Assembly (NCBI GenBank): GCA_017652345.1
Contig: JAGCBE010000255.1
Span: 53,477 to 117,476, forward strand
From: Methanobrevibacter sp.
GTDB taxonomy: Archaea > Methanobacteriota > Methanobacteria > Methanobacteriales > Methanobacteriaceae
DNA: 64,000 bases
Reading direction: 5' to 3'
Within the stretch, counting starts at the first letter, position 1. Every line of letters begins with the position of its first letter. Both the position numbers and the translations under genes were made by a program. This document shows positions 1 through 64,000 of this stretch, in pieces. The notes under the pieces are model-generated. The model was not told the origin of the DNA, did not search any database, and worked only from the letters and a program-made list of their open reading frames with translations.

Positions 1-135
1 CGAATTATAAACAGAATTAAATGCTTTATTTACGGCATTCTTAATTTTTTCAAAATCAAATGGAACTATTGTACCATCTCTTTTGATTACGTTAATTGTT
101 GATTTCTCTTTCGAGTTGTTCCCAATTTCTATCAT
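1..135 (-). CDS. Ribonucleotide reductase, N-terminal ATP-cone (partial, runs off left edge)
   Basis: Only the first 45 codons are in the window. Residues 14 onward read INVIKRDGTIVPFDFEKIK, a typical ATP-cone motif (K-R-D-G-x-x-x-x-F), the nucleotide-sensing domain at the N terminus of class I NrdA and class III NrdD reductases. It would supply deoxynucleotides for phage DNA. Which class cannot be told from this fragment. The ATG at 133-135 lies inside the 3' end of the next gene (44-base overlap), as is common in this window. Confidence 0.75.
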   Translation of the reverse strand, partial: MIEIGNNSKEKSTINVIKRDGTIVPFDFEKIKNAVNKAFNSVYNS

Positions 136-553
136 TTAAGTTTAAATATTGTTCAAACATGTCTTCGAATAAACATCCCCTATAAGTAATAGGTGTTACT
201 TTATTTATAAGGGATACTCCATCTCATTCATAAGAACCACATACAGAAAGTCTTCTTGTCTTCTTAGCCATTCTAATCAATTTAGCTTCTAAAGTACATG
301 CTTGTATATCTGTAAGATTTTCTGCAACAATAATTAGTTCTCAACTAGGATCTAATACTCTACTAAGGACATCTTTAGTATGCTTAAATGGTCTATCCCA
401 TACACCTTTTCCAATGTATTGGATTCTTCCATTCCATTTCCACATATACACTAAAGTGCGGCCCTTCTCATCTACATTCTTAAATAAATTTAAACTTAGA
501 TGAAGAAATCGTATAGTGAAACCTAACTCTATTCAGTAGTTATATATTCCCAT
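92..553 (-). CDS. GIY-YIG nuclease-like protein with three in-frame TGA codons
   Basis: 153 codons from ATG 551-553 to TAA, with in-frame TGA at three sites where Trp fits. Residues about 35-60 contain VYMWKWNGRIQYIGKG followed by DRPFKH, resembling the LEM3-like branch of the GIY-YIG fold (second half YIGKG-x-DR), with a later Glu in the region TLEAKLIR where the family keeps its metal-binding Glu. GIY-YIG proteins cut DNA, as free-standing homing or repair nucleases. The function here is inferred from the motif only. It overlaps the ribonucleotide reductase start. Confidence 0.55.
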
Positions 554-580
554 ATACTATTTCTTCAAAAAGATAATAAA

Positions 581-607
581 AGGAGGGGATTTATTAGATC
601 CCCTCCT
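581..607 (-). terminator. Rho-independent terminator
   Basis: Perfect inverted repeat AGGAGGGGA / TCCCCTCCT with a 9-base loop. On the minus strand it is followed by a T-rich run (TTTATTATCTTTTT). It lies directly downstream of the gene at 632-1171 and pairs with the promoter at 1263-1294 to make a single-gene transcription unit. Confidence 0.85.
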
Positions 608-631
608 TAAGTTTCAAATTTAGTTAGTTAA

Positions 632-1171
632 CTAAAATGAAGCGATTGCGTTCCCGAGGAAAATGTAACGACCCTTCTCAGCGTTGATTGAAGGAACATA
701 CTTAAGGTGACCAACAACGTTCTTACCATCCTTTACACGATAAACAACTTCAATGTTCATGTCAGCCTTAACATCAGCCATTACTTCCTTAGCTGCTTTA
801 ATTGCGGCATCCTTTGTGGCACCGTCACCAGCGAGAGATACAACTAGTTCACCATTGTCAACTCTACGAACTTCATAAGTTCTTTCGGTTTCCATACGAC
901 CGTCAGTAACAACATTCTCGTATGTATACGGACGCTCACGGGTATCCTTAGAACCAGAAGCAACAACAACAATGAAACCAACACCAGGGACATTCGTTAG
1001 CTTTTCTTTGTCTAACTGATCAGTAGCAAAAGTCTTTAACTGCTGATCAGAAATAGGACTACCTGCGTTTTTCCAAGATGCAGTCTTATTACGAATTACT
1101 TTAAATCCCTCAGCCTCTGCAGCTGCTACAGCCTCCTCGTAGGAGTACACTTCAAATTCACGTTTTACCAT
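632..1171 (-). CDS. Unknown protein, 179 aa, in its own promoter-terminator unit
   Basis: Not recognised. A soluble protein rich in Ala, Val, Lys and Glu with no signal peptide or membrane segment. It reads TAG, then TAA four codons later. It uses no in-frame TGA; its one Trp is TGG. A strong Bacteroidetes-type promoter (1263-1294) and a strong terminator (581-607) bracket it, and codon choice looks more selective than in its neighbours, so I infer high expression. Function unknown. Confidence 0.85.
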   Translation of the reverse strand: MVKREFEVYSYEEAVAAAEAEGFKVIRNKTASWKNAGSPISDQQLKTFATDQLDKEKLTNVPGVGFIVVVASGSKDTRERPYTYENVVTDGRMETERTYEVRRVDNGELVVSLAGDGATKDAAIKAAKEVMADVKADMNIEVVYRVKDGKNVVGHLKYVPSINAEKGRYIFLGNAIASF

Positions 1172-1262
1172 AATTTAATTAATTTAAACATTAAACATTA
1201 ATCCAACATTTTTACTTGATTTTTTCAAGTGTTTTATTAGTTTTCTTTCTAATTTTGTTATT

Positions 1263-1294
1263 CAAAGTTACGAAAAATAATTGAATTATACAAA
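1263..1294 (-). promoter_or_regulatory. Bacteroidetes-type promoter (TTTG-N20-TAACTTTG)
   Basis: On the minus strand the -33 box TTTG (1291-1294) is separated by exactly 20 bases from the -7 box TAACTTTG (1263-1270), matching the Bacteroides primary sigma consensus TTTG/TAnnTTTG. It lies about 90 bases upstream of the ATG of the gene at 632-1171 and overlaps the 3' end of the 1298-1495 gene by its -7 side. The same 20-base spacing recurs at 18763, 43973 and 48231. Confidence 0.8.
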
Positions 1295-1297
1295 TTA

Positions 1298-1495
1298 TTA
1301 GTCAGTTTTTCCAATAAAATCAATGATGGTTGGTGGACCTAATGGAGTACCATGTCATGTTAAATTAATTTTTATTCCAAACGTAGAAGTTGAAGGATCT
1401 CCAATTCATTCGGATTCTAAACCAAGCGCATAAAACTCGCTTATTATTTTATTCCTAACAAAATTTTCAAGATCATTTAAAGTAGGTCAATTCAT
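1298..1495 (-). CDS. Small unknown protein, 65 aa, three in-frame TGA codons
   Basis: Visible only if TGA is read as Trp. Starts MNWPTLNDLENF, where the third codon is TGA; two more TGAs give SEWIGD and LTWHGT. It ends in TAA. Its ATG overlaps the TAA of the exonuclease gene (TAATG), which supports the start and suggests translational coupling. No known domain seen. It is a clear demonstration of UGA readthrough because it has three TGAs in 66 codons. Confidence 0.75.
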
Positions 1496-2547
1496 TACTC
1501 AAATTCAATTTCTTTATCGTAACCAAACATCTCACAATAAGCTACTCTGCAAAGTAACTCACGAAGTTGTTTGTGTCCCTCTCGCATTTGTGCACCACTA
1601 ACATAAAACGAGCGAGACCAATTATGAGGAATTGTTTCTACTACTAACATATTGGCATTCACTTTCCAACCGACTTCTTTAGAAACACCGTATTTTCTCA
1701 TACAATACCAATATAAAATTTCACTATATACTGCCATTTGTCTGGCATATCTATAATGATTAAAGCTGCCTTCTTCATGCATAAATGAATTAACTGATTT
1801 ACCAGTTGTCTTTAAATCATTTAGCGTTATGACTTTGTTTTCAAAATCAATTGTCCAATTATCTGCTTTCATTTTAAATTTAAGAACTGCACATTTATCT
1901 TTATATTTTACAATATAATCCATAAATAATGCATCTTCGCAGAATGATAAAATTGGATTTCCAAGTGAATCGACAGGGTGCAACTTAGAAACAATTTCTT
2001 CATTATTAAGACAAGATTCTATACAATTTGTTACTGTATCCCAATCTTTATCGGATACAATAACTCTTTGCTTTTCAGAAGGAGTGTTATTTAGATTTTC
2101 AAGATTCTTTGCATAAGGAATGTACACATCCTTAATTGCTTGAATCTTTGTATCAATTGTATTGGCAAAATAATTAACTTTTAATGCCGCTTGTTTGATA
2201 GCTTGATCTAAATCTAAACCTTTGTTCAGAAATTCTGGAATAGTTGTTAATACATCATCTAATTTAGAACCAGGATTTCCAAGTTTGGGAGCTAGTTCAA
2301 ATGATTCCGGTTGCAGAATACATTCGTGAACAGCAGAGCCAATCTTTAAAGAAGATGTGCTCAACTTAGGATGATTTTTAAATAAAGCTGGACTTCCACC
2401 TTCTTCAGGATCAATCCACTTTAGTCCAGAATTCGATATATAATGTGAATAATTATCGGAGAAATAGATATCATCATCTATTTCCTCTTTACGCACAGAA
2501 GTGATATCTGGAACAATTTTAAAATCTTTTAGTCTTACTTTTTCCAT
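1495..2547 (-). CDS. PD-(D/E)XK exonuclease (RecE/YqaJ/Cas4-like fold)
   Basis: 350 aa. Residues about 75-95 read SLKIGSAVHECILQPESF, the hallmark G-x-A-x-H-x-x-x-L-x-P-E block of phage PD-(D/E)XK exonucleases (DUF3799-type, related to RecE). A later DLKTTGKS matches the catalytic (D/E)xK strand. Such enzymes resect double-stranded DNA ends for recombination-dependent replication, usually with a single-strand annealing protein; a Sak4-like ATPase lies nearby at 6180-6860. Assignment is by motif; the exact subfamily is uncertain. Confidence 0.75.
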   Translation of the reverse strand: MEKVRLKDFKIVPDITSVRKEEIDDDIYFSDNYSHYISNSGLKWIDPEEGGSPALFKNHPKLSTSSLKIGSAVHECILQPESFELAPKLGNPGSKLDDVLTTIPEFLNKGLDLDQAIKQAALKVNYFANTIDTKIQAIKDVYIPYAKNLENLNNTPSEKQRVIVSDKDWDTVTNCIESCLNNEEIVSKLHPVDSLGNPILSFCEDALFMDYIVKYKDKCAVLKFKMKADNWTIDFENKVITLNDLKTTGKSVNSFMHEEGSFNHYRYARQMAVYSEILYWYCMRKYGVSKEVGWKVNANMLVVETIPHNWSRSFYVSGAQMREGHKQLRELLCRVAYCEMFGYDKEIEFE

Positions 2548-2571
2548 CTCTTATTACTTAAATTAGTATGA

Positions 2572-3366
2572 CTACTTTAAACTTAGATTTAAGTCATACA
2601 CTCTACGATGCCCTACATTATAATATTTGTTATGAGGGGCATCCATCAAATAACAAAATATACCTGCATCAATAGCATCTTTATAATTATCCCATTTATC
2701 GTCAATTAATATACTCACGTTATGTTCTTTGAGTAAATCAATTTTACTTTCATTCCATGGAACACAGTATACTGGAGCACAAGGAAATCCATTCTTTTCT
2801 AGATTCTTTTTGGTCCATTCTACTGGAATACTACGACTGGTAATATATAAATCAGGTTCAAAAGATGGAAGATGTTTTGTTGGTAAGTTTGTCCAAAACT
2901 CTTCGTCTGTGCTTAATTCCTGAAGTTTCTCACGAATATCGTAAGATCCATTCCAATAATTATTAAGTTTTTTACCTGTTTTGTTTTCATACGCACCAAT
3001 AAAATCCAAGCAAACATCATCAATATCTAATGCTACAATTGGACGATTTATTGGGAGAAATACTCTATTATCCCCAGCAGGATTAATATAAAAGTATTCG
3101 GCAAGAATTAAAGCGTTTGCTGCAACTTCAGCAATACTTAAGTTACCCTCAGGAGTATAATCTTCTCCTAATTCGAAAGCAGTTAAATGTTTCTTAAGTG
3201 AAGAAATTACTTCATTCCACTTTAATCCATTCATCCATTCATTTACGTCATGTTTTTCAAGTTTAGACGTAAGAACTTTGTTCACTTCATTTAATCCCCT
3301 CTGGGGGACCAAATCATACCTAACTGACAATGGTTTTTGATTCGGATTCATCTTCTTTCTGTGCAT
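2572..3366 (-). CDS. dATP/dGTP diphosphohydrolase-like domain fused to HAD/5'-nucleotidase-like domain
   Basis: 264 aa with two domains. Residues 10-95 (RYDLVPQRGLNEVNKVLTSK, then SSLKKHLTAFELGED, then AANALIL) match the phage (d)ATP/dGTP diphosphohydrolase-like family, an all-alpha NTP pyrophosphatase group related to MazG-type enzymes. Residues 105-264 are HAD-like, with the nucleophile motif ALDIDDVCLDF and a late ILIDDKWDNY acidic motif. Together they could convert a dNTP to dNMP and then to a nucleoside. The fusion and proximity to reductase and purine genes suggest nucleotide pool sculpting. Stop is TAG, followed closely by TAA. Confidence 0.7.
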   Translation of the reverse strand: MHRKKMNPNQKPLSVRYDLVPQRGLNEVNKVLTSKLEKHDVNEWMNGLKWNEVISSLKKHLTAFELGEDYTPEGNLSIAEVAANALILAEYFYINPAGDNRVFLPINRPIVALDIDDVCLDFIGAYENKTGKKLNNYWNGSYDIREKLQELSTDEEFWTNLPTKHLPSFEPDLYITSRSIPVEWTKKNLEKNGFPCAPVYCVPWNESKIDLLKEHNVSILIDDKWDNYKDAIDAGIFCYLMDAPHNKYYNVGHRRVYDLNLSLK

Positions 3367-3535
3367 TTAATGCGTTCATAAACGTACTGGCTAATAACAT
3401 TGGTAAGTCCGGTTCCTCTCCTTCATTGAATTCAGGTTCCATTGACATCTGCATGCTAAGATCACCGTTTTGTTCTGTAAAATACATAGATATTTTACGA
3501 CTTCCGTTATTGAACGTTACGATTGTTTCTTTCAT
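3320..3535 (-). CDS. Small unknown protein, 71 aa
   Basis: Acidic protein with several Met residues (SMYFTEQNGDLSMQMSMEPE). It overlaps the preceding and following genes in different frames (47 bases with the fused phosphohydrolase, 29 with the resolvase-like gene). No family recognised. An overlapping plus-strand ORF is taken to be its shadow. Confidence 0.65.
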   Translation of the reverse strand: MKETIVTFNNGSRKISMYFTEQNGDLSMQMSMEPEFNEGEEPDLPMLLASTFMNALNAQKEDESESKTIVS

Positions 3536-3932
3536 TATATGTTTTTAATAATTCGTAAAAAAACTCCTTATCCAACATTACTACTTCACCTACTGTGCAA
3601 ATATTTTTTTCTTTCTTTTCTTGTTTGGCCCAAATTATACAAAAAGTCTTTGGATCTACAGTAGACTCTTCTCGTATTTTAAAGTAGGAAGGGATTGATT
3701 GAGTTTTCTTTAGTTGTATATTTACTGGCAACTGTTTGTTAGTGTCAACAATATCTATTTTATTATTATCGGCTTCTTTACTTTCAGTTCTACTTGTTTT
3801 AACACCAGTAAATCCAATCTCTCTCAACTCTCTTGCTATCTTCTGTTCGTATCTATTTCCTTTGTTTTTTGAATACGAACCGTTACGTTTCTTCTGAGGT
3901 TCAGATTGTACTGGTTTTGTCTTTTTCTTCAT
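3507..3932 (-). CDS. Holliday junction resolvase-like PD-(D/E)XK nuclease
   Basis: 141 aa. A Lys-rich N terminus is followed by GNRYEQKIARELREIGF (alpha helix with catalytic Glu), then ADNNKIDIVD and VNIQLKKT, giving the E...D...(Q/E)xK pattern of the archaeal Hjc/VRR-type resolvase fold. Such proteins cut branched DNA during phage replication or packaging. It overlaps the primase 3' end by 50 bases. The lysine-containing strand reads QLK rather than ExK, a variation known in the superfamily; activity is inferred. Confidence 0.6.
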   Translation of the reverse strand: MKKKTKPVQSEPQKKRNGSYSKNKGNRYEQKIARELREIGFTGVKTSRTESKEADNNKIDIVDTNKQLPVNIQLKKTQSIPSYFKIREESTVDPKTFCIIWAKQEKKEKNICTVGEVVMLDKEFFYELLKTYNERNNRNVQ

Positions 3933-4926
3933 AATATGACTTAACCTTATTTATTAATTCAACAGTGTTTTTGTTTCCATGAGCCTTTCTATAATCACTT
4001 ATATCTTTATCTGACCCATGTCTTGGCAAAAATAGCACTCTCAAATCATTATGTTGTTTTTTAATTTTACACATAGCTTTTATACCTGGTTCATCATTAT
4101 CATAAAACAGATATATTCGCTTGTATTTCTTTTTAAGTCTATCATATTGAGAATCACTGACAAATAGATTCTCTGAACACGGTGCTATTGCTGGAATTCC
4201 ATGTTCATAAAGAACCATCACATCCTTTAAGGATTTTGTGATTACCAGATCATCACCTCCGTTCTTAGAAAGCATATGAGCTCCTTGAATTTGAGTTCCT
4301 TTTCAATTAGCTATAAATTTTCAAGAACGTCTTTTTGGAAAATAAATTCTTCAATATTCAATTCCGTCTTTTATACCTCCAAAATAACCATAACATCTTT
4401 CAGATCCAGTAAATACGAAGAATATATTTCCATTAAGTCAAACTGTTTTACATGGATAAACTTTAAATTTTTGTAAAGTATCTTTACTAATACCGTATCG
4501 TCCCCACCAATCCAAGTCAACTTGATCTCAGTCTCTAATCTCAACTTGAATCCTGGCCTGTTCTGTTTTTTCCAGAACAGAGCCAGTATATTCGAGTTTT
4601 GGTTTATTGACAGTTAAATTTGGCCTTTGAATAATTCCAAAATCATTTGCAACTATTTGTAAGGCTTTGTAATAACTCACTTGAAATTTTTGTTGAACTA
4701 CCGCAAAACAATCACCTATAAAAGCGCCAGAGAAATCTTTCATTATTAATCTCCCAGATTTATTGCGATAGAAACCACAGGTTGGTGTATTATCTTTACG
4801 CAAAGGAGATTTAAACAATCCTTTTTGTACTTTGACTCCAAGATAATGTTCCATAATTCTCTCCTCTGGTATCTTTGATAGAATTAGTTCTTTAGTAATA
4901 ACAATTGGTTCAAGTGAAAAGTTCAT
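3883..4926 (-). CDS. DnaG-type DNA primase (zinc-less N-terminal part plus TOPRIM), five or more in-frame TGA
   Basis: 347 aa when TGA is read as Trp (sites include codons giving RDWDQV, KTVWLN, EYWRIY, RSWKF, ANWKGT and a last one near the C terminus). The TOPRIM domain is in the C-terminal half: DLVITKSLKDVMVLYEHG, then YLFYDNDEPGIKAM, matching the E...DxD-type metal site of DnaG primases. The N-terminal part (LFKSPLRKDNTPTCGFY) matches the P-x-R-x-D-x-x-P-S-F block of phage primases. It makes RNA primers with the DnaB-like helicase encoded at 6860-7969. Confidence 0.85.
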
Positions 4927-4928
4927 TA

Positions 4929-5618
4929 CTAGAACGGCATATCGTTTTCGTCGCTTCCGATACCGAGCTGTTCAGCAAGACCTTCTACGCTTCCATTGCT
5001 AGTCTGAGCCATATTTGTTGGCTGAGCGTTCTTTGCAGCATCAATCTTCTTTTGTTCGGATTGATTCATTACAAGATTGTGACCTATGAAGCGAGTCTGA
5101 ATTCCGAGATCACCATTACGATTAATCTTTGCAGGGAATCCAGGAATGTCAGCAAATCCATTAGATTGAGGAATAAGTTTAACTTCAACTTCCTTACCAG
5201 CGCAAGGCTTAGTAAGAATACCAATAAGTTTAACTAATTGCTCAAAGTTAAGATTAGCTTTATTTACATGTTTACCGTTTACGGTAATTGTATCGTTATC
5301 AATATCTTCTCCGATTTTCGGATCAAGTGCGTCAACAATTTGACGAATTGCTACCATGAAATGTTCTGCAGGAGATGGATTATCTCCATAAGTACCAGCT
5401 GATCTCTGATCAGAGGTTGGTTCAAAGAAATTATGAGTAAACTCTCCATATCCGTCAATGTCAAGTGTGAGACACATTGTTTTATAATTCTGTCCTGTTT
5501 TCTGAGAATTAATATTAGCTAATTCAACAGATACAAACTTTGCATTGTGAATACCGGGTTGAAGGAATTTTCCACTTTCTTTTACGCCAGTGGTAGCGCC
5601 TAAATCAAACATACCCAT
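4929..5618 (-). CDS. Single-stranded DNA-binding protein-like, acidic DMPF tail
   Basis: 229 aa in the replication cluster between primase and a second SSB-like gene. The N-terminal half looks beta-rich; the C terminus is a disordered linker ending in GSDENDMPF, the acidic D-D-x-P-F-type tip by which SSBs recruit replication proteins. Placement and tail together suggest an ssDNA-binding role; the fold itself is not proven by eye. No in-frame TGA. Confidence 0.65.
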   Translation of the reverse strand: MGMFDLGATTGVKESGKFLQPGIHNAKFVSVELANINSQKTGQNYKTMCLTLDIDGYGEFTHNFFEPTSDQRSAGTYGDNPSPAEHFMVAIRQIVDALDPKIGEDIDNDTITVNGKHVNKANLNFEQLVKLIGILTKPCAGKEVEVKLIPQSNGFADIPGFPAKINRNGDLGIQTRFIGHNLVMNQSEQKKIDAAKNAQPTNMAQTSNGSVEGLAEQLGIGSDENDMPF

Positions 5619-5638
5619 ATTAAAAATAATTTAAATGA

Positions 5639-6187
5639 TTAAAAAGGGAGAGCATCTTCATAATTCTCCTCTCCTAGCATTTCTGCCATCTCTTTTTCTA
5701 CTGTAGTTTCATTTAACTCTTCAACCGATTCTTTTTCTTCAATGAAATCAGTTTCTTCGTTAATAGTAGTTCTATCATCTTCTACTGGAGTTAGAATAAA
5801 TACATTATCCATTACTTCTCCACTCTTATCTTTAAATTCTGAGAATGTGAACAAAGAACCAAACTTTAATAGACTAGTTCTTTGCTGGCCCTTGAACGAA
5901 ACCGTACCTTTTTTAGTCATCTTATTCCCATCCGAACCATCAGTAAAGACGTCTGCTTTACTAATAATTGGATAAGTGGTTTGATTATCTACAGTTCAAT
6001 AATTAACTGAGATTCTGTCACCGGCTACAGCACCTAATTTTTCAACTGCGTCTGAAGTGAGATTTAATTTATTTTCATCAACTTCCAAATCATATTCTTT
6101 GGCGCTGGCCTTTACGGACGTGTTTACAACCTTAAGATTACTTACTTTTTGTGTAGTTTCATCAAAATCGAATGATATTTTAAGCAT
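5639..6187 (-). CDS. Second SSB-like protein with acidic ALPF tail, one in-frame TGA
   Basis: 182 aa formed by joining two standard-code fragments through a TGA at 5996-5998 (ISVNY-W-TVDNQ). The N-terminal 60 residues are beta-strand-like. The C terminus is strongly acidic and ends EDALPF, very similar in style to the DMPF tip of the adjacent 4929-5618 product. Two tail-bearing proteins side by side may bind ssDNA or compete for the same replisome partner. No homologue is recognised with certainty. Confidence 0.6.
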
Positions 6188-6860
6188 TATATTCTGCTAT
6201 TTGCTCTAAAACGTACTCTAAATCATTAGGAACATAATCTTGTTCAAAACATCCCATCGGACTTTTAGCTGTAGTAGTACCGTCAGAATGAGTTTGAAAC
6301 ACATAACATGGCTTACCGTCTTCTCCTTCTTGTACTTCAGTAAAGAATACATAAGTGAAAAGACCTTCAACAGTTAATGTTGAATCCAACATCTTACCAA
6401 GAGTTTTGATTTTAAGTTGAGGATCATCTGCTGTTCCGATATTTTCACTATGACAAGTCATAATTACATTTAAATCATCACGCATTTGCATTCCTGCCTT
6501 TAAAACACTATAAAACTTTTGAGCAAGATCATTAAACTTTTGAAATCCTTTTTCAGATGCTCTGTCCATGAATTCAAAAGCCATTAAATATTGTCCATCG
6601 TCAATTACTACATTTTTGATCTCAGGACGTTTGGTGTTAATATAGTTTAGTAACTGACCTATTGTAGCAACATCACTAGTATTAACGTAATTTCCATCTG
6701 GGTTTGATTTACTAAAGGTTGTATATTTACTACGTCAACCTTTAAATGGAAGTGGTTTGGAAGCAACATTAATTATAAATGTTTCTTCTGGTTTTAACGT
6801 TCTTATTGCACTACTTTTACCACTACCACTTTGTCCTACAACTGCAATTAAATTTGCCAT
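6180..6860 (-). CDS. RecA-like P-loop ATPase (Sak4/AAA_24-like recombination protein)
   Basis: 226 aa. Walker A is GQSGSGKS at residues 9-16 and the Walker B-like strand is VVIDDGQYL near residue 90. Compact RecA-core ATPases of this size in phage replication loci are typically Sak4-type single-strand annealing/recombination proteins. One in-frame TGA gives FKGWRS. The PD-(D/E)XK exonuclease and SSB-like genes nearby make a plausible recombination module. The ATG overlaps the TAA of the upstream helicase gene. Confidence 0.7.
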
Positions 6861-7969
6861 TAAAAATTAAATGTTAAAGGTTGTCTAATTTCTTCTGTTT
6901 CTTCAGAAACTAGTTCATCTTCATTTGCAGTATCAAGACTTAAATACTTATCAAAGTCTTTGATTGTATCTGCCTTAGGCAACTGAATTCAATATCCTAT
7001 TTCTCCAAAGAAATTCATTGGTATTGCTTTCTCTGATTTACCTTGTCTATTCTTTATTAATTGTAAACTTCTATAACGATCACGTAATCCCTCAAAATCA
7101 GACATTTTATCCTCAACTATAATTGGAAACTCTTTGTGTTTCTTTAATTTAAATTTTAGAGGATAATATACTCCAATACAGACTTCACAATCTTGGAATG
7201 GAGCACTTGTGTCAGCAATATCTTCTGAAGAACATTCTGTTAATTCAGCCTTTCTTCTATCCATACTGGCAGAATTTCTATTTTCTTGCATCAGCATGAA
7301 AAACGATACATCGCACTTATTTCTTAATCTAACCGCATATTTCGAAATTGTATCAATTTCTTCTTTTTTAGAACGTCCTTCAATAGGAGTCGTCAGATTT
7401 AAGTGATCAACAACTACTATGATAATTTGTTCTGGATCATTCTTTCGATAGATTGTTCTTCTACCATCTGCAGAAGGAGTAAATGCACCATTTTCTTCTA
7501 ATAATCCTTTTACTTTAGAATAAAAGAAGTTTGAAGTTAAAGCTGAATCATATATTATTAATTTAGAATTAATTGTGTCTAATCATTGACGAGCATTGAC
7601 TACACATTCATAATCTTCATCAGATAATATATTATTTCAGGACATTAGATCAGTATACGGAATAATTTTACCATATTCTTCATAAATATACAAACAAAGT
7701 AATTTTGCAAGTAAAAGTTCTGCAGACAGCTCCAAACTAAAATAACATAATTTGATATTCTTGTTTGGATAATCTTTTAATGGACGATATATATATGAAT
7801 ATAACGCCAATGCAGACTTACCAGATCCGGATACACCAAATACTAAAGTATAAATTGGTTGAATACCACCAGTATACTCATCAAGTTTTGGAATTCCAGT
7901 TTTTAGACCAATATTTTTACCCTCTCGTCCTCTATCGATCTTTTCGTAAAGAATATCTATATTAGTCAT
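6860..7969 (-). CDS. DnaB-like replicative helicase, three in-frame TGA
   Basis: 369 aa when TGA is read as Trp. It has the RecA-type helicase core: Walker A GVSGSGKS near residue 46, the H1a-region motif CYFSLELSAE, Walker B IIIVVVDHLNL, and late motifs including LIKNRQGKS that match DnaB C-terminal domains. The DnaB N-terminal collar domain seems absent or very short, as in some phage helicases. It unwinds DNA at the fork with the primase at 3883-4926. TAA overlaps the next ATG (TAATG). Confidence 0.8.
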
Positions 7970-8552
7970 CTGTTAAAATTTCACTTGCTATATTAGACTC
8001 TATACCATTATCTCTTAGATACTTAAGTTCATCTCATTTGTGAGATATTACAAATTCTAGAATTCCATAATTAATTTGATTGTGCTCTTTACCCCATCTT
8101 AATAATTCGAGAACTTCATTATGTTTCTCAGGATTATGTTTAATTGCAGAAGAATATGAGAAGAAAAACTCTTCTAATGTATCAAATTTTCGCGCAATAT
8201 TTTTCAATGGAAGTAACTTACCATTAGATGGAATAAACGGAGGATACGCATCAAATAATTCTTGACCTAGAATACTTGAATTTTTTATTCAAGATTTTAG
8301 AAAATTCTTATTGAATTCAATTTCATTAGGATCATAATAATCTGGATTATAATCCTTTTTTATTAAACCTTTGTTCTTTAAAGATTCAAAAATACTTTTT
8401 AACTGAGATTTACCTCCATTACTAAATCACTTAGTAAAATATTCGGGATGTCCCTCCTCGTCTCTAGCTAAAAAAGTTAAATAAACTACTAGAAGTTCAT
8501 CTGCAGTTAAATTGTATACATTGAGTAAGTTTAAAATTGTATTTAATTCCAC
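7962..8552 (-). CDS. Unknown replication-cluster protein, 196 aa, three in-frame TGA (GTG start)
   Basis: No family recognised. Reading TGA as Trp gives an uninterrupted frame from a GTG at 8550-8552 (no in-frame ATG nearby) to TAA at 7962-7964, which overlaps the start of the helicase gene. Helical, with a possible winged-helix pattern in the first 70 residues (TADELLVVYLTFLARDEE, then SIFESLKNKGLIKK). The position directly upstream of the DnaB-like helicase would suit a helicase loader or partner; this is inference. Confidence 0.6.
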
Positions 8553-8746
8553 AATTCTAACTGTATATATGGAAAGGATCGCATTATTCTCTCTTGTTGA
8601 TCCGCATTATCTACGTTTCTTTTGATAAATTCACAAATCCAATCCACTCCTTTGTTAATATCTTTCTCTAAAAAATCAATAAATTGTTCTTTAGTCAGAT
8701 TTCTCAATACCTGCTCTACCTGAGCATCTGTTAATCTAATGTTCAT
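8543..8746 (-). CDS. Small unknown protein, 67 aa
   Basis: Starts MNIRLTDAQVEQVLRNL; helical throughout, no known domain. Its Trp codons are TGG. It overlaps both neighbours: its ATG sits inside a GAATGAAC context where the TGA is read as Trp by the downstream-located 8731-8934 gene in another frame. Confidence 0.65.
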   Translation of the reverse strand: MNIRLTDAQVEQVLRNLTKEQFIDFLEKDINKGVDWICEFIKRNVDNADQQERIMRSFPYIQLELWN

Positions 8747-8934
8747 TCTACATCTGATTTGTTTGGAAGTGAATCCTGTAGAAGTTTTTTGAGATCTTTA
8801 TTAATAGAATGGTTCAAAAAATAAGGCACAAATACATGTCTCACAAATCAATCCTGATGTGTATCAAATAAATTTCAATACATTTCAGTAGTAAATTCGT
8901 CTTCTACAAGTTTCATTAATTCTTCTTTATCCAT
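8731..8934 (-). CDS. Small unknown protein, 67 aa, three in-frame TGA
   Basis: Only visible with UGA=Trp: MDKEELMKLVEDEFTTEMYW, then a second TGA in HQDWFV and a third in DVEWTLD, ending TAA. Under the standard code it would be cut three times. ATG at 8932-8934 overlaps the TAA of the SF2 helicase gene. No family recognised. Confidence 0.6.
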
Positions 8935-10154
8935 TAAAAACGATATTTTGTATTAGTTATCAGTTCTCTCTGTCTTGTTTGAATTGATTCTCCAGCTAGA
9001 ACTTTATCTAATTGGTTTTCATCAATAGTAATATATTTTGATGTAGCAGAATTCATAGCTCAATTATATTCCTGAGTATTTCTTAACACTACAGTAAATA
9101 ATTCAGCTTCCTTTCCTTCTTCGAATCTGCAAATTCTGCCTTTTCTTTGTTGTTTTGTAATTTTAGAAGAATCAACAGATAAAATTATTCCAACAGATAA
9201 TCCTGGAACATCTACTCCTTGATTCACTGCTTTAGAAGAGTGAAGAACTCCGGAAGTAGCATTATTGAATGCTTCTAATGTTTCTTTGTTTTGTTTTTCT
9301 GATTTTTTAGAATGAAGAACGTATCCGCTACCAAAAGATTCTGCTTGTTTTATGGTAGACGAGAAAGTTATACATTTTTTGTCCTTTCGGGCTTCAAGTA
9401 TTTTCTTTGCTATTTCAAATTTCTTGGGGTGATTTTGAATAAATTCCTTTCTGGCACGCATGGCACGATTCCATTTCTGAGCCATTCCCATAACTGTATG
9501 ATAATCTACTCCAAGATCTTTTGCATACTTACGACATTTCACAACGTCAGTAGAACAATCCATAGCAACGTTAAATTTATAATCAAAATAAGCAAAACAT
9601 TGATTAAATGTATTACTTAATTTCATATAATCTGTTAGATCGACATCAACCAAAACTAAATATTCTTTTACTGGTGCAACTCAATGATTTTCAATAGCTA
9701 CATCCAGTGGTACTTCATCACAAACTGGTGCGTATTTCTTGATAATTACTTCTTTTCCATCAAGCCTCTCTAATGTACCTGTAAGACATAGTATGTTTTT
9801 GTAATCAACACACTCAAAAGTTTGTTTAAATGTTTCACTAGCAAATAAATGGACTTCGTCTAATATTAGTAAATCACAAGTCCAATTTAATTTAATAACT
9901 GAGTTTACGATTTCAACTCTCGTATTATCGATTAACCCGCGTTCTTCAAGTTGGTCTATTCATTGGTCTTTAAGAAATTGAGTAGGAACAACAACTAATA
10001 CTGATGCATTTTCATTACGTTTTACAAAGGCGTCAGTGAGGTTTAATCCTATCCTCGTCTTTCCAAAACCGGTGCATCCAACAATCGTGCCATGACCATT
10101 ATATTTTAATCATTTTTTAAGACATTCTTTTTGTCTTTCATCACGTGTTATCAT
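8934..10154 (-). CDS. SF2 DNA helicase (UvsW/DEAD-like), five in-frame TGA
   Basis: 406 aa. Helicase motifs in order: motif I GCTGFGKT near residue 28, motif Ia VVVPTQFLKDQW (its W is TGA), motif II LLILDEVH near residue 96, motif III LTGT, and motif VI QQRKGRICR near residue 330. This is the layout of phage SF2 branch-migration helicases such as T4 UvsW. Likely role: processing recombination and replication intermediates. ATG 10152-10154 overlaps the TGA-TAA end of the polymerase gene. Confidence 0.8.
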
Positions 10155-12031
10155 AATGTTAGTTGTTTTTTATCAAGTTTCTCAATAATTTTATATGCTT
10201 CTGTTAGATAATAAGAATAATTTATACCTCTTTCTTCAATCGGTTTATCATCAAACTTATTATAGATAGTAACTGCAGAATCTGCGCACAACGCAATCTT
10301 ACTACCAAACGGTTTACCTTGTTCATTAAGTTTTTGCTTATAAATAGGTTTACCGTACATTGACATATAATATCTATTTATATGTGGTACTCTTTCTCCA
10401 CCATAAAATACATCAAATTTCTTATCAACCTTCTGAAATGTACAGAATTTTTTAATATCAGTGCATTCTTTTATAGTTTGTTCTGGGGGTATTCCTTCAA
10501 CAAAATATTTATTTATTGCTTCAGGAATTATTAATGGAGCTAAACCCTTTCCAAGTTGAGGTTCATCGATAAACAAACCTTTTTTCTTGATAAGAGCTTT
10601 ATTGTGTGATTCACTCCATCCTTCTTTTACACCGACATAATCATTAATTGCATACTGATAAAATCTTTCGAATCTATCTGCAGCTAAAGTCAATCCTGTA
10701 ATTTTACATCACTCATCACACCAAGCATGCGCTTTATCTACGATTGACTTTTTCATCAAAACAAATACTCCATCAGTATTACTTTGGATTATTCTGCAAC
10801 CTATTGCATCCAATCCTTCCGCAAGCATCAGTAGCATTAATTGACCATTAATTCTAATAGTCAATGCCATTTTAGGATCATAACATCATGAAAATTCTGA
10901 TTGTAAATTTCCAGAAAGTCCATTCACAGATAATTTCAAAGTCTCATTTTTAAGCTTGTTACCATTTCGTTTGGCCTCAAGTCGCTCACTTAAAATATCA
11001 GAATAAACTTTTGTAAAAATTGGACCAAGATGAGCTGGATATAATTTTTGACTTACAATTATAGAAGGATACATTGAATCAACATCAACGTCTTCCAATA
11101 TTTCATCTTCTTCTGGTTCAAATTTTTCTGGATCGTTTACACTATGAACACCGCCTAAAGCAAATGTGTGTTCAACGCCACCTAACATAAAATGCCTTTC
11201 AAACGTCTTGTCGTCTGGGCTAATACATAATTCTTTGAGCTCTGACAACAAATTTTGTAAGACCGGAGTTTTAAAAGATATAAATGGAAATATAATATCT
11301 TTAAAACACACACTCTCGCAAGGACTTCGTAAATCTTTTATTTGGAATCATTGTTGGCCAGATTCTTGAAGATACCTAACTTTAATAATTTCCATACCTA
11401 GATTTACACCATCCTTATTTAATGCAGAAATATGGTACTCATCTTCAATTGCTAATCGAAGATCTATATCTTTTGCACACCGATTCAACAGTTCTTCCGT
11501 ACTATCTACATCATTTAGATTATAAGACAATACGTCGGGAATGTTTTCTTTCGGTAATGGACGTTCGAAATCTCCATAATATTCTTCTACGTTTTTATAC
11601 TCCATGGTCACTTGCAACGCTTTTAATCCAACTCTTAACTTTTGAGATCATTTCATTGTAAGCAAATCCAAATTTGGAAATATATCAGCGTATTTATAAG
11701 TGGATCAGGACGCAGATGTTTCAGAATTAATTATCTTATCAGAGAATGCTTTTATCTCAGCAGTGATTTCTCAGACTGGTTTTAATATCAATCTTTTATA
11801 ATTGATTATCAAATAAGATATAATCGGGGAATCATAGTGAACAGAATTAAATCCAACCCAATAAATTCCCTTATGCAAAAACAACTTAACAATTTCTGGT
11901 AAATCGTTTCTTATATCAGATATTTGATATGATTTATGATTTTTAGTTTCAGAATTTTTAACAGTTACACTGAAGAAATTAGGAAAAACCTCTACATCAT
12001 AGATAAAACAGACTTTATTCCTTAGTATCAT
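10148..12031 (-). CDS. DNA polymerase, family B type with 3'-5' exonuclease, seven in-frame TGA
   Basis: 627 aa assembled across several TGA codons. Exonuclease motifs: Exo I YDVEVFPNFF (residues 10-20), Exo II GFNSVHYDSPI, Exo III YNLNDVDSTEEL. Polymerase motifs: A DVDSMYPSIIV (about residue 314), B KLSVNGLSGNL (about 367), C SNTDGV (about 418). The motif A to B distance is short and no protein-priming insertions are evident. The last sense codon is a TGA immediately before TAA. It replicates the phage genome with the primase, helicase and SSB-like proteins nearby. Confidence 0.85.
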
Positions 12032-12866
12032 TATACTTGTTTACAAGATTTCAACCCTTGTAAGCAGCCACACTTTCAATTTGGTCCTTTAAAGTGTTCC
12101 ATTTCTTAATGTGGTACTCTAGGTCATTATCAAGTAAAAGAAGGATTTTATCACGAAGTAAAGCTAAAGTTCCAGATGATACTGAAGATACTCTAGTACG
12201 TTGTTCAAGATTTAAAAGAGCTTTGAGCTCAGCATAACTTAAACCTGTTGGAACAACTCTAAAATAACCTCCATCTATGAATAGGCGCTCTTTCATCACT
12301 TGAATTCAAGGACGAAGTTTTCCATTTTCGTCATATTCAGTTAGATCCTTCTTTTCATCTTCAGTTAGTCAAATGCCAAGAGACATTATGAATTCATCCG
12401 AAATAAGTTTTCTATTAATAGGTTCACAAGCATCCAAACAAGCTAATAGCAAATCTCCGATAGTTAATGTTTCAAATTCTTTTGGAAGATTTGAAAACAT
12501 TAAAGTAATGCTATCGTCATTTGTAACTCCATTAGCCTCTTTGAATCTGTTAATAAAATCGAGAATGTCCTTATTTGTTTTAAAGATATCGATTGTTAAA
12601 TCGTGCTGTATATATCTGTGCAATAATTCAGCATTACAACTCCTATGAATTTTCTGAATATTTTTGCGCACTTCTAGTTTTCCAAACTTATAGTTTGTTT
12701 TTCTATACAGCATGTCCAAAGTATGATTATATGCCTTTTGAAGATCTTCTTCGGACATATCTAACAACTTAACGGACTCTCCGTTTTTATTAATTCAAGC
12801 TCAGTTATTAATATTATTATTTCTTTTCTCTATAGCTTGACTAAGTTTATCTGCTAAATCACTCAT
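12015..12866 (-). CDS. Unknown protein, 283 aa, five in-frame TGA
   Basis: Joins three standard-code fragments. Mostly helical, no transmembrane segment, no motif I recognise. TGAs give NNWAWINKNG, GIWLTED, RPWIQV and YKGWNLV. It overlaps the polymerase start by 17 bases, so it is probably cotranslated with it; a polymerase accessory role is possible but unsupported. Confidence 0.65.
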
Positions 12867-12869
12867 AAT

Positions 12870-13184
12870 CTAAAATTGATATTTATTATTTACTATTTCT
12901 TCGTTTTTATCTTTAATGAAATTCAGGAAATAACATTGATTATATTTATATGTTTCTTTGTTTCCTGTATTTCTCTCATAATATTCTTCCCCTGCATCTA
13001 CATATTCCAACTCCGCAAAACCATTATCACCAATGTCTGGGGCAGTTCCGTTTCAATTTGGAGGTCTAGTTGCACTAATATATCTTAGTAAACTATTATC
13101 GACCTCATCTAGATTTTGAAATACATATACAGTGTAAAAGTCATCTTGTTGTGCGACTAATTTACAATGTACCGTTGTCTTCAT
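12870..13184 (-). CDS. Unknown protein, 104 aa, one in-frame TGA
   Basis: Frame from ATG 13182-13184 to TAG at 12870-12872, with TGA in RPPNWNGT. Mixed alpha/beta composition, many Asn and Tyr residues toward the C terminus. It overlaps the 3' end of the 13162-13572 gene by 23 bases. No family recognised. Confidence 0.65.
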
Positions 13185-13572
13185 CTAGTATGCAGAAGTA
13201 ATGTTCAAAACTATAAATCAATCTACTTAAATAACTGAAAACTTCTGCATTATTTTGTTTTAATGCGTTATTTCCAACTTCTTTAAGCATATTGTAATAT
13301 TTTTCTTCTAGCTTTACAAGATCGTTGATTGTTTCTGCAGGTTTGTATTCAACAGTCATACTTGGCTGTTTATGTTCTGGGTCTAAACTTATTGCAAGTT
13401 TAGTTAACAATCTATTGCCAGCAATAAGTCCACCCATGACATTAGTTGTAAAGTCTTTCTTAAATGTTTTTACAGCATAGGTAAACTGTTTGTTAACAAT
13501 TAGAAGATCCATAACGCTACTGAAAAATGGATTTTTTGGAGAAGTTTCTTCTTCCGATTGTTTAAATTTCAT
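13162..13572 (-). CDS. Unknown protein, 136 aa, preceded by a strong Shine-Dalgarno site
   Basis: Helical protein starting MKFKQSEEETSPKNPFF; no domain recognised. Unlike nearly all other genes here, it has a consensus Shine-Dalgarno sequence 5 bases before the ATG (see 13578-13585), so its translation start is secure. No Trp codon is seen. Confidence 0.75.
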   Translation of the reverse strand: MKFKQSEEETSPKNPFFSSVMDLLIVNKQFTYAVKTFKKDFTTNVMGGLIAGNRLLTKLAISLDPEHKQPSMTVEYKPAETINDLVKLEEKYYNMLKEVGNNALKQNNAEVFSYLSRLIYSFEHYFCILDEDNGTL

Positions 13573-13577
13573 ATTTT

Positions 13578-13585
13578 CCTCCTTT
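13578..13585 (-). promoter_or_regulatory. Strong Shine-Dalgarno site AAAGGAGG
   Basis: Minus strand AAAGGAGG, 5 bases upstream of the ATG at 13570-13572. Bacteroidetes genes and most genes in this window lack such sites and have A/T-rich leaders instead, so this full match stands out. Confidence 0.75.
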
Positions 13586-13950
13586 TAAAGCTCACACAAA
13601 TCAATACTATATAAAGTTTTGTGGAAATTAGTGTTAAACTGCTCTTCAAATAAATCCATTAAAAGTGTTGATACTTCGAATTCATGATCCCTAATGAACA
13701 CTTTAACAGTAAATGTAGCAGTTGTAGTTAACCATCTTACTATATCTTCGTCTCTAAATTGAATGGTATTTGGTTCCAACCAAGTATGAACTTCAGATAA
13801 TCCAAAATGTAATTCTCCTGTATTATTTTTATCCAAGAGTGTAAGTAATTTCTCCATCTTTGGATCTAACATTAAATCCAGTGGATCGTCGTGTTTCAGA
13901 TTCGGGTACCAATGATTCCCTACTTTCTTTACTTTTATTAATATGTTCAT
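13585..13950 (-). CDS. Unknown protein, 121 aa
   Basis: Starts MNILIKVKKVGNHWYPN; beta-rich then helical; no family recognised. Its first 122 bases overlap the C-terminal coding part of RNase HI in another frame, and its stop lies right at the Shine-Dalgarno region of the next gene. It uses TGG for Trp. Confidence 0.7.
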   Translation of the reverse strand: MNILIKVKKVGNHWYPNLKHDDPLDLMLDPKMEKLLTLLDKNNTGELHFGLSEVHTWLEPNTIQFRDEDIVRWLTTTATFTVKVFIRDHEFEVSTLLMDLFEEQFNTNFHKTLYSIDLCEL

Positions 13951-14386
13951 CTTCTGGTAAATTCAAACATTGTGCTGCAAAGACACAAAGTTCATCCACT
14001 TCATTGTTCATTTGATTATCGGAATGACCTTTTGTTCATTCCATAGTAACCTTATGAAAGTCAAGATAATCAAGAATTTCAAATCAGATGTCTAAATTTG
14101 ATTTCGAATAATCTTTATCATTAAATCATTTATTGACTCAACCTTGATTAATTGTATTAACAACATACATTGAATCAGAAACAATTGTTATGTCTGTTGG
14201 TTCTTTAAAATATTTTAAAGTTTCCAAAACAGCTCTTGCCTCCATTCTATTATTTGTTGTATTTTTAAATCCTTGATATAGTCTTGTAACTAAATTGTTA
14301 TTTTCATCATAAATGATAGAAGCATATCCTCCACATTGAATACTTGATTGATACGAACCATCTGTATAGGCTTTATACTTTTTCAT
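13829..14386 (-). CDS. rnhA: Ribonuclease HI with C-terminal extension, four in-frame TGA
   Basis: 185 aa. Catalytic residues of RNase HI are all present: YTDGSY (Asp 1), NNRMEARA (Glu), VSDSMYV (Asp 2) and GHSDNQMNNEVDEL (His and last Asp). It removes RNA primers and R-loops. TGAs give NQGWVNKWFND, LDIWFE and MEWTKGH; the Trp in MEWTKGHSDN is the normally conserved Trp of the family, strong evidence for UGA=Trp. About 55 residues beyond the domain extend into overlap with the next gene. Start chosen at MKKYKAYTDGS. Confidence 0.88.
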
Positions 14387-14603
14387 TTTCTGATGAGTTT
14401 TCTTCGGATGTATTATTTGTAATTGGTTCTGTAGACACATCCGAAGAATCTTCTTTTTGAAAGTCTACATAATGTCCCAAGTCTCGCAGAATTGGTTGTC
14501 CGAAGAAATAAACATCGTGTTTCTTTTTTAATTCTTCCAATTCTGCGAGAAACTCATCTGGATATTCTACTTCAAAATAACCATTAAAAGTTAGCTGGTA
14601 CAT
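14373..14603 (-). CDS. Small unknown protein, 76 aa
   Basis: Starts MYQLTFNGYFEVEYPDEF; first 50 residues mixed alpha/beta, last 25 acidic and Ser/Asn-rich, probably disordered. Overlaps the RNase HI start by 14 bases and the following gene start by 20. No family recognised. Confidence 0.65.
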   Translation of the reverse strand: MYQLTFNGYFEVEYPDEFLAELEELKKKHDVYFFGQPILRDLGHYVDFQKEDSSDVSTEPITNNTSEENSSENEKV

Positions 14604-14964
14604 ACTTGGAAAGATACGTATTGATTATAGCATCTGCATGCTTCTTCGATGTTTCTCTAACCTTTCCTCTACGAATTCCAACTATAGTTGCTTTTGGAGC
14701 TTCGAGTGCTCTTGATACAGCAAGATCACGGCCAAATTGTTTGACGAAAGTGTCTTCAGGAGAACAAACAGCTACTCCAAAACGCATAGTATTTGCTATA
14801 GGATCGTAGACACTAGCTACTGTTACCCTAGGGAGTTTCTTAATAACTGCGCTCTTCTTGTCAGTCACATACATAATATTACCACTCCTATCCAATACTA
14901 CTGGAAGATTGCAAATTGCTAACGGTTCGGAATAGTAAAACTTAATATTCTTATCTTCTCTCAT
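14584..14964 (-). CDS. Unknown protein, 126 aa
   Basis: Starts MREDKNIKFYYSEPLA. Well-composed alpha/beta protein with no motif I can name. It lies three bases from the 14968-15234 gene and so probably belongs to the GroEL operon side of the replication cluster. Confidence 0.75.
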   Translation of the reverse strand: MREDKNIKFYYSEPLAICNLPVVLDRSGNIMYVTDKKSAVIKKLPRVTVASVYDPIANTMRFGVAVCSPEDTFVKQFGRDLAVSRALEAPKATIVGIRRGKVRETSKKHADAIINTYLSKYVPANF

Positions 14965-14967
14965 AAC

Positions 14968-15234
14968 TTATTGTTTTTTAATTAGTTCAAATAAACCTTG
15001 TGCAGTAATACTCTTGATGACATATCCATCTATTTCAGAACCAACTGCCATGAAGGGACCTCCTTCTGGATCTAATGCATGAACATAAGTACCTATTTTA
15101 TATTCTCCATCCAATCCAATTAATCGATAGGTTCCGGTACTTTTTGGATCAAATTCAATTTCCCAAAGAGTATCGCCGACTTTTTTTAATTTGTGGCATA
15201 AGCCGTACCTTGCTGGTAATTTAATTTCTTCCAT
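14968..15234 (-). CDS. Unknown small beta-rich protein, 88 aa, next to GroEL
   Basis: Sits at the position where a GroES co-chaperonin gene would be expected and is of similar size, but I do not see the GroES start pattern or mobile loop. The composition (TGTYRLIGLDGEYKIGTYVH, then DPEGGPFMAVGSEIDGYVI) suggests a small beta-barrel. A divergent co-chaperonin is possible but unproven. TAA overlaps the GroEL TAA/ATG junction region (TAATG spacing). Confidence 0.6.
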   Translation of the reverse strand: MEEIKLPARYGLCHKLKKVGDTLWEIEFDPKSTGTYRLIGLDGEYKIGTYVHALDPEGGPFMAVGSEIDGYVIKSITAQGLFELIKKQ

Positions 15235-16796
15235 TAAAATTGAATATCTTCATTTACAACTAGACAACTGGAAGATAAATAAAGATTTAATACAGAAATT
15301 GCATTTTCTAATGCAAGTCTATCTGATTTTGCTGGATTTATAATTCCCGACTCTATCATATTTGCTGGACGCATTAAATTTGCATCAAATCCAACTCCTT
15401 CATCAAAGTCTTCTGGATTTATACCACAATTACGCATTATCTGATCCTTTACAGAATATAATGCTAAAACGATAGGGAAATATATCTCATCCAACCCAAT
15501 ACTTCGAAGAGCATCAACTGCATTAATGAAGGACATTCCTCCACCTGCAACATAACCCTCTTCAATTGCTGCTTTAGTAGCACATACTGCATCTTCAATA
15601 CGATCTTTCTTCTCTTTCATTTCTAATTCAGTTGTACCACCAACATAAATTGAACAAATTCCACCTGTTAATTTTGCAATTCTTTTAGAATAAAAATCTT
15701 TTAAGAAATCTCTATCAACAGTATCAGACATATTATCTAATGAATGTTTTATTTGTTCAACTCTAGCAATAATTAGTTCTTTAGAACCTTTACCATCAAC
15801 AATTGTTGTTGTTTCTTTATTAACGATAATTTTTCCGCATTCACCTAACATATCTTCGGTAACCTTTGGAAGTTCTATACTAGATTCATAACTAATAACT
15901 TTAGCTCCAGTTAAAATAGCTAAGTCTTCTAATATATCTGTTCTATAGGTACCATATGAAGGTGCTTTAACTGCACAAACATTTACAATATTACGTAATT
16001 TATTAATTTTCAAATTTTGAATTACTTCATCATCATAATCTTGTGCAATTAAGAGAATTGGTTTAGACTTACGTACTGCTATTTCAAGAATTGGAACAAT
16101 GTCTCGCATAATTTGAATCTTTTGATCTGTTATTAAAACAAGACAATTTTCCAATACACAATTTCCCTTTATAGGATCTGTTGCAAAATAAGGAGATTCA
16201 TAACCTCTATCAAATTGCATTCCAGTAATAACATCTACATAAGTTCGAATACTTGGAGATTCTTCAACAGTGATTACTCCATCTCTCCCAATTTTTTGAA
16301 AAGCTTGTGATATGAGTTTGCCGATTTCTCCATCATTGTTTGATGATATCGTAGCGATCTTTTCAATATCTCCGTCCTCAATAGCAATAGCTTGATTTTT
16401 AATATTCTCAACAACATTTTCTAAAGTATCTTTAATGTCGTTTTTAATTTGAATTGGATTATATCCAGAATCGATTAATTTTTGTGCAGCCTTTATCATA
16501 TTAAAAGCAAGTACAACAGTTGTAGTAGTAGCATCACCTGCTAATTCTACAGTTTTTATACTAGCTTCTTTTAATAATTGTACACCCAAATTTTCAAATT
16601 TATTTTTCAATTGGATGTTTTTTGCTACAGTTACACCATCCTTTGTTATTAATGGCTTTTCGTCAAGATAATCATCTATAACTACACATTGTCCTTTTGG
16701 ACCAAGAGTAGAACCTACTGCTGTTGCTAAAACTTCCATGCCTTTCAACATAGAAGCTCTAGCGTCTTTATTAAATTGTAACTCTTTATTTTGCAT
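15234..16796 (-). CDS. groEL: GroEL-like 60 kDa chaperonin
   Basis: 520 aa, slightly short of the usual 540-548 and lacking the GGM-repeat tail. Family motifs: VGSTLGPKGQ, ITKDGVTVAKNI, GDATTTTVVLA (usually GDGTTTATVLA; the catalytic Asp is kept, the next Gly is Ala), and AAIEEGYVAGGGMS near residue 405. It folds proteins in an ATP-driven cage, probably phage structural proteins. No GroES gene is evident beside it, so it may use the host co-chaperonin. It has no Trp, as is common for GroEL. Confidence 0.93.
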   Translation of the reverse strand: MQNKELQFNKDARASMLKGMEVLATAVGSTLGPKGQCVVIDDYLDEKPLITKDGVTVAKNIQLKNKFENLGVQLLKEASIKTVELAGDATTTTVVLAFNMIKAAQKLIDSGYNPIQIKNDIKDTLENVVENIKNQAIAIEDGDIEKIATISSNNDGEIGKLISQAFQKIGRDGVITVEESPSIRTYVDVITGMQFDRGYESPYFATDPIKGNCVLENCLVLITDQKIQIMRDIVPILEIAVRKSKPILLIAQDYDDEVIQNLKINKLRNIVNVCAVKAPSYGTYRTDILEDLAILTGAKVISYESSIELPKVTEDMLGECGKIIVNKETTTIVDGKGSKELIIARVEQIKHSLDNMSDTVDRDFLKDFYSKRIAKLTGGICSIYVGGTTELEMKEKKDRIEDAVCATKAAIEEGYVAGGGMSFINAVDALRSIGLDEIYFPIVLALYSVKDQIMRNCGINPEDFDEGVGFDANLMRPANMIESGIINPAKSDRLALENAISVLNLYLSSSCLVVNEDIQF

Positions 16797-17890
16797 TAAA
16801 ATCCAATTTTACACACTTCATGATTTTCAGTATAATCAGGTGTGTCTGGATTATATACTTCAGCTAAGGTCATTGGTTTAATTTCTTTATGCCCAAGATC
16901 ATATTTTTCATTAAGAGCTCTAACTTTTTCTTCGCAAAGCTCTTTAAATTCGTATTTGGCAATACAACGACCTTTTCTTAGTAACGCTGGATCAATTTTA
17001 TTAATTGGAGCATTAAACGTGCATATAAATTTAATATTACATACATCACTTAATAATCCATCAGACATATTTAATATTGTATTAATTGCACTATTAAATA
17101 CATTTTCACTTCTATCCTCTAATAATTGTTCGCAATCTTCAAGAATGAAAACAGAATCAGTATGATCAGTAATAAAACTAATCAAATCAGGATCTCCGAG
17201 TCTAGAAGCAATGCTATTTGGAACTACAATATATTCTTTAGGAACAGTAGAACACAAATGTCTTATATAAGATGTTTTTCCAGCACCAGGTTTACCGTAA
17301 AACAACAATAGTCCACTGGATCTATCATTTAAGAAATCAACAGTATCTTTATGAATTTGTTGAAAATCATCATTATAATTTTCTTCAATGTCAACTATCA
17401 TTGGTTTAACATCGTTTTCAGAAGTATAATAATCTCCCTGATAAACCTTTATTAAATTAATTTTACCTTTCTTTTCTTCAACCTTTTTAGCAGGAAAAGC
17501 TTTGAAAAGTTTCTGTACAAGTTCTGATAAATCTTCTATCGCACCATCCTTGTAATAAACAGTGATTCCATTCTTTTTGATCAAAAATACTTTATTATCT
17601 GCAGCAATACTAAGATAACCACCGAGTTCTATATCATAATTATAAAACTCAAATTTACCTTTCTTAACCTCAGAAGGTTCTTCTACAGACATTTCATTAT
17701 ATTTTCGAACAGCAACAACTTCTTTAAAAAAATCCTTAACAACTTCAACCTTTATTTCACCAGGTTCTATTTCCATACTTTCTGGAACACTATATTCAAA
17801 TTTGTTAGGAATTTCATTAAATATAGTTATATACCATAATTCAGAATCAAAAACACCGTTATTGCTATATGCATTCTTAGCATTTAACAT
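16796..17890 (-). CDS. AAA+ ATPase
   Basis: 364 aa. The AAA core lies in the second half: Walker A GKPGAGKTS near residue 203, Walker B FILEDCE near 248, and sensor 1 region FICTFNAP with the arginine finger-like LLRKGRC. The N-terminal 170 residues are unrecognised, beta-rich. Resembles the Bcs1/FtsH-like AAA proteins found in large phages. It is adjacent to GroEL and overlaps it by one base, suggesting a protein-remodelling role; substrate unknown. Confidence 0.8.
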   Translation of the reverse strand: MLNAKNAYSNNGVFDSELWYITIFNEIPNKFEYSVPESMEIEPGEIKVEVVKDFFKEVVAVRKYNEMSVEEPSEVKKGKFEFYNYDIELGGYLSIAADNKVFLIKKNGITVYYKDGAIEDLSELVQKLFKAFPAKKVEEKKGKINLIKVYQGDYYTSENDVKPMIVDIEENYNDDFQQIHKDTVDFLNDRSSGLLLFYGKPGAGKTSYIRHLCSTVPKEYIVVPNSIASRLGDPDLISFITDHTDSVFILEDCEQLLEDRSENVFNSAINTILNMSDGLLSDVCNIKFICTFNAPINKIDPALLRKGRCIAKYEFKELCEEKVRALNEKYDLGHKEIKPMTLAEVYNPDTPDYTENHEVCKIGF

Positions 17891-18333
17891 AATTGTTCTT
17901 TTACTTCATTTAAAATTTGAGATTGAGATGTATCATCCCAATCAGAGAATTTTCACACACCATCTCCATCTCGATACATTAACTCGTTATTATCAATGAA
18001 GAATGTTCATGGTTCACCTCATACTTCGAATACTTCGTTATTATGAGATTTTATGATGTTATATAATTCACTTTCAAAAGTAGAAATTTTAATAACTTTT
18101 GTTTTAGAATTATCAATAAGTTCAGGAGCTCACTTTAATAATGCGGCTCTTATTTGTTTTTTAGCAGGCATTCCTAATTTAAGTTGAATGTCTCCATAAT
18201 TTCATCCATTCCTACGTAAAGCAATTACTGCTTTTTCAAATGCAGTAGCTTCTGGAAACTCATCAGAAATATCGTCAATACATTTGGTAAATCCTTCAGT
18301 TAATTGTAAATATCTTTTTTCATAATCAGGCAT
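17884..18333 (-). CDS. Unknown protein with helix-turn-helix-like segment, 149 aa, five in-frame TGA
   Basis: Complete only with UGA=Trp: TGAs give RNGWNY, LKWAPE, EVWGEPWTFF and GVWKFSDW (the last W is TGG). The segment GWNYGDIQLKLGMPAKKQIR looks like a helix-turn-helix, so a DNA-binding or regulatory role is possible. It overlaps the AAA+ ATPase start by 7 bases. Confidence 0.6.
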
Positions 18334-18334
18334 A

Positions 18335-18547
18335 CTAAAACTCCTTTATTTCATGTGACGATTCATCTGGATTTTCTACTTCAGCACCAGCGTCCATTAA
18401 TCCACTGTAGTAACCTTCATATAATCCTAAAGAATACACTTTTAATGTTTCTTCATTAATATCTGCAAATTTACCAGGAAAACCTTTCTCTTTACGATAC
18501 ATTACATGAGCTACTACCCAATCTAAAATTTCTTTACTTGTTATCAT
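18335..18547 (-). CDS. Small unknown protein, 70 aa
   Basis: Start chosen at MITSKEILDWVV; a longer reading would run back into the tRNA at 18602-18672. Helical, acidic C terminus, ends TAG. It is the first gene downstream of the UGA-decoding tRNA and may share its promoter (18763-18794). Confidence 0.7.
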   Translation of the reverse strand: MITSKEILDWVVAHVMYRKEKGFPGKFADINEETLKVYSLGLYEGYYSGLMDAGAEVENPDESSHEIKEF

Positions 18548-18601
18548 ATCATATCCATTTAAGATGAAATTACCTCCAGACCGCTGGAGGTATAAAAATT
18601 G

Positions 18602-18672
18602 CACCCTCGCAAGGACTCGAACCCTGATAGAAAGTTTTGAAGACTTTTGTCCTACCATTGAACGACGAGGGT
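18602..18672 (-). tRNA. tRNA-Trp(UCA), UGA-decoding
   Basis: 71 nt cloverleaf: acceptor ACCCTCG/CGAGGGT, D stem GTTC/GGAC, anticodon stem AAAGT/ACTTT around loop CTTCAAA, T arm CAGGG-TTCGAGT-CCTTG, discriminator G73. The anticodon is UCA (plus-strand bases 18638-18640), which reads UGA. G73 is the tRNA-Trp identity base. CCA is not encoded. It has its own promoter at 18763-18794. This explains the in-frame TGA codons throughout the window. Confidence 0.92.
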
Positions 18673-18762
18673 GTATATTTACGCTATTCTAAGTCAAATA
18701 GCGTAAAGTTACTTTATTAAAGTGAGTATTTAGTCGTTATTTTTGTAGTGAGCTTTAGATAT

Positions 18763-18794
18763 CAAAGTTACAAAAATATTTGAACTAATCCAAA
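18763..18794 (-). promoter_or_regulatory. Bacteroidetes-type promoter for the UGA-decoding tRNA
   Basis: TTTG (18791-18794) and TAACTTTG (18763-18770) on the minus strand, spacer 20 bases. It lies about 90 bases upstream of the tRNA-Trp(UCA) 5' end, within and just past the 3' end of the 18785-19213 gene. A dedicated promoter means the suppressor tRNA can be made independently of the tRNA-rich region. Confidence 0.8.
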
Positions 18795-19213
18795 TATTTT
18801 TTGATAAATTCGTTGATATCAAAATCTTTACTCAGAGTATCGAGTTCAAGTTGTCTTGCCACTTTGGCGTAATCTGGAACTTTAACAGAAGGATGTTTTA
18901 TACGCTTAAGCAATTCTTCTTCGGAATACTTATTAAGAGTTTCCTTATTTTCTTTCCAATTCCATCCATAATTAATGGACATTTCACTTGAAATAAAACG
19001 ATCCTTACTATCCTTCCATTTCAACATGATTTCTTTTGCAGCCATTAGCAAACTTTCTAACTTATCCTGATCCTGTAGGAAAGCCTTGATTTCACCATTG
19101 ATCTTGGATTTGTTGTTCTTTTCGTAAGCTTCATTAGCTAACTTCTGTTTTTCATCAAACTTCTCCTTGAGAAGACTGATTACTGCATCTTTTTGTGCTC
19201 TAGTTATCTTCAT
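18785..19213 (-). CDS. Unknown helical protein, 142 aa
   Basis: Lys/Glu-rich, probably coiled coil for residues 10-65 (AVISLLKEKFDEKQKLANEA), then a mixed C-terminal part. Its Trp codons are TGG although it lies beside the UGA-reading tRNA. Ends TAG. No family recognised. Confidence 0.75.
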   Translation of the reverse strand: MKITRAQKDAVISLLKEKFDEKQKLANEAYEKNNKSKINGEIKAFLQDQDKLESLLMAAKEIMLKWKDSKDRFISSEMSINYGWNWKENKETLNKYSEEELLKRIKHPSVKVPDYAKVARQLELDTLSKDFDINEFIKKYLD

Positions 19214-19502
19214 ATTCTTTGGGTTTGTTACAATATAACACTTTGTTATCTTGTTCTATTTCAGTTAATGTTAGTGGTCTTGGAATTTGAAATTTAAAAT
19301 CTCTTAATCCTCCATAATAAACCACAGTTATGCATCTACGACTGATGTCCCATATCCAACCTCGATATATTACACCATCGTCTTTAATCCAAACATCATC
19401 AAAAAACTCTAAATCTTTAATTGTTCTCTGATTTAATTCTACTTTAGTAGTTGGATTAATATATGTATCTTTTTTGAATAACTTTTTGAGAAATGTAAAC
19501 AT
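19200..19502 (-). CDS. Unknown protein, 100 aa
   Basis: Start taken at MFTFLKKLFKKDTY; a longer reading would overlap the tRNA at 19516-19695. Contains YRGWIWDISRRCITVVYYGG, a beta-rich segment suggesting a small SH3-like barrel. No family recognised. Overlaps the next gene by 14 bases. Confidence 0.65.
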   Translation of the reverse strand: MFTFLKKLFKKDTYINPTTKVELNQRTIKDLEFFDDVWIKDDGVIYRGWIWDISRRCITVVYYGGLRDFKFQIPRPLTLTEIEQDNKVLYCNKPKEYEDN

Positions 19503-19515
19503 AATTAAATTGTTT

Positions 19516-19695
19516 TGGTACCTCGGCTGCGATTCGAACGCAGGACCCACAGCTTAGGTTTGGTAGAAGGAATTGAACCTCCGACTCCACAGTACAAGAC
19601 CAGGTGTTCTACCACTGAAACATATACCAAACCGGTTTATTTCAGAAACCACTCTGTATGAAGGCTGTTGCTCTATCCAACTGAGCTACCGAGGC
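19516..19695 (-). tRNA. tRNA-Arg(UCU) interrupted in the anticodon loop by another tRNA-like sequence
   Basis: 5' half GCCTCGG-TA-GCTC...GAGC-A-ACAGC-CTT (19695 to 19661) and 3' half TAA-GCTGT...CTGCG-TTCGAAT-CGCAG-CCGAGGT-A-CCA (19556 to 19516) fit together perfectly: acceptor, D, anticodon (ACAGC/GCTGT) and T stems all pair and CCA is encoded. The joined loop CTTCTAA gives UCU. About 103 nt separate U34 from the following C35 and hold a second cloverleaf (19558-19631). The insert is far too small for a self-splicing group I intron. Confidence 0.75.
19558..19631 (-). tRNA. tRNA-like element nested inside tRNA-Arg(UCU)
   Basis: Acceptor TTTGGTA/TACCAAA, extendable to 9 bp, D stem TGTT/AACA with GG in the loop, and T arm GGAGG-TTCAATT-CCTTC are good. 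The anticodon region CTGGT-CTTGTAC-TGTGG pairs poorly; if the loop is CTTGTAC the anticodon would be UGU (Thr). It may be a degenerate tRNA or a structural element acting as an intron in the outer tRNA. Confidence 0.55.
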
Positions 19696-19700
19696 ATTTT

Positions 19701-19721
19701 GCCAGGTGAAGCTAACCTGGC
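19701..19721 (-). other. Hairpin 5' of tRNA, conserved loop TAGCTTC
   Basis: GCCAGGT-TAGCTTC-ACCTGGC, perfect 7-bp stem, ending 5 bases before the tRNA-Arg(UCU) 5' end. The same 7-base loop is found in the hairpin at 41194-41214 before tRNA-Arg(ACG), with one compensated stem base pair. No U-tract follows, so it is not an intrinsic terminator; a processing or stability signal is possible. Confidence 0.6.
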
Positions 19722-19787
19722 ACACAGTTTATGTTACCTTACTGATTACGTCTGTCATGTAACAATTGACAAGATCGTCCCGCTTAC

Positions 19788-19985
19788 TTAGTCTTCTTCT
19801 AACTCAAAATCATCTTCATTTGATTCAAGTGGAATATCCACCTGCTCTCTCTTTCATTCTGAACGATGATCTTTTTTGTCAGAATGCTTTTTTTGCTTTA
19901 GTGGTTTTCTACGTTTTTCCCGTACTGGTTTACTGAACTTTTCATCATCAAAATGAGCTAGTTCATATTCAGATACTTTCGGCAT
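19788..19985 (-). CDS. Small charged protein, 65 aa, one in-frame TGA
   Basis: Lys/Arg-rich middle (KPVREKRRKPLKQKKHSDKK) and acidic C terminus (ESNEDDFELEED). TGA gives RSEWKRE. ATG 19983-19985 overlaps the VWA gene TAA. Probably disordered; no family recognised. Confidence 0.6.
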
Positions 19986-20812
19986 TATTCTACTTCAACT
20001 AAATCATCAAAACCTTTATACGACTGAATCACTATTGACGGAATGATTCTCTCTACTTCTTCTGCCCAATTATCTTCTGTAGGAATTACTTTGGTGTCAA
20101 GAATTTGTTCCCAATTTGTTCCCTCTAAACGATAATAACCATGATTAATGTGGATATGATAAATATCCCATTTCTCTGAAGCTTTTGCAAGAATTTCAGA
20201 AGAAACTAAATCCTTTTCTGGATCTTCATCAAAATAGTGGTTGATACATCTCCTAGGAACATGACGATGAACTGGCTCATCACCAATAGTAATAAGAACA
20301 CCTTTCTGACCACGTTTCTCAAAAGCATCAGTAGCAGTATGATTGGCAGCAAAATACCATACAAATTCATAGTCTTCACCACCATTTCCTGCACCCAATC
20401 CTTCAAGATAAATATTTTTAAGCCACTTTTCCATGAGCTCATCTGAAGATTCAAATTCACCACATTGAATTGCACCTTCTTCATAACAATTCTGACCATC
20501 TCCAACTCCACAGAAACATACCTGAGGATTTTCAATTCCAGCATCCATTATGAGTTTAACGATATTTGGAAATACCGACTTGATTAATTTTTCAGGAACC
20601 ATTCCCATGGACCCAGTTTCATCAAGAGCAATGATGATCGGGAATGATTTAGGATGTTCTTCACTATCTCTAGACTCTCTAATCTTCTTCTTACGGATAT
20701 CCATATCTGGAGAAAGATGTGACTGTCTAAAGATTTCTTCTCTTGTTTTTAGTGAGTAATCGTTAGCGCTCCTTGTAGAAGCGCTAACGTAATTGTAACT
20801 ACCACCACCCAT
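19985..20812 (-). CDS. VWA-domain protein (MIDAS)
   Basis: 275 aa. The von Willebrand A domain begins near residue 58 with IIIALDETGSMG, the DxSxS-type MIDAS metal site (here DETGS), and GDEPVH near residue 180 fits a later metal loop. Cytoplasmic: no signal peptide. Such proteins in large phages often pair with AAA+ ATPases; two AAA+ genes are within 9 kb. It uses TGG for Trp. A perfect 10-bp inverted repeat lies in codons 8-17 (20761-20789). Confidence 0.75.
   Translation of the reverse strand: MGGGSYNYVSASTRSANDYSLKTREEIFRQSHLSPDMDIRKKKIRESRDSEEHPKSFPIIIALDETGSMGMVPEKLIKSVFPNIVKLIMDAGIENPQVCFCGVGDGQNCYEEGAIQCGEFESSDELMEKWLKNIYLEGLGAGNGGEDYEFVWYFAANHTATDAFEKRGQKGVLITIGDEPVHRHVPRRCINHYFDEDPEKDLVSSEILAKASEKWDIYHIHINHGYYRLEGTNWEQILDTKVIPTEDNWAEEVERIIPSIVIQSYKGFDDLVEVE
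20761..20789. repeat. Perfect 10-bp inverted repeat at the start of the VWA gene
   Basis: CGTTAGCGCT - 9 bases - AGCGCTAACG, within codons 8-17. In mRNA it makes a stable hairpin just after the start codon and could slow initiation or bind a regulator. No U-tract follows. Confidence 0.6.
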
Positions 20813-20814
20813 TT

Positions 20815-21900
20815 TTACTCTGCGTTAAGAGCGTCCTTAATCTGCTTTGCAAGTTCAGGGTTCTTCTTTAGGTTGTCAACGAAAGAAGTTACGTCGAAAC
20901 CAGGAGCCTGCTCTGCAGGAGTCTCGGATTTTGCCTGAGGAACGATATTCTGAAGAGGATTATTACCACCCATCATCTGAGACATGATCATCAGATTCAG
21001 CATATCGCTATTCTCGCCATCACCCTTACCTGTAAGAGCCATTAACATGAGCGGATTCATTCCATTGGAACTTCCTCCAAACATGTTATTATTTCCAGTC
21101 ATCATCTGGAGCATGAGCATATCCTTGATGTCGAAATCGCTGCTCTCATCAGAGAGGGCGAAGATAAGCGGATTGAATCCACCGGCATCAAAGTTAAATA
21201 CGTTGACAAGCACGCGGATCATGGCCTGACCAAGAAGGAAATCTTGAACTTCCTGCTTGTTATGGGTATATCCGGTATAAGACAGAATCTTGAGAGAGCC
21301 ATCAGGATTCTTCATCATTACACGACCATAACTATTACCATTCTTGATAACATCGCCAATCTGAACCTGGTTCGAAGGCTTGTTAATAGAATAAACAGGA
21401 ATGTCGATAAGGACCTCATGAGGATAAGAGGTAAGAGTACCATCGGATTTCATTCCGATATATTCATCACCAACAGCGATGCACATGGTTCCGTCCATAG
21501 ACATCTTTACACCATCTTCACGCTCAGGAATCCACTGAGACTTGTACTTGTCTGCAATACCAGCAAACATGTTATTTGCTTTCTTCATTTCTTTGTTGTT
21601 TAAAAAATTGTTATTAATTTGATTTTCTTCTTTGGTAATTGATTTACCATTGATTGAATCTACGTTGAGATTTTTGAGAGAAACACGTTCTCCATTTACA
21701 TTGTACACTGTGCGAGAATTAGCTTGCTTAATATCAATAACCTGCATAGGAGTGTCATAGACGTGATCTCCGCAATGGCCAGTAATAATGTCGCCAATCT
21801 TTACGTCGTCGTCACAAACATAGCCATAATGCCGTTTCTTGCTAATTTCGTACGCGTTAAGTTTCTTTGTAGTAAAAACTACGTTAATTACATTGTACAT
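20815..21900 (-). CDS. Unknown Met-rich protein, 361 aa
   Basis: N-terminal 100 residues beta-rich (possible Hint/SH3-like fold), residues 110-230 include repeated SYGRVMMKNPDG-type strands, residues 240-330 are rich in Met, Asn and Gly (LMLQMMTGNNNMFGGSSNG). The tail is helical. Not recognised. It is one TAA/ATG step downstream of the Nudix gene. The low-complexity Met/Gly/Asn region might drive assembly. TGG used for Trp. Confidence 0.7.
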   Translation of the reverse strand: MYNVINVVFTTKKLNAYEISKKRHYGYVCDDDVKIGDIITGHCGDHVYDTPMQVIDIKQANSRTVYNVNGERVSLKNLNVDSINGKSITKEENQINNNFLNNKEMKKANNMFAGIADKYKSQWIPEREDGVKMSMDGTMCIAVGDEYIGMKSDGTLTSYPHEVLIDIPVYSINKPSNQVQIGDVIKNGNSYGRVMMKNPDGSLKILSYTGYTHNKQEVQDFLLGQAMIRVLVNVFNFDAGGFNPLIFALSDESSDFDIKDMLMLQMMTGNNNMFGGSSNGMNPLMLMALTGKGDGENSDMLNLMIMSQMMGGNNPLQNIVPQAKSETPAEQAPGFDVTSFVDNLKKNPELAKQIKDALNAE

Positions 21901-22436
21901 TAGTTGTTTAAATTTTTAATGAATTTTGATTTAAGTTCATCAGAAATCCAAGTTGACAACTTGTTAACTACAATCTCCATTATCGTCCTTTTTTGATTAA
22001 ATGCCCAATTGTAATCATCAATGTCTTCGATAGGAATCCATTTTACATCGTCAACTTCATTTTCTTCAGCACCTTTAGCATATACAGTTTGACCTTTATA
22101 ATATCTATCACTAAAGGTGTAATATCTAAAGGTTACATTTTGTTTATTTGCAGAAGGGTCATCTTCTACATTATATAACACTAAAGATTTAGGACTAACA
22201 TTTAAGTTAGTCTCTTCCATTATCTCTCTAGAACAAGCTTCTGCAGTTGTTTCATCGAAATCGAGATATCCACAAGGACAATTCCAGTAACCTTGAAAGT
22301 CCGGAGTTCCAGATCCTCTCTTGTTAGCTAATATTAATAATTTGTCGTTATCTAGACAAAATACATATCCAGCTACACCAACTGCCCTACTTATCCAATA
22401 AGTTTTACCTTCGTGTTCAATAGGAAAATTCTTCAT
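21900..22436 (-). CDS. Nudix hydrolase
   Basis: 178 aa. The Nudix box is complete: GYLDFDETTAEACSREIMEE (G-x5-E-x7-R-E-x-x-E-E), near residue 58. The upstream FQGYWNCPCG strand also fits. Nudix enzymes cleave nucleoside diphosphates linked to another group, such as dNTPs or NAD/ADP-ribose. With the deoxyribosyltransferase, PurA-like and diphosphohydrolase-like genes nearby, nucleotide pool control is a fair inference. Confidence 0.85.
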   Translation of the reverse strand: MKNFPIEHEGKTYWISRAVGVAGYVFCLDNDKLLILANKRGSGTPDFQGYWNCPCGYLDFDETTAEACSREIMEETNLNVSPKSLVLYNVEDDPSANKQNVTFRYYTFSDRYYKGQTVYAKGAEENEVDDVKWIPIEDIDDYNWAFNQKRTIMEIVVNKLSTWISDELKSKFIKNLNN

Positions 22437-22648
22437 TATTCCCAGGAAATAGTTAGTACATGAAACTTATCAATACTTACATTAAACCCTTGTTCAATAA
22501 AGAAGCGTTTAATATTATTTAAATTATTAAAAACAACACCAGACCAGTGTTGTTTTCCTTTTACCGCTAATGCCTGCATTTCGTACAATATTCGTTCTAT
22601 TGTATCTGGAGTTTCATTAGTCAGTACCCGAAATTGATCTATGAGCAT
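22436..22648 (-). CDS. Small unknown protein, 70 aa
   Basis: Starts MLIDQFRVLTNETPDTIE. Mixed alpha/beta; no domain recognised. An internal inverted repeat with a T-run (22530-22556) resembles an intrinsic terminator inside the coding sequence. Overlaps the 22617-23246 gene by 32 bases. Confidence 0.65.
   Translation of the reverse strand: MLIDQFRVLTNETPDTIERILYEMQALAVKGKQHWSGVVFNNLNNIKRFFIEQGFNVSIDKFHVLTISWE
22530..22556 (-). terminator. Terminator-like inverted repeat inside a coding sequence
   Basis: AAAACAACAC/GTGTTGTTTT, perfect 10 bp with a 7-base loop, followed on the minus strand by TTTTTAATAATTT. It sits inside the 22436-22648 gene, so it could attenuate transcription toward the Nudix and VWA genes. 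Confidence 0.5.
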
Positions 22649-23246
22649 CTGAGTTAAAATATAAAAGTGTAGGATTATCTTTATGAATATCTATATTAGG
22701 ATATAATCTAGAAAATTCTCTTAGATCAAATGGATGCGTTATTATATGAGAACCATGTAATGTATTAACACAATATTGAATTTTTTCATCTCCTTCTGGT
22801 TTTGCTCTTTTGATACACTCTATCATTTCTATATATTCTGAATCTGTCATATCATAAGTTTGATCGACATCTATTAACCATAGTTTTTTATCTTCAGAAT
22901 TAACTTTTCCAGCCGCAGAAGGTACTATATTTTTTAGATGTTGGAAATTTTTATCTTGAAGTATTTGAGCCAATTCTCGGAGTACTTGTAAAGCTACTCC
23001 TTCGTAAGAACGACGATTAAGTCTTATATAAACTCTAGATCCAGTTTCATTAGAAAGTCGTTTCATTTCTGGCTCAAGTCTATCATAATCTTCAAGAGAA
23101 TCGATAAAATAAGTTTTTACAGTTCTATTGTTTGCAGGAAAAGATTCATCATCTTTCTTTCTCTGTTGCAATTGAATCATATAAAATTTGTTTTTATCTG
23201 AGAAATCTAATTTATCTCTCAAATAAGCAAAATTATCTACTATCAT
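22617..23246 (-). CDS. Unknown protein, 209 aa
   Basis: Alpha/beta protein: MIQLQQRKKDDESFP, then VKTYFIDSLEDYDRLEPEMK, RVYIRLNRRSYE and LWLIDVDQTYDM, with LHGSHIITHPFDLREF near the end. The pattern of acidic and His residues recalls archaeo-eukaryotic primase-like folds, but I cannot confirm this. No in-frame TGA. TAG/TAA arrangement overlaps neighbours. Confidence 0.6.
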   Translation of the reverse strand: MIVDNFAYLRDKLDFSDKNKFYMIQLQQRKKDDESFPANNRTVKTYFIDSLEDYDRLEPEMKRLSNETGSRVYIRLNRRSYEGVALQVLRELAQILQDKNFQHLKNIVPSAAGKVNSEDKKLWLIDVDQTYDMTDSEYIEMIECIKRAKPEGDEKIQYCVNTLHGSHIITHPFDLREFSRLYPNIDIHKDNPTLLYFNSDAHRSISGTD

Positions 23247-23379
23247 AAAATTCTTTTAATTTTTCTCTTAAACCATCGTAATCTGAATCAAGAGTTAAAT
23301 CTTTTCCAAGTCTGTATAAAAAGCCAGGACTACAATCAACTAATCATTCTTTTACTATATTAACAATTTCTTCTACCAT
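23233..23379 (-). CDS. Small unknown protein, 48 aa, one in-frame TGA
   Basis: MVEEIVNIVKEWLVDCSPGF with W from TGA, ending TAA within the next gene's start. Overlaps neighbours at both ends by 7-14 bases, consistent with a real small gene in a tight operon. No family recognised. Confidence 0.5.
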
Positions 23380-23528
23380 AGTGTTTTTCTTCCCTCTTTA
23401 TATGTTTGATACCATTGAATTTGCTGTTCTGTTAAATTCTCAATCCAATCTTCAAAGTATTTTAAATATTTTACATGATTGTTCCATTTCCATTCATGTA
23501 AAAGATATTCTTTTAATTCTGGAGTCAT
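23373..23528 (-). CDS. Small Trp-rich unknown protein, 51 aa
   Basis: MTPELKEYLLHEWKWNNHVK; five to six Trp, all TGG, in contrast with the TGA-using gene beside it. Ends TAG. Resembles small Bacteroides phage proteins. Function unknown. Confidence 0.5.
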   Translation of the reverse strand: MTPELKEYLLHEWKWNNHVKYLKYFEDWIENLTEQQIQWYQTYKEGRKTLW

Positions 23529-23968
23529 TTTAGACTATTTATAGCATTTGCATCAAAATATTCTTCATTTATGAATTTTTGAAAATCATAAACAGTATCT
23601 GCAGCAACAACTGGCATTATTGAATTATCTGCATTTAGATCAGTACACAATAGTATTACTGGAATACCCAATCCGTATGCATAACCTAATTCCCAAGCAG
23701 TTCCAGAATCTGAATAATGTTTGTCATATACTGCAACCATCATATCAGATTTCTCTAATGCTTCTGTATCCATTTTGAATACTGCCTTGGCCCAATCTAT
23801 ATTAGACATATTTTCTCCATCTGGAATAAAGTGATCCATAGGAACGAACAAATCATAACGACCTTTACGTTCGCCAGATGTAAAAAACTTTCTAACTAAT
23901 TCTATACGTTCTCTTTCACCAGGATGAAAGAATGGGCCAGCAACGTATAATTTAATCTTGTCTTCCAT
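23525..23968 (-). CDS. Nucleoside 2-deoxyribosyltransferase-like enzyme
   Basis: 147 aa. Family signatures: N-terminal KLYVAGPFF, and DMMVAVYDKHYSDSGTAWEL followed by GYAYGLGIPVILL, with the catalytic Glu in the TAWELGYA segment. The family exchanges or hydrolyses the base of deoxynucleosides or dNMPs, in salvage or in making modified nucleotides. It belongs to the nucleotide-metabolism run 20-29 kb. Confidence 0.8.
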   Translation of the reverse strand: MEDKIKLYVAGPFFHPGERERIELVRKFFTSGERKGRYDLFVPMDHFIPDGENMSNIDWAKAVFKMDTEALEKSDMMVAVYDKHYSDSGTAWELGYAYGLGIPVILLCTDLNADNSIMPVVAADTVYDFQKFINEEYFDANAINSLK

Positions 23969-24104
23969 ACATTACGACATTATACATTGATTGAGGAATA
24001 AATCCAACTTCCCCATCACAAGAAAGATAACATCTTTCCGAAAATTCAGGAAACCTCATAAATTCCTCTAACAACTGTCCGTCAACTAAAATATATTTTT
24101 CCAT
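23952..24104 (-). CDS. Small unknown protein, 50 aa
   Basis: MEKYILVDGQLLEEFMRFPE; overlaps the deoxyribosyltransferase start by 17 bases and ends TAA. Contains two Cys in ERCYLSCDGE, possibly a small metal-binding or structural protein. No family recognised. Confidence 0.5.
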   Translation of the reverse strand: MEKYILVDGQLLEEFMRFPEFSERCYLSCDGEVGFIPQSMYNVVMYGRQD

Positions 24105-24556
24105 TATTTAAAAAATTGCTCTATAAACGAAATATCGACATCTGTTATTCCAACTTGATAATTAATTTTATAAAAAAATTGTAATTGTTCAGAGTCAAAA
24201 TCAGAGATGTCGTCTAATATTAAATATTTATCTACATCAGGATGTTCTTGCAAATATTCATTGATTTCCATTCCCCTGTAGTAAATATCCATAGGTATTT
24301 TGAAAATTAAATCAGGTGTACAATCAATCACATTTTCTAAATCGGCCTTTCGTAATCGTTCAGTACAATATGAATCAATCTTCCAACTAGAAGAAATAAC
24401 AATTTTTATATCGTATTTATTTGTTACTTCATTCAACATTCTTATTATATTTGGATCCAAATCTGGATCCTTATACTCATTCTTGTAATAGGCTTCACTA
24501 TTATACCACGCATTGTGGTTAAGAACTCCATCTATATCTAAAAATATAACTTTCAT
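24104..24556 (-). CDS. HAD-like hydrolase
   Basis: 150 aa from ATG 24554-24556. HAD motif I MKVIFLDIDGVLNHN, motif II VISSSW, and a late acidic motif LILDDISDFD. Like the HAD domain of RNA-repair 'Swiss army knife' proteins in size and layout. Probably a phosphatase acting on a nucleotide or nucleic acid 3' or 5' phosphate; substrate unknown. A longer upstream reading overlaps tRNA-Gln and is rejected. Confidence 0.75.
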   Translation of the reverse strand: MKVIFLDIDGVLNHNAWYNSEAYYKNEYKDPDLDPNIIRMLNEVTNKYDIKIVISSSWKIDSYCTERLRKADLENVIDCTPDLIFKIPMDIYYRGMEINEYLQEHPDVDKYLILDDISDFDSEQLQFFYKINYQVGITDVDISFIEQFFK

Positions 24557-24568
24557 AACAAAACTGTT

Positions 24569-24642
24569 TGGTTGAGGCGCCAAGATTCGAACTTGGACTG
24601 AGAGAGCCAAAATCTCTAGTGCTACCATTACACCACGTCTCA
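24569..24642 (-). tRNA. tRNA-Gln(UUG)
   Basis: Acceptor TGAGACG/CGCCTCA (one A-C mismatch), D stem GTGT/GCAC, anticodon stem AGAGA/TCTCT with loop TTTTGGC (anticodon UUG, G37), T arm CCAAG-TTCGAAT-CTTGG. A73 and CCA are encoded. Confidence 0.88.
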
Positions 24643-24670
24643 ATTACCGCCCACTAATGTGGGCTATTTT

Positions 24671-25123
24671 TTAAATGGTCTTTTCTACAAAAACGTAATT
24701 GCAGTGATTGGACCACCAATGCTCACTTCCAGTGGAATCAGAGTCACCAACATAGTGATATCCGAGTTCTTCGAAGAACTCTTGAGTAGTACGTCCAATA
24801 CGGAATCGAACAGTAATCTTACCACGATATCCACGGTCCTTACGAAGATAGCTTGCAATAGCAGACTCCATCTTCTTTAATTCTCTATTGAGGAAGTGCT
24901 TTCTGCCAGTAGAATTACTGCAATAAGCACCATATGCATGCTTACCACCATCCATTGTAACCTGAGACTGAGTGAATGTAACTGTACTACCGTTTACAAC
25001 AGCATTGGCCTTAAAATAAATAATGTCCTCAGGGACATCATACTTTGCTAGGGTGAAGGAATTGTCTGCACTGTACGTCTTGTCGACATGAATTTGCATG
25101 TTTTCATCAAACCAAATAATCAT
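24671..25123 (-). CDS. Unknown protein, 150 aa
   Basis: Starts MIIWFDENMQIHVDKTYSAD; beta-rich first half, then a helical KHFLNRELKKMESAIASYL and beta strands. Not recognised. Codon use and regular composition suggest good expression. TGG used for Trp. It is flanked by tRNA-Gln on the downstream side. Confidence 0.75.
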   Translation of the reverse strand: MIIWFDENMQIHVDKTYSADNSFTLAKYDVPEDIIYFKANAVVNGSTVTFTQSQVTMDGGKHAYGAYCSNSTGRKHFLNRELKKMESAIASYLRKDRGYRGKITVRFRIGRTTQEFFEELGYHYVGDSDSTGSEHWWSNHCNYVFVEKTI

Positions 25124-25156
25124 CTCTATTTTCTTTTTAAAGTTAATAAATTATTG

Positions 25157-25318
25157 TTACAAATCCAATTTAGATTTGTGTTTTTCTTTACGTGTGTATT
25201 TTTTCTTGTTTCTGTGTTTCTTCGAAGGAATTATCCCATATACTTCTCTTGCTATTTTACGGGATATTTTTTCTATATCTTTACTAGATACCTTTCCTAT
25301 TTTTATAGTTTTTCCCAT
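25157..25318 (-). CDS. Small basic protein, 53 aa
   Basis: Lys/Arg-rich: MGKTIKIGKVSSKDIEKISR, C-terminal half with runs such as KKHRNKKKYTRK. Likely binds nucleic acid by charge. Ends TAA. Overlaps the 25284-25427 gene by 35 bases. Confidence 0.55.
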   Translation of the reverse strand: MGKTIKIGKVSSKDIEKISRKIAREVYGIIPSKKHRNKKKYTRKEKHKSKLDL

Positions 25319-25427
25319 AATAACAGCGTACTTTAACTGGAATTAACTTACCTTCAGATTCAACTTTACCTATTTCAACCGGAAGATTAAATATCCGCTG
25401 GATGAAGTTCTTTATTTTCGAGATCAT
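25284..25427 (-). CDS. Small basic protein, 47 aa
   Basis: Start taken at MISKIKNFIQRIFNLP, as an upstream start would lie deeper in the phosphatase gene. Basic C terminus (VRCYYGKNYKNRKGI). Overlaps the phosphatase gene by 41 bases. No family recognised. Confidence 0.45.
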   Translation of the reverse strand: MISKIKNFIQRIFNLPVEIGKVESEGKLIPVKVRCYYGKNYKNRKGI

Positions 25428-26151
25428 ATTCAAAGATTGCTCTAGAATCAATACAAGTTCCATTACCAACAGTAACGGAAGATCCAGTCTTTTCTAATTG
25501 AGTATGACTAAATATTTGCTTAATAGTCCAACCCTCTGGATCTTTATATTCACGAACATCATCCCAGAAAGGACCACCATATGTACTATCTCCCCAACGA
25601 ATTGCTCCTACTTCAAAAATAGGAGATTCTAAATAACTAGAAAATCCATGACGTATAACACCATCTCTATTAAGTTCGTTTCTGAACTCATTATCAATGT
25701 ATGTTACAATATTATCTTGATTTAATCTAAGAGAAGATTCTTTATGCTCTAGCATAGTGTTTATATGATCAACCCAACCATCACTTACACCAGCATGAGT
25801 AAATAGTGTATCATCAAGTTTAATACAAGAATTAAATAAATCAATATTATCTCTATATAGTTTATGAAGTTCTTTGTAATGGATATAAGATGTACGTTCC
25901 CATCTAAGAGCATCCCATATCCAAGAACAATCGTGATTGCCTACTAATAAAGTAACATTTTTATTATTTCTTGCAAAATCAATAATTTCTTCAAGATTTT
26001 CTATTCCTTGTTTATCGGTGAATCCTTCGTAACTATAAGGATCCATATAGTCACCTAAAAATATAATAGGTTTATCCTTAACAGTTAAAACAGGTTTATA
26101 AAAGTCTCTACAATGAACATCAGGAACAATTATTATATTATTCTGATCCAT
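25387..26151 (-). CDS. Calcineurin-like metallophosphatase
   Basis: 254 aa from ATG 26149-26151 (MDQNNIIIVPDVHCRDF). Metallophosphatase motifs in order: PDVHCRD (DxH), FLGDYMDP (GDxxD), LVGNHDC (GNHD), FTHAGV (near H) and FSHTQ (last H). Such phage enzymes include protein or nucleotide phosphatases and PNKP-associated types. TGG used for Trp. Confidence 0.85.
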   Translation of the reverse strand: MDQNNIIIVPDVHCRDFYKPVLTVKDKPIIFLGDYMDPYSYEGFTDKQGIENLEEIIDFARNNKNVTLLVGNHDCSWIWDALRWERTSYIHYKELHKLYRDNIDLFNSCIKLDDTLFTHAGVSDGWVDHINTMLEHKESSLRLNQDNIVTYIDNEFRNELNRDGVIRHGFSSYLESPIFEVGAIRWGDSTYGGPFWDDVREYKDPEGWTIKQIFSHTQLEKTGSSVTVGNGTCIDSRAIFEYDLENKELHPADI

Positions 26152-26374
26152 CGTATTCTTCAAATTTGAATATAAATTTAAGTAAAGGACATTGATACAA
26201 TGTATCTTCATTATCTTCAAAATGAAATACAATTCCAACTCTTGGATCATACATTACTGCATGAATTTTTCTACCAGTTTTCTTTTCAATCCAATAAGTA
26301 TCATCAATGTCTACTCTGATTTTAATACAATTTAAAATACAGATTACTAATGCAATAATGAGAATTGTTTTCAT
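26138..26374 (-). CDS. Small protein with N-terminal membrane segment, 78 aa
   Basis: MKTILIIALVICILNCIKI is a hydrophobic signal anchor; the rest is soluble and acidic. It overlaps the phosphatase start by 14 bases and the PurA-like gene end by 4. Role unknown. Confidence 0.65.
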   Translation of the reverse strand: MKTILIIALVICILNCIKIRVDIDDTYWIEKKTGRKIHAVMYDPRVGIVFHFEDNEDTLYQCPLLKFIFKFEEYDGSE

Positions 26375-27513
26375 TCCATTACAGTTAATTTAGAATTAGG
26401 AGAATCTCCAAGATATACATGTTCAAATGTTAAATTAATTAATCTAACAATTTGCCATGCTGCAGAATCTGGTTTCACGAAATGTGTTTGATTATTATAA
26501 ATATATTCAAATGCATCTCCGATACAATCCATATGATTTATAACCAAATTGTATTTTGCATTTTCAATATTACTCAAACAACATCTATCGATTGCTCGAT
26601 TTATCATGTCGATATCCAAAATTCCTGTTTTGAAGTTACCCTGAAATTCATTATTCTTATTTGCCTCAAAATGAGGATATTTTAAATAACTACTTTCTAT
26701 GGGCTCATATCCAGAACCATGTCTAGTTGTATAAGTTCTAGTACAAAGATAAATTTCAATATCGTTGTCCTCAGCAGGATTTATAATAGAACTACGAATA
26801 TTGCCAAGAGTATCAACAAATGGCATAATTTGCGCGGGTGTGATGTACGGTTTTAGTCCAAATCTTCCATCAAGTAATAAACCTTGAGAAGACTCCATAA
26901 TGATTACGTCATAATCGCAATCGTTTATTAAAGGTTGCTGTTTTACAAAAGTTAAATCTTCAATAAACTTATTTTCCAGTTCTTGATTCTGCTCAAAACC
27001 ATAAAATTCTCTTACTCTTTTCAGAGATTCAATGTTGTTTTCAGTAGAATCAAATAAAAATGGTCCACAATTAAAATCGCATAAGTTTCTACGCATTGTT
27101 TCCCAAACACCGCAACCACAAGTACCGTTTCTTAAAGAGTCTTCATTCTGACGATTTGCAATAACATCGTATGGTGTAATGATATTACAATTTTCAGATA
27201 CATAAAACTTTGGATTAAGTCCTTTACTTTTCAGAACATCGTATTCTACCCTTAGTGCAATCGGATCTACAAATGTATCTGTATCATCAAGAATTAATGT
27301 TGGAACCCCAAGTAATACACCAGATCCAAAAGATGCGCAAATGTGTGTATGACCATTACCCATTACAGTATGAGATGCTTGAGGTCCACTACAATATCTT
27401 ACAACTAAAGGACTTTTTCCTTCTTTAATTGCTTCTTTACATAAATATTGTACTGTTTTACCTTTCCCTTCATCTCCCCATTGTGTTCCAATAACATATT
27501 GTATTTTTCTCAT
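26371..27513 (-). CDS. Adenylosuccinate synthetase family enzyme (PurA/PurZ-like)
   Basis: 380 aa; bacterial PurA is about 430. The P-loop IGTQWGDEGKGKTVQYL retains the catalytic Asp of PurA in GDEGKG. The next block is SGPQASHTVMG where PurA has GGNNAGHT, and SSQGLLLDGRF near residue 200 replaces EGAQGxxLD. PurA makes adenylosuccinate from IMP; phage PurZ relatives use dGMP for 2-aminoadenine DNA. The retained Asp favours PurA-like chemistry; the divergent base pocket leaves substrate open. It sits near GuaB/GuaC- and dNTP diphosphohydrolase-like genes. Confidence 0.85.
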   Translation of the reverse strand: MRKIQYVIGTQWGDEGKGKTVQYLCKEAIKEGKSPLVVRYCSGPQASHTVMGNGHTHICASFGSGVLLGVPTLILDDTDTFVDPIALRVEYDVLKSKGLNPKFYVSENCNIITPYDVIANRQNEDSLRNGTCGCGVWETMRRNLCDFNCGPFLFDSTENNIESLKRVREFYGFEQNQELENKFIEDLTFVKQQPLINDCDYDVIIMESSQGLLLDGRFGLKPYITPAQIMPFVDTLGNIRSSIINPAEDNDIEIYLCTRTYTTRHGSGYEPIESSYLKYPHFEANKNNEFQGNFKTGILDIDMINRAIDRCCLSNIENAKYNLVINHMDCIGDAFEYIYNNQTHFVKPDSAAWQIVRLINLTFEHVYLGDSPNSKLTVME

Positions 27514-27743
27514 TTTCTAAAAAGTGGTTTGTTAAGCCATCCTGTACTACTAAGTAGATCTATTAAACAAATAATGGATACGATTATATTAACAGCTGGC
27601 CATAAAGAAACACTTATACAACCTAAAAATTGTCCAATTGTAATATTTTTCCAATTAATTACTCCGTTATATGACAAAGTACATTCTATCCAACAACATA
27701 ACATTGCTATTGGAATAAAGAGAAAGTATAAAATCCAAAACAT
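27510..27743 (-). CDS. Small membrane protein, 77 aa
   Basis: Two hydrophobic segments (MFWILYFLFIPIAMLCC and IIVSIICLIDLL), ending KPLFRK. Overlaps the PurA-like gene start by 4 bases. Downstream of the hairpin terminator at 27761-27793. Confidence 0.6.
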   Translation of the reverse strand: MFWILYFLFIPIAMLCCWIECTLSYNGVINWKNITIGQFLGCISVSLWPAVNIIVSIICLIDLLSSTGWLNKPLFRK

Positions 27744-27760
27744 AATTTAAAATAATTAAA

Positions 27761-27793
27761 TCAACTCCCGCTACTAAACTTCACGGGAGTTGA
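27761..27793 (-). terminator. Rho-independent terminator
   Basis: Inverted repeat TCAACTCCCG/CGGGAGTTGA with a 13-base loop, followed on the minus strand by TTTAATTATTTTAAATT. It separates the GuaB/AAA+ transcription unit from the PurA-like unit. Confidence 0.75.
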
Positions 27794-27929
27794 TAGGAAA
27801 TTTAGAGGACTAAAGTCCTCCGCGACCGCATAGCCATGTACACGGAATGCTGTCATCGCAGCCAAATGGAGTGGCGTCTCTGTTTTTTCTGCATTTCTCC
27901 ATTTTGCAGAATTATCAGGTTTTGAGCGT
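27794..27929 (-). other. Intergenic leader with small hairpin, no gene seen
   Basis: Contains GAGGAC-TAAA-GTCCTC (27805-27820, 6-bp stem) and GC-richer sequence than its surroundings. It may be a structured 3' UTR or small RNA. No ORF seen on either strand. Confidence 0.4.
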
Positions 27930-28112
27930 CTATAGGTAAATAGTATACCAGAGATTATTCTTCTCTAAGAATTCTTCAAGTGTTTGATTGGCTTCGTAAG
28001 GAAATACTAAACCAAGTTTTAAACAAAGTTTTCCTAGATAGATACAATACTGTCTAAATCGTTCGGTACCAAACGAATTTAGATAATTACAATGAATTTC
28101 AAATAATGACAT
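27930..28112 (-). CDS. Small unknown protein, 60 aa
   Basis: MSLFEIHCNYLNSFGTERFR; helical, with several Cys and Tyr. It overlaps the GuaB/GuaC-like TAA by one base. No family recognised. Confidence 0.55.
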   Translation of the reverse strand: MSLFEIHCNYLNSFGTERFRQYCIYLGKLCLKLGLVFPYEANQTLEEFLEKNNLWYTIYL

Positions 28113-29107
28113 TATTTGTTATTGATCTTATAACTGGCATTAGGGCTCATAACTTGACAGATTGCTTTTTCTCTAAATTCTTTGAGAGAACGAGAATCGC
28201 AATAAGACATTGCAGAACGCAAATAAGAATTAAAGTTATCTACCCATCCTTCAAGAGTATATTCTTTTTGTAATTCCAGAGTTCTACCTTCTGCAGTTTT
28301 AAGTTTTGAGTTACCCATATCTTTTTGAGCAGACTTGGTTGACATTCCTCTATAAATGAATTTGTCACCAATTTGATCTAAATCTGCATGTTTTGTTGCT
28401 TTTGCAAACAACATTCCACACATTACATAGTCTGCACCAAGAGCTAAACATTTATTGATATCTGAGTAATTGTCCATTCCGCCATCTGCAACAATCTTGC
28501 AATGACTATGATATCTATACTTTAAGTTAGAAATATCACTAATTAACGATGCGTATGGATAACTTACACCCAGTTGTTTACTTGTTAAACATCCAGCTCC
28601 ATCACCAATTCCAACACGAAGAAAATCAAAGCCTGCCATATCATATAAAAGATATGCTGCAGGATGTCCAATATTTCCACCCATAAGAGTTAAGGTTGAA
28701 CCAAAGAATTCTTTGAGTTTCTTTCCAACTTCGATTTCTTCCAACATTGTACCATTGGCGATATCAAGTAAAATAAATTGTTTTGTAGGATAGTTTTTAC
28801 TACGATCAATTAAAGACAATGCTTCATCCAATCCAAATGCGCAAAAACAAGTTCCCATTAGTACAGTTCTTAAATCAAAAGAGACTGTTCTTGGAATTAC
28901 ACAAGATATTTTATTATGATGATACTCTATCCAGTTATCTGTCGTAACAACTGAATCCATTGGTGCTGCAATCAAGGGATAGAAGTCTTCTTGTCCTTCT
29001 ATCCCCTTTCTAAACGGATTGCATTCACTTCTAGATTTAATATCGGTTGATACTGCTGGAATGATAGTTATATCATTCAGCGAGTAAAGAGGTTTTTCTA
29101 CTAGCAT
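28112..29107 (-). CDS. IMP dehydrogenase / GMP reductase family enzyme
   Basis: 331 aa TIM barrel without CBS domains. Family features: N-terminal LNDITIIPAVS, PLIAAPMDSVV, VGIGDGAGCLTSKQ near residue 170 (the catalytic Cys loop, usually GPGSxCTTR), IVADGGMDNYSDI and DYVMCGMLFA phosphate site. Length and lack of CBS resemble GMP reductase; IMP dehydrogenase activity is also possible. It interconverts IMP/XMP/GMP pools and may feed the PurA-like enzyme encoded next door. TGG used for Trp. Confidence 0.85.
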   Translation of the reverse strand: MLVEKPLYSLNDITIIPAVSTDIKSRSECNPFRKGIEGQEDFYPLIAAPMDSVVTTDNWIEYHHNKISCVIPRTVSFDLRTVLMGTCFCAFGLDEALSLIDRSKNYPTKQFILLDIANGTMLEEIEVGKKLKEFFGSTLTLMGGNIGHPAAYLLYDMAGFDFLRVGIGDGAGCLTSKQLGVSYPYASLISDISNLKYRYHSHCKIVADGGMDNYSDINKCLALGADYVMCGMLFAKATKHADLDQIGDKFIYRGMSTKSAQKDMGNSKLKTAEGRTLELQKEYTLEGWVDNFNSYLRSAMSYCDSRSLKEFREKAICQVMSPNASYKINNK

Positions 29108-30303
29108 TACAGAACGTAACCTAAAGTACCGGGATCCTTATACAGTGAAGGCTTTGCGGTAGGGTTCTCAATAAAGTAGAAATTGAAACGAGACATATAT
29201 TTGGTAACAACTACTCTCTTTTCAAGATCTATCTTAACAACGGTCTCACCGTTAAATCTGTCTTTGCCAATACGAAGCTTGTTCCAAGACTTATCCTGAT
29301 TGTAAACAGATTCATAATCAAAATAAGCTTCACGACGAATACTCTCGTAATAATCGTTCTTAAGCTTCTCACGCTCCTCATCAGAACTTGCAGCCTCTAA
29401 TGCAGAACGGAACTTCTGATCAAGCTCATAGCGTCCCTTATAAGATGCGAGCTCTTTGATGAACGTATTAACATCATAATGATGTTCCATGAGATCACTC
29501 TCATCGATTTCACCACAAATGGTGTAATAAGTATAGTGAGCGTTTTCAACGTTAAACGAATTCTTAAACTTTAAGAACTCATCGATACCGTGAATGTTAA
29601 CCTCTTCAACAATAGCCTTAAGGATATCAATTGTAGAAATTGTAAGAGAATCGACATAATCGATAAGTTCGTCTTTACAACTCTGATCCTTAAGTTCATC
29701 ATTAAGAAATTCTTCAACAATCTCCTGCTCGAGATTGCCAAACTCTCTGACATAACGAATTCGTGAAGGACGACTCATTAAGTTAGGATTAATTGCAAGA
29801 TCATTTGTCGTTAACAAAAAGATCTTTCTAAATTCGGAGTTATAAACTCCATCCATAATCTGAAGAATTGAGCAGTCACCTTCAGAAAATTGTTTTTCGA
29901 ATTCATCGAAGAAGAAGATGCAATCGAAATTAAATGAGGAAAGATACGAAATCAATCCTGGATTGTGCTCTCCCATTGACTTAACTAGTACAATAGGAAG
30001 ATCTAATTCGTTTGCAAGAATTTTAGCAGTAACCGTTTTACCGGTACCACGAACTCCATTGAATAATACACCAAGATTACCATGAGTTTCAGAATAGGTT
30101 TTCTTGATGTGATCAATAAAGTTTCTCTGGAGATGATATACTTTGTAATCAAAGACAAACTTGTCTCCAGTTTTAATGAGATGCCATCCTGATAAATCCA
30201 ATCCAACCTCATAGATTCCACCAGTAAGCTTCTCAAGATTTCGAACATCGCCTTCTACACGATGATAAATAGATCCTGATTGGACCCAACTAACACGTGC
30301 CAT
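29107..30303 (-). CDS. AAA+ ATPase
   Basis: 398 aa. Walker A GVRGTGKTV near residue 85, Walker B CIFFFDEFEK near 130, sensor 1 LLTTNDLA and LMSRPSRIRY near 175. N-terminal 75 residues are beta-rich. Highly regular codon use suggests good expression. Similar in style to the AAA+ proteins at 16796 and 44815; a remodelling or protease-partner role is inferred. TGG used for Trp. Overlaps the GuaB/GuaC-like gene by one base. Confidence 0.8.
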   Translation of the reverse strand: MARVSWVQSGSIYHRVEGDVRNLEKLTGGIYEVGLDLSGWHLIKTGDKFVFDYKVYHLQRNFIDHIKKTYSETHGNLGVLFNGVRGTGKTVTAKILANELDLPIVLVKSMGEHNPGLISYLSSFNFDCIFFFDEFEKQFSEGDCSILQIMDGVYNSEFRKIFLLTTNDLAINPNLMSRPSRIRYVREFGNLEQEIVEEFLNDELKDQSCKDELIDYVDSLTISTIDILKAIVEEVNIHGIDEFLKFKNSFNVENAHYTYYTICGEIDESDLMEHHYDVNTFIKELASYKGRYELDQKFRSALEAASSDEEREKLKNDYYESIRREAYFDYESVYNQDKSWNKLRIGKDRFNGETVVKIDLEKRVVVTKYMSRFNFYFIENPTAKPSLYKDPGTLGYVL

Positions 30304-30343
30304 AATCTATATTCTAAAAGTTATTAATTTATTAAATGATTTG

Positions 30344-30420
30344 TAACGAAGGAGGGATTCGAACCCTCAGGACTTTCCGCCGAGAACATAGAAAGATGTC
30401 TGCCTTTGCATCACTTCGTT
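30344..30420 (-). tRNA. tRNA-like element with enlarged anticodon loop
   Basis: 77 nt: acceptor AACGAAG/CTTCGTT, D stem GATG/CATC, T arm GAGGG-TTCGAAT-CCCTC and A73 are good. Between D and T arms the only 5-bp stem is CTTTC/GAAAG around a 13-base loop, instead of 7. The anticodon cannot be assigned. It may be degenerate or need an unusual maturation. Confidence 0.5.
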
Positions 30421-30424
30421 ATTT

Positions 30425-30500
30425 TGGTGGGCCGCATAAGAATCGAACTTATTACCTCAAAAACCAAAATTTTGTGTTCTACCAAATAAACTAGCGGCCC
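30425..30500 (-). tRNA. tRNA-Gln-like (anticodon UUG by position)
   Basis: Acceptor GGGCCGC/GCGGCCC, D stem GTTT/GAAC, anticodon stem CAAAA/TTTTG with loop TTTTGGT, T stem TAAG/CTTA type, A73 and CCA encoded. Standard counting gives UUG; if the reading shifts by one it would be UGG (Pro), but a Pro(UGG) tRNA exists at 51818. A second Gln(UUG) is at 24569. Confidence 0.7.
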
Positions 30501-30536
30501 TGGGAACAATATCATATCCATCAAAATGTTCCCCAG
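30500..30536 (-). other. Hairpin adjoining tRNA 5' end
   Basis: CTGGGAACA...TGTTCCCCAG, 7 or more base pairs, reaching the first base of the tRNA at 30425-30500. Like other tRNA spacers here it has no U-tract. Confidence 0.5.
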
Positions 30537-30543
30537 TACTTTT

Positions 30544-30717
30544 GTAAAATATCTTCAGTGGTTTTAAACTAAAGCTATGTTATTGCGTTATAACGATCTC
30601 CCATGCTAACCACTACATCACTCCCCCATATAAATAAAAATTGGAGGGGGAGACGGGATTCGAACCCGCGATTAGGAGATTTATCATGATGTAATAAATT
30701 CCCCACTGATATTTTAC
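30544..30717 (-). repeat. Inverted repeat flanking the permuted tRNA
   Basis: GTAAAATATCTTCAGTGG at 30544-30561 and CCACTGATATTTTAC at 30703-30717 are complementary: 15 bp with a 3-base bulge. In RNA this helix would close the precursor outside the anticodon stem, bringing the two ends of the permuted tRNA together, as a splicing substrate would need. Confidence 0.65.
30597..30679 (-). tRNA. Circularly permuted tRNA (3' half precedes 5' half)
   Basis: On the minus strand the 3' half comes first: TCTCC-TAATC-GCGGG-TTCGAAT-CCCGT-CTCCCCC-T-CCA (30679 to 30642). After a 14-base AT-rich spacer comes the 5' half: GGGGGAG-TG-ATGT-AGTGGTTA-GCAT-G-GGAGA (30627 to 30597). Acceptor GGGGGAG/CTCCCCC (7/7) and anticodon stem GGAGA/TCTCC (5/5) pair only across the two halves. 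Flanks 30544-30561 and 30703-30717 pair too. Neither half has another partner nearby. U73 suggests Gly or Cys; the anticodon is unknown because the loop depends on how the ends are joined. Confidence 0.7.
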
Positions 30718-30827
30718 GTTGACACTAAAACTAAAGCTTTTGACCCAATGCTAAATCTAATTATCTCGGATTTGTCATGCTGAATCTTAAGCTAAAGCTT
30801 TGGTCAATATATTTTTTATTTAATTAT

Positions 30828-32042
30828 TTACTCTACAGAAAGAGTTAAAATGGCGCTTCTATCTGTTTCTACGTTTCCAGTAGCATCCATTTTTGTGTTA
30901 ACAGTAATTCTGTCAGCGTTAATTCCATATTCGCTAACAAGAACATTCTTAACAACGTTGGCACGATTCTGAGCAAGAGCAAAATTGCGCTGTTCAGTTC
31001 CAGTCTTTGTATCTGCAGAACCTACGATCTGAATTAAAGTATCATTATCGAGACTTTCTGCAAACAGTCCGACCTTCTGTCTTTCAACAGTGGAAAGTGC
31101 ACAACTACCAATAGGGAATGTGATTACAGTACTACCAACAAGTACTCGAGTATCACCCTTAATCATAACCTCTTTAGTTACAGGAACTTCTTTAACAACT
31201 TCCTTAACTTCTACAGGACGATTCTTAAGAGCATCTCTCTCAGCTACAACTGCATCATAATCAGCACGAGTAACTTCGTAAGGACAAAGAACAAAATTAT
31301 GAGAATTCTTATTCTTTGAACCAAACTTATAAGTTACACCAACCTGAACGTTTGCACGAGCATCACTCATGAAACGAGGAAGAGACTGATACTGAGTCTT
31401 AGTATACTTATTGAACCACATTACACCAGGACGAACGTTAATTTGCCATGCACGAGCTTTACCAAGATTAATATTAAGCTCAGCACCAGCATTATAAACT
31501 ACATAATCCTTATCAGTAGGGATTATATCGTCCGTATAAGGGTTGGTTCCAGATACAACGGGGAATTCCTCTCCCATTGCTGACGGCCTAGATGTATAAG
31601 TCTGAGTAGAACTATTAATGTAATCGTGTCCCCAACCCATTCCAAGAACGCCAACTACTTCTACTCTACGGGGCTGACCCTTATAACCTCCAAACCAGTT
31701 GGAGAAGTTGAGTTTACCATTTGCAAGAACTGCACTCTCATCAATAAATGTCTGAGATGTAGTTGTATTATAAAATGCTAGTCCTTCAACGGAGAAACCA
31801 ACCACAGGTGTTACATACTTGCCAAATTCCAATCCAGCAAAAGGACGAACACCATTTGCTACACCCTTAGCTCCATCCCAGAAGAAAGGAGTGGGAACCT
31901 GATTAAAATGACCTGTAGTAACACCTCCACCTACAAGGGTAACATAGGTGTTTTCAAAAAGACGACTGCTTTCAACAGTCTGTGCACCTGCTAATGTAAT
32001 CATTAACAAAGATGCAACAATAAAACTAATAAATTTCCTCAT
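30828..32042 (-). CDS. OmpA-family outer membrane protein
   Basis: 404 aa. Signal peptide residues 1-20 (MRKFISFIVASLLMITLAGA). Residues 25-240 alternate like an 8-strand OmpA beta-barrel (YVTLVGGGVTTGHF, then VRPFAGLEFGKYVTP). Residues 255-285 form a short helical linker, and residues 295-404 are an OmpA/MotB peptidoglycan-binding domain (VGSADTKTGTEQRNFALAQN). It resembles Bacteroidetes host OmpA proteins. On a phage it could alter the surface receptor or block superinfection; that is inference. TGG used for Trp. Confidence 0.9.
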   Translation of the reverse strand: MRKFISFIVASLLMITLAGAQTVESSRLFENTYVTLVGGGVTTGHFNQVPTPFFWDGAKGVANGVRPFAGLEFGKYVTPVVGFSVEGLAFYNTTTSQTFIDESAVLANGKLNFSNWFGGYKGQPRRVEVVGVLGMGWGHDYINSSTQTYTSRPSAMGEEFPVVSGTNPYTDDIIPTDKDYVVYNAGAELNINLGKARAWQINVRPGVMWFNKYTKTQYQSLPRFMSDARANVQVGVTYKFGSKNKNSHNFVLCPYEVTRADYDAVVAERDALKNRPVEVKEVVKEVPVTKEVMIKGDTRVLVGSTVITFPIGSCALSTVERQKVGLFAESLDNDTLIQIVGSADTKTGTEQRNFALAQNRANVVKNVLVSEYGINADRITVNTKMDATGNVETDRSAILTLSVE

Positions 32043-32068
32043 AATTAAAATTAAAGATCCATCGCTTA

Positions 32069-32866
32069 TTAACCCTTATAAAGGTAGTTAACAAGTTCAT
32101 CTACATTGAGATTCGGCTTTTCAACTGCAACGTCATTTACAACCTTGAGTGCTTCAATGACAGCAGCAAGAAGCTGAGAACGTCTACGAAGAAGTTCTGC
32201 TCTCTGACGCTGAGTCCATTCGCCAGTAAAAGTCTGCTGAGTATAATCACCAGTCTCTACAGTCTTGCTCTTAACTGAAGTCTTAGCCAAATAATTTGCT
32301 GGAAGATGTGCGGGATCTAAATTAGGATCCTTTAAAATAACTTCCTCTTTCTCTGTTGTACGAGTAACGCCCTTAATAAGAGCGGTTTCGAAAACTTTTC
32401 GACCAGCATATTCCGGATCAGTAGTAGGAGTCCAAACTTCGGAATCACTTCTTACAGGAATATTAACGAAAACAGACTCAAGATCCTTATTAGTAAGGAT
32501 GCTCTTAAGACGCATTAACTCAAGTGCAGTAAGCTGACCGAAAGACTTACCATCAACAATGAGCTCCACACGATTTGCTCCAGCGGAATTAGTGGCTTCC
32601 ACTTTAAATACGTCGTTAAGCCAAGTCTTAAACTGTTCGTTAAACCAGTCAAATTTTTCATCTACAGTTGTAGCGACAACAGATGTACCCATCTTAGACG
32701 GGTCCTCAAAATAACCATCACGAGGAACAAAGGTCTTCTTATAACCTCTAAACATTCCTTGCTTAGTCTTGAAAAAGTTTGCATAATCTGCAAACAATCT
32801 TGCAATACTTGCACTGCCATGTTCTAGCTTTGCAAGTAATGTGTTCATCTTTAAAAGCTCTTTCAT
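32069..32866 (-). CDS. Unknown protein, 265 aa
   Basis: Helical ends and a mixed middle (ELIVDGKSFGQLTALELMRL, then GEWTQRQRAELLRRRSQLL). No family recognised; not membrane-bound. Codon use similar to the OmpA and AAA+ genes, suggesting good expression. TGG used for Trp. Confidence 0.75.
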   Translation of the reverse strand: MKELLKMNTLLAKLEHGSASIARLFADYANFFKTKQGMFRGYKKTFVPRDGYFEDPSKMGTSVVATTVDEKFDWFNEQFKTWLNDVFKVEATNSAGANRVELIVDGKSFGQLTALELMRLKSILTNKDLESVFVNIPVRSDSEVWTPTTDPEYAGRKVFETALIKGVTRTTEKEEVILKDPNLDPAHLPANYLAKTSVKSKTVETGDYTQQTFTGEWTQRQRAELLRRRSQLLAAVIEALKVVNDVAVEKPNLNVDELVNYLYKG

Positions 32867-32867
32867 A

Positions 32868-33368
32868 TTATTCTGTAAATAAATTTAAAATTCTATCTTT
32901 TGCTAAATCTCAATTGTGAATATATCCATTTTCATCAACATCGATATAAAAGTAGTCACCATATCCATCATCCTCTAATGCTAAAAAATCAGGAACATAA
33001 TAAGTTCCATTCTTAATTGAATCTCAAACAACTTCTCAATCTTTATCTAATATTTGATAAAGTCCATCATCACAGACTTTAAAATTAGTTTGAATACAAT
33101 ATCCTTTTGGTCAATCTTTTATTTGACCGGTATCAATATCGATTGTAAAATGTCAATAATCACTCAATCCATATCCAATATCTTCTTTATACACAAAAGG
33201 AATGTGAGTCTTAAACTCATTACTTATTTCTTCTGTATCGTCTTCTGCTTTAACTCACGTTTTTCCTCCATCTTCAGAATATTGACAATCATTTCAATAT
33301 CTTACTCCAGCAGATACTTTAACCTTTTTGAGGATAACGTCCTTCTCTACTAAGATTTTAGCAATCAT
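32868..33368 (-). CDS. Unknown protein, 166 aa, Trp encoded only by TGA (about eight)
   Basis: Complete frame only with UGA=Trp; TGAs occur about every 20 codons (VRYWND, KTWVKA, DYWHFT, KDWPKG, KDWEVVWDS, HNWDLA) and no TGG Trp is present. Beta-rich; contains QYSEDGGKTW, a BNR/Asp-box-like turn, so a beta-propeller-type repeat is possible. Sits between TGG-only genes, a sharp contrast. Confidence 0.7.
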
Positions 33369-33398
33369 TATTATAATTTTAATTTTAATTAACTTTCT

Positions 33399-33644
33399 CT
33401 ATTGTCCCATTTCATGCGGTTTGCGCCAATCATCTGCATGATCTGCTTCATATTGCCAACCATAATTAGAAATACGTTTTTCAAGTTTTTCAATTTCTTT
33501 TTTGAATATACTTTCTGTACATTTTGCTCCAGCTTTAAAAGCATCACGAACTATTTTAATGATATCTGGCTCATTGGGATAAGCATCATCGGGACAATAT
33601 TCTATTGATGCTTGTTCAATCTTTTCCTCATAATTTTTATTCAT
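33399..33644 (-). CDS. Small unknown protein, 81 aa
   Basis: Start taken at MNKNYEEKIEQASIEY. Helical; residues 45-60 (SIFKKEIEKLEKRIS) look coiled coil. Resembles small Bacteroides accessory proteins of the 34-41 kb cassette. Ends TAG. Confidence 0.6.
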   Translation of the reverse strand: MNKNYEEKIEQASIEYCPDDAYPNEPDIIKIVRDAFKAGAKCTESIFKKEIEKLEKRISNYGWQYEADHADDWRKPHEMGQ

Positions 33645-33659
33645 GTAGAGCAATTTTAA

Positions 33660-33962
33660 TTAAAACGTATTTATTCTTAAAAAATCAAGCTGTTTTTCAT
33701 TTAACCAATATTCAGGTTTAAGTGGTTTAAATGAAAGTACCATCCTTGAATATGGTATATCACAAATTGATTCCCAAGTTTCACGAAGAATCATCAAATT
33801 CTTCTGTGCTTCAGAATCATATTCATTATCAGGAATAGAATCTATATAATTTTTACATATTTCGTAACCTCTTCTATTTAAATATCTAACAAAATTAAAT
33901 ACAAGAATATTACGTATCATTAAATAGATTCCAATTATCAAACATATAAATATGATAATCAT
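33660..33962 (-). CDS. Small membrane protein, 100 aa
   Basis: N-terminal transmembrane segment MIIIFICLIIGIYLMI, then a soluble helical domain of about 75 residues. No family recognised. Confidence 0.65.
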   Translation of the reverse strand: MIIIFICLIIGIYLMIRNILVFNFVRYLNRRGYEICKNYIDSIPDNEYDSEAQKNLMILRETWESICDIPYSRMVLSFKPLKPEYWLNEKQLDFLRINTF

Positions 33963-33983
33963 ATTAAATTAAATTTCTATATC

Positions 33984-34187
33984 TTATTCTTTCTCTACTT
34001 TGACCCACGACTCTTCTCTAACTTTTTCATTGGTTGTCGTAGTGGTTACAGTATAAGACACTGTTATAGGTTCTCAATCTGGACAGTTGGCGTAGTAACA
34101 ATACTGATGACATTTAGCACAACCACTTATCCCTTGATTAACAAACGAATAAAAGTGTTTACAATATTGCATTCGTTGCTCTGTCAT
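33984..34187 (-). CDS. Small Cys-rich protein, 67 aa, one in-frame TGA
   Basis: Cys/His pattern C-KHF, GCAKCHQYCYYANC suggests a zinc-binding knuckle. TGA gives CPDWEP; a second Trp is TGG. Ends TAA. Overlaps the next gene end by 29 bases. Confidence 0.6.
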
Positions 34188-34743
34188 TTTCTTCTTTCTT
34201 TACGATTATAACTCGAACCTTATCACCGTGATTCATTCTTGGTATTGGTACATCAAGATATACTGCGGCAGGATAAAAGTCATACTCACCTTCCACCGCC
34301 TCCTTCATCATCCGTTCCTTGCAGTCTTTCCACCCGTTTTCATATTCATGACGAGCAGTTTCTTCCACCTCTTTCCACTTTTCCGAACGAGGGCAATACG
34401 TTTCTTCCATCTGCTCCTTCTGCCATTCAGCCCCAGCGATGAATCTATTTTTTGCGTATTCACAAAACCAATGTGGTCCAATAGGACGAGGTTTATTTTC
34501 TGTTAGACCTTTTGCAAGAAAATTGGTATAATCTTCTGTTAAAGCATTGGCTTCATCAAAACTGATTTCTGCCGCTTCCTCCAGACTTTTGTCGGGTTCC
34601 TTAGAGAGAGTATCAAGGAAAGAAAGGAGTTCATTCGCATCTACGAAAAATGCTTTCCCGGTAATAACTCCTATACTATTACGAGCGAGTGTTTCCTTCT
34701 TCTGTTTCTTCACCCACTCCTTTATCTTCTCTATCTTGTCCAT
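34159..34743 (-). CDS. Bacteroides-type accessory protein, 194 aa
   Basis: Start at MDKIEKIKEWVKKQK. Contains SFEEAANxx-like EEAAEISFDEA and NRFIAGAEWQKEQMEE, a block shared with the DUF551-type protein at 39970-40500 (TGAKWQKEQM). This composition is typical of repetitive accessory proteins in Bacteroides and their phages. Trp is TGG only. Function unknown. Confidence 0.7.
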   Translation of the reverse strand: MDKIEKIKEWVKKQKKETLARNSIGVITGKAFFVDANELLSFLDTLSKEPDKSLEEAAEISFDEANALTEDYTNFLAKGLTENKPRPIGPHWFCEYAKNRFIAGAEWQKEQMEETYCPRSEKWKEVEETARHEYENGWKDCKERMMKEAVEGEYDFYPAAVYLDVPIPRMNHGDKVRVIIVKKEENDRATNAIL

Positions 34744-34838
34744 AATCAATGTTTTTTGTTTTTAGGTGGCCGAGTTAACATCACATTTATGAAGAACCCT
34801 CCATACAAAAGGACTATTCCACATATAAGATATATCAT
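34731..34838 (-). CDS. Small membrane peptide, 35 aa, one in-frame TGA
   Basis: MIYLICGIVLLYGGFFINVM is a single transmembrane segment, followed by a basic tail that ends in W(TGA)-L-W-T-R and TAG. Small; supported mainly by its composition and the fit between neighbours. Confidence 0.4.
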
Positions 34839-34840
34839 GT

Positions 34841-35215
34841 CTAAATCAAATTTTTAAGACAATATTCTATTCCATCCTCACAAGCTTTTTCCCAAGTAGT
34901 CCACTGTCCAGAATCTTCATCATCACCATTATATGCTTCAGAATTATCATACTTGGTAGAACCATAAGGAATACTTGAAATAGTGTAAAGATACCCACAA
35001 GCAGTACGATAAGGTTCTATTACAAGATTATGAACTTCCCTCAGCCACTTCATTGCCATTTGGAGGGTAGGCTTCTGACATGCAATATCTTCTTTATCAG
35101 CATCCCAAATATCTTCCGAGCCGTCGTGACGATAAACATAGACGCATTCTTCATCAAACCCCTTTTCCTTCAGGAGTTTTGCGGTTTCAAAGGACACATA
35201 ATCTTCTGTTATCAT
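34841..35215 (-). CDS. Bacteroides-type accessory protein, 124 aa (paralogue of 36211-36633)
   Basis: Starts MITEDYVSFETAKLLKEKGF and contains PTLQMAMKWLREVHN, both nearly identical to the protein at 36211-36633. This family is common in Bacteroides mobile elements. Ends CLKNLI. Trp is TGG only. Function unknown. Confidence 0.75.
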   Translation of the reverse strand: MITEDYVSFETAKLLKEKGFDEECVYVYRHDGSEDIWDADKEDIACQKPTLQMAMKWLREVHNLVIEPYRTACGYLYTISSIPYGSTKYDNSEAYNGDDEDSGQWTTWEKACEDGIEYCLKNLI

Positions 35216-35216
35216 A

Positions 35217-35594
35217 TTAAATCTTATCAAGGTTTTCAACAAGTTCTTTAGCGGACTTTAATACACAATTATAATCCGTTGAGATTACAGACATTTTATA
35301 TTTACCACTTTCCATCTCGTAAATATAAGCACAGTATGTATCTTTTATAGGAAAATATTTCATAACAAATGCGTAATTCTTACCAAAGACAAGAATCTCG
35401 TTATCTTTCTCATACTGTGGTGAGATTTCAAGACCCATTTCCTTTGCAACATTGATTGGGTTTTTCATTGCCTTTACTCTATCTTTATTATCTGCAGCTG
35501 TCAAGGCCTTTACAGTGAAATACGAGATGGCAATTACAATAACAAGAAGCATAATGGCTTCTTTAATTCCAAAAAGTGCAGTAGTTAAAATCAT
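35217..35594 (-). CDS. Small membrane-anchored protein, 125 aa
   Basis: N-terminal hydrophobic helix (EAIMLLVIVIAISYFTVKAL), then a soluble alpha/beta domain. No family recognised. Confidence 0.65.
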   Translation of the reverse strand: MILTTALFGIKEAIMLLVIVIAISYFTVKALTAADNKDRVKAMKNPINVAKEMGLEISPQYEKDNEILVFGKNYAFVMKYFPIKDTYCAYIYEMESGKYKMSVISTDYNCVLKSAKELVENLDKI

Positions 35595-35638
35595 AATATC
35601 TTTTATATTACAAAAAACTATGCCAAACTAAATTAAAT

Positions 35639-36013
35639 CTATGTGTGTACCTCGTACATTCCTTCAGGTGCTTCCAACGCCAATCCCATAGGGACAAGTC
35701 CACGATAATCAATATGGTTCTTGTGATAGAAATCAAAAAGTTCTGCATCAAGTTCTCCAAGGGGCTTATTCCTGTCCTCGCCAGTGCGAATTTTGTAATA
35801 TTGTTTCACTTCATCCTTAGTCATACTTGACATGGGACGGAGATAGGGTTTAAATTCTTCTCCCTCAGAATATTCAAGAAAGTGGGCAAACTCATCTAAT
35901 TTATTCGGTTCAAAAGTAATGTCACGATTATCACTATATCTATGTATAGTGAATCCATAAGGCAACCTTGCACAGAGGTCTTTCAGTAATATGTTTTTAT
36001 CTTCCTGTGCCAT
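35639..36013 (-). CDS. Bacteroides-type accessory protein, 124 aa (paralogue of 37072-37497)
   Basis: Contains LLKDLCARLPYG, YLRPMSSMT and YRGLVPMGLALEAPEGMY, blocks shared with the protein at 37072-37497. A family widespread in Bacteroides phages and prophages; function unknown. Confidence 0.75.
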   Translation of the reverse strand: MAQEDKNILLKDLCARLPYGFTIHRYSDNRDITFEPNKLDEFAHFLEYSEGEEFKPYLRPMSSMTKDEVKQYYKIRTGEDRNKPLGELDAELFDFYHKNHIDYRGLVPMGLALEAPEGMYEVHT

Positions 36014-36027
36014 ATCTAAATCAAATT

Positions 36028-36207
36028 TTAACGCATTTCATGAGCGGCTAAGATAATAATGCACACCCATGAGCCGAGAGCCCACAGGAGGCTTTTAAAG
36101 ATGGATTTGGCCTTCCACTCTTTAGGGTTGGAACCCCAATTGGCAATGACTATAAGCAAGAGCATCGCCAATACACCGATAAGGTAAAAAATCAAAACGC
36201 TCATCAT
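36028..36207 (-). CDS. Small membrane protein, 59 aa
   Basis: Two transmembrane segments (MMSVLIFYLIGVLAMLLLIV and LLWALGSWVCIIILA). Four Trp, all TGG, and GC-richer codons than the replication genes. Fits between neighbours with short spacing. Confidence 0.55.
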   Translation of the reverse strand: MMSVLIFYLIGVLAMLLLIVIANWGSNPKEWKAKSIFKSLLWALGSWVCIIILAAHEMR

Positions 36208-36210
36208 AAT

Positions 36211-36633
36211 CTAAATCAAATTTTCAAGACAATACTTTATTGCTGCTTCATAAGAAGATTCTGGGGATAACGCTGTCGTAATTGGCTGATTAATCTTTCT
36301 ATTTGTGTCTCCAATATCAAGAATCACGTATTGATAACCTATCATCTGTTTTTCCCATTCGCCTGATATATATTCAACATCTTCCCACCTTGGAACAGTA
36401 AATATGTGGAAATGATGTACTTCCCTTAACCATTTTATTGCCATTTGAAGAGTCGGAGCATGACAACAGGTTTCTTTATAGTATACTGGTGATCCAGAAT
36501 ATGAATAATTTTGATGTTTATGTGCATTACCTTTTTCATCATACCACCAGTCTGTAACTAATACATCTTTATCAAAATCTTTTTCCTTTAATAACTTAGC
36601 TATTTCAAAGGAAACGTAATCTTCTGTAATCAT
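36211..36633 (-). CDS. Bacteroides-type accessory protein, 140 aa (paralogue of 34841-35215)
   Basis: MITEDYVSFEIAKLLKEKDF and PTLQMAIKWLREVHHF match the 34841-35215 protein; the middle and C-terminal parts differ, but both end CLxNLI. Local duplication followed by divergence. Confidence 0.75.
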   Translation of the reverse strand: MITEDYVSFEIAKLLKEKDFDKDVLVTDWWYDEKGNAHKHQNYSYSGSPVYYKETCCHAPTLQMAIKWLREVHHFHIFTVPRWEDVEYISGEWEKQMIGYQYVILDIGDTNRKINQPITTALSPESSYEAAIKYCLENLI

Positions 36634-36634
36634 A

Positions 36635-37069
36635 TCACTTAACTTCTTTTAATAATACGGATGCTAAAAGAAATGTCGAATCATCACTATCAATCTCAAC
36701 TTCTCTATCATTGGGCCAATTATGAATAATTGTATGTTCTGAATCAAAACAATATAATTTTTTATTTATATCATCTACAAAATTATCCAAATCTTTCATT
36801 GGGTCAATATCAGCAAATACTAATTTAGATGCCATAAAGCAATTGAGAGGACAGAATCTTTCTTTTACCTCAGGATAATCACTGAATATATAAAACATGC
36901 ATCCACTACGAATATAAGTGACTTTAATTTTACGCCAACCTTCACTAATATTAAGCTCACGAGAGAAATAATACCAATATTCTCGACCTATCTCAATATG
37001 GGATTGATAACTATCTCTGCCATAGAGTTCACTAAGTTCCGTTGAAAAACATATTTTCTTAAATTTCAT
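36635..37069 (-). CDS. Unknown protein, 144 aa
   Basis: Starts MKFKKICFSTELSELYGRD; mixed alpha/beta; TGG for Trp. Part of the accessory cassette. No family recognised. Confidence 0.65.
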   Translation of the reverse strand: MKFKKICFSTELSELYGRDSYQSHIEIGREYWYYFSRELNISEGWRKIKVTYIRSGCMFYIFSDYPEVKERFCPLNCFMASKLVFADIDPMKDLDNFVDDINKKLYCFDSEHTIIHNWPNDREVEIDSDDSTFLLASVLLKEVK

Positions 37070-37071
37070 AT

Positions 37072-37497
37072 CTATTCAGTTTTGTACATTTCTTCGGGTG
37101 CCTCAAGAGCAAGTCCCATAGGAATCAATCCACGATAGTCAAGATGATGTTCAAGGAGCCAATCCATATAATCTGGCATATCATATTCGGTTAAGTAACT
37201 CTCTCCGATATTTTCATCATGCGGTTTATACCCACAATAAAAGTCATGTTCTTTCCTTTCCTCCTCAGTCATACTGGACATTGAACGGAGATAAGGTTTG
37301 ATGTTCCCAGATTCAACAAAATGAAAATATATCAAACTCTGCCCTTCGGGCTTATGTGATACTGTTTCATTATCAATGTCAATATTTACAATAGTCGATG
37401 GAATGTCACCTTTAGAACTTATAAAGCGACATTTAACACCATAAGGCAGTCTCGCACAAAGGTCTTTAAGGAGTAGTTGTTTATGTTCCTGTATCAT
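37072..37497 (-). CDS. Bacteroides-type accessory protein, 141 aa (paralogue of 35639-36013)
   Basis: LLLKDLCARLPYGVKCRF, YLRSMSSMTEEE and YRGLIPMGLALEAPEEMY match the 35639-36013 protein. Function unknown. Confidence 0.75.
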   Translation of the reverse strand: MIQEHKQLLLKDLCARLPYGVKCRFISSKGDIPSTIVNIDIDNETVSHKPEGQSLIYFHFVESGNIKPYLRSMSSMTEEERKEHDFYCGYKPHDENIGESYLTEYDMPDYMDWLLEHHLDYRGLIPMGLALEAPEEMYKTE

Positions 37498-37543
37498 ATC
37501 TAATCGTTTTTAGTCAGTCAATTAGGGCCAAAAAGCGAATGAG

Positions 37544-37711
37544 CTAGTTAAATAATTCTGAATACCTATGTGAGATAAATCGCCAATAAATTTTTGGTGG
37601 TTTGTTTCCATAGTACAGTTTACCATAATGTGATATAGTCATCGCATCAAGTGGACGTAGAAAATAAACCCACCACGGCAATTCTTGTTCGTATATTACA
37701 TATTCTTTCAT
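37544..37711 (-). CDS. Small Trp/Tyr-rich protein, 55 aa
   Basis: MKEYVIYEQELPWWVYFLRP; three Trp, all TGG, ends TAG. Similar in character to other small cassette proteins. Confidence 0.5.
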   Translation of the reverse strand: MKEYVIYEQELPWWVYFLRPLDAMTISHYGKLYYGNKPPKIYWRFISHRYSELFN

Positions 37712-37748
37712 CTAATTAGCAACTGTTTATCTTCTTGTATCATATTCT

Positions 37749-38144
37749 CTATTTTGCGTAAAAGTTCTCAAAATATTCTATACTGACAATTCCGTAGAAT
37801 TGGTTTTTGATACCATCTATATCCATTGCCGACATTTCGATATTTTTCATAAGGAAACCATCACTGGTACTTCCGTCAGCCCAATCGTAGTTACTTTCAG
37901 GACTTCTGTGCTTCTTCAGGTGCTGCTTCACTATTTCTGATACTATATGAGCATCAAACTCAAACGGGAACGGAGTCCACCCTTCTTCATCGCTCCAACC
38001 GATGCAATATCTCCCGTCTTTAGTAATCTGAAAATAATACTGCATGTCTTTCTTACCACCCCACATGTCCATTGCGAACTTGATAGCCGATTCCAACTGT
38101 CCGAAATCGCCGGAAACTTGAAAAATCTGTTCACTTGAAAACAT
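37749..38144 (-). CDS. Accessory protein, 131 aa
   Basis: Contains YYFQITKDGRYCIGWSDEEGWTPFPFEF, a pattern common in Bacteroides phage accessory proteins. Only TGG for Trp. Function unknown. Confidence 0.7.
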   Translation of the reverse strand: MFSSEQIFQVSGDFGQLESAIKFAMDMWGGKKDMQYYFQITKDGRYCIGWSDEEGWTPFPFEFDAHIVSEIVKQHLKKHRSPESNYDWADGSTSDGFLMKNIEMSAMDIDGIKNQFYGIVSIEYFENFYAK

Positions 38145-38161
38145 ATCTAAATTAAGTTAAA

Positions 38162-38226
38162 AAGGGTGCGTCCCTCAAATGGAAGAGCAGGTGGTTACAT
38201 CGGGGTAATCCACATACCACGCACCC
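38162..38226 (-). terminator. Terminator with long structured stem
   Basis: AGGGTGCGT (38162-38170) pairs with ACGCACCCT (38218-38226), 9 bp enclosing 47 bases; on the minus strand the stem is followed by TTTTTAACTTAATTT. Ends the transcript of the gene at 38234-38479. Confidence 0.6.
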
Positions 38227-38233
38227 TATTGGT

Positions 38234-38479
38234 TTACATCAGTTTCTTGAGTTGCTCGCAAAGTGATACAAGAGCGAAATTACACCCCATATTATCTGAA
38301 TACCAACGCTCAGCAGTTTCCAATGCCTTCATTTGTTCATCGGTAGGTTTCCATAATGCGTCCTTACGGATGTAAGCAACCTCATGTTTTTTATCTATAT
38401 CATTGTCCGGCAAAGGATCTATGTGATAATGATTATCACCAACATTAAGTGTACTTATATAAATATTGTCTGGTATCAT
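38234..38479 (-). CDS. Accessory protein, 81 aa
   Basis: Start at MIPDNIYISTLNVGDNHYH. Contains LWKPTDEQMKALETAERWY, matching the PSEEQMEAL block at the end of the adjacent 495-aa protein. Typical Bacteroides repetitive family. Function unknown. Confidence 0.65.
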   Translation of the reverse strand: MIPDNIYISTLNVGDNHYHIDPLPDNDIDKKHEVAYIRKDALWKPTDEQMKALETAERWYSDNMGCNFALVSLCEQLKKLM

Positions 38480-38480
38480 A

Positions 38481-39968
38481 TCAAAGTTTTTTAAATTGTT
38501 CGTAGAGGTCAATTAATGGTTTATTTCCAGCCATAATTGCTGCTGCATTTCGTAACGCTTCCATCTGCTCCTCGCTGGGTTTCCATTGGGGACGGAGGGA
38601 TTTGAGCCAAGAGATATAATTCGGAATCAAAGATGGCAATCCTGCTATTGAAGAATGAGCCCTATCCCAAGATTCAAGAACAAGCTGAATACCATCCATT
38701 ATGCTTCTATCCTTCTCGCTCCACTCTATCATTCTATTCTCTTTATAACGATAGTCTCTTGCTAATTCAATTCCACTTTCACCACCAGCAATAACTGCTT
38801 GTTCAATTTCCTCTCTCCATAACTGTTGTTGTTCTTTTGTTAATTGCGGAAAAAGTTTACTTTCAATATTAAATGAATATGTAGACGCAAAAGCTTCTAT
38901 TCCACTTTTTACACTATCGTATTGTATTCTGTTATCGTAATTCAACTCTTTAAGATTACCGTCTAAATCGAACTCATCTCTTATAGAACAATGATCTGCA
39001 GGCTTCTGCTCTGAGCGATACATTTCCGCTAATTCGCCATTATCATCCATTATACCAGCCGATTTAAGAAATTTTATTGCAGATTCTTTATTTTTAGTTA
39101 TGTCTTTAATAACATCTTCAATAGACTTTTGTTCCATTAGTTTTCCCCACTCATCCACCTTACAACATTCCATATAATGAACATTATGTGGCTCATCCGG
39201 TTTTCCATCAGTAAAGATTTCAACTTTGTACTCTATATTTCCCAATTCATTAACATGTCCAACTTCAAGGATTTCATACGTTAATCGAGAATTTTTTGTA
39301 CTTACAATTCTATCTCCAACCTTGAATTTAGGAATTGGTTTCTGATCACTGTAAGGAAAATCATCAATGAAATCTCTAAGAGATTGTTCTTTCTGCTTTT
39401 CAATACCGAATAAGTATCCTTCACGGAATCCCTTGGCATGAGCGCATTCCACATAGTCATCTTCCAACTTGTCAACATTTTCATATCCATTGTGATAATC
39501 ATTCCAAGCCTTTTCAAGTGCAGATTCAAAGGATTCTCTTGCATCATAGATAGGCTTCATCCTATCATATTTCTGCTTTTTGACCCAAGCAAGCATCTTT
39601 TCCCACATTACCCTATTATTGGCAAGAGTAGCACTATTGGCCTCTTGTTGGAGATGGAGCATTAACTCCTTCCTTATCTTCTCTTCATCTGAAATAGTAA
39701 AGTTATTGCCACTTTCTTCACAAACTTTGCTATCTTTCTGCTTTTCGAGCCAATCTATTGCTGACTTAAAATGATCTTTGAACTGCTCGTCCGTTTTCCG
39801 CAAGCCGTCATAGAGATATTCCAAAATCCAATTTCTATGCTTCTCGTCCTCGGATTCACGGAGTTCGGGGAATAAATCAGGCATAAGAACGGTATAACCT
39901 TCATTCATATATTTCTTAGCCTTTTCCAAAGCCTCATCATAAGCTTTTGCTTTTTCTTCAATCGACAT
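38481..39968 (-). CDS. Large repetitive Bacteroides-type accessory protein, 495 aa
   Basis: Helical, with repeated segments: ELRESEDEKHRNWILEYL, ISDEEKIRKELMLHLQ, WLEKQKD, RPQWKPSEEQMEALRNA. This ISEDERIRKEL...WLEKQ pattern is characteristic of very common proteins of Bacteroides phages and mobile elements. All Trp are TGG. Function unknown. Confidence 0.75.
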   Translation of the reverse strand: MSIEEKAKAYDEALEKAKKYMNEGYTVLMPDLFPELRESEDEKHRNWILEYLYDGLRKTDEQFKDHFKSAIDWLEKQKDSKVCEESGNNFTISDEEKIRKELMLHLQQEANSATLANNRVMWEKMLAWVKKQKYDRMKPIYDARESFESALEKAWNDYHNGYENVDKLEDDYVECAHAKGFREGYLFGIEKQKEQSLRDFIDDFPYSDQKPIPKFKVGDRIVSTKNSRLTYEILEVGHVNELGNIEYKVEIFTDGKPDEPHNVHYMECCKVDEWGKLMEQKSIEDVIKDITKNKESAIKFLKSAGIMDDNGELAEMYRSEQKPADHCSIRDEFDLDGNLKELNYDNRIQYDSVKSGIEAFASTYSFNIESKLFPQLTKEQQQLWREEIEQAVIAGGESGIELARDYRYKENRMIEWSEKDRSIMDGIQLVLESWDRAHSSIAGLPSLIPNYISWLKSLRPQWKPSEEQMEALRNAAAIMAGNKPLIDLYEQFKKL

Positions 39969-39969
39969 A

Positions 39970-40500
39970 CTAATTTTCTTTAAGGATTATAACCTGAACG
40001 TTATCATCTACATCTGCTCCAATTTTCTCAAGAACATCATCTTGTTGTTCTTGTGTATAGTCTAACTTTGGACCATCATACCAGAAGACTTTACATGAAA
40101 TTGCATTTTTCATCATCTGTTCCTTCTGCCATTTAGCTCCAGTAATATAAGCTCGTTTAGCAGCTCTAGCTAATGCACCATCGGGATCTGAATAACAATT
40201 CTTGTAATTATTTGCAGCTTCTTCAAGATCATCTGATATTTTTGATCCTTCAATATTATTAAAAGGAGGAATTGGCATCCATGCAACTATCCAATGTGGA
40301 AAGCCATCACAATCTTTTAAACCATCGTGATTAAACTTTCCATTCTTTGTAGAATCAACAAAACTTTCTTCATGATCAGTAATTACAAGTACTCGATCAC
40401 TTTCAGTCCATTCATGATGTCCTTGTAAATTATCAGATTCATATTTTGTTTCTTTTGGCATAGCCTCAGAAACCTTTGTCCAATGTCCTACCGCTATCAT
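39970..40500 (-). CDS. DUF551-like accessory protein, 176 aa
   Basis: Start at MIAVGHWTKVSEAMPKE; the segments TESDRVLVITDHEE and DGFPHWIVAWMPIPP match the DUF551 pattern of phage proteins (W...LP...VLV...W.PLP). The second half shares AYITGAKWQKEQM with the 34159-34743 protein. TGG only. Confidence 0.7.
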   Translation of the reverse strand: MIAVGHWTKVSEAMPKETKYESDNLQGHHEWTESDRVLVITDHEESFVDSTKNGKFNHDGLKDCDGFPHWIVAWMPIPPFNNIEGSKISDDLEEAANNYKNCYSDPDGALARAAKRAYITGAKWQKEQMMKNAISCKVFWYDGPKLDYTQEQQDDVLEKIGADVDDNVQVIILKEN

Positions 40501-40501
40501 A

Positions 40502-40810
40502 TTATTTACTATATTTTCGATATTCAGACAATCGTACATATACTGGTACAACTTTAGTTCTATGTTGTACAGTTTCATAAGCATACGTATCCACTAATAC
40601 AAAAGCACCAACGATTTTTCTACCATCATAGTATACTTCTTCGCTGGTGATTATTTGGATTACATTCAGCTCATCATCCATTGCTAACGCAGTGTTACTA
40701 TCTAACACCTGAAATATAGTAGCATCTACAAAATGAGTGTTAAAACTATTTCTAGTAATAGCACAGGATGACAACAAACAAACTAATATCAGAATTATAA
40801 ACTTTCTCAT
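40502..40810 (-). CDS. Small lipoprotein, 102 aa
   Basis: Signal peptide with lipobox MRKFIILILVCLLSSC (lipidated Cys 16). Exported, then anchored in a membrane. C-terminal part beta-rich (KVVPVYVRLSEYRKY). Role unknown; a host-surface change is possible. Confidence 0.75.
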   Translation of the reverse strand: MRKFIILILVCLLSSCAITRNSFNTHFVDATIFQVLDSNTALAMDDELNVIQIITSEEVYYDGRKIVGAFVLVDTYAYETVQHRTKVVPVYVRLSEYRKYSK

Positions 40811-41100
40811 TATTCGAATTCTAGTGCTAACATTATAATTTGATCTAACATTTTACAGAAATCATAATCTGTTGCCACTTTATTGAAATTGGTAGCCCCA
40901 ATAAAAGTGTGTTCAATTTCTCTTTGAAGTGTATTAATAAATATTCCTTGATTTATAAGATAATCTAATACATCTGCATATGTCGGAATAATTACATCAT
41001 CTTTAGTCATTGGAAACAAAGGTCTCTTAAAGGGAAAGTTTGAAGATCTAAGTCGTTCTAATAACTCATCACTCACTTTATTTGTATAATATCTATTCAT
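40810..41100 (-). CDS. Unknown protein, 96 aa
   Basis: MNRYYTNKVSDELLERLRSS; helical, with YADVLDYLINQGIFI, a pattern seen in Bacteroides phage accessory proteins. Overlaps the lipoprotein by one base. Confidence 0.65.
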   Translation of the reverse strand: MNRYYTNKVSDELLERLRSSNFPFKRPLFPMTKDDVIIPTYADVLDYLINQGIFINTLQREIEHTFIGATNFNKVATDYDFCKMLDQIIMLALEFE

Positions 41101-41115
41101 AATTTAAAATTTTAG

Positions 41116-41187
41116 TACCCTATAGAGGAGTCGAACCCCTATCTTCAGATCCGTAGTCTGATGTTCTATCCATTGAACTAACAGAGC
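41116..41187 (-). tRNA. tRNA-Arg(ACG)
   Basis: Acceptor GCTCTGT/ATAGGGT with several G-U pairs, D stem GTTC/GAAC, anticodon stem TCAGA/TCTGA with loop CTACGGA, T arm AGGGG-TTCGACT-CCTCT, A73. A34 would need deamination to inosine by host TadA. Confidence 0.88.
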
Positions 41188-41193
41188 AAAAAC

Positions 41194-41214
41194 GACAGGT
41201 GAAGCTAACCTGTC
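41194..41214 (-). other. Hairpin 5' of tRNA, conserved loop TAGCTTC
   Basis: GACAGGT-TAGCTTC-ACCTGTC: same loop and stem length as 19701-19721 with compensatory change in the stem. It ends 7 bases before tRNA-Arg(ACG). Confidence 0.6.
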
Positions 41215-41288
41215 CCCGAGATTAAACATGGCTCTTTATCTCGGTGTGATAACTTAAAGCCATCTCCGTTATCACTAAGCTTACTTTG

Positions 41289-41360
41289 TGCGTCATGCAG
41301 GATTCGAACCTGCATAAAACTGGTTTAGAAGCAGCTGCCTTACCAATAGACTAATGACGC
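41289..41360 (-). tRNA. tRNA with anticodon CUA (amber-reading)
   Basis: Acceptor GCGTCAT/ATGACGC, D stem GTCT/AGGC, T arm GCAGG-TTCGAAT-CCTGC, A73. The anticodon arm is GCTGC-TTCTAAA-CCAGT: four of five pairs with a C-C mismatch next to the loop, anticodon CUA. It could decode UAG, yet TAG acts as a stop in this window, so it may be an inactive, timed or cross-reading tRNA. Amino acid unknown. Confidence 0.7.
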
Positions 41361-41365
41361 ATTTT

Positions 41366-41383
41366 GCCAGTTAACGTACTGGC
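41366..41383 (-). other. Hairpin 5' of the CUA tRNA
   Basis: GCCAGT-ACGTTA-ACTGGC, 6-bp stem, 5 bases before the tRNA 5' end. Its placement matches the hairpins at 19701 and 41194 although the loop differs. Confidence 0.5.
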
Positions 41384-41392
41384 AGACGAATC

Positions 41393-41698
41393 TTATTCGA
41401 TTAACTTTAAATTTCTAAACATTTTACCTTCATCCTCTACAGCAATAGCAGTAAGAGCGTTATCTAAATCAGGTTCTCTAAATAAAGAATAATCAATACA
41501 ATACTTGTCTAATTTCTTTTTCCAAGCGTTTACATCAGCTCTTAAATAAATAAGATACTGATTATTCCATTGTTGTTTTGGATGTTCTAATAAATATTGT
41601 GCTACAGCATGACCACCCTGAACACATCCGTACACTGATGGTAAATCTTTACTTATCAGTACATACAGTCTCTTCTGGGTATCTTCCAATGTAGTCAT
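41393..41698 (-). CDS. Peptidyl-tRNA hydrolase II-like protein
   Basis: 101 aa. Contains LYVLISKDLPSVYGCVQGGH, AVAQYLLEHP and DNALTAIAVED, resembling the PTH2 fold (strand, G-x-x-x-x-Q-x-x-H-A helix, final TAIA strand) seen in phage proteins. A role in recycling peptidyl-tRNA would suit a phage with its own tRNAs and recoded stop codon. Motif-level assignment. Confidence 0.6.
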   Translation of the reverse strand: MTTLEDTQKRLYVLISKDLPSVYGCVQGGHAVAQYLLEHPKQQWNNQYLIYLRADVNAWKKKLDKYCIDYSLFREPDLDNALTAIAVEDEGKMFRNLKLIE

Positions 41699-41927
41699 TT
41701 ACAACTTTTCTGAAACTATTTCTTTCCCAATCATTTCGAAGCGCTTTATAAGAGTGTTTAATATCAGCCTCAATAAATGCCTCTCTCTTTTCGGGATCTA
41801 AAATTTGATGCTTTACAATATAATAAGCACAATAAATTGGATGCATCCAATGGTTATCTTTTCCTTCTTTATACGCAGCGACCCATTCTTTGATGTCGCT
41901 CTTAAATTCTAATACATTTTGTCTCAT
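41649..41927 (-). CDS. Unknown protein, 92 aa
   Basis: MRQNVLEFKSDIKEWVAAYK; contains HPIYCAYYIVKHQI. Trp is TGG. Overlaps the PTH2-like gene by 50 bases. A Bacteroides phage-type protein of unknown role. Confidence 0.65.
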   Translation of the reverse strand: MRQNVLEFKSDIKEWVAAYKEGKDNHWMHPIYCAYYIVKHQILDPEKREAFIEADIKHSYKALRNDWERNSFRKVVNDYIGRYPEETVCTDK

Positions 41928-42075
41928 AATTTTTATAGTTTTTAAATTAAATAATCTTCATTCTTTTAATCCAAAGTACTATAAAAATTTAAGGAGGATC
42001 AGTAAATACAATCTAGTGTCGCATAATAACAAATTTTAAAATTAAAGAATAAATAATTAGGTACATAACACCCTG

Positions 42076-42614
42076 TGACCCCGGCGGGGCTCGAACCCGC
42101 GACCCCGACATTAACTTACCACTATAGTTTTCACTACCAGATAGGCGCCTATCTCCTATTTTCGAGCTCCCTACTGTTTTACCAGTCTATACTGCAGGCT
42201 TTATATTCTGTTTGATGGTCTGGACTCTATCTTAACCATATTGAAATCTTGCAAGATTACGAATGGGCTGTCTGATTTTCTATAGCGGCAGATTATGCAC
42301 CGCTTCCCTTAGCCAGCCTATTACATCTGGCTCCTCGTAAATTTCAACTTAGGTCCCTCCTGTATAGTCTCTACACACTGTCTATAGCTCCGACTTTTAT
42401 TTTCTGAACTCTTTCGAGATGTCATCCTTGCTAATAACATTGGCTCGGTATCGGCATGGTTGTGTTTCAGTAGCAAGCATCATACTGATATAGTAGCTCA
42501 CAACTTTAGCTTTCACCGAATTAGGGAGGTTCTACTTCTAACATTTCTGCTAGAGCACTCTTATGTTGTAAAACAAGCAAAAGTGTCGTGCTCTACCTAC
42601 TGAGCTACAAGGTC
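42076..42614 (-). tRNA. tRNA-Lys(UUU) with a group I intron
   Basis: 5' exon 42581-42614 (GACCTTG-TA-GCTC...GAGC-A-CGACA-CTT) and 3' exon 42076-42114 (TTAA-TGTCG-GGGTC-GCGGG-TTCGAGC-CCCGC-CGGGGTC-A). Joined loop CTTTTAA gives UUU. Acceptor has two G-U pairs. The intron begins after U34. Confidence 0.85.
42115..42580 (-). other. Group I intron in tRNA-Lys(UUU), no ORF
   Basis: 466 nt. Contains group I core elements on the minus strand: CTAATTCGGTGAAAGCTAA (P3/P4 region), GTGTAGAGACTATAC (R/P7) and TTAAGATAGAGTCC (S/P7'), and ends in G (omega G). Insertion after U34 matches the two tRNA-Leu introns in the window. No reading frame of note. Confidence 0.85.
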
Positions 42615-42629
42615 GATCCATTTATTTTA

Positions 42630-43133
42630 TTATTTTTCTAGTATTAATGAAAGTTTATCATTAAACGTACCATCCTGAATAGCAACTAGCATATCATCAT
42701 GCCAACGAAAAGTTCCTTCTTTTCCGAGTGTTTTAAGGTATTCATAAACAGTACGACGATGTTTCTCAGGGATAGCTTTCCAAACGATATCACGCTCTTT
42801 CATCTTCCTTACGGACTCTCTATGTTCCTCGATGGTGCCAAAATCATTGTGCTCACGTCGTTTGAGAAATGGTTCGAGCCATTCCTTCTCGAACATTTCC
42901 CAGTTGTCAATAATACCCTCTCTCAGCATAGTACTAAGTTCGTGTGCTTGGTTGCATGACTCAAACTTGTATATGTGCTCGTCATCAATTAGCATGAATT
43001 CACCAATATCCGATGTACACATAATTCCAACACCGAGACCACGTGCGTATTCAGAGGTCCACGGATCAAGACTACCACTACTGCTACTTCTGAACTCAAT
43101 TTTGTGTCCGTCAAATTCTACTGTGTGGTACAT
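42630..43133 (-). CDS. Unknown protein, 167 aa
   Basis: Start at MYHTVEFDGHKIEFRSSSSG. Acidic, alpha/beta; GC-richer, and TGG for Trp. Lies between two intron-bearing tRNAs. Ends TAG. No family recognised. Confidence 0.7.
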   Translation of the reverse strand: MYHTVEFDGHKIEFRSSSSGSLDPWTSEYARGLGVGIMCTSDIGEFMLIDDEHIYKFESCNQAHELSTMLREGIIDNWEMFEKEWLEPFLKRREHNDFGTIEEHRESVRKMKERDIVWKAIPEKHRRTVYEYLKTLGKEGTFRWHDDMLVAIQDGTFNDKLSLILEK

Positions 43134-43444
43134 ATTATCAAAATAATTTAAAACATAATATTTTAATTGTGGGCTTGGCGGGACTCGAACCCGCACGCCT
43201 TCGCGGCACCAGTTCCTCAAGTTTGTAATTAACTTGGACTATGTCTTAACCATATCTTTCGACTTAGGTTGGAAGTGTATAGTCTCTACACATTTATAAA
43301 TATAATTACCTTGGGTGCGACCCAAACCACCTCTATATTATATAACCATACTGATTTGTACAGCCCTGATATTATATAATCCTCCTCATTATATTTAATT
43401 TAGCTCGGCGTTATTATCATTTAAAGGCTGATACCTTCACCGAA

Positions 43445-43951
43445 TTAGCTTCCTTCTACTTCAATCGTTTCCAATTGAGCACTCATTACCTTACCTGAAT
43501 AATTATTTGTAAGAGCATGACAATTAGGACAAAGAATCTGTAGATTTTCCAATCTATTATCTGTGTGAATTCCATTTAAATGATGCAGTTCTAATGGAAT
43601 AGGTTCATCCATTCATTCAGATTTACCACAGCGTTCACATTTATATTCTTTTATTCCTTCTTTTAAGAGTCTATTTCTAATATTATGTGAGGTTCATCCA
43701 GAATTCTCTATTAAAATTTCAGAAATGTCTTTTTTCTTAATAGATGGATGATCACTACTAGTAAGACCTTTATTTCATCTTGCTCCTGTAAAATGACTTT
43801 TATCCAGATTTAAATCTTCAATTTTCTTCTTTACGGTATTTAAATTTCCACCTTTTGGAGAAATACCGATTTTTCTACAAACTTCTGCATAAGATTTAGA
43901 ATCTTTAACAGCTTGTTTTAATTGTTCTTCTGTGTATTTTTTACTTGCCAT
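43445..43951 (-). CDS. Intron-encoded HNH homing endonuclease, three in-frame TGA
   Basis: 168 aa. N-terminal MASKKYTEEQLKQAVKDSKS looks like a DNA-binding repeat also found in the 47687-48202 nuclease (HFTGARWNKG versus HFTGQGWNKP). HNH core: CERCGKSEW, LELHHLNGIHTDNR, LQILCPNCH. It would spread the intron into intron-less tRNA-Leu genes. TGAs give GARWNKG, NSGWTSH and SEWMDE. Own promoter at 43973-44004. Confidence 0.85.
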
Positions 43952-43972
43952 AACATTAATTATTTTAATACA

Positions 43973-44004
43973 CAAAGATAAAAAGAAAAATTGAATATTA
44001 CAAA
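43973..44004 (-). promoter_or_regulatory. Promoter for the intron HNH gene
   Basis: TTTG (44001-44004), 20-base spacer, TATCTTTG (43973-43980) on the minus strand, 22 bases before the HNH ATG and inside the 5' part of the intron. It allows nuclease expression apart from tRNA transcription. Confidence 0.75.
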
Positions 44005-44044
44005 TTATTTAAGACTGGCGTGTCTACCGTTCCACCACAAGCCC

Positions 44045-44161
44045 TTTCAAACAGCCTAACAGTGCTCCTAGAGAATTACCTCGTGGACTGTCGCCATGAC
44101 GGGGGCCCGCCTCCAGTGGCTCAGGGTTCCTGGTTTGCTGTTTCTCCTAAACCCTTTTTGA
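44045..44161 (-). other. GC-rich spacer between ClpP and tRNA-Leu(UAG), no gene seen
   Basis: 117 bases with self-complementary blocks (minus strand ACAGCAAACC near one end, and CCTGAGCCACTGGAGGCGGG, GCCCCCGTCATGGC within). Unlike the AT-rich surroundings. Possibly a structured spacer or small RNA; no ORF. Confidence 0.4.
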
Positions 44162-44812
44162 TTATTTATTGTATGACACAATATTATCTACACAACCATA
44201 CTCTTTTGCTTCCTCAGCGGTAAGCCAAAAGTCTCTTTGACTATCTTCTATGATTTTTTCAACAGGCTGTCCAGTATGTCTTGATAGAATGTTATAAAGA
44301 GTTTCCTTAGCATGATTAATGTGATTAACATCAATAGTCATATCTGCAGCAGTTCCATAAGTTCCACCAGAAGGCTGATGAATAAGAACTTGTCCATTCG
44401 GAAGAATTCTTCTTTCTCCTTTTGAACCTGCACAAAGTAAAACAGATGCCATTGATGCAGCCATTCCAGTGCACACCGTTTTTACAACTGGTTTTACAAT
44501 TTGCATTGTGTCATAAATTGCAAGACCATCTATAATAGATCCACCTGGAGAATTAATATAGATCGTAATTGGATCATTATTAATTGCTTCCATGTAAAGA
44601 AGTTGTGCAGTAATGATATTTGCAACTTGATCATCTATTTCATCTCCAAGAAAGATGATTCGGTTCTTCATCAATCTTGAAAAGATATCGATTGGAGCTG
44701 AAAAAGATTTACTCTCTTCCAGAATCATAGGGTTTTGGAAACCCTTTAGTACATAATCATTTAATACCAAAGGGTTTACCTTACCTCTACTAAAAAGATT
44801 AAAACCTCTCAT
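44162..44812 (-). CDS. clpP: ClpP-like serine protease
   Basis: 216 aa. Catalytic triad in context: Ser in GMAASMAS (about residue 120), His in LIHQPSGG (about 145), Asp in SQRDFW (about 195). Also IYINSPGGSI. Self-compartmentalised protease needing an AAA+ unfoldase; the adjacent AAA+ gene at 44815 is a candidate partner, or host ClpX. TGG for Trp. In phages ClpP-like proteins may also mature capsids. Confidence 0.92.
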   Translation of the reverse strand: MRGFNLFSRGKVNPLVLNDYVLKGFQNPMILEESKSFSAPIDIFSRLMKNRIIFLGDEIDDQVANIITAQLLYMEAINNDPITIYINSPGGSIIDGLAIYDTMQIVKPVVKTVCTGMAASMASVLLCAGSKGERRILPNGQVLIHQPSGGTYGTAADMTIDVNHINHAKETLYNILSRHTGQPVEKIIEDSQRDFWLTAEEAKEYGCVDNIVSYNK

Positions 44813-44814
44813 TT

Positions 44815-46269
44815 TTAATCTTTGTAATCATCACGTTCAACGTCCCAGTGCTCTTCAATAATCTGAAGAATAGGTTCGACTTTGCTGAGCTCAGAAGTAC
44901 CCAGTACCTCACGAAGAGCCTTAACCAATCTCTCAGGAGGAGTTTCAGTAACATCCTTCTTCTGAGCAAGAGCGACCTGTCTCTGATAAGACTCTACACT
45001 TGCTTTGATATGGAAAGGAGTTACCTTATTATCATCCATAAAGATGAGCTTGGACTTGGCAGATTCAACGATTTCGGCCATAAATGCAGGAGCAATTCCA
45101 GCACCTTCGATATATTTGTATACATCGGTAAAGTCTCCATCGAGAATATATCCTTCCTTTTCAGTGAAGGATGCCTTAATGAACTTTTCAGCAGTCTCTG
45201 CATCCAAGCAGTCCATAGTGATCACAGAACCGATTCGCTTACCACGAAGGAAAGTCGGTTCAATGAGTTCGATGTGATTAGTTGTAAACAACGTAATCAC
45301 GTTAAGGTCCTTCGTATCACCACCATCCAGGGTATTGAGAATATCCTGGAGTTTGGCATCACGATTTCCTCTGGTAACCTGGTCAATATCTTCAACAAAT
45401 ACGACCACGCCATAACCAGAACGATCAATTACCTGACACATTCTGAGAACTTCAGCGAGAATCTCAGGATTCTTCAGGTAAATAAATGCCCAATTGTGAG
45501 CAACTGCATCTTTTGCAAGCTTAAAAGCATACAAAGTCTTACCAGTACCATACTTACCTTCTAGTAAGCAACCGTACTTAAGAGGAATTCCCTTCTGAAT
45601 ACACTTCTCGGGATAGAAAATTCTGGAACGAAGCGGCTGAAGTTCAAACTCAGTCTTCTGAGAGAGAACCATAAGCTGCTTATCAATGCCATCAAGATTC
45701 ATAATCTTGGGCTCATTGATGTCTGTGATTTCAAGAATCTGATTCTTATAAATCGATTCTGTTGCGAGAAGCTCCTTAGTTCTAGCAATGATGTCATCCA
45801 TCAAAGACTGGAACTTGTATTGGCACTTACCTTTTACTTCCAAACGATGTTTGTCAGCGTCATAGGCAATGGAGATAGAACTCCCTTCACCCAAATCGCT
45901 CATATCGATTGTACCATAAGGAACTTTCGTTCTGGTACCATCAGCTAAGATGATATCCAGAGTTTCAATAGGAGTTTCACCACCACTCGGCTGTGAATCC
46001 TGCTTTGCTCTTGCAACACCGAAAACTTCAGTAATTGCTTTGTTCAGCTGATAAGCGCCATCAGATTTCCAACACTTAATAGTGTAACGGAAATTAGACA
46101 TTTTCTTAGATTGCTCAATTTCATTTTCGATAAAATTGAGAACATCTGCGTATTTCATCTTACCAGAGCACACAGCGATGATTCGAGCTTTCTGCTCTTC
46201 CTCAAAACTATGAGCCTTCTGTCTGATAACACTCGACACGCCTTTATTAGGACTTGTTTGAGTTTCCAT
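44815..46269 (-). CDS. AAA+ ATPase next to ClpP
   Basis: 484 aa. Helical N-terminal domain (residues 20-60 coiled), beta-rich middle, then AAA core: Walker A GKYGTGKTL near residue 240, Walker B VVVFVEDIDQ near 285, sensor LFTTNHIELI and LRGKRIG. Two bases separate it from clpP, suggesting co-expression. I do not see the IGF-type ClpP-docking loop, so an unfoldase role is a hypothesis. No TGA; TGG for Trp. Confidence 0.82.
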   Translation of the reverse strand: METQTSPNKGVSSVIRQKAHSFEEEQKARIIAVCSGKMKYADVLNFIENEIEQSKKMSNFRYTIKCWKSDGAYQLNKAITEVFGVARAKQDSQPSGGETPIETLDIILADGTRTKVPYGTIDMSDLGEGSSISIAYDADKHRLEVKGKCQYKFQSLMDDIIARTKELLATESIYKNQILEITDINEPKIMNLDGIDKQLMVLSQKTEFELQPLRSRIFYPEKCIQKGIPLKYGCLLEGKYGTGKTLYAFKLAKDAVAHNWAFIYLKNPEILAEVLRMCQVIDRSGYGVVVFVEDIDQVTRGNRDAKLQDILNTLDGGDTKDLNVITLFTTNHIELIEPTFLRGKRIGSVITMDCLDAETAEKFIKASFTEKEGYILDGDFTDVYKYIEGAGIAPAFMAEIVESAKSKLIFMDDNKVTPFHIKASVESYQRQVALAQKKDVTETPPERLVKALREVLGTSELSKVEPILQIIEEHWDVERDDYKD

Positions 46270-46276
46270 AATAGTC

Positions 46277-46537
46277 TTAATCTTTTATTTTACTAATATT
46301 CTTTTTAATGCTATATAAGTTTTCTTTCGTAGTAGTTAAACAACCCATATCAACAGTAGTTTCAGAAAGTTTAATCACAAGATTTTTTTCTGGAACTTCT
46401 ACTCGATCTGCATTGTTTCTTAATGCCTCTAACATTATATGTAAAGGCAATACTGTATTCTTACAGAATACATAATCTTTTTCGGGTATATAAAGTACGT
46501 CATGCCCTTCAATTTGCCCTACAACAATCTTCTCCAT
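46277..46537 (-). CDS. Unknown protein, 86 aa
   Basis: Start at MEKIVVGQIEGHDVLYIPEK; a longer frame would enter tRNA-His. Contains NLVIKLSETTVDMGCLTT. Typical small phage protein, no family recognised. Confidence 0.65.
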   Translation of the reverse strand: MEKIVVGQIEGHDVLYIPEKDYVFCKNTVLPLHIMLEALRNNADRVEVPEKNLVIKLSETTVDMGCLTTTKENLYSIKKNISKIKD

Positions 46538-46547
46538 ATCTAATAAG

Positions 46548-46620
46548 GTTGACGTGTGGAATTCGAATCCACATAAACTAGAGCCACAATCTAGCGCATT
46601 ACCAATCTGCCAACGCCAAC
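46548..46620 (-). tRNA. tRNA-His(GUG)
   Basis: Acceptor TTGGCGT/ACGTCAA with encoded G-1 opposite C73, the His hallmark. D stem GCA/TGC, anticodon stem CTAGA/TCTAG with loop TTGTGGC, T arm GTGGA-TTCGAAT-TCCAC. No CCA encoded. Confidence 0.92.
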
Positions 46621-46623
46621 ATG

Positions 46624-46692
46624 TTAAATGTCGTCTTTTGGAATCAGAAACCAAGCAATACCTAAGATTGCAATAAATAAATACTTAATCAT
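46624..46692 (-). CDS. Putative membrane peptide, 22 aa
   Basis: MIKYLFIAILGIAWFLIPKD, a single hydrophobic helix, then TAA. Very short; supported by position between genes only. Confidence 0.3.
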   Translation of the reverse strand: MIKYLFIAILGIAWFLIPKDDI

Positions 46693-46867
46693 TGGTAATT
46701 AATAATAAATCATTGTCATTAACTGGATCACCTGGTTTTGTTGATAACAATCCACATATTACGCACCAAGACACACCATACTTATTTGTTCGTATCCTGT
46801 GTTTGCTCTTGTTGCAATTCCTGTCCAGAAGTATCTGGTGTTGTTCCCTTGTTATCGATTTCATCAT
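46685..46867 (-). CDS. Small Cys-containing protein, 60 aa
   Basis: Residues 28-42 (RTNKYGVSWCVICG) resemble small zinc-finger-like Bacteroides proteins; with an upstream Cys/His a zinc site is possible. Overlaps another short frame (46782-46895). Confidence 0.5.
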   Translation of the reverse strand: MMKSITREQHQILLDRNCNKSKHRIRTNKYGVSWCVICGLLSTKPGDPVNDNDLLLITND

Positions 46868-46895
46868 CCCAAAAGTAAATGTGTTCGTCTTTCAT
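46782..46895 (-). CDS. Small acidic protein, 37 aa
   Basis: MKDEHIYFWDDEIDNKGTTP, Gln/Thr-rich tail, TAA. Its ATG overlaps the TAA of the next upstream gene, which supports it; overlaps 46685-46867 in another frame. Confidence 0.4.
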   Translation of the reverse strand: MKDEHIYFWDDEIDNKGTTPDTSGQELQQEQTQDTNK

Positions 46896-47122
46896 TATAA
46901 TTCTAATGTAAAAACTTCGTTTCCATCCTCAACGTTGAATTCGCCAAGGTTTTCACAAAGTCCTTTTAGTAAAAAGTGAAACCATTTAGGATTCACTTCA
47001 GGAAGTTTATTATAAATTTTGTTGAAAAAATTGAGTTTATCTTCATAAGATAAACCAACTTCAGAAACCCCATCCACTTCAATGTTATCTGAAATGGAAT
47101 TTGAAACCATTTTAATTATCAT
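46895..47122 (-). CDS. Unknown protein, 75 aa
   Basis: Contains YEDKLNFFNKIYNKLPEVNP and ends EDGNEVFTLEL. Helical. Start could be Met 1 or Met 5. No family recognised. Confidence 0.6.
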   Translation of the reverse strand: MIIKMVSNSISDNIEVDGVSEVGLSYEDKLNFFNKIYNKLPEVNPKWFHFLLKGLCENLGEFNVEDGNEVFTLEL

Positions 47123-47361
47123 TACAAATAATCTTTAGCCCTTTCGGATTCAACAAAAAATGAGAAATTAGTATTCTCCTTAGTTGATAATTGTTCACAA
47201 ATAACCATCGGAGAATTGTCATAGTGAATTTTCTTTGTAATCACTTGACTACAAATGTTACTAAAAGCACACATATCACAATACTGATCTGGCTCATCAC
47301 CAATAACATATGCGTACTCTTTGTCTTTCCATTTAACAAATTTGTTTACTCTCTTTGCCAT
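47122..47361 (-). CDS. Small Cys-rich protein, 79 aa
   Basis: MAKRVNKFVKWKDKEYAYVI; CDMCAFSNIC and a later ICEQL suggest metal binding, a pattern common in Bacteroides phage proteins. TGG for Trp. Confidence 0.65.
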   Translation of the reverse strand: MAKRVNKFVKWKDKEYAYVIGDEPDQYCDMCAFSNICSQVITKKIHYDNSPMVICEQLSTKENTNFSFFVESERAKDYL

Positions 47362-47383
47362 ATTTAATAAATAAAAAGAAAAA

Positions 47384-47411
47384 GTTAGGAGAACGATGCT
47401 AAACTCCTAAC
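47384..47411 (-). terminator. Rho-independent terminator
   Basis: GTTAGGAG/CTCCTAAC, 8 bp, followed on the minus strand by TTTTTCTTTTTATT. It ends the transcript carrying tRNA-Leu(UAA). Confidence 0.85.
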
Positions 47412-47686
47412 TCGCAACGTCAAACCTGTGCCTATAGAACGCACCGTTTTTTAACCTCAACAAAAAAGAAAATGGTGCCCCAGGCCGGAGTCGAACCGGC
47501 ACAGCCGTTTCGGGCCGAGGGATTTTCTTGCTACTCTATGTTACCATAGCCAATCTTATGATTGTTGTAGTCTGGACTATGTCTTCTCCATGCATTACTG
47601 TTTAGGAGGCTGGTATATAGTCTCTACACATTTATGTACTTACGTACAATTTAGCTCGGCGTTGTCCTAATAGGATATTCACCGAA

Positions 47687-48202
47687 TTAGCCAGCATTCA
47701 CTTCAGAACTTTCATTCTGAGTGCTCTCAATAGATCTAATTTCTTTCCTTTTACAAAAACTATGTGTTTGTGAATGACAGTTAGGACAAAGAATTTGAAG
47801 ATTCTCTAATCTATCATCACAAGGATTTCCATTCTTATGATGTAATTGTAACGTAATTGGTTTTCCGTTTCAATCTACACACCCACAAATTTCACATTTG
47901 TTCTCTTTCAAATTATGGTTTAAAACAACTTCTTTTGTTTTAGAACTAGAAATTCTTTTTTCGTGTATACAAAGTCTTTTAGATAAATCAATATTTCCAG
48001 CAAATTTAGGATGCCCAGGTTTATTTCAACCTTGTCCTGTAAAATGAGAAATATCAACTCCAAAATTTTCACATCTTTTTTGTATACTAGAATAATTACC
48101 TCCAGTTTCTTTTAAACCAAATTTTTGTAACATCTGTCTTATAGATGTACACTCTTTTGCAACATTTTCCAAAAGTTCTTTTGTATATTTTCTATTTGCC
48201 AT
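47687..48202 (-). CDS. Intron-encoded HNH homing endonuclease, two in-frame TGA
   Basis: 171 aa. N-terminal MANRKYTKELLENVAKECTS parallels the 43445-43951 nuclease; HFTGQGWNKPGH then zinc CEICGCVDW, HNH LQLHHKNGNPCDDRLENL and LCPNCHSQ. TGAs give GQGWNK and VDWNGK. Own promoter at 48231-48262. Likely homes into tRNA-Leu anticodon regions. Confidence 0.85.
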
Positions 48203-48230
48203 AATTAAAACTTTAATCGTTAAACATGTA

Positions 48231-48262
48231 CAAATATACAAAATTATTTTGAAAATGGCAAA
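48231..48262 (-). promoter_or_regulatory. Promoter for the intron HNH gene
   Basis: TTTG (48259-48262), 20-base spacer, TATATTTG (48231-48238) on the minus strand, 28 bases before the HNH ATG, within the 5' part of the intron. Confidence 0.75.
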
Positions 48263-48344
48263 CTTAAAGAAAAAAATCTTTCTGTCTACCTTGAAAGTCC
48301 CTTGTGTCTACCATTCCACCACTAGGGCGTTTTATTAATTGAAG

Positions 48345-48418
48345 TGGGACAGGTGGGAGTTGAACCACACGACACGTGGATTTTCAGTCCACTGCTCTAC
48401 CACCTGAGCTACTGTCCC
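48345..48418 (-). tRNA. tRNA-Phe(GAA)
   Basis: Acceptor GGGACAG/CTGTCCC, D stem GCTC/GAGC, anticodon stem GTGGA/TCCAC with loop CTGAAAA, A73. T stem pairs as GTG-GG/CCCAC with one bulged base. Confidence 0.88.
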
Positions 48419-48568
48419 ATAAAGTTGAAATCTTGCAAGATACTAACTTCTTACAACACGTTGTACAATCGTGAGTTTTTCCGTATATATAAGTATTCTT
48501 TGTTTTTGTCAACATAACTGTACTATTATGAACTCATATAAGTTTTATTGTTAGTAATTTCAACTTTG

Positions 48569-48642
48569 CGGGAACAGTAGGACTTGAACCTACAACCTTA
48601 GCATTAACAGTGCTCTGCGCTAACCAATTGCGCCATATTCCC
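48569..48642 (-). tRNA. tRNA-Asn(GUU)
   Basis: Acceptor GGGAATA/TGTTCCC, D stem GCGC/GCGC, anticodon stem GAGCA/TGCTA with loop CTGTTAA, T arm GTAGG-TTCAAGT-CCTAC, G73. Its first base coincides with the end of the TAG of the HNH gene at 48642-49016. Confidence 0.9.
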
Positions 48643-49016
48643 TATTCTTTAGAACTTATATCTGAAATATCAATAATTCCAGCATGAATTTCTCTGTGAC
48701 AATTAGAACAAACCAAAATACATTTATCTAATTCTTCTTTAACTTTATTTCATGCTCTGGTATAACCATTTTGTCCAATACCAAAATCTTTTTTATAAGG
48801 ATCGATGTGATGAAACTCTAAAGTGCTTTCACATTTATTATAACCACATATTTGGCATTTACCTCCTTTATACTCAACGGCATCTTTTTTTAATTTTTCT
48901 CGTTTTCTTTGTACAGCTGCTGTTCTACATTTTTTACAACGTCATTTACCAGCACTATCTAAAGTAAATTCTGTTTCACCGTGTGTTTTACATATTCTAA
49001 TTTTCGTTTCGTTCAT
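48642..49016 (-). CDS. HNH endonuclease between tRNA genes, two in-frame TGA
   Basis: 124 aa from MNETKIRICKTHGETEF. Zinc/HNH layout: RCKKCRTA, CQICGYNKCE, LEFHHIDPYKKDF, CILVCSNCHREIH. TGAs give AGKWRCKKC and TRAWNKV. The TAG stop ends on the first base of tRNA-Asn. No intron is visible around it, so it is a free-standing HNH gene in the tRNA array. Confidence 0.82.
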
Positions 49017-49038
49017 AATATAATTTAAATAATATTTG

Positions 49039-49112
49039 CAGTGCGTACGGGATTCGAACCCGTGACCACCAGAGTGACAATCTGGCATTCTAACCAACTG
49101 AACTAACGCACT
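49039..49112 (-). tRNA. tRNA-Asp(GUC)
   Basis: Acceptor AGTGCGT/ACGCACT, D stem GTTC/GAAT, anticodon stem CCAGA/TCTGG with loop TTGTCAC, T arm ACGGG-TTCGAAT-CCCGT, G73 (Asp identity). Confidence 0.92.
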
Positions 49113-49727
49113 ATTAAACAACGTCTCATCCTGAAGTAAATACTCATGTGGCGAATCTATTATAGCATTGTAGTTTGAGCAGCACTGTATCCGCATCTCA
49201 AGTCCTTTCCATATATGGTGTTTATAGACATATGGATTCACGATCCATTAAAACTTAATTCCAAATTCCTCCCGTACTATCGGAACTTACTATAATAACC
49301 TCACAATAATGGCAATATCCTATCACGCAATGGAATTTCAATATTGCATTTCAGCAATACCTACACCTAGACTTATTCGAAATCGTCTAGTTACATCAAG
49401 GAATCATAGATTTTACATTATTGCTCTTCGCATAGTTTCGATGCCCATTAATACAGTCAATGAACATACCCTTTGTCACTTCGTACTCTCATGACATTCT
49501 AACTCGTAACCGTTGTTTAAATTGTATGCAACCACTCGCGTCCCACCGTCCTATTGCTTTCCTTCTTATTGGTATAACGCCCGAAACTCTTTCCTGCCAG
49601 AATTTGTTTCTTAAATTGGCTCCCACATCGGAAGTACCCGTGTATTGTTCACTTACACCGTTCCTGCGCAACCGACAGGGACAATACACTGTTGCTCATA
49701 CGCCCAAGCCTTGTCCGTTGCATTTAG
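49113..49727 (-). ncRNA. Candidate large structured RNA between tRNA-Cys and tRNA-Asp
   Basis: 615 bases without a convincing gene, rich in inverted repeats: GTGTATTGT/ACAATACAC enclosing CCTGTCGGTTGCGCAGG, CTAGAC/GTCTAG, ATGGAT/ATCCAT and others on the minus strand. Flanked by tRNAs and without terminators, so probably in the tRNA transcript. Shares the word TTGTCCCTGTCGGTTG with the gene-poor region at 62.4 kb. Large phage RNAs such as GOLLD and ROOL occur beside tRNAs; identity here is a hypothesis. Confidence 0.5.
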
Positions 49728-49800
49728 AGGGCATGATCAGAGTCGAACTGATGAATGCCGGTTTTGCAGACCGGAGCGTTAGCCACTTCGCCACATGCCC
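49728..49800 (-). tRNA. tRNA-Cys(GCA)
   Basis: Acceptor GGGCATG/CATGCCC, anticodon stem CCGGT/ACCGG with loop CTGCAAA, T arm ATCAG-TTCGACT-CTGAT, U73 (Cys identity). Confidence 0.92.
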
Positions 49801-50039
49801 TAGTCTTTTCTTACAGAGAACATGTCTATTACAAGTTTAATCATTTGCTTTATTCCAAAAGCGAGTATTGCAATAACCATGATTGGCCAAAAGAAAATAA
49901 AAGCTAATGGATAATCACAAACATCGATGTTTAATTCATCAAATCCATCTAATTCGTCAATTAGATACATTACACCCATTCCGAGCATCCCATACAATGC
50001 CAGAACTAGAATTCCAAGTAAAAAGTACACTATAAACAT
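49800..50039 (-). CDS. Small membrane protein, 79 aa
   Basis: Start at MFIVYFLLGILVLALYGM. Two transmembrane segments (first 20 residues; PLAFIFFWPIMVIAILAF), basic C terminus. Longer readings overlap tRNA-Gly. Function unknown. Confidence 0.6.
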   Translation of the reverse strand: MFIVYFLLGILVLALYGMLGMGVMYLIDELDGFDELNIDVCDYPLAFIFFWPIMVIAILAFGIKQMIKLVIDMFSVRKD

Positions 50040-50057
50040 AATTAATAAATTAATTTG

Positions 50058-50130
50058 AGCGACAAAAGAGATTTGAACTCTCGACCTGAACCTTGGCAAG
50101 GTCCCGCTCTACCAACTGAGCTATTGTCGC
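50058..50130 (-). tRNA. tRNA-Gly(GCC)
   Basis: Acceptor GCGACAA/TTGTCGC, D stem GCTC/GAGC, anticodon stem GGACC/GGTTC with loop TTGCCAA, T arm GAGAG-TTCAAAT-CTCTT, U73. Confidence 0.9.
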
Positions 50131-50160
50131 ATTTATAAGGACAACCCCAAACCTTATTCT

Positions 50161-50187
50161 CCGTATATCCCCGTTAATGATATACGG
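50161..50187 (-). other. Hairpin between the two tRNA-Gly genes
   Basis: CCGTATATC/GATATACGG, perfect 9-bp stem, no U-tract. Another example of the structured spacers between tRNAs. Confidence 0.5.
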
Positions 50188-50240
50188 CTTAAACTCTATT
50201 TGACAGCGGGCTAAAAACGGTACCCGTGAGTAGGTTTTTG

Positions 50241-50312
50241 AGCAGGTAAACAGAATCGAACTGTCATCCTCAGCTTGGAAGGCTGACGCACTAACCGTTG
50301 TGCTATACCTGC
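50241..50312 (-). tRNA. tRNA-Gly(UCC)
   Basis: Acceptor GCAGGTA/TACCTGC, D stem GCAC/GTGC, anticodon stem TCAGC/GCTGA with loop CTTCCAA, T arm ACAG-TTCGATT-CTGT type, U73. Confidence 0.9.
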
Positions 50313-50403
50313 TTTTGAAGCTTTGTGAGGTGGCCCCGTTCATCCCACCATTTATTTCGGGGTTTACTGTTATCACAAAGCTATACTAAACCCGTACGTT
50401 TGA

Positions 50404-50751
50404 TTACTCAGTGACGCACGGGACCGTTTCTTCCATTACAATCTGTGTAATGATATCAAGATTCATCATGATTTGATCATAAACATCCCACTTGTCTTCT
50501 ACCTTTTGACAAGGCCAATCCACGAGAATGATTTCATACTCGCATCTTGCCCAAAATTGATATTGAGCTCTATCCTTAACGAATTGTTTAAATTCATTAA
50601 ATGTTGTTGGAACTTTTAATGTATCTTCATCAGGATACTTTTCATGTAACACAACTCTTTCTTGATACGCTCTTACAAGATAAGGAATTACGTCATATGG
50701 TTCAAATCTTTTGGCATTAAAATTAAAATTAATTACATTAAACGATTTCAT
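50404..50751 (-). CDS. Unknown protein, 115 aa
   Basis: MKSFNVINFNFNAKRFEPYD, then RAQYQFWARCEYEIILVDWP. Resembles small proteins found in many large phages and Bacteroides genomes (F-W-x-R-x-E-Y-E-I block). TGG for Trp. Function unknown. Confidence 0.7.
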   Translation of the reverse strand: MKSFNVINFNFNAKRFEPYDVIPYLVRAYQERVVLHEKYPDEDTLKVPTTFNEFKQFVKDRAQYQFWARCEYEIILVDWPCQKVEDKWDVYDQIMMNLDIITQIVMEETVPCVTE

Positions 50752-50766
50752 AATCTTAAGGTTTTG

Positions 50767-50855
50767 CGGAAGTGGCCAGATTCGAACTGACGGCCCGCTT
50801 TTGGCGAACGGTGCTTTTCAAGAGCACTGGAATAAACCAACTCTCCCACACTTCC
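50767..50855 (-). tRNA. tRNA-Ser(UGA)
   Basis: Class II tRNA: acceptor GGAAGTG/CACTTCC, anticodon stem GTGCT/AGCAC with loop CTTGAAA, long variable arm, T arm CAG-TTCGAAT-CTG, G73. Confidence 0.9.
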
Positions 50856-51000
50856 GTAAAAAGATAAGATTGAAGGATCCCCAGTAACTCTCTTATCCAC
50901 CGCAGCCCGGTACCAAGCTTCGGAGTTTTGACATTCTCTTTTAAGACCTACAAAGGAATAACCACGATTAGGAATGTCCAATCCATATGTGTGTTATTTG

Positions 51001-51089
51001 CGGAGGCAGAAGGATTCGAACCTTCGGACCCCATTACTGAGGTCAACTGCTTAGCAGGCAGTCCCGTTCGGCCACTCCGGCATACCTCC
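51001..51089 (-). tRNA. tRNA-Ser(GCU)
   Basis: Class II: acceptor GGAGGTA/TGCCTCC, anticodon stem ACTGC/GCAGT with loop CTGCTAA, long variable arm, T arm GAAGG-TTCGAAT-CCTTC, G73. Confidence 0.92.
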
Positions 51090-51094
51090 ATATG

Positions 51095-51168
51095 TCGGAT
51101 TACTTAGATTTGAACTAAGGACCCCTGCCTTATCAGGGCAGTGCTCTAACCATCTGAGCTATAATCCG
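51095..51168 (-). tRNA. tRNA-Ile(GAU)
   Basis: Acceptor CGGATTA/TAATCCG, D stem AGCTC/GAGC, anticodon stem CTGCC/GGCAG with loop CTGATAA, T arm CTTAG-TTCAAAT-CTAAG, A73. Confidence 0.9.
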
Positions 51169-51173
51169 ATGAG

Positions 51174-51263
51174 TGGGAATTGGGGGATTCGAACCCTCTT
51201 ACCCTAAACCAATACGTCACTGTTAAAGGGACGGGTTTTACAGACCCGCGACGATAAATTCCC
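51174..51263 (-). tRNA. Unusual tRNA-Tyr(GUA) lacking a D arm
   Basis: 90 nt. Acceptor GGGAATT/AATTCCC, anticodon stem CGGGT/ACCCG with loop CTGTAAA (GUA), T arm GAGGG-TTCGAAT-CCCCC, A73. Only 8 bases join acceptor and anticodon arms, so no D arm fits, while 35 bases lie between anticodon and T arms, including CCCT...AGGG. The homing nuclease gene at 51263-51661 ends on its first base. Confidence 0.65.
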
Positions 51264-51661
51264 TAAGAAACTAAATAAACATATGTTTGAAAACCTTGAC
51301 CATTAGATGTCGGCTTTGTTCTTAAACTAATACTATGTCTAATATTTTCTTGAACCAAATCGTTTATTGGAATTAAAAACAAATTCCTAGTAGAATCTAC
51401 ACAAAACAAATAATCTAAATTTGGATGATCTACTAAAACATCATAAATTGATCCTTTAGTTCCACCCTTTGATCTTAAATCAATGGTATTCGATTTCGTA
51501 TCAGTACATTTACATTGTACTGTTTTAAATTTACCATCTTTTTCTACTATTAAATCATATCATTGCGTATCGTTTATTGGCAATGATACTGTATAACCAT
51601 TTATTGTAAAATAATTAATGGCCATACTCAGTCCGATTCTGCCAAGTTGTTTATTTTCCAT
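51263..51661 (-). CDS. PD-(D/E)XK homing endonuclease (I-Ssp6803I-like), one in-frame TGA
   Basis: 132 aa. LGRIGLSMAINYFTINGYTV, DTQWYDLIVEKDGKFKTVQ and KCTDTKSNTID match the PD-(D/E)XK homing nuclease type known from a cyanobacterial tRNA-fMet intron (E/helix, D...QxK core). TGA gives DTQWYD, replacing a conserved aromatic. Ends TAG on the first base of tRNA-Tyr. ATG overlaps the TAA of the next gene. Probably mobile. Confidence 0.7.
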
Positions 51662-51798
51662 TACTTTCTTTTATCTAATTCTTTTTTACACTCATCTAAA
51701 AATTTACGTAAATTTTCATTATCGTTAACACTTAGTAGTTGTTCAAAATACCTAATATAGGCAATTAAAGATTGATTAGATAAATGTTGAAAAATCAT
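51661..51798 (-). CDS. Small helical protein, 45 aa
   Basis: MIFQHLSNQSLIAYIRYFEQ, then a Lys/Glu-rich helix ending ELDKRK. TAA overlaps the nuclease ATG (TAATG). Longer readings overlap tRNA-Pro. Confidence 0.5.
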   Translation of the reverse strand: MIFQHLSNQSLIAYIRYFEQLLSVNDNENLRKFLDECKKELDKRK

Positions 51799-51817
51799 AA
51801 GATTTGTATTTATTCTG

Positions 51818-51890
51818 TCGGGATGATACGACTCGAACGTACGACCCCTTGGTCCCAAACCAAGTGTTCTACCAACTGAACTACATCCCG
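51818..51890 (-). tRNA. tRNA-Pro(UGG)
   Basis: Acceptor CGGGATG/CATCCCG, D stem GTTC/GAAC, anticodon stem CTTGG/CCAAG with loop TTTGGGA, T arm GTACG-TTCGAGT-CGTAT, A73. Confidence 0.92.
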
Positions 51891-51956
51891 ATAAACACTA
51901 TTAACTAGGTTAATGTTTTAAGATTTCCCGTACGTACTCTCCCTAGCAAGGTAGTG

Positions 51957-52148
51957 TTATTTTTTAATTCTAATATTCCAAATAGTTTTACTATAAGGAT
52001 CGTAACCTAGAACAAGAAGTGCTACAAGATCGAATACCAATCCTAATACAACACAAAAAGTAGACCCAGTACATACTAAATGAATTGATAGAAAGATTAA
52101 TATAATTGCTATAATTATTTTAGCAATCTCTATAAAAAATCCATCCAT
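51957..52148 (-). CDS. Small membrane protein, 63 aa
   Basis: Two hydrophobic segments (IAKIIIAIILIFLSIHLV and FCVVLGLVFDLVALLVLG) and a basic tail. No family recognised. Confidence 0.6.
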   Translation of the reverse strand: MDGFFIEIAKIIIAIILIFLSIHLVCTGSTFCVVLGLVFDLVALLVLGYDPYSKTIWNIRIKK

Positions 52149-52199
52149 ACTTAAATAAATAAATCTTTGCTAGACAAATTGAATCATAAACCTTAACTT

Positions 52200-52415
52200 T
52201 TAATAAGGATCCATAGGCGTCCATTTATCCTTTTTTCTTTTAAATAAGTTAAATGCTTTTCGTGGACTCATACCAAGATACCAACAATAAGTTCTAATTG
52301 CATTCACAAATCCTTTCCATCCATGCCCACATAAGTCAGAACATTTTTCTTTGGTATCTGTAACAATCCATCCATGCATATACGGATGCTTTGAGGTATA
52401 ATAAAAATATTTCAT
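52200..52415 (-). CDS. Small aromatic-rich protein, 71 aa
   Basis: MKYFYYTSKHPYMHGWIVTD; Cys in KCSDLCGHGW; C terminus basic, ending KDKWTPMDPY. TGG for Trp. No family recognised. Confidence 0.6.
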   Translation of the reverse strand: MKYFYYTSKHPYMHGWIVTDTKEKCSDLCGHGWKGFVNAIRTYCWYLGMSPRKAFNLFKRKKDKWTPMDPY

Positions 52416-52431
52416 GTTTGAATGGCATTAG

Positions 52432-52514
52432 AGCCTCCTGTCGGATTCGAACCGACGCGTCCCGAAGGAACCTGATTACAAGTCAGGTGGAGTCAACCGC
52501 TGTCCCAAAGAGGC
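52432..52514 (-). tRNA. Unusual class II tRNA with anticodon UGU (Thr codon)
   Basis: 83 nt: acceptor GCCTCTT/AGGAGGC, 3-bp D stem GGA/TCC, anticodon stem CCTGA/TCAGG with loop CTTGTAA (UGU), T arm GTCGG-TTCGAAT-CCGAC, U73. A 14-base variable arm TTCCTTCGGGACGC folds as TCC-UUCG-GGA, a class II trait of Ser, Leu or Tyr tRNAs, not of Thr. Amino acid identity is therefore uncertain. Confidence 0.75.
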
Positions 52515-52640
52515 GTATTTGAGATTACCGGAAATGTTCGGCAATCTCGAGAGGTCTAATTAATTTATGAATCGCACCTAAAGAATATCTATATTTCCTA
52601 AAACTAATTAAGTTGCATTTACGACCAACTGTGCGATCTG

Positions 52641-52715
52641 TAGCGCGGACGGAACTCGAATCCGTAAATCTTCTCCGTGAAAGGGAGATGTCCTAACCAA
52701 TTAGACGACCGCGCC
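52641..52715 (-). tRNA. tRNA-Glu(UUC)
   Basis: Acceptor GGCGCGG/CCGCGCT, D stem GTCT/GGAC, anticodon stem TCTCC/GGAGA with loop CTTTCAC, T arm ACGGA-TTCGAGT-TCCGT, A73. Confidence 0.92.
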
Positions 52716-52721
52716 ATCACA

Positions 52722-53063
52722 TTACCATCCCCAACTTGATGTTGAGGAATTTGAGAGATTATCTAAAATAGATTTTGTCTCAGGATTACATTTCTTACAA
52801 TCTGGAGAATGAACAATCACTGGCGCAAGATCATCAGAATAATGACTGCTAAATGTGAAAACCCACATTTGATGTCCATCCTGTTCAAAATCCATCTTAG
52901 AAATGTATAGATCATGTCCTTTACATCCTCCACGATCTATGTGAAAGATATCCCCTACATAAGTTGCTTCAGGAATTGAAGCAGGATTATTATTGTGAGG
53001 TGCAGGACCACAACTCACAAAAAGAAGGATCAAAGGAACAATTAAAAGTAAAAACTTTTTCAT
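52722..53063 (-). CDS. Lipoprotein, 113 aa (related to 59417-59680)
   Basis: Signal peptide and lipobox LLLFVSC (Cys 18). Later GHDLYISKMDFEQDGHQMWV and VIVHSPDCKKC echo the 59417-59680 lipoprotein (EMDGHDYISYTF, TTIVHDPECEK), so the two are likely paralogues. TGG for Trp. Membrane-surface role inferred. Confidence 0.75.
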   Translation of the reverse strand: MKKFLLLIVPLILLFVSCGPAPHNNNPASIPEATYVGDIFHIDRGGCKGHDLYISKMDFEQDGHQMWVFTFSSHYSDDLAPVIVHSPDCKKCNPETKSILDNLSNSSTSSWGW

Positions 53064-53458
53064 TTCTGATTATTTAACTGTTGTTTCTTCTCCTTAAGTT
53101 TTCTGAACGTTTCCAACTCAGCTACAGGTTTATATGCTATTAGCATAACTGCATGTAGTAAACTCATTACACATACAATACAAAACCATGTAAATAAGAA
53201 ATTATAAACAACACTTGTTGTAATTGGAACTAGTACTGAAGAAAGATTTGATGTAGTTAACATAATAGTTAAAACTACATAGTGTCCAAAACAATAAGGA
53301 CAATGAATCAATTCATCGAACCATTCTCCCCATTTAGACAATATCTTTCTCAACCATTTGAAGATACCTGCAAAGGTAATCGTATAGGATATACTGGCAG
53401 CACATAGTGCCACCAGTATAATATACTTAAAAGAGGTCAGTACGGCGGTCGGGATCAT
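53060..53458 (-). CDS. Membrane protein, 132 aa
   Basis: Three hydrophobic segments (residues 8-30, 55-75, 85-110) and HCPYCFGHYVVL, the Cys/His motif of small membrane proteins of the DUF1360 type. Overlaps the lipoprotein by 4 bases. Function unknown. Confidence 0.65.
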   Translation of the reverse strand: MIPTAVLTSFKYIILVALCAASISYTITFAGIFKWLRKILSKWGEWFDELIHCPYCFGHYVVLTIMLTTSNLSSVLVPITTSVVYNFLFTWFCIVCVMSLLHAVMLIAYKPVAELETFRKLKEKKQQLNNQK

Positions 53459-53464
53459 AATCGT

Positions 53465-53758
53465 CTACGTCTCCATAATAAAATCCCTCTTAAACTGAAT
53501 ACCTTCACTATGAAGACGTATTGCGTCATCATCGTCAATATTCTCTCCTTCAGAATAATTGAAATTTCTTCCCTTAGGAACAATTGCGTGAATCTTGGTA
53601 GAACCTCCACCACATCCACAACCAACAACCATTCTCAGATTGATGATCCGAAAATCAGTGCTCTTCTTAATTGGAATTGCCTTGATTTCTTCAAATCGAT
53701 CTTTCAGTTCAGAAAAATCAACTTTTTCTTCTTCGACTTGTTTACGAAATAATTTCAT
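53465..53758 (-). CDS. Unknown protein, 97 aa
   Basis: Contains RMVVGCGCGGGSTKIHAIVP, a short Gly/Cys-rich turn. Cytoplasmic, mixed alpha/beta. Lies 2 bases from the PAN-like ATPase gene and is likely co-expressed with it. No family recognised. Confidence 0.65.
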   Translation of the reverse strand: MKLFRKQVEEEKVDFSELKDRFEEIKAIPIKKSTDFRIINLRMVVGCGCGGGSTKIHAIVPKGRNFNYSEGENIDDDDAIRLHSEGIQFKRDFIMET

Positions 53759-53760
53759 GA

Positions 53761-54855
53761 TTAGCCCTCCTTAATGGCATTCAAAAGATCTTCTTCAGTA
53801 ATACCAAGAGTCTTATCACCATTAAGCTCACGCTTAATTGCAATAAGTGATGCCCTTTCAACAATGTTCTTGAGTGTAGCACCAGATACATTCTTCTTTG
53901 TTTCGAAGATGTGATTGGCTGCAGATTTTGCAAGATCCTCTACCTTATTATTGGTAAGAGACTTCCTCAAATAAATGCTAAGGATCTCTACACTATCTTC
54001 TACAGTAGGTTCAGAGATCTCAATCGTGAGATCAATACGACCAGGTCTTACAACAGCTTCATCGATTTGCTCGAGGAAGTTAGTAGCAAGAATAATAAAT
54101 GTTGAATTTTCCTCAAAACCATCCATTTCGGACAGGAAAGTAGGAACAATTGTAGTGTCTACATCAGAACTTCTTCTGCTTCCACGACGAGGAAGAATTG
54201 CTTCAGCCTCATCAATGAAAATAACAGAACGCTGTCCAGTCTTATTGAAGTTGGCACGAGCTCTATCGAAGATAGATTTAATATTTGCTTCTGCAGCACC
54301 CACATAAGGACTCAGCATTTCACCACCCTTAAGATAGATGAAAGAATCCTTGTTGAGTTTCTGTCCCATAAGGAAATGAGAAGCAATTGCTTTTGCCACC
54401 ATAGTCTTACCGCATCCGGGAGGACCATAGAGGATAACACCTCTAGACGGCTTAAGGCCGTACTTCTTGAATCTGTTAGACTGAGTCAACGGAAGTTCAA
54501 TAGTATCTCTAATCTTTTCGATCTGAGATTTCAAACCACCAATTTCACTCCAGCTAACAAAATCGAAATGGACTGGATCAGGCATCTGTGTTAATTCCTC
54601 AGGAAGAATACCAACAATGATAGACTTAGCGAGAAGAACTTTCTGTCCCGGCTTAAGTTTAGCCAATGCAGGATTCCTAAGATCATAAGGAATAAACATA
54701 GCACCTCCACCTTTTTCTACACGGTAGAGATTGTTAAAACATTCTGATTTAACGACACCTTCTGTATATGGACCCTCAAGAGCTTTCTTAAGGATATCTT
54801 CATATTCAGCAAGCTTCTGACGAAGCTCTCTATTTTCATCTGATGCCCAACTCAT
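53761..54855 (-). CDS. PAN/ARC-like proteasomal-type AAA+ ATPase
   Basis: 364 aa in the order of proteasome-activating ATPases: N-terminal coiled coil (ENRELRQKLAEYEDILKKAL), OB-like beta domain (residues 40-95), linker, AAA core with GPPGCGKTM near residue 145, pore loop YLKGGEML, Walker B VIFIDEAEAIL, sensor IILATNF and RPGRIDL. It lacks an evident HbYX C-terminal tail (ends LNAIKEG). It could unfold proteins. Next to the SPFH gene, a pairing that recalls membrane quality control. Confidence 0.85.
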   Translation of the reverse strand: MSWASDENRELRQKLAEYEDILKKALEGPYTEGVVKSECFNNLYRVEKGGGAMFIPYDLRNPALAKLKPGQKVLLAKSIIVGILPEELTQMPDPVHFDFVSWSEIGGLKSQIEKIRDTIELPLTQSNRFKKYGLKPSRGVILYGPPGCGKTMVAKAIASHFLMGQKLNKDSFIYLKGGEMLSPYVGAAEANIKSIFDRARANFNKTGQRSVIFIDEAEAILPRRGSRRSSDVDTTIVPTFLSEMDGFEENSTFIILATNFLEQIDEAVVRPGRIDLTIEISEPTVEDSVEILSIYLRKSLTNNKVEDLAKSAANHIFETKKNVSGATLKNIVERASLIAIKRELNGDKTLGITEEDLLNAIKEG

Positions 54856-54868
54856 AAATTTAAGTTTT

Positions 54869-54892
54869 GGAGGGAGAAATTAATCTCCCTCC
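54869..54892 (-). other. Hairpin between SPFH and PAN-like genes
   Basis: GGAGGGAGA/TCTCCCTCC, 9-bp stem with 6-base loop, no U-tract on the minus strand (followed by AAAACTTAAATTT). Possibly a translational or mRNA-stability element for the downstream ATPase gene. Confidence 0.5.
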
Positions 54893-54898
54893 TGTTAA

Positions 54899-56119
54899 TT
54901 ACTTTTTGTCTGCGATGTCTTCAGTAATGTCGAGAAGCATCTTGAGTCCAACAGCGTCCATGGCACTATTGCTACTACCAGAACCACCCATCATAACTTT
55001 CGGGACCCAACTTACATTCGACTTGGAAAGAGCTTCAGCAATACCAACCTGAGTTTTATACTTCCACTCAGCAGCTTCCTGAGGAGTTAGACCTGCGGCA
55101 ACCTTAAGCCTATTAGCTTCAGCTTCAGCCTGACCTTCGGCAATAATACGCTTCTTGTCAAACTCAGCCTTTTCTGCAGCAAGCTTTGAAACCTCACGCT
55201 CCTGCTCAGCCTTAGTAACTTCGACTGCCTTAATCTTTTCCTGCTCCCACTTAGCCTTGGCAGCAATTGCTTTACCTTCTTCCTCAGCTCGAATAGCCTC
55301 CTGCTGAGCTGCAGCGGACTTAGCCTTAGAAGTCTGGATAAGCATATTAGCTTCCTGCTGCTGTGCAATCTGAGCATTTACTCGTTCGGAATAAGCAATT
55401 CTTGAAACAGCAACCTGTCCAATCTCAAGACCATAATAAGAGAAAGGAGAAGTTTCTGAACGCTTATATCCACCAGGAGAACTAGGATCAGGTACAAGAG
55501 TAGCAATTTTTACAGTTTTCTTCTCACCAGTAAGTGGATCAACTGTTTCTTCCGTATGAACAGCAGTCTTGTAAACTCCATTGATAAGCTGATCAGTAAT
55601 GTATGCAATCAAATCATTCTTCTTTTCAGCATATGATTCAAATGCAGACATGAGCGGACCAGATGCATAAATAACTTTGGTAACAGTAGGACGAACAAGA
55701 TCGTTCATCAATCTATCCATTCCATTGTAATCAGTCTGAATACGCTGAAGATGCTCTGTATCAGTTGGAAGTTTTACTCGGAGAGAGCCATAGATCTGGC
55801 CATCAGAAGCATCATTGAAGATAACAGGAATGGGTTCGCCAAGCTGTTCACCGTCCTTATTAGAAGAGCCGAACCAAAGCTGTTCAGTCTTATAATAAGT
55901 AGTAATATGACCGAAATTCTGCCACTTGAAACCAGGACTGGTCCAATAAGCCATTCGGCCGGAGAAAGGATACTGGTTGACAACGATTTGTTCGTTCTTT
56001 ACATCCTGACCAATCCGAGGAAGGAAACACAGGAATAAAATGGCAATAGCACCAGCTACAATTGCTCAAATGGTTTTACGAGAGATCCGAATCGGACTCG
56101 TTTCGCGATAGTTCGCCAT
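54899..56119 (-). CDS. SPFH/band-7 (prohibitin-like) membrane protein, one in-frame TGA
   Basis: 406 aa when TGA is read as Trp; the standard code would lose the first 55 residues, including the only membrane segment (TIWAIVAGAIAILFLCF, W=TGA). Residues 60-240 form the SPFH domain; residues 250-340 are a long Ala/Glu/Lys-rich coiled coil (IAAKAKWEQEKIKAVEVTKA); the tail is Gly/Ser-rich. SPFH proteins build membrane scaffolds and recruit AAA+ proteases. Its 43-base overlap with the upstream membrane protein gene supports the start. Confidence 0.85.
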
Positions 56120-56330
56120 CTTCTTTTACTTTAATTGGTTTAACAAGTTTTGATTTATTCTTTTTAGGAGCCTCTTGATTAGAAGCTAACCAGTAATAGA
56201 ATGGAATAAACATTCTACCTGGTGTAAGTTTACGATTAGTAAATGTTACCAATCCAGATACTTGCAACATTAGCATGAAATAATATATCAATGCTAATAT
56301 GATTAATAAAAATGCAATTAATTTCCACAT
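56076..56330 (-). CDS. Small membrane protein, 84 aa
   Basis: N-terminal transmembrane helix (LIAFLLIILALIYYFMLML), basic middle, acidic/Ser C terminus. Overlaps the SPFH start, so the two membrane proteins may work together. Confidence 0.65.
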   Translation of the reverse strand: MWKLIAFLLIILALIYYFMLMLQVSGLVTFTNRKLTPGRMFIPFYYWLASNQEAPKKNKSKLVKPIKVKEDGELSRNESDSDLS

Positions 56331-56348
56331 ATTGTTAAATGTTTGTAG

Positions 56349-56436
56349 TTGCGGGAGAGGGACTCGAACCCCCGACCAGATTTTGTCCGGTTCCGGCTTA
56401 TGAGACCGGCGAGATGACCAACTTCTCTATCCCGCG
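56349..56436 (-). tRNA. Unusual initiator-like tRNA-Met(CAU) with long variable arm
   Basis: 88 nt. Acceptor CGCGGGA/TCCCGCA has a C1-A72 mismatch, the bacterial initiator hallmark. D stem GAGA/TCTC, anticodon stem CCGGT/GCCGG with loop CTCATAA (CAU), T arm GGGGG-TTCGAGT-CCCTC, A73. A 19-base variable region folds as ACCGGA/TCTGGT, unlike any standard tRNA-Met. Confidence 0.75.
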
Positions 56437-56443
56437 ATATTTG

Positions 56444-56517
56444 TTGCGGGGATGGGATTTGAACCCATGACCTCAGAGTTATGAGCACTGCGAGCTACCA
56501 GACTGCTCTACCCCACA
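56444..56517 (-). tRNA. tRNA-Met(CAU)
   Basis: Acceptor TGTGGGG/CCCCGCA, initiator-like D arm GAGC-AGTCTGGTA-GCTC, anticodon stem CAGTG/CTCTG (one mismatch) with loop CTCATAA, T arm ATGGG-TTCAAAT-CCCAT, A73. Position 1-72 is T-A, so it is probably an elongator, or a derived initiator. Confidence 0.85.
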
Positions 56518-56548
56518 ATGTTGCCGGTCTATCCCGGCTGTATATATT

Positions 56549-57166
56549 TTACCAAGTGAATGAATAGGTAAAGTCTTCAGGGAATGCAGGATTGTTGAGT
56601 TTTACATCACCAGTAACTGCATCAACATAAACTTGACTCTGTAGGTTTCCAAATACATATTGTGCATTAACATTTGGAAGTGGGCCAAGTTCTCTACGAA
56701 GAACAACATACTTGGAATGAGGCTTTGGACAATTAGCTTCCATTAGACGTTCAAATGCGTCTTCAAATGTAAGAGCGATTTCTTCGTCATTAAGTGGTTT
56801 ATCACCTACCCAAAAAGCCATTTCTTTAACCTCTTTACTACTTGCATTACCTACATGAGCAATTGAAATAACCTTTGTATCAAAGGATTCTTCACCTCTC
56901 GCTGTAACTATCTGGAAGATATTAGATACACCTGCTACTGCAATTGTTGTATCTGCATCAAGATAATTATCATAGATAACACAAGATTCATACCACTTGT
57001 AATCTCCACCATAATTGAGAGTCATGTATTCTCTATCCATAGAGATACAATTTTCAACTACGATACTTGGTTCAACAGATTCCTCTGCTGGTTTGGAACA
57101 TGAGTTACATGAACTCACTCCAAAAGCAAGTGCAAGACTTGCTAAAATAACCAATAGTTTCTTCAT
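56549..57166 (-). CDS. Lipoprotein, 205 aa
   Basis: Signal peptide with lipobox LAFGVSSC (Cys 20). Mature part alpha/beta, no family recognised; ends FTYSFTW. TGG for Trp. Third lipoprotein of the window. Confidence 0.8.
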   Translation of the reverse strand: MKKLLVILASLALAFGVSSCNSCSKPAEESVEPSIVVENCISMDREYMTLNYGGDYKWYESCVIYDNYLDADTTIAVAGVSNIFQIVTARGEESFDTKVISIAHVGNASSKEVKEMAFWVGDKPLNDEEIALTFEDAFERLMEANCPKPHSKYVVLRRELGPLPNVNAQYVFGNLQSQVYVDAVTGDVKLNNPAFPEDFTYSFTW

Positions 57167-57183
57167 ACATTAATAGTTAATTG

Positions 57184-57217
57184 TGGAGAAGATGGGATTC
57201 GAACCCACGACCTCCTA
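57184..57217 (-). tRNA. Orphan tRNA 3' half
   Basis: T arm GTGGG-TTCGAAT-CCCAT, acceptor strand CTTCTCC and A73, preceded by TAGGA that could be an anticodon-stem strand. No matching 5' half adjoins; the best candidate is the orphan 5' half at 57893-57924 (acceptor 6/7, anticodon stem 4/5). The HNH gene at 57215 starts the gap. Confidence 0.45.
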
Positions 57218-57628
57218 TTCTTCTATAATATTTTCTTTTTGTTTTCTAAAAACTCTAGAACTATTCTTATTTAAATTGCCAAAAGTTTCTGTAAGAGAGT
57301 GACAATTAGGACATAGAAGTTGAAGATTTTCTTCTTTATTATTTAAACAATTTCCATCAATATGATGTATTTGTAAAGGCACATTTCCAGTTATAGGATG
57401 AACTTCTCCTCATCCACACTTCTGACATTTACATTCATATTTATCCATCAAATATCTTTTTATTCTATTAGATACATCATATTTGCCTTTTACTCCATCT
57501 TCTTTTCCAGCTTTTCAATCTTCTATATAACGCTTTTGCTCATACTCTCTTTGACAATTGTTTGAACAATATTTATTAGCGTTTTTACTAGTAATTTCTT
57601 TTCCACAATTTAAACAATATTTAGTCAT
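57215..57628 (-). CDS. HNH endonuclease with zinc ribbon, two in-frame TGA
   Basis: 137 aa. N-terminal zinc ribbon MTKYCLNCGKEITSKNANKY followed by CSNNCQ, then CKCQKCGWGE, HNH LQIHHIDGNCLNNKEENL and LCPNCHSL. TGAs give IEDWKAG and KCGWGE. Ends TAG at the edge of the orphan tRNA 3' half, the same arrangement as two other homing nuclease genes here. Confidence 0.82.
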
Positions 57629-57650
57629 ATAAAAATTAATTAGTATTAAG

Positions 57651-57722
57651 TGGAGTATAGCAGATTCGAACTGCTACAAATGGCTTGCAAAGCCACCATG
57701 CTACCATTATCATCAATACCCC
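57651..57722 (-). tRNA. tRNA-Ala(UGC)
   Basis: Acceptor GGGGTAT/ATACTCC with the G3-U70 Ala identity pair, anticodon stem GTGGC/GCCAT with loop TTTGCAA (UGC), T arm AGCAG-TTCGAAT-CTGCT, A73. Confidence 0.88.
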
Positions 57723-57727
57723 TTAAA

Positions 57728-57819
57728 GGTAAGTCGGGATTCGAACCCGAAAAGACACATTGCTCGGGTGTCCGTACTCCGTAGAAGCTCTCGCCGTGCA
57801 TTCCTTCGCGTCGCTTACC
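57728..57819 (-). tRNA. Degenerate class II tRNA-like element
   Basis: 92 nt with acceptor GGTAAG/CTTACC, short D stem CGC/GCG, GACAC/GTGTC as a variable-arm-like stem and T arm CGGG-TTCGAAT-CCCG. No convincing anticodon stem. Probably a decayed tRNA or related RNA; amino acid not assignable. Confidence 0.4.
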
Positions 57820-57892
57820 TAACAGACTATGCCGTGGAGACATATTCGTGACCTCACTTAACATCTTGGTTAATGAGATAATTTTTAATTTT

Positions 57893-57924
57893 AGGGCGCT
57901 CTAGCCAACTGAGACTACATCCCC
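57893..57924 (-). tRNA. Orphan tRNA 5' half
   Basis: GGGGATG-TA followed by CTC-AGTTGGCTA-GAG and CCCTA: acceptor strand, D arm and start of anticodon stem. No 3' half follows directly. It may belong with the 3' half at 57184-57217, in which case an HNH gene, tRNA-Ala and a tRNA-like element lie in between. Confidence 0.4.
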
Positions 57925-57994
57925 ATTAATAGTGTGCAAAGCAGTGGGCTGACCTGCTCAACTTCCATTTAATTTTCTTGCACACTAAAGTTTG

Positions 57995-58189
57995 CTACAA
58001 AAGGTGAACAAACTTATAAGTCTTTCTGTCTTTCGGACAGACCTTTTCTATAATCTCCCATTTGAGAGAAGGATTGTAGATTAAATGCTTGTAAATAAAT
58101 AACAAGCAATATACAACTTCGTTGTTTGGAGTTAACAACTTTGCACACTTAATCGTTCTTCCGATGTAAGTGAAGTTAATGAATTTCAT
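57995..58189 (-). CDS. Small unknown protein, 64 aa
   Basis: MKFINFTYIGRTIKCAKLLT, then VVYCLLFIYKHLIYN; partly hydrophobic, basic end. TGG for Trp. No family recognised. Confidence 0.5.
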   Translation of the reverse strand: MKFINFTYIGRTIKCAKLLTPNNEVVYCLLFIYKHLIYNPSLKWEIIEKVCPKDRKTYKFVHLL

Positions 58190-58214
58190 TTTGATGAGGT
58201 ATTAAAAATAATCG

Positions 58215-58289
58215 TGGGAATAACAGGATTCGAACCTGTGACCCTCTGAATGTAAGTCAGATGCTCTGAACCAACTGAGCTATACTCCC
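58215..58289 (-). tRNA. tRNA-Val(UAC)
   Basis: Acceptor GGGAGTA/TATTCCC, D stem GCTC/GAGC, anticodon stem TCTGA/TCAGA with loop CTTACAT, T arm ACAGG-TTCGAAT-CCTGT, A73. Confidence 0.92.
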
Positions 58290-58298
58290 GATTGAGTC

Positions 58299-58658
58299 TT
58301 ATGACTCAGTTTGATCATCGACGTTATCATCGACTAGTTCTACAGTGACAGATTGACCGTTCACCTGATCCTTCAAATCATTATAGGCATCGACCAACTC
58401 ATTGTACTCATCAATAAGATTATTGTACTTTTTGCTTAAGTCTTGATAATGATTAGCAACCTTTTCCAGAAGTTCCCAACCTTCATCTCTTTCTGCTGTA
58501 GTGATCAGCCAGAAGATATAAGTTAGGAGGAGAGGAATAAACATTATACCGATACCGTAAGCACCTTTCACCATAGTAAAGATGAAAAGTACTAAGAATA
58601 GCAAAATACCACCACAAAACATGGGATATTTCTTGATATATTCTGAAATATTTTTCAT
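58299..58658 (-). CDS. Membrane-anchored coiled-coil protein, 119 aa
   Basis: Two transmembrane segments (residues 14-32 and 36-55), then a coiled coil (LEKVANHYQDLSKKYNNLID) and acidic tail. Spanin-like or scaffold roles possible; not recognised. Confidence 0.7.
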   Translation of the reverse strand: MKNISEYIKKYPMFCGGILLFLVLFIFTMVKGAYGIGIMFIPLLLTYIFWLITTAERDEGWELLEKVANHYQDLSKKYNNLIDEYNELVDAYNDLKDQVNGQSVTVELVDDNVDDQTES

Positions 58659-58687
58659 GATAAAAAATTAAAGCGCTTCAGTCACAT

Positions 58688-58764
58688 TGGTAGCATCTCC
58701 CAGGCTTGAACTGGGGACCTTCACCTTATAAGGGTGCTGCTCTAACCGACTGAGCTAAGATGCT
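58688..58764 (-). tRNA. tRNA-Ile(UAU)
   Basis: Acceptor AGCATCT/AGATGCT, D stem GCTC/GAGC, anticodon stem GCACC/GGTGA with loop CTTATAA (UAU, reads AUA), T arm CCCAG-TTCAAGC-CTGGG, A73 and CCA encoded. Confidence 0.9.
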
Positions 58765-59149
58765 ATACCACAGATTTTGAAGATCCTTGTAATTGTTTCT
58801 TCTGATTTTCGAGTTGAGCTATCTCAGTTCTGAGTCTACAAATTTGAGAAAAACCCTTACAATCAGTAATAACAAATAAAGACTTTAAAAACGATTTAAG
58901 TTCTTTAAGTGATTTGATTGTATTAAAAGATCTCTCAATAAATACACCATAGTACTCACCTCTTGTTGAGGGTACCATTATGTAAATTACTGATTTATCT
59001 ACACTTGCTGGTAAATGATGAGAAATTCTAATTTTTATATCACCATACAAAAGATACTTAGATTCTGTTGTTTTGGCTTCATTGTATAATTTACATCCAT
59101 TTTGTTTAAGCCAATTAACTAACAAAGTGGATGCTTGTCTAAAATACAT
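58763..59149 (-). CDS. Unknown protein, 128 aa
   Basis: MYFRQASTLLVNWLKQNGCK; alpha/beta domain then a C-terminal coiled coil (RLRTEIAQLENQKKQLQ). TGG for Trp. The stop overlaps the tRNA-Ile 5' end by two bases. Confidence 0.65.
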   Translation of the reverse strand: MYFRQASTLLVNWLKQNGCKLYNEAKTTESKYLLYGDIKIRISHHLPASVDKSVIYIMVPSTRGEYYGVFIERSFNTIKSLKELKSFLKSLFVITDCKGFSQICRLRTEIAQLENQKKQLQGSSKSVV

Positions 59150-59167
59150 GACTTTTAGAAAACTCTA

Positions 59168-59383
59168 TTATTCCCCAAGAATCTTCTTGAGATTCTTAAT
59201 GGAAGTAGAATTTTGAGTTTTAAGGTTAGTCAACTGAGAAACCTCCATCTGCAGAGCGAGAATCTGCTTGTTGTGATCTTCAACAGCTGAAGTAATCTCA
59301 GAGTTGACTTCGTTCAACTCCTCGTGCATCTTTCTTAAGCTGTCAAGAATCGTATTGCGTTTGTTGATAAGTTCCTGTACCAT
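59168..59383 (-). CDS. Small coiled-coil protein, 71 aa
   Basis: Almost wholly helical heptad pattern (ILDSLRKMHEELNEVNSEIT). Likely oligomeric. No family recognised. A weaker promoter match lies just upstream. Confidence 0.65.
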   Translation of the reverse strand: MVQELINKRNTILDSLRKMHEELNEVNSEITSAVEDHNKQILALQMEVSQLTNLKTQNSTSIKNLKKILGE

Positions 59384-59397
59384 GATTAAATTAATTG

Positions 59398-59428
59398 CAA
59401 AAATAATAGTTAATTTTTAATTTTCAAA
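59398..59428 (-). promoter_or_regulatory. Possible Bacteroidetes-type promoter
   Basis: TTTG (59425-59428), 19-base spacer, TATTTTTG (59398-59405) on the minus strand, 15 bases before the ATG of the 59168-59383 gene. The region is so AT-rich that chance is a concern. Confidence 0.4.
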
Positions 59429-59680
59429 ATTTTCTTGTAAAATTTTGTAAAAATCAGCTTTTTCGCACTCTGGATCATGAACGATTGTTGTGGATTCACC
59501 TTTTCTTCCATCCTGAGGATAGAGAAATGTGTATGATATATAATCATGTCCATCCATTTCAAATCGTTCAATATACATAGTTCTACCGCTCTCTGGAAGG
59601 TTTCTTTGATCAGAAACTTTAATAACAGAAGAACAAGAGTATACTACTAGTAGAAGTAATACTAGAATAAGTCTTCTCAT
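59417..59680 (-). CDS. Lipoprotein, 87 aa (related to 52722-53063)
   Basis: Lipobox LLVVYSC (Cys 16). EMDGHDYISYTF and STTIVHDPECEKADF match the 52722-53063 lipoprotein. Probably surface-anchored; role unknown. Confidence 0.75.
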   Translation of the reverse strand: MRRLILVLLLLVVYSCSSVIKVSDQRNLPESGRTMYIERFEMDGHDYISYTFLYPQDGRKGESTTIVHDPECEKADFYKILQENFEN

Positions 59681-59726
59681 AATAAAAAATAAATACCACT
59701 ACAAAAAGTAGTGGCATTCTTTCTTA

Positions 59727-60023
59727 CTAGAAAGTGGTTTCCGTATCAGAGAGATACTCCATGGTCTGAGCCAAGGTAATCTTCTCATCGATACTCTTGA
59801 AACTTTCAAGAAGGTCACGAAGAATCAGCAGGTCCATCTGAGAGATGAGAGCCGTGATCACCAGACCAATGTCATGGGTATCACGCAGCTCTATTCCCTG
59901 CTTCACGACGTTCATAACTTTCTCCTTAACCTCAGGAGTGAGGACATCGACTTCGATCATCTGATCGAAGGTGTGATTGCACCTATCGATGATTTTGCTT
60001 ACGGTGGTTTTTCCGAATTTCAT
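59727..60023 (-). CDS. Unknown helical protein, 98 aa
   Basis: MKFGKTTVSKIIDRCNHTFD; helical, GC-richer codons and regular composition suggesting good expression. No family recognised. Overlaps the next gene by 41 bases. Confidence 0.7.
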   Translation of the reverse strand: MKFGKTTVSKIIDRCNHTFDQMIEVDVLTPEVKEKVMNVVKQGIELRDTHDIGLVITALISQMDLLILRDLLESFKSIDEKITLAQTMEYLSDTETTF

Positions 60024-60318
60024 ATTTCTTGGGATAATTGTTTTTGTTTAAACCTGTGAGTTTGAACCAAAGATCAGTAGATCTCTGATCCACATTGTAG
60101 CCATCGATGAAATAGCCACGATTCGTTTTGATCATTTCTTTACCAGGAATGTTCGGATTGTGATTCTTCCATCGAATAAGGAGCTTTTCTTTTGCTCGAA
60201 CGGTTTTGTTCGAGACTACGGAATAACCACCATAAAGGAGACCATTCTGAAAAACAGAAACTTCTTCCTTTACTTCCGGTTCTTCTGCAATTTTCTGAAC
60301 TTTGTCTTTCTTTTGCAT
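59983..60318 (-). CDS. Unknown basic protein, 111 aa
   Basis: Charged N terminus, middle IKTNRGYFIDGYNVDQRSTD, and a strongly basic C terminus (RKNHRKQNHR). Possibly nucleic-acid binding. TGG for Trp. Confidence 0.65.
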   Translation of the reverse strand: MQKKDKVQKIAEEPEVKEEVSVFQNGLLYGGYSVVSNKTVRAKEKLLIRWKNHNPNIPGKEMIKTNRGYFIDGYNVDQRSTDLWFKLTGLNKNNYPKKYEIRKNHRKQNHR

Positions 60319-60354
60319 TGTACTTTTTATATAAAAATACTTGGAAAACTTGAA

Positions 60355-60747
60355 TTACTCTTGTATTACTTCTTCTTTAGGTTCTTCTTCCTTATGTTCA
60401 GTAACACTAGTAACAATATCATCATATCTCTCCAGTACAAGTTCTCTCTGAGAACGACTCAGATTTGATTTCTTGGAATGGATGAGATCACGCTCATATT
60501 CAAATGCTTTAAATGTTTCGATTCCACATTCAGCAAGAATACGACTAGTAGTTCTTTTCTTCCTAGCGAGAACGCCAAGAAGAAACTCATTCAACTTGAT
60601 TATTGGAAGCAAGTTGTAGTCAGACTTCAACTCTTCAATTGTAATCTCTTTTACTGGCTCAAGTTCAAAGTCTTCTGGTTTGAACGCTTCTTTGTCATAA
60701 ACAATGAATTGTTCAATATCCTTAGCAAGATGACATATATAATACAT
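60355..60747 (-). CDS. Unknown protein, 130 aa
   Basis: MYYICHLAKDIEQFIVYDKE, then a helical LRDLIHSKKSNLS-like segment and acidic tail (EHKEEEPKEEVIQE). No family recognised. Confidence 0.65.
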   Translation of the reverse strand: MYYICHLAKDIEQFIVYDKEAFKPEDFELEPVKEITIEELKSDYNLLPIIKLNEFLLGVLARKKRTTSRILAECGIETFKAFEYERDLIHSKKSNLSRSQRELVLERYDDIVTSVTEHKEEEPKEEVIQE

Positions 60748-60848
60748 ACAAAGGATTTAGTATTGTATCTAAATGCCAACTACCAATCCCACTTCGGGAA
60801 CACCACGTCTCGATCATCGTCTCGACTTCTACTATCAGCTGTAAGCAT
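60748..60848 (-). other. Intergenic region, nothing identified
   Basis: About 100 bases with a few GC-rich stretches (CACTTCGGG, CACCACGTCTCG). No tRNA, ORF or terminator that I can support. Confidence 0.3.
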
Positions 60849-61085
60849 TTAATTTTTAAGTTTAATAGATTCATGAATTAACATTGTTATATCGTCTTCT
60901 GTGCAATATCCGACGATATCTTCTGCAACAATTGGATTTGCAGGTACTAACTCGAATTCATATGGTGCTCCATAAGTTGTAGCCGTTCCCTTTCCTTTTC
61001 TTACAATAACAACGTAGCCATTCTTTAATTCAAGCTTAGCTACGTTGTTATTAAAAATAAGATCCTTGAATGACTTCTTAGCCAT
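60849..61085 (-). CDS. Unknown protein, 78 aa
   Basis: Start at MAKKSFKDLIFNNNVAKLEL. Beta-rich with a Gly/Lys loop (VRKGKGTATTYGAPYEFELV). Overlaps the upstream gene by 8 bases. No family recognised. Confidence 0.65.
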   Translation of the reverse strand: MAKKSFKDLIFNNNVAKLELKNGYVVIVRKGKGTATTYGAPYEFELVPANPIVAEDIVGYCTEDDITMLIHESIKLKN

Positions 61086-61239
61086 TGTTCTCGCATATGC
61101 GATGATCAAATGGCACAGAAGCATTGACCTTACAAGGGAAGTACTTTTTCACTTTCTCGATCTTGGTTTTCCCATCTTTCTGAGGAGTTTCCACCTCAAT
61201 GGTCCTACGAATAGTGATACCTCTTGTTTTAGTTCTCAT
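61078..61239 (-). CDS. Small basic protein, 53 aa
   Basis: Start at MRTKTRGITIRRTIEVETPQ; basic, ends HRICENNG. No family recognised. Confidence 0.55.
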   Translation of the reverse strand: MRTKTRGITIRRTIEVETPQKDGKTKIEKVKKYFPCKVNASVPFDHRICENNG

Positions 61240-61240
61240 A

Positions 61241-61345
61241 TTAAATAAATAAACAAAACAATAGAATACAGAGAACAATGATTAATCCTGCCACAAAATA
61301 TGAAACAAAATACACAATTGTCTCAGAATCTTCTCTTTCAAACAT
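61241..61345 (-). CDS. Small membrane peptide, 34 aa
   Basis: MFEREDSETIVYFVSYFVAG followed by a hydrophobic stretch LIIVLCILLFCLFI, TAA. A single transmembrane helix with acidic N terminus. Short but coherent. Confidence 0.45.
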   Translation of the reverse strand: MFEREDSETIVYFVSYFVAGLIIVLCILLFCLFI

Positions 61346-61516
61346 ACTATTATTTTTCTTGTTGAAAAATTATAAAAAGTCAACGTTGTCAAACTGCGTG
61401 AATGTTTCCGATTTTGAATTGGATACCTAAATTTCCAGAGCCAATCCTACGTCGATTACCGATGATTTAGGCCACCGTTACTTTTTTGTTCTAAAAAACT
61501 TTTTTACTTTTAAAAA

Positions 61517-61873
61517 CTAGATTGGCTTGGTCCAATCTGGTACTACTCTAATTATATTCTTATACTTACCAAGATATGGGATTGAAGTACCCCTAGTAGT
61601 AATAATATAAGTAGAGTCAGGTACTAATCCAGCACATTCGGGTGCAGCATTAAAACCAATTGTATTGATTTTATATGCACCTTTATCTGTACTGACAAGA
61701 TAGTAGACCTCAGTGTAAAATCCTTCCGAATCACCCTGAGTTGCTTCTACCTTCGATATAGACAGTACCTTGTGTACCTCAGTCTTAGTATCTCTTAGTT
61801 CAATCCAGGATATCCCGGCGAACAATAAAAAGATACCAAGAATTATCACAAATATTTTCGTAAATCTTTCCAT
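61517..61873 (-). CDS. Membrane-anchored protein, 118 aa
   Basis: Start at MERFTKIFVIILGIFLLFAG, a signal anchor, then a beta-rich periplasmic-type domain (YLVSTDKGAYKINTIGF). TGG for Trp. Terminator at 61901-61930 lies upstream, so it heads its own unit. Confidence 0.7.
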   Translation of the reverse strand: MERFTKIFVIILGIFLLFAGISWIELRDTKTEVHKVLSISKVEATQGDSEGFYTEVYYLVSTDKGAYKINTIGFNAAPECAGLVPDSTYIITTRGTSIPYLGKYKNIIRVVPDWTKPI

Positions 61874-61900
61874 AATGAACAACTAATAAGAAAAAAAATC

Positions 61901-61930
61901 GGAGCCTGACAGATAATTCTATCAGACTCC
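61901..61930 (-). terminator. Rho-independent terminator
   Basis: GGAG-C-CTGACAGA...TCTATCAG-A-CTCC hairpin, followed on the minus strand by TTTTTTTTC. It ends transcription coming from the 62-63.8 kb region. Confidence 0.85.
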
Positions 61931-61936
61931 AATCTT

Positions 61937-62038
61937 TTATGTTAATGCCTCAACTTCAATAACCTTTTGTCCTCCGAAGTCAAGTTTCCCGTCTGCATAA
62001 ATACAGTTGGTCCATTTGGAAGGACCGTTTGTTGAGAT
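61937..62038 (-). other. Exon-like open segment without start codon
   Basis: Open frame of 33 codons to TAA with protein-like sequence (GPSKWTNCIYADGKLDFGGQ, then KVIEVEALT) but no ATG; a TAA precedes it. Immediately upstream is GAAGATACTAGTCC, resembling the group I S element of the tRNA introns. It could be the 3' exon of an intron-split gene; the 5' exon is not identified. Confidence 0.4.
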
Positions 62039-62043
62039 TTAAA

Positions 62044-62211
62044 CTATTTGTTAGGACTAGTATCTTCACCCAACCGTGAGACTCAATACGATACTCTCTT
62101 TGTCCAATATCAAAATTGGCAAGCACCTAAAAAGGTAAAATAAAACAACGGTCTGTCTCGTCAGACAATTACTCATGTAATCCATGATTTCTTTTCTCCA
62201 CCTTTTGGCAT
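62044..62211 (-). CDS. Possible small Trp-rich protein, 55 aa, about four in-frame TGA
   Basis: With UGA=Trp the frame reads MPKGGEKKSWITWVIVWRDR, then LGACQFWYWTKRVSYWVSRL, to TAG. The aromatic density suggests a membrane-associated peptide if real. A competing frame (MDNIVKES...) overlaps. Uncertain because the region may be RNA. Confidence 0.35.
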
Positions 62212-62493
62212 TGCTACTATTGGAGAGCGACTCCTTCACAATGTTATCCAAAAGTAATCGTTGAGTTTTTGAAGGTTATTATATAGAAGAACACCTACAA
62301 ACTTACGGACCAAAAACTAACAATTTCATCTCTAACGAGATGGATAGGACTAGCTAACTCACCTATCACGTCCCCTTCAGGCTCTGGGCTTTGTAGAGTT
62401 AGATTATATTTTAAGTCGGATTAACCCATACTCTCAACCGACAGGGACAAGTTATAGGGATACCTCCCAGGAGTAAACTTGCAACCTAAGTGT

Positions 62494-62667
62494 CTAGACT
62501 CTCAAACCACCTATCGCAAATTGCTGATAGTGCTTGATAGCCCGTGTCTGTCCATTTGCCATCCGAATGGTTTGGACGTAGAGAAGAGACTCTCCGTAGT
62601 GTTTACGAAGATCACGGAGTTTGTTCTTGATCGGAATGTATCCAATCGGATGTACTTTTGCACGCAT
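62494..62667 (-). CDS. Small basic protein, 57 aa
   Basis: MRAKVHPIGYIPIKNKLRDL, then YVQTIRMANGQTRAIKHYQQ and a TAG stop. Basic, coherent codon use, GC-richer than the replication genes. It could also be a 5' exon, given the exon-like segment downstream. No family recognised. Confidence 0.5.
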   Translation of the reverse strand: MRAKVHPIGYIPIKNKLRDLRKHYGESLLYVQTIRMANGQTRAIKHYQQFAIGGLRV

Positions 62668-62699
62668 GGTATTAAATGGTTATGAAATTTCTAAAAACG

Positions 62700-63840
62700 T
62701 CCTTCTCAGTTATTATATTTCATGTTGAAGGATATACTTAAGCTAATGGTCTGACTCATGTTCCTGCATAAGAAAAATCTTACTTGGCCAATAACAGTAA
62801 ACATCAAATACCAGACTGTAGTTTTCTGCGTTCGTGATAGCATTAACTTAATGTACAACAATTAGTTTCGTTGAGTGAGTATTACCCGAAGAATTGTTTC
62901 CTCAACTACTTATCTATTCACCACGTAAAGGTTTGTTGCTTGAATAGTCGTTTCGTACAAAGGCTGAGTCGTGACCTGTACAACTGCCGTTTTCACCTCT
63001 TATCGAGGCTAGAACACACCCTTTTGGGGTAGGCAGCACAGAGACGGATTCATAGGTTCCGCAACCACTACACTTAGATATATAGATTACTCCGTTCACT
63101 AGAACTCCCTGCCGGGTTAACGAGATGCCTCCCGCTAGAACTTAGTTACTTGTTTGGTCTCACCAATTGCCTTGCGAGCGCATGGTGTCTCCATATTACA
63201 GGAGAATAACTCTGTTGTCTCTAAGTGTGCACAACACTTTTTGCTATTAGAATTAAAATGTTTTACATTAAAATTTTAATAACAGACGACCGAATGAGAA
63301 ACGTGGTTGTGCTTGCACAGAATGCTGCCTTTTGAGCAGTTTACCTGTCTACGTTTCCCTGTTACTTACCCGCCAAGGTGTTCACTCTACTAGTTGTTCG
63401 AACTTACCATTTCTGAAATCAATCGGATGGCTAATCCAACTGTGCCCGCCAAGGCATAAGTCCACTAACGTTCATCAAGATAACTATAAGGATGGCTAAT
63501 CCCGTTTGGTTATCCCGCAGTCATATTGTGTCACCCTCACGGGTCGAGTCAGGGTGGTCAACCCCAACGCTAGTTCCTATCCCCTCTGCCCGAGAGTACA
63601 CCAGAATCTAGCTTACATGACTGGTTTTCATATGGAATATCATCATGGGCGCACCAACGACAATATCGCAAAGCGACCTCTGTTGAAACCGCTTCACTTT
63701 ATCCCCTCACGGGTTTATCCTAACGATGAGAAACCCACCGACAATTTAACGCATTGTTACGGAATGTCCATCACAATAAATGTATTATGTATGGTTAATA
63801 TAACACACATTATGTGATATAACATTACTATTTATAATGT
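62700..63840 (-). ncRNA. Gene-poor, repeat-rich region, candidate large structured RNA(s)
   Basis: Over 1.1 kb with no convincing long frame, balanced base composition and many inverted repeats: CCATATTA-type stems, GGATTAGCCATCC twice (about 63425 and 63492), CCTTGGCGGG twice (about 63370 and 63448) and CCCGTGAGGG twice. An RNA such as GOLLD/ROOL, or several small RNAs, would fit. A GTG-started frame at 62914-63099 (Cys-rich) lies inside but is weak. Confidence 0.4.
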
Positions 63841-63841
63841 T

Positions 63842-63881
63842 AAGGAAAAAGGAGGGATTAGTAGTGTCCCACCCTTTCCTT
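63842..63881 (-). terminator. Long imperfect hairpin, possible terminator
   Basis: AAGGAAA...TTTCCTT with inner GGAGGGA/TCCCACC-like pairing. The U-rich part lies within the stem rather than after it, so termination is uncertain. Right of it, 63882-64000 is AT-rich with no gene seen. Confidence 0.35.
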
Positions 63882-64000
63882 TAACTTTCTTCGAAGTGAA
63901 TCAAAAAAATTGGCATATAAGTTGCAAAATTAAAAAAATTCTTGCTATTACATGCTAATTATTTGATTTTCTATTACTAACATATAATATATATAATATA

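Follow-up and report, generated by a model that had tools for sequence, protein, structure and literature searches.

Algal and archaeal tRNA genes of the permuted kind have the 3′ half first and an intervening sequence of 1–74 bp, and their bulge-helix-bulge (BHB) motif is cut by the tRNA-splicing endonuclease; the same account proposes a circular intermediate, which RNase P and tRNase Z would open (Soma, 2014, PMC3978253). The gene described here lies in a 64-kb stretch of DNA, analysed over its whole length (the window), and is like those of that account in having the 3′ half first and a short intervening sequence (14 bases). The class of phage genes to which it belongs is also like the red algal genes treated there, with the break found at various positions of the cloverleaf. 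Unlike the algal and archaeal genes so described, the window gene has no BHB motif but a long outer helix, no endonuclease gene was found in 19 carriers of the class (the searches are given below), and the setting is that of phages of bacteria. Another point of comparison is provided by the Lak phages, in which tRNAs have enigmatic introns, one of them possibly encoding a tRNA (Devoto, 2019, PMC6784885). These are likewise broken genes that need joining, and Lak phages also hold a homologue of the window element; however, the breaks are described there as introns, and the main text of that paper never uses “permut”. GOLLD is a phage RNA found near tRNA islands, with a linker that sometimes holds tRNAs, according to PMC12286853; neither the window nor the two Lak loci searched gave a match to it (Rfam RF02032).

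Permuted order is also a property of the two-piece (permuted) tmRNA (Rfam RF04321), with a spacer between the CCA and the 5′ end. The window gene is similar in order and spacer, but it has no G3-U70, A73 or convincing tag, and its D arm is normal. The open-access literature that we searched contained no report of phage permuted tRNA genes; the ones it describes come from algae and archaea.

The original prediction placed the gene in a phage genome, and the window is indeed phage DNA: among its proteins, one that is GroEL-like, several AAA proteins and others match phage families. Clp protease, SPFH protein and an adenylosuccinate synthetase-like protein were also matched, and ARAGORN called 24 ordinary tRNAs. 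The unit runs from 30717 to 30544 on the minus strand as outer helix, tRNA 3′ half with CCA, spacer, 5′ half and outer helix, together with the following neighbours:

30722–30806, minus strand: hairpin element upstream of the unit, conserved and with homology to Lak phages, TTGACCAAAGCTTTAGC ... GGGTCAAAAGCTTTAG
30703–30717, minus strand: 5′ strand of the outer helix, GTAAAATATCAGTGG, partner of 30544–30561
30681–30694, minus strand: TTACATCATGATAA, directly 5′ of the 3′ part, with TAYATCATGA common to window and Lak
30642–30680, minus strand: tRNA 3′ part, ATCTCC-TAATC-T arm-CTCCCCC-T-CCA, found by the scanner and supported by covariation
30675–30680, minus strand: 3′ strand of the anticodon stem
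30670–30674, minus strand: variable loop
30653–30669, minus strand: T arm
30646–30652, minus strand: 3′ strand of the acceptor
30645, minus strand: U73
30642–30644, minus strand: CCA
30628–30641, minus strand: spacer, ATTTTTATTTATAT, 14 bases, AT-rich, weakly conserved in Lak
30596–30627, minus strand: tRNA 5′ part, GGGGGAG-TG-D arm-G-GGAGAT, found by the scanner and supported by covariation
30621–30627, minus strand: 5′ strand of the acceptor
30603–30618, minus strand: D arm
30596–30601, minus strand: 5′ strand of the anticodon stem
30562–30595, minus strand: downstream flank between the 5′ part and the outer helix, carrying AGCTTTAGTTTAA, Lak counterpart AGCATTAGWTTAA
30544–30561, minus strand: 3′ strand of the outer helix, CCACTGAAGATATTTTAC, from the fold and Lak covariation
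30425–30500, minus strand: ordinary tRNA-Gln(TTG), immediately downstream of the permuted unit, called by ARAGORN and Rfam

The arrangement claimed at the outset, a 3′ half with U73 and CCA placed before the 5′ half on the minus strand and separated from it by 14 bases, was thus recovered both from the sequence and by the scanner. The cross-half pairing also held: the acceptor (7/7) and the anticodon stem (5/5, or 6/6 counting the next pair) form only between the two halves. The outer helix is of 15 bp as claimed, with a 3-nt bulge (AAG), and its score was reached by 1.9% of swapped flank pairs. The break of the window unit is parsed at 31|32, at the anticodon stem/loop, the same position as in L106 and in one unit of L127. 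Joining there gives an 8-nt loop (ATGATAAA), otherwise a 6-bp stem is required, and 63 of 112 trial joins were called as tRNAs with many different anticodons. The element at 30681–30694 may contain the anticodon loop. A tRNA-Ile(GAT)-like product is possible, although U73 and the Lak loops speak against certainty.

The scanner seeks a T arm, a 7-bp acceptor and a D arm in permuted order. In its strict form it gave a single match over both strands of the 64-kb window, whereas simple shuffles, 546 kb in one run and 1.3 Mb in another, yielded no match. A looser setting gave one more, at 18.6 kb, with six acceptor pairs, without CCA and overlapping a normal tRNA. The permuted gene itself was missed by ARAGORN and, at the gathering threshold, by the Rfam tRNA model. 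Folding places the permuted region 4.4 SD below dinucleotide shuffles, with none of 200 as low. Within the window there was no further copy of either half beyond T-arm-sized matches, nor a normal-order copy of the same tRNA, which had been named beforehand as the mark of a rearranged relic. Chance or artefact is ruled out by the shuffles, by the covariation in Lak phages and by the recurrence of the arrangement. None of the group I P7 core motifs searched in 30400–30960 was found, and a permuted group I intron was rejected because the flanks have none of them; these motifs do appear in the three group I-like introns that the window holds elsewhere. The silence of Rfam on group I is weak evidence, because it (E ≤ 0.1) lists none in 42000–48400 either, despite the group I-like introns there.

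Among 50,697 phage records, those of Lak included, BLAST with the sequence of this region gave no match. Only a covariance model built on the permuted core reached Lak-C1 (MK250029), with 47 bits, and BLAST with the Lak-C1 locus retrieved 15 records of Prevotella Lak phages, giant phages of the gut, six with at least 99% and nine with ca. 81% identity. Window and Lak have in common the permuted unit and ca. 90 upstream bases (blastn E 4e-13 to 5e-12, in a comparison against the window sequence alone; for Lak-B1, 4e-13 across 30707–30811), and in Lak-C1 and Lak-B1 an ordinary tRNA is located shortly downstream, as in the window. The window phage is a distant relative of the Lak phages. Neither the synteny of the neighbouring ATPase nor another protein query added relatives, and a Lak-derived pattern had no match in IMG/VR.

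An alignment of the window with Lak-C1, A1, B1 and B2 has four distinct rows; in it, pairing was found in 97.0% of 264 cells, and 17 of the 67 pairs had changed on both sides. This pairing was matched by none of 500 shuffles, and it fell to 33–40% when the partners were slid by 1–3 columns. The double-sided changes are distributed among the outer helix (6), anticodon stem (4), T stem (3), acceptor (3) and upstream hairpin (1); there are none in the D stem, which has 3 pairs only, or in helix 1 of the upstream hairpin element, where 98.5% of cells are paired. The acceptors differ by lineage and still pair (GGGGGAG/CTCCCCC, GGGCGAT/ATTGCCC with one G-U, and GGGGATT/AATCCCC). The independent events are few, since the comparison covers the window and no more than two Lak lineages, yet they are spread over four expected helices. 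Related phages therefore keep both the permuted order and its pairing, as the original prediction would have it, and the window gene is not a relic, since it is conserved with covariation in Lak phages. The Lak units have no encoded CCA, their anticodon-loop bases (ATGATTT, ATGAATTT) are non-canonical and position 37 would be U; given these features, and the 8-nt loop and many trial anticodons of the window, this member may not decode.

Similar genes turned out to be frequent. Two pattern scans of IMG/VR gave 147 loci, of which 72 had at least one strict permuted unit: 14 of 52 loci were true with the window acceptor fixed, and 58 of 95 new loci with four acceptor pairs fixed. They provided 95 units, or 80 clusters at 95% identity, 80 of the units with NCCA; 17 contigs were multi-unit, one of them (L127) with an array of five in ca. 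1 kb, and there were no shuffled matches. The second pattern, applied to a cellular collection of 84,980 species genomes, gave a single locus with permuted units among the 119 matches listed, on a 206-kb contig of Glycomyces sp. YM15, and a stricter pattern (T loop plus window acceptor) found none in the cellular genomes. Judged on the cellular matches listed, the permuted arrangement looks strongly enriched in phages.

We also scanned 16 named phage records with the covariance model R1, followed by confirmation with the scanner. Confirmed units were found in phage G, Phosso, Lak-C1 and Myrna, three of which are cultured: in Bacillus phage G the unit (405241–405314) falls in the unannotated gap between gp538 and gp539, that of Sinorhizobium phage Phosso (24231–24288) is unannotated, and Mycobacterium phage Myrna (NC_011273) has two units, neither of which encodes CCA; the T stem of one of them is of 4 bp. 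One Myrna unit overlaps the annotated tRNA-Asp at 95152–95223; the 3′ half pairs with a downstream 5′ half, in permuted order, and the scanner finds for this tRNA-Asp no upstream acceptor partner of six or more pairs. A 6-pair Myrna match was rejected as two ordinary adjacent tRNAs. For those R1 matches in Atu_ph07, LR756502, Pumpernickel, SCTP-2, XacN1 and crAss001 that came with a locus, the scanner gave no confirmation, and BLAST of other units against the named phages gave short tRNA-sized stretches or nothing.

Judged by gene order, then, the circularly permuted tRNA gene of the original prediction is genuine. The picture of a single odd gene does not stand, as it belongs to a class that is widespread among phages and whose break is often outside the anticodon loop. 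For 83 units the parser, with which one-position ties are common, assigned 38 breaks to the variable loop, 37 to the anticodon stem (18 at 28|29 and 9 at 29|30) and 8 to the anticodon loop; D-loop breaks (L017) were also seen by eye. Joined in silico, 81 of the 83 units were called as tRNAs by ARAGORN against none in genomic order, a figure favoured by the choice of the best-pairing break and to be read beside the 339 of 830 mismatched halves that ARAGORN also calls. A three-base anticodon was present in 72 joined units, and nine, the window included, were called without one. U33 is found in 54 of the 73 seven-base loops and missing in 19; the other 10 of the 83 loops are not of seven bases, and parsed loops of 8 or 6 nt were noted in L070, L074, L096, L066, L098 and others.

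The flanks of a unit pair better with each other than swapped flanks do. A helix score of at least 19 was reached by 65% of 79 units with their own flanks vs. 12% of 316 with swapped ones (p 4e-21). A short motif, T[AT]C followed by AG, TG, AAG or TTCG and placed 5′ of the T arm at a distance of at most 55 nt, occurs in 48 of 81 units, where 12.7 are expected by shuffling and 13.2 in random stretches; its strict form is in neither the window unit nor 32 others of the 81. Its spacing to the break, by eye, varies by class from 0–3 nt to ca. 14 nt. Among 15 contigs of the variable-loop class the mean majority share is 0.94 for T arm plus acceptor, 0.90 for the 5′ flank, 0.79 for the 3′ flank and 0.63 for the spacer, and 9 of 25 predicted pairs have changes on both sides. 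A permuted tRNA-like unit was observed inside a GOLLD match (L016, 4697–5183), and L089 at ca. 7620 resembles GOLLD by eye; from these two cases, GOLLD may embed a permuted tRNA.

As to the machinery, RtcB was found in 4 of 19 confirmed carriers (one partial), Rnl1 in 4 other carriers of the 19, and Rnl2 above the cut-off in 4 of 16. Records without a confirmed unit were left out of these counts (G020 from the list of 20 for RtcB and Rnl1; G021, G022, G024 and G029 from that of 20 for Rnl2). Phage G and Phosso have both Rnl1 and Rnl2, Lak-C1 and Lak-B1 have Rnl2, and Myrna has neither Rnl1 nor RtcB, the two searched there. Among the 11 carriers searched for all three families, 6 had at least one and 5 (G001, G005, G014, G017 and G018) had none, although these records may be fragments. 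No ligase was found by tblastn in the 64-kb window. Large phages without a confirmed unit carry ligases as well, and such genes are common there; the link between ligases and permuted units is suggestive only. The tRNA-splicing endonuclease (PF01974) was in none of the 19 carrier records, with a positive control in four archaea. By inspection, the window has no BHB motif: beside the anticodon stem there is a 2-nt bulge and a TTAT/ATAA helix, without the 3-4-3 arrangement and not kept in Lak-C1. Rfam matched no known ribozyme family at the window locus or the two Lak loci, and comparison of the flanks with known small ribozymes likewise gave no match.

We consider it rather likely, judging from sequence, that a joined tRNA is produced, by a ligase or by a ribozyme. 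The transcript would fold into a cloverleaf with its sole break at the anticodon stem/loop (ca. 31|32 in the window), the outer helix acting as a clamp on the two exon ends. Both ends would be cut, the flanks removed and the ends sealed into a circular pre-tRNA, from which RNase P and 3′ processing would excise the AT-rich spacer, leaving a linear tRNA with CCA. The sealing could be performed by a phage or host RNA ligase of the Rnl1, Rnl2 or RtcB type or, alternatively, by a small catalytic RNA that the conserved flanks would form. Joining by phage or host ligase is plausible and, within the expectation of a joined product, is the route towards which we lean, if tentatively; we rank ligation first, a ribozyme second and the absence of joining third.

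That the flanks would be a small new ribozyme that both cuts and joins, a sort of permuted mini-intron, seems to us unlikely, and this estimate is part of the expectation of a joined product. The 5′ flank of the variable-loop class comes close to T arm plus acceptor in conservation and is well above the spacer, the short motif is well over its shuffled expectation, and ligase genes were not detected in every carrier, all of which would fit a catalyst; but the spacing from motif to break differs between classes, no known family matched at the window locus and the strict motif is not in the window. A broader reading is possible, though doubtful: that a compact element of the RNA, made up of the outer helix and a UUAC-AG/UG/AAG/UUCG-CAA-type motif, would be the phages’ own BHB-independent route to permuted tRNAs, possibly a new small self-splicing ribozyme, cutting and joining precisely at many cloverleaf positions in many large phages and mostly overlooked by tRNA finders. 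Dispensing with joining is, we believe, improbable: the spacer would be removed by RNase P and 3′ processing and the unjoined halves held by the acceptor, anticodon and outer helices, in the manner of the two-piece tmRNA, and some members may then be tRNA-like RNAs with another job. Such a two-piece tRNA would be consistent with the strong and conserved outer helix, the non-canonical Lak/window loop, the Lak units without CCA and the five of 11 carriers in which the ligase families were not found. Nevertheless, 45 of the 83 breaks are within the anticodon stem or its loop, a place at which an insertion left unspliced would upset decoding, and the joined units have a three-base anticodon in most cases.

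Two other explanations are far less probable. The alanine identity of tmRNA consists of G3-U70 and A73. A permuted tmRNA would have the same gene order, and Rfam tmRNA_permuted does give 22.6 bits on part of the unit, but this is below the gathering score of 47, and the unit has G3-C70, U73 and a normal D arm. AGCWTTAG repeats, which could be read as the last codons of an ssrA tag (ALV-stop or ALD-stop), were considered and rejected, as the short ALV-stop-like codons in the flank differ by lineage, there is no clear resume codon, and G3-U70 and A73 are absent; we regard a tmRNA as very improbable. Least probable of all is a non-functional relic of rearranged tandem tRNA copies. A deletion between tandem copies could yield the permuted order, but it would account neither for the compensatory changes that Lak shows in the outer helix and in the acceptor, T and anticodon stems nor for the recurrence in arrays such as L127, and the window has no normal-order copy.

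Returning to the joined product, phages may make some tRNAs by an undescribed cut-and-join process, because Lak phages keep the arrangement and many phages have similar genes; a widespread class without detectable BHB/endonuclease machinery implies an undescribed RNA pathway of this kind. If so, phage RNA ligases would have a role beyond repairing tRNAs cut by host defence. The number of tRNAs counted in large phages probably falls short, and the cultured carriers (phage G, Phosso and Myrna) make the pathway directly testable.

The window has other peculiarities. TGA probably encodes tryptophan, because the coverage by ORFs of at least 150 aa rises from 38.5 to 56.4% of the window when TGA is read as an amino acid, and because, by our own reading, two ORFs within introns continue across TGA at places suited to tryptophan. 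A tRNA with anticodon TCA at 18601–18672 points the same way; there is also a CTA tRNA at 41288–41360. On the minus strand, a tRNA-Lys and two other tRNAs (Leu and SeC for ARAGORN), at 42075–42614, 43169–44044 and 47473–48328, have large introns with group I-like core motifs, two of them with intron ORFs by our own reading. The tRNA-Arg(TCT) at 19516–19695 (minus strand) has in its anticodon loop a 103-nt insert that is itself nested-tRNA-like (GGTTTGG...CCAAACC) and resembles the Lak tRNA-Thr intron as reported in Devoto (2019, PMC6784885). Near the permuted gene, a tRNA-Glu(CTC) call at 30343–30420 (minus strand) has an anticodon loop of ca. 13 nt between CTTTC and GAAAG and is possibly another interrupted tRNA. 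Finally, three T-arm-like stretches on the minus strand (51184–51196, 57190–57210 and 57732–57749), where ARAGORN calls no tRNA, are similar to the permuted 3′ half and are possible further broken tRNA halves.
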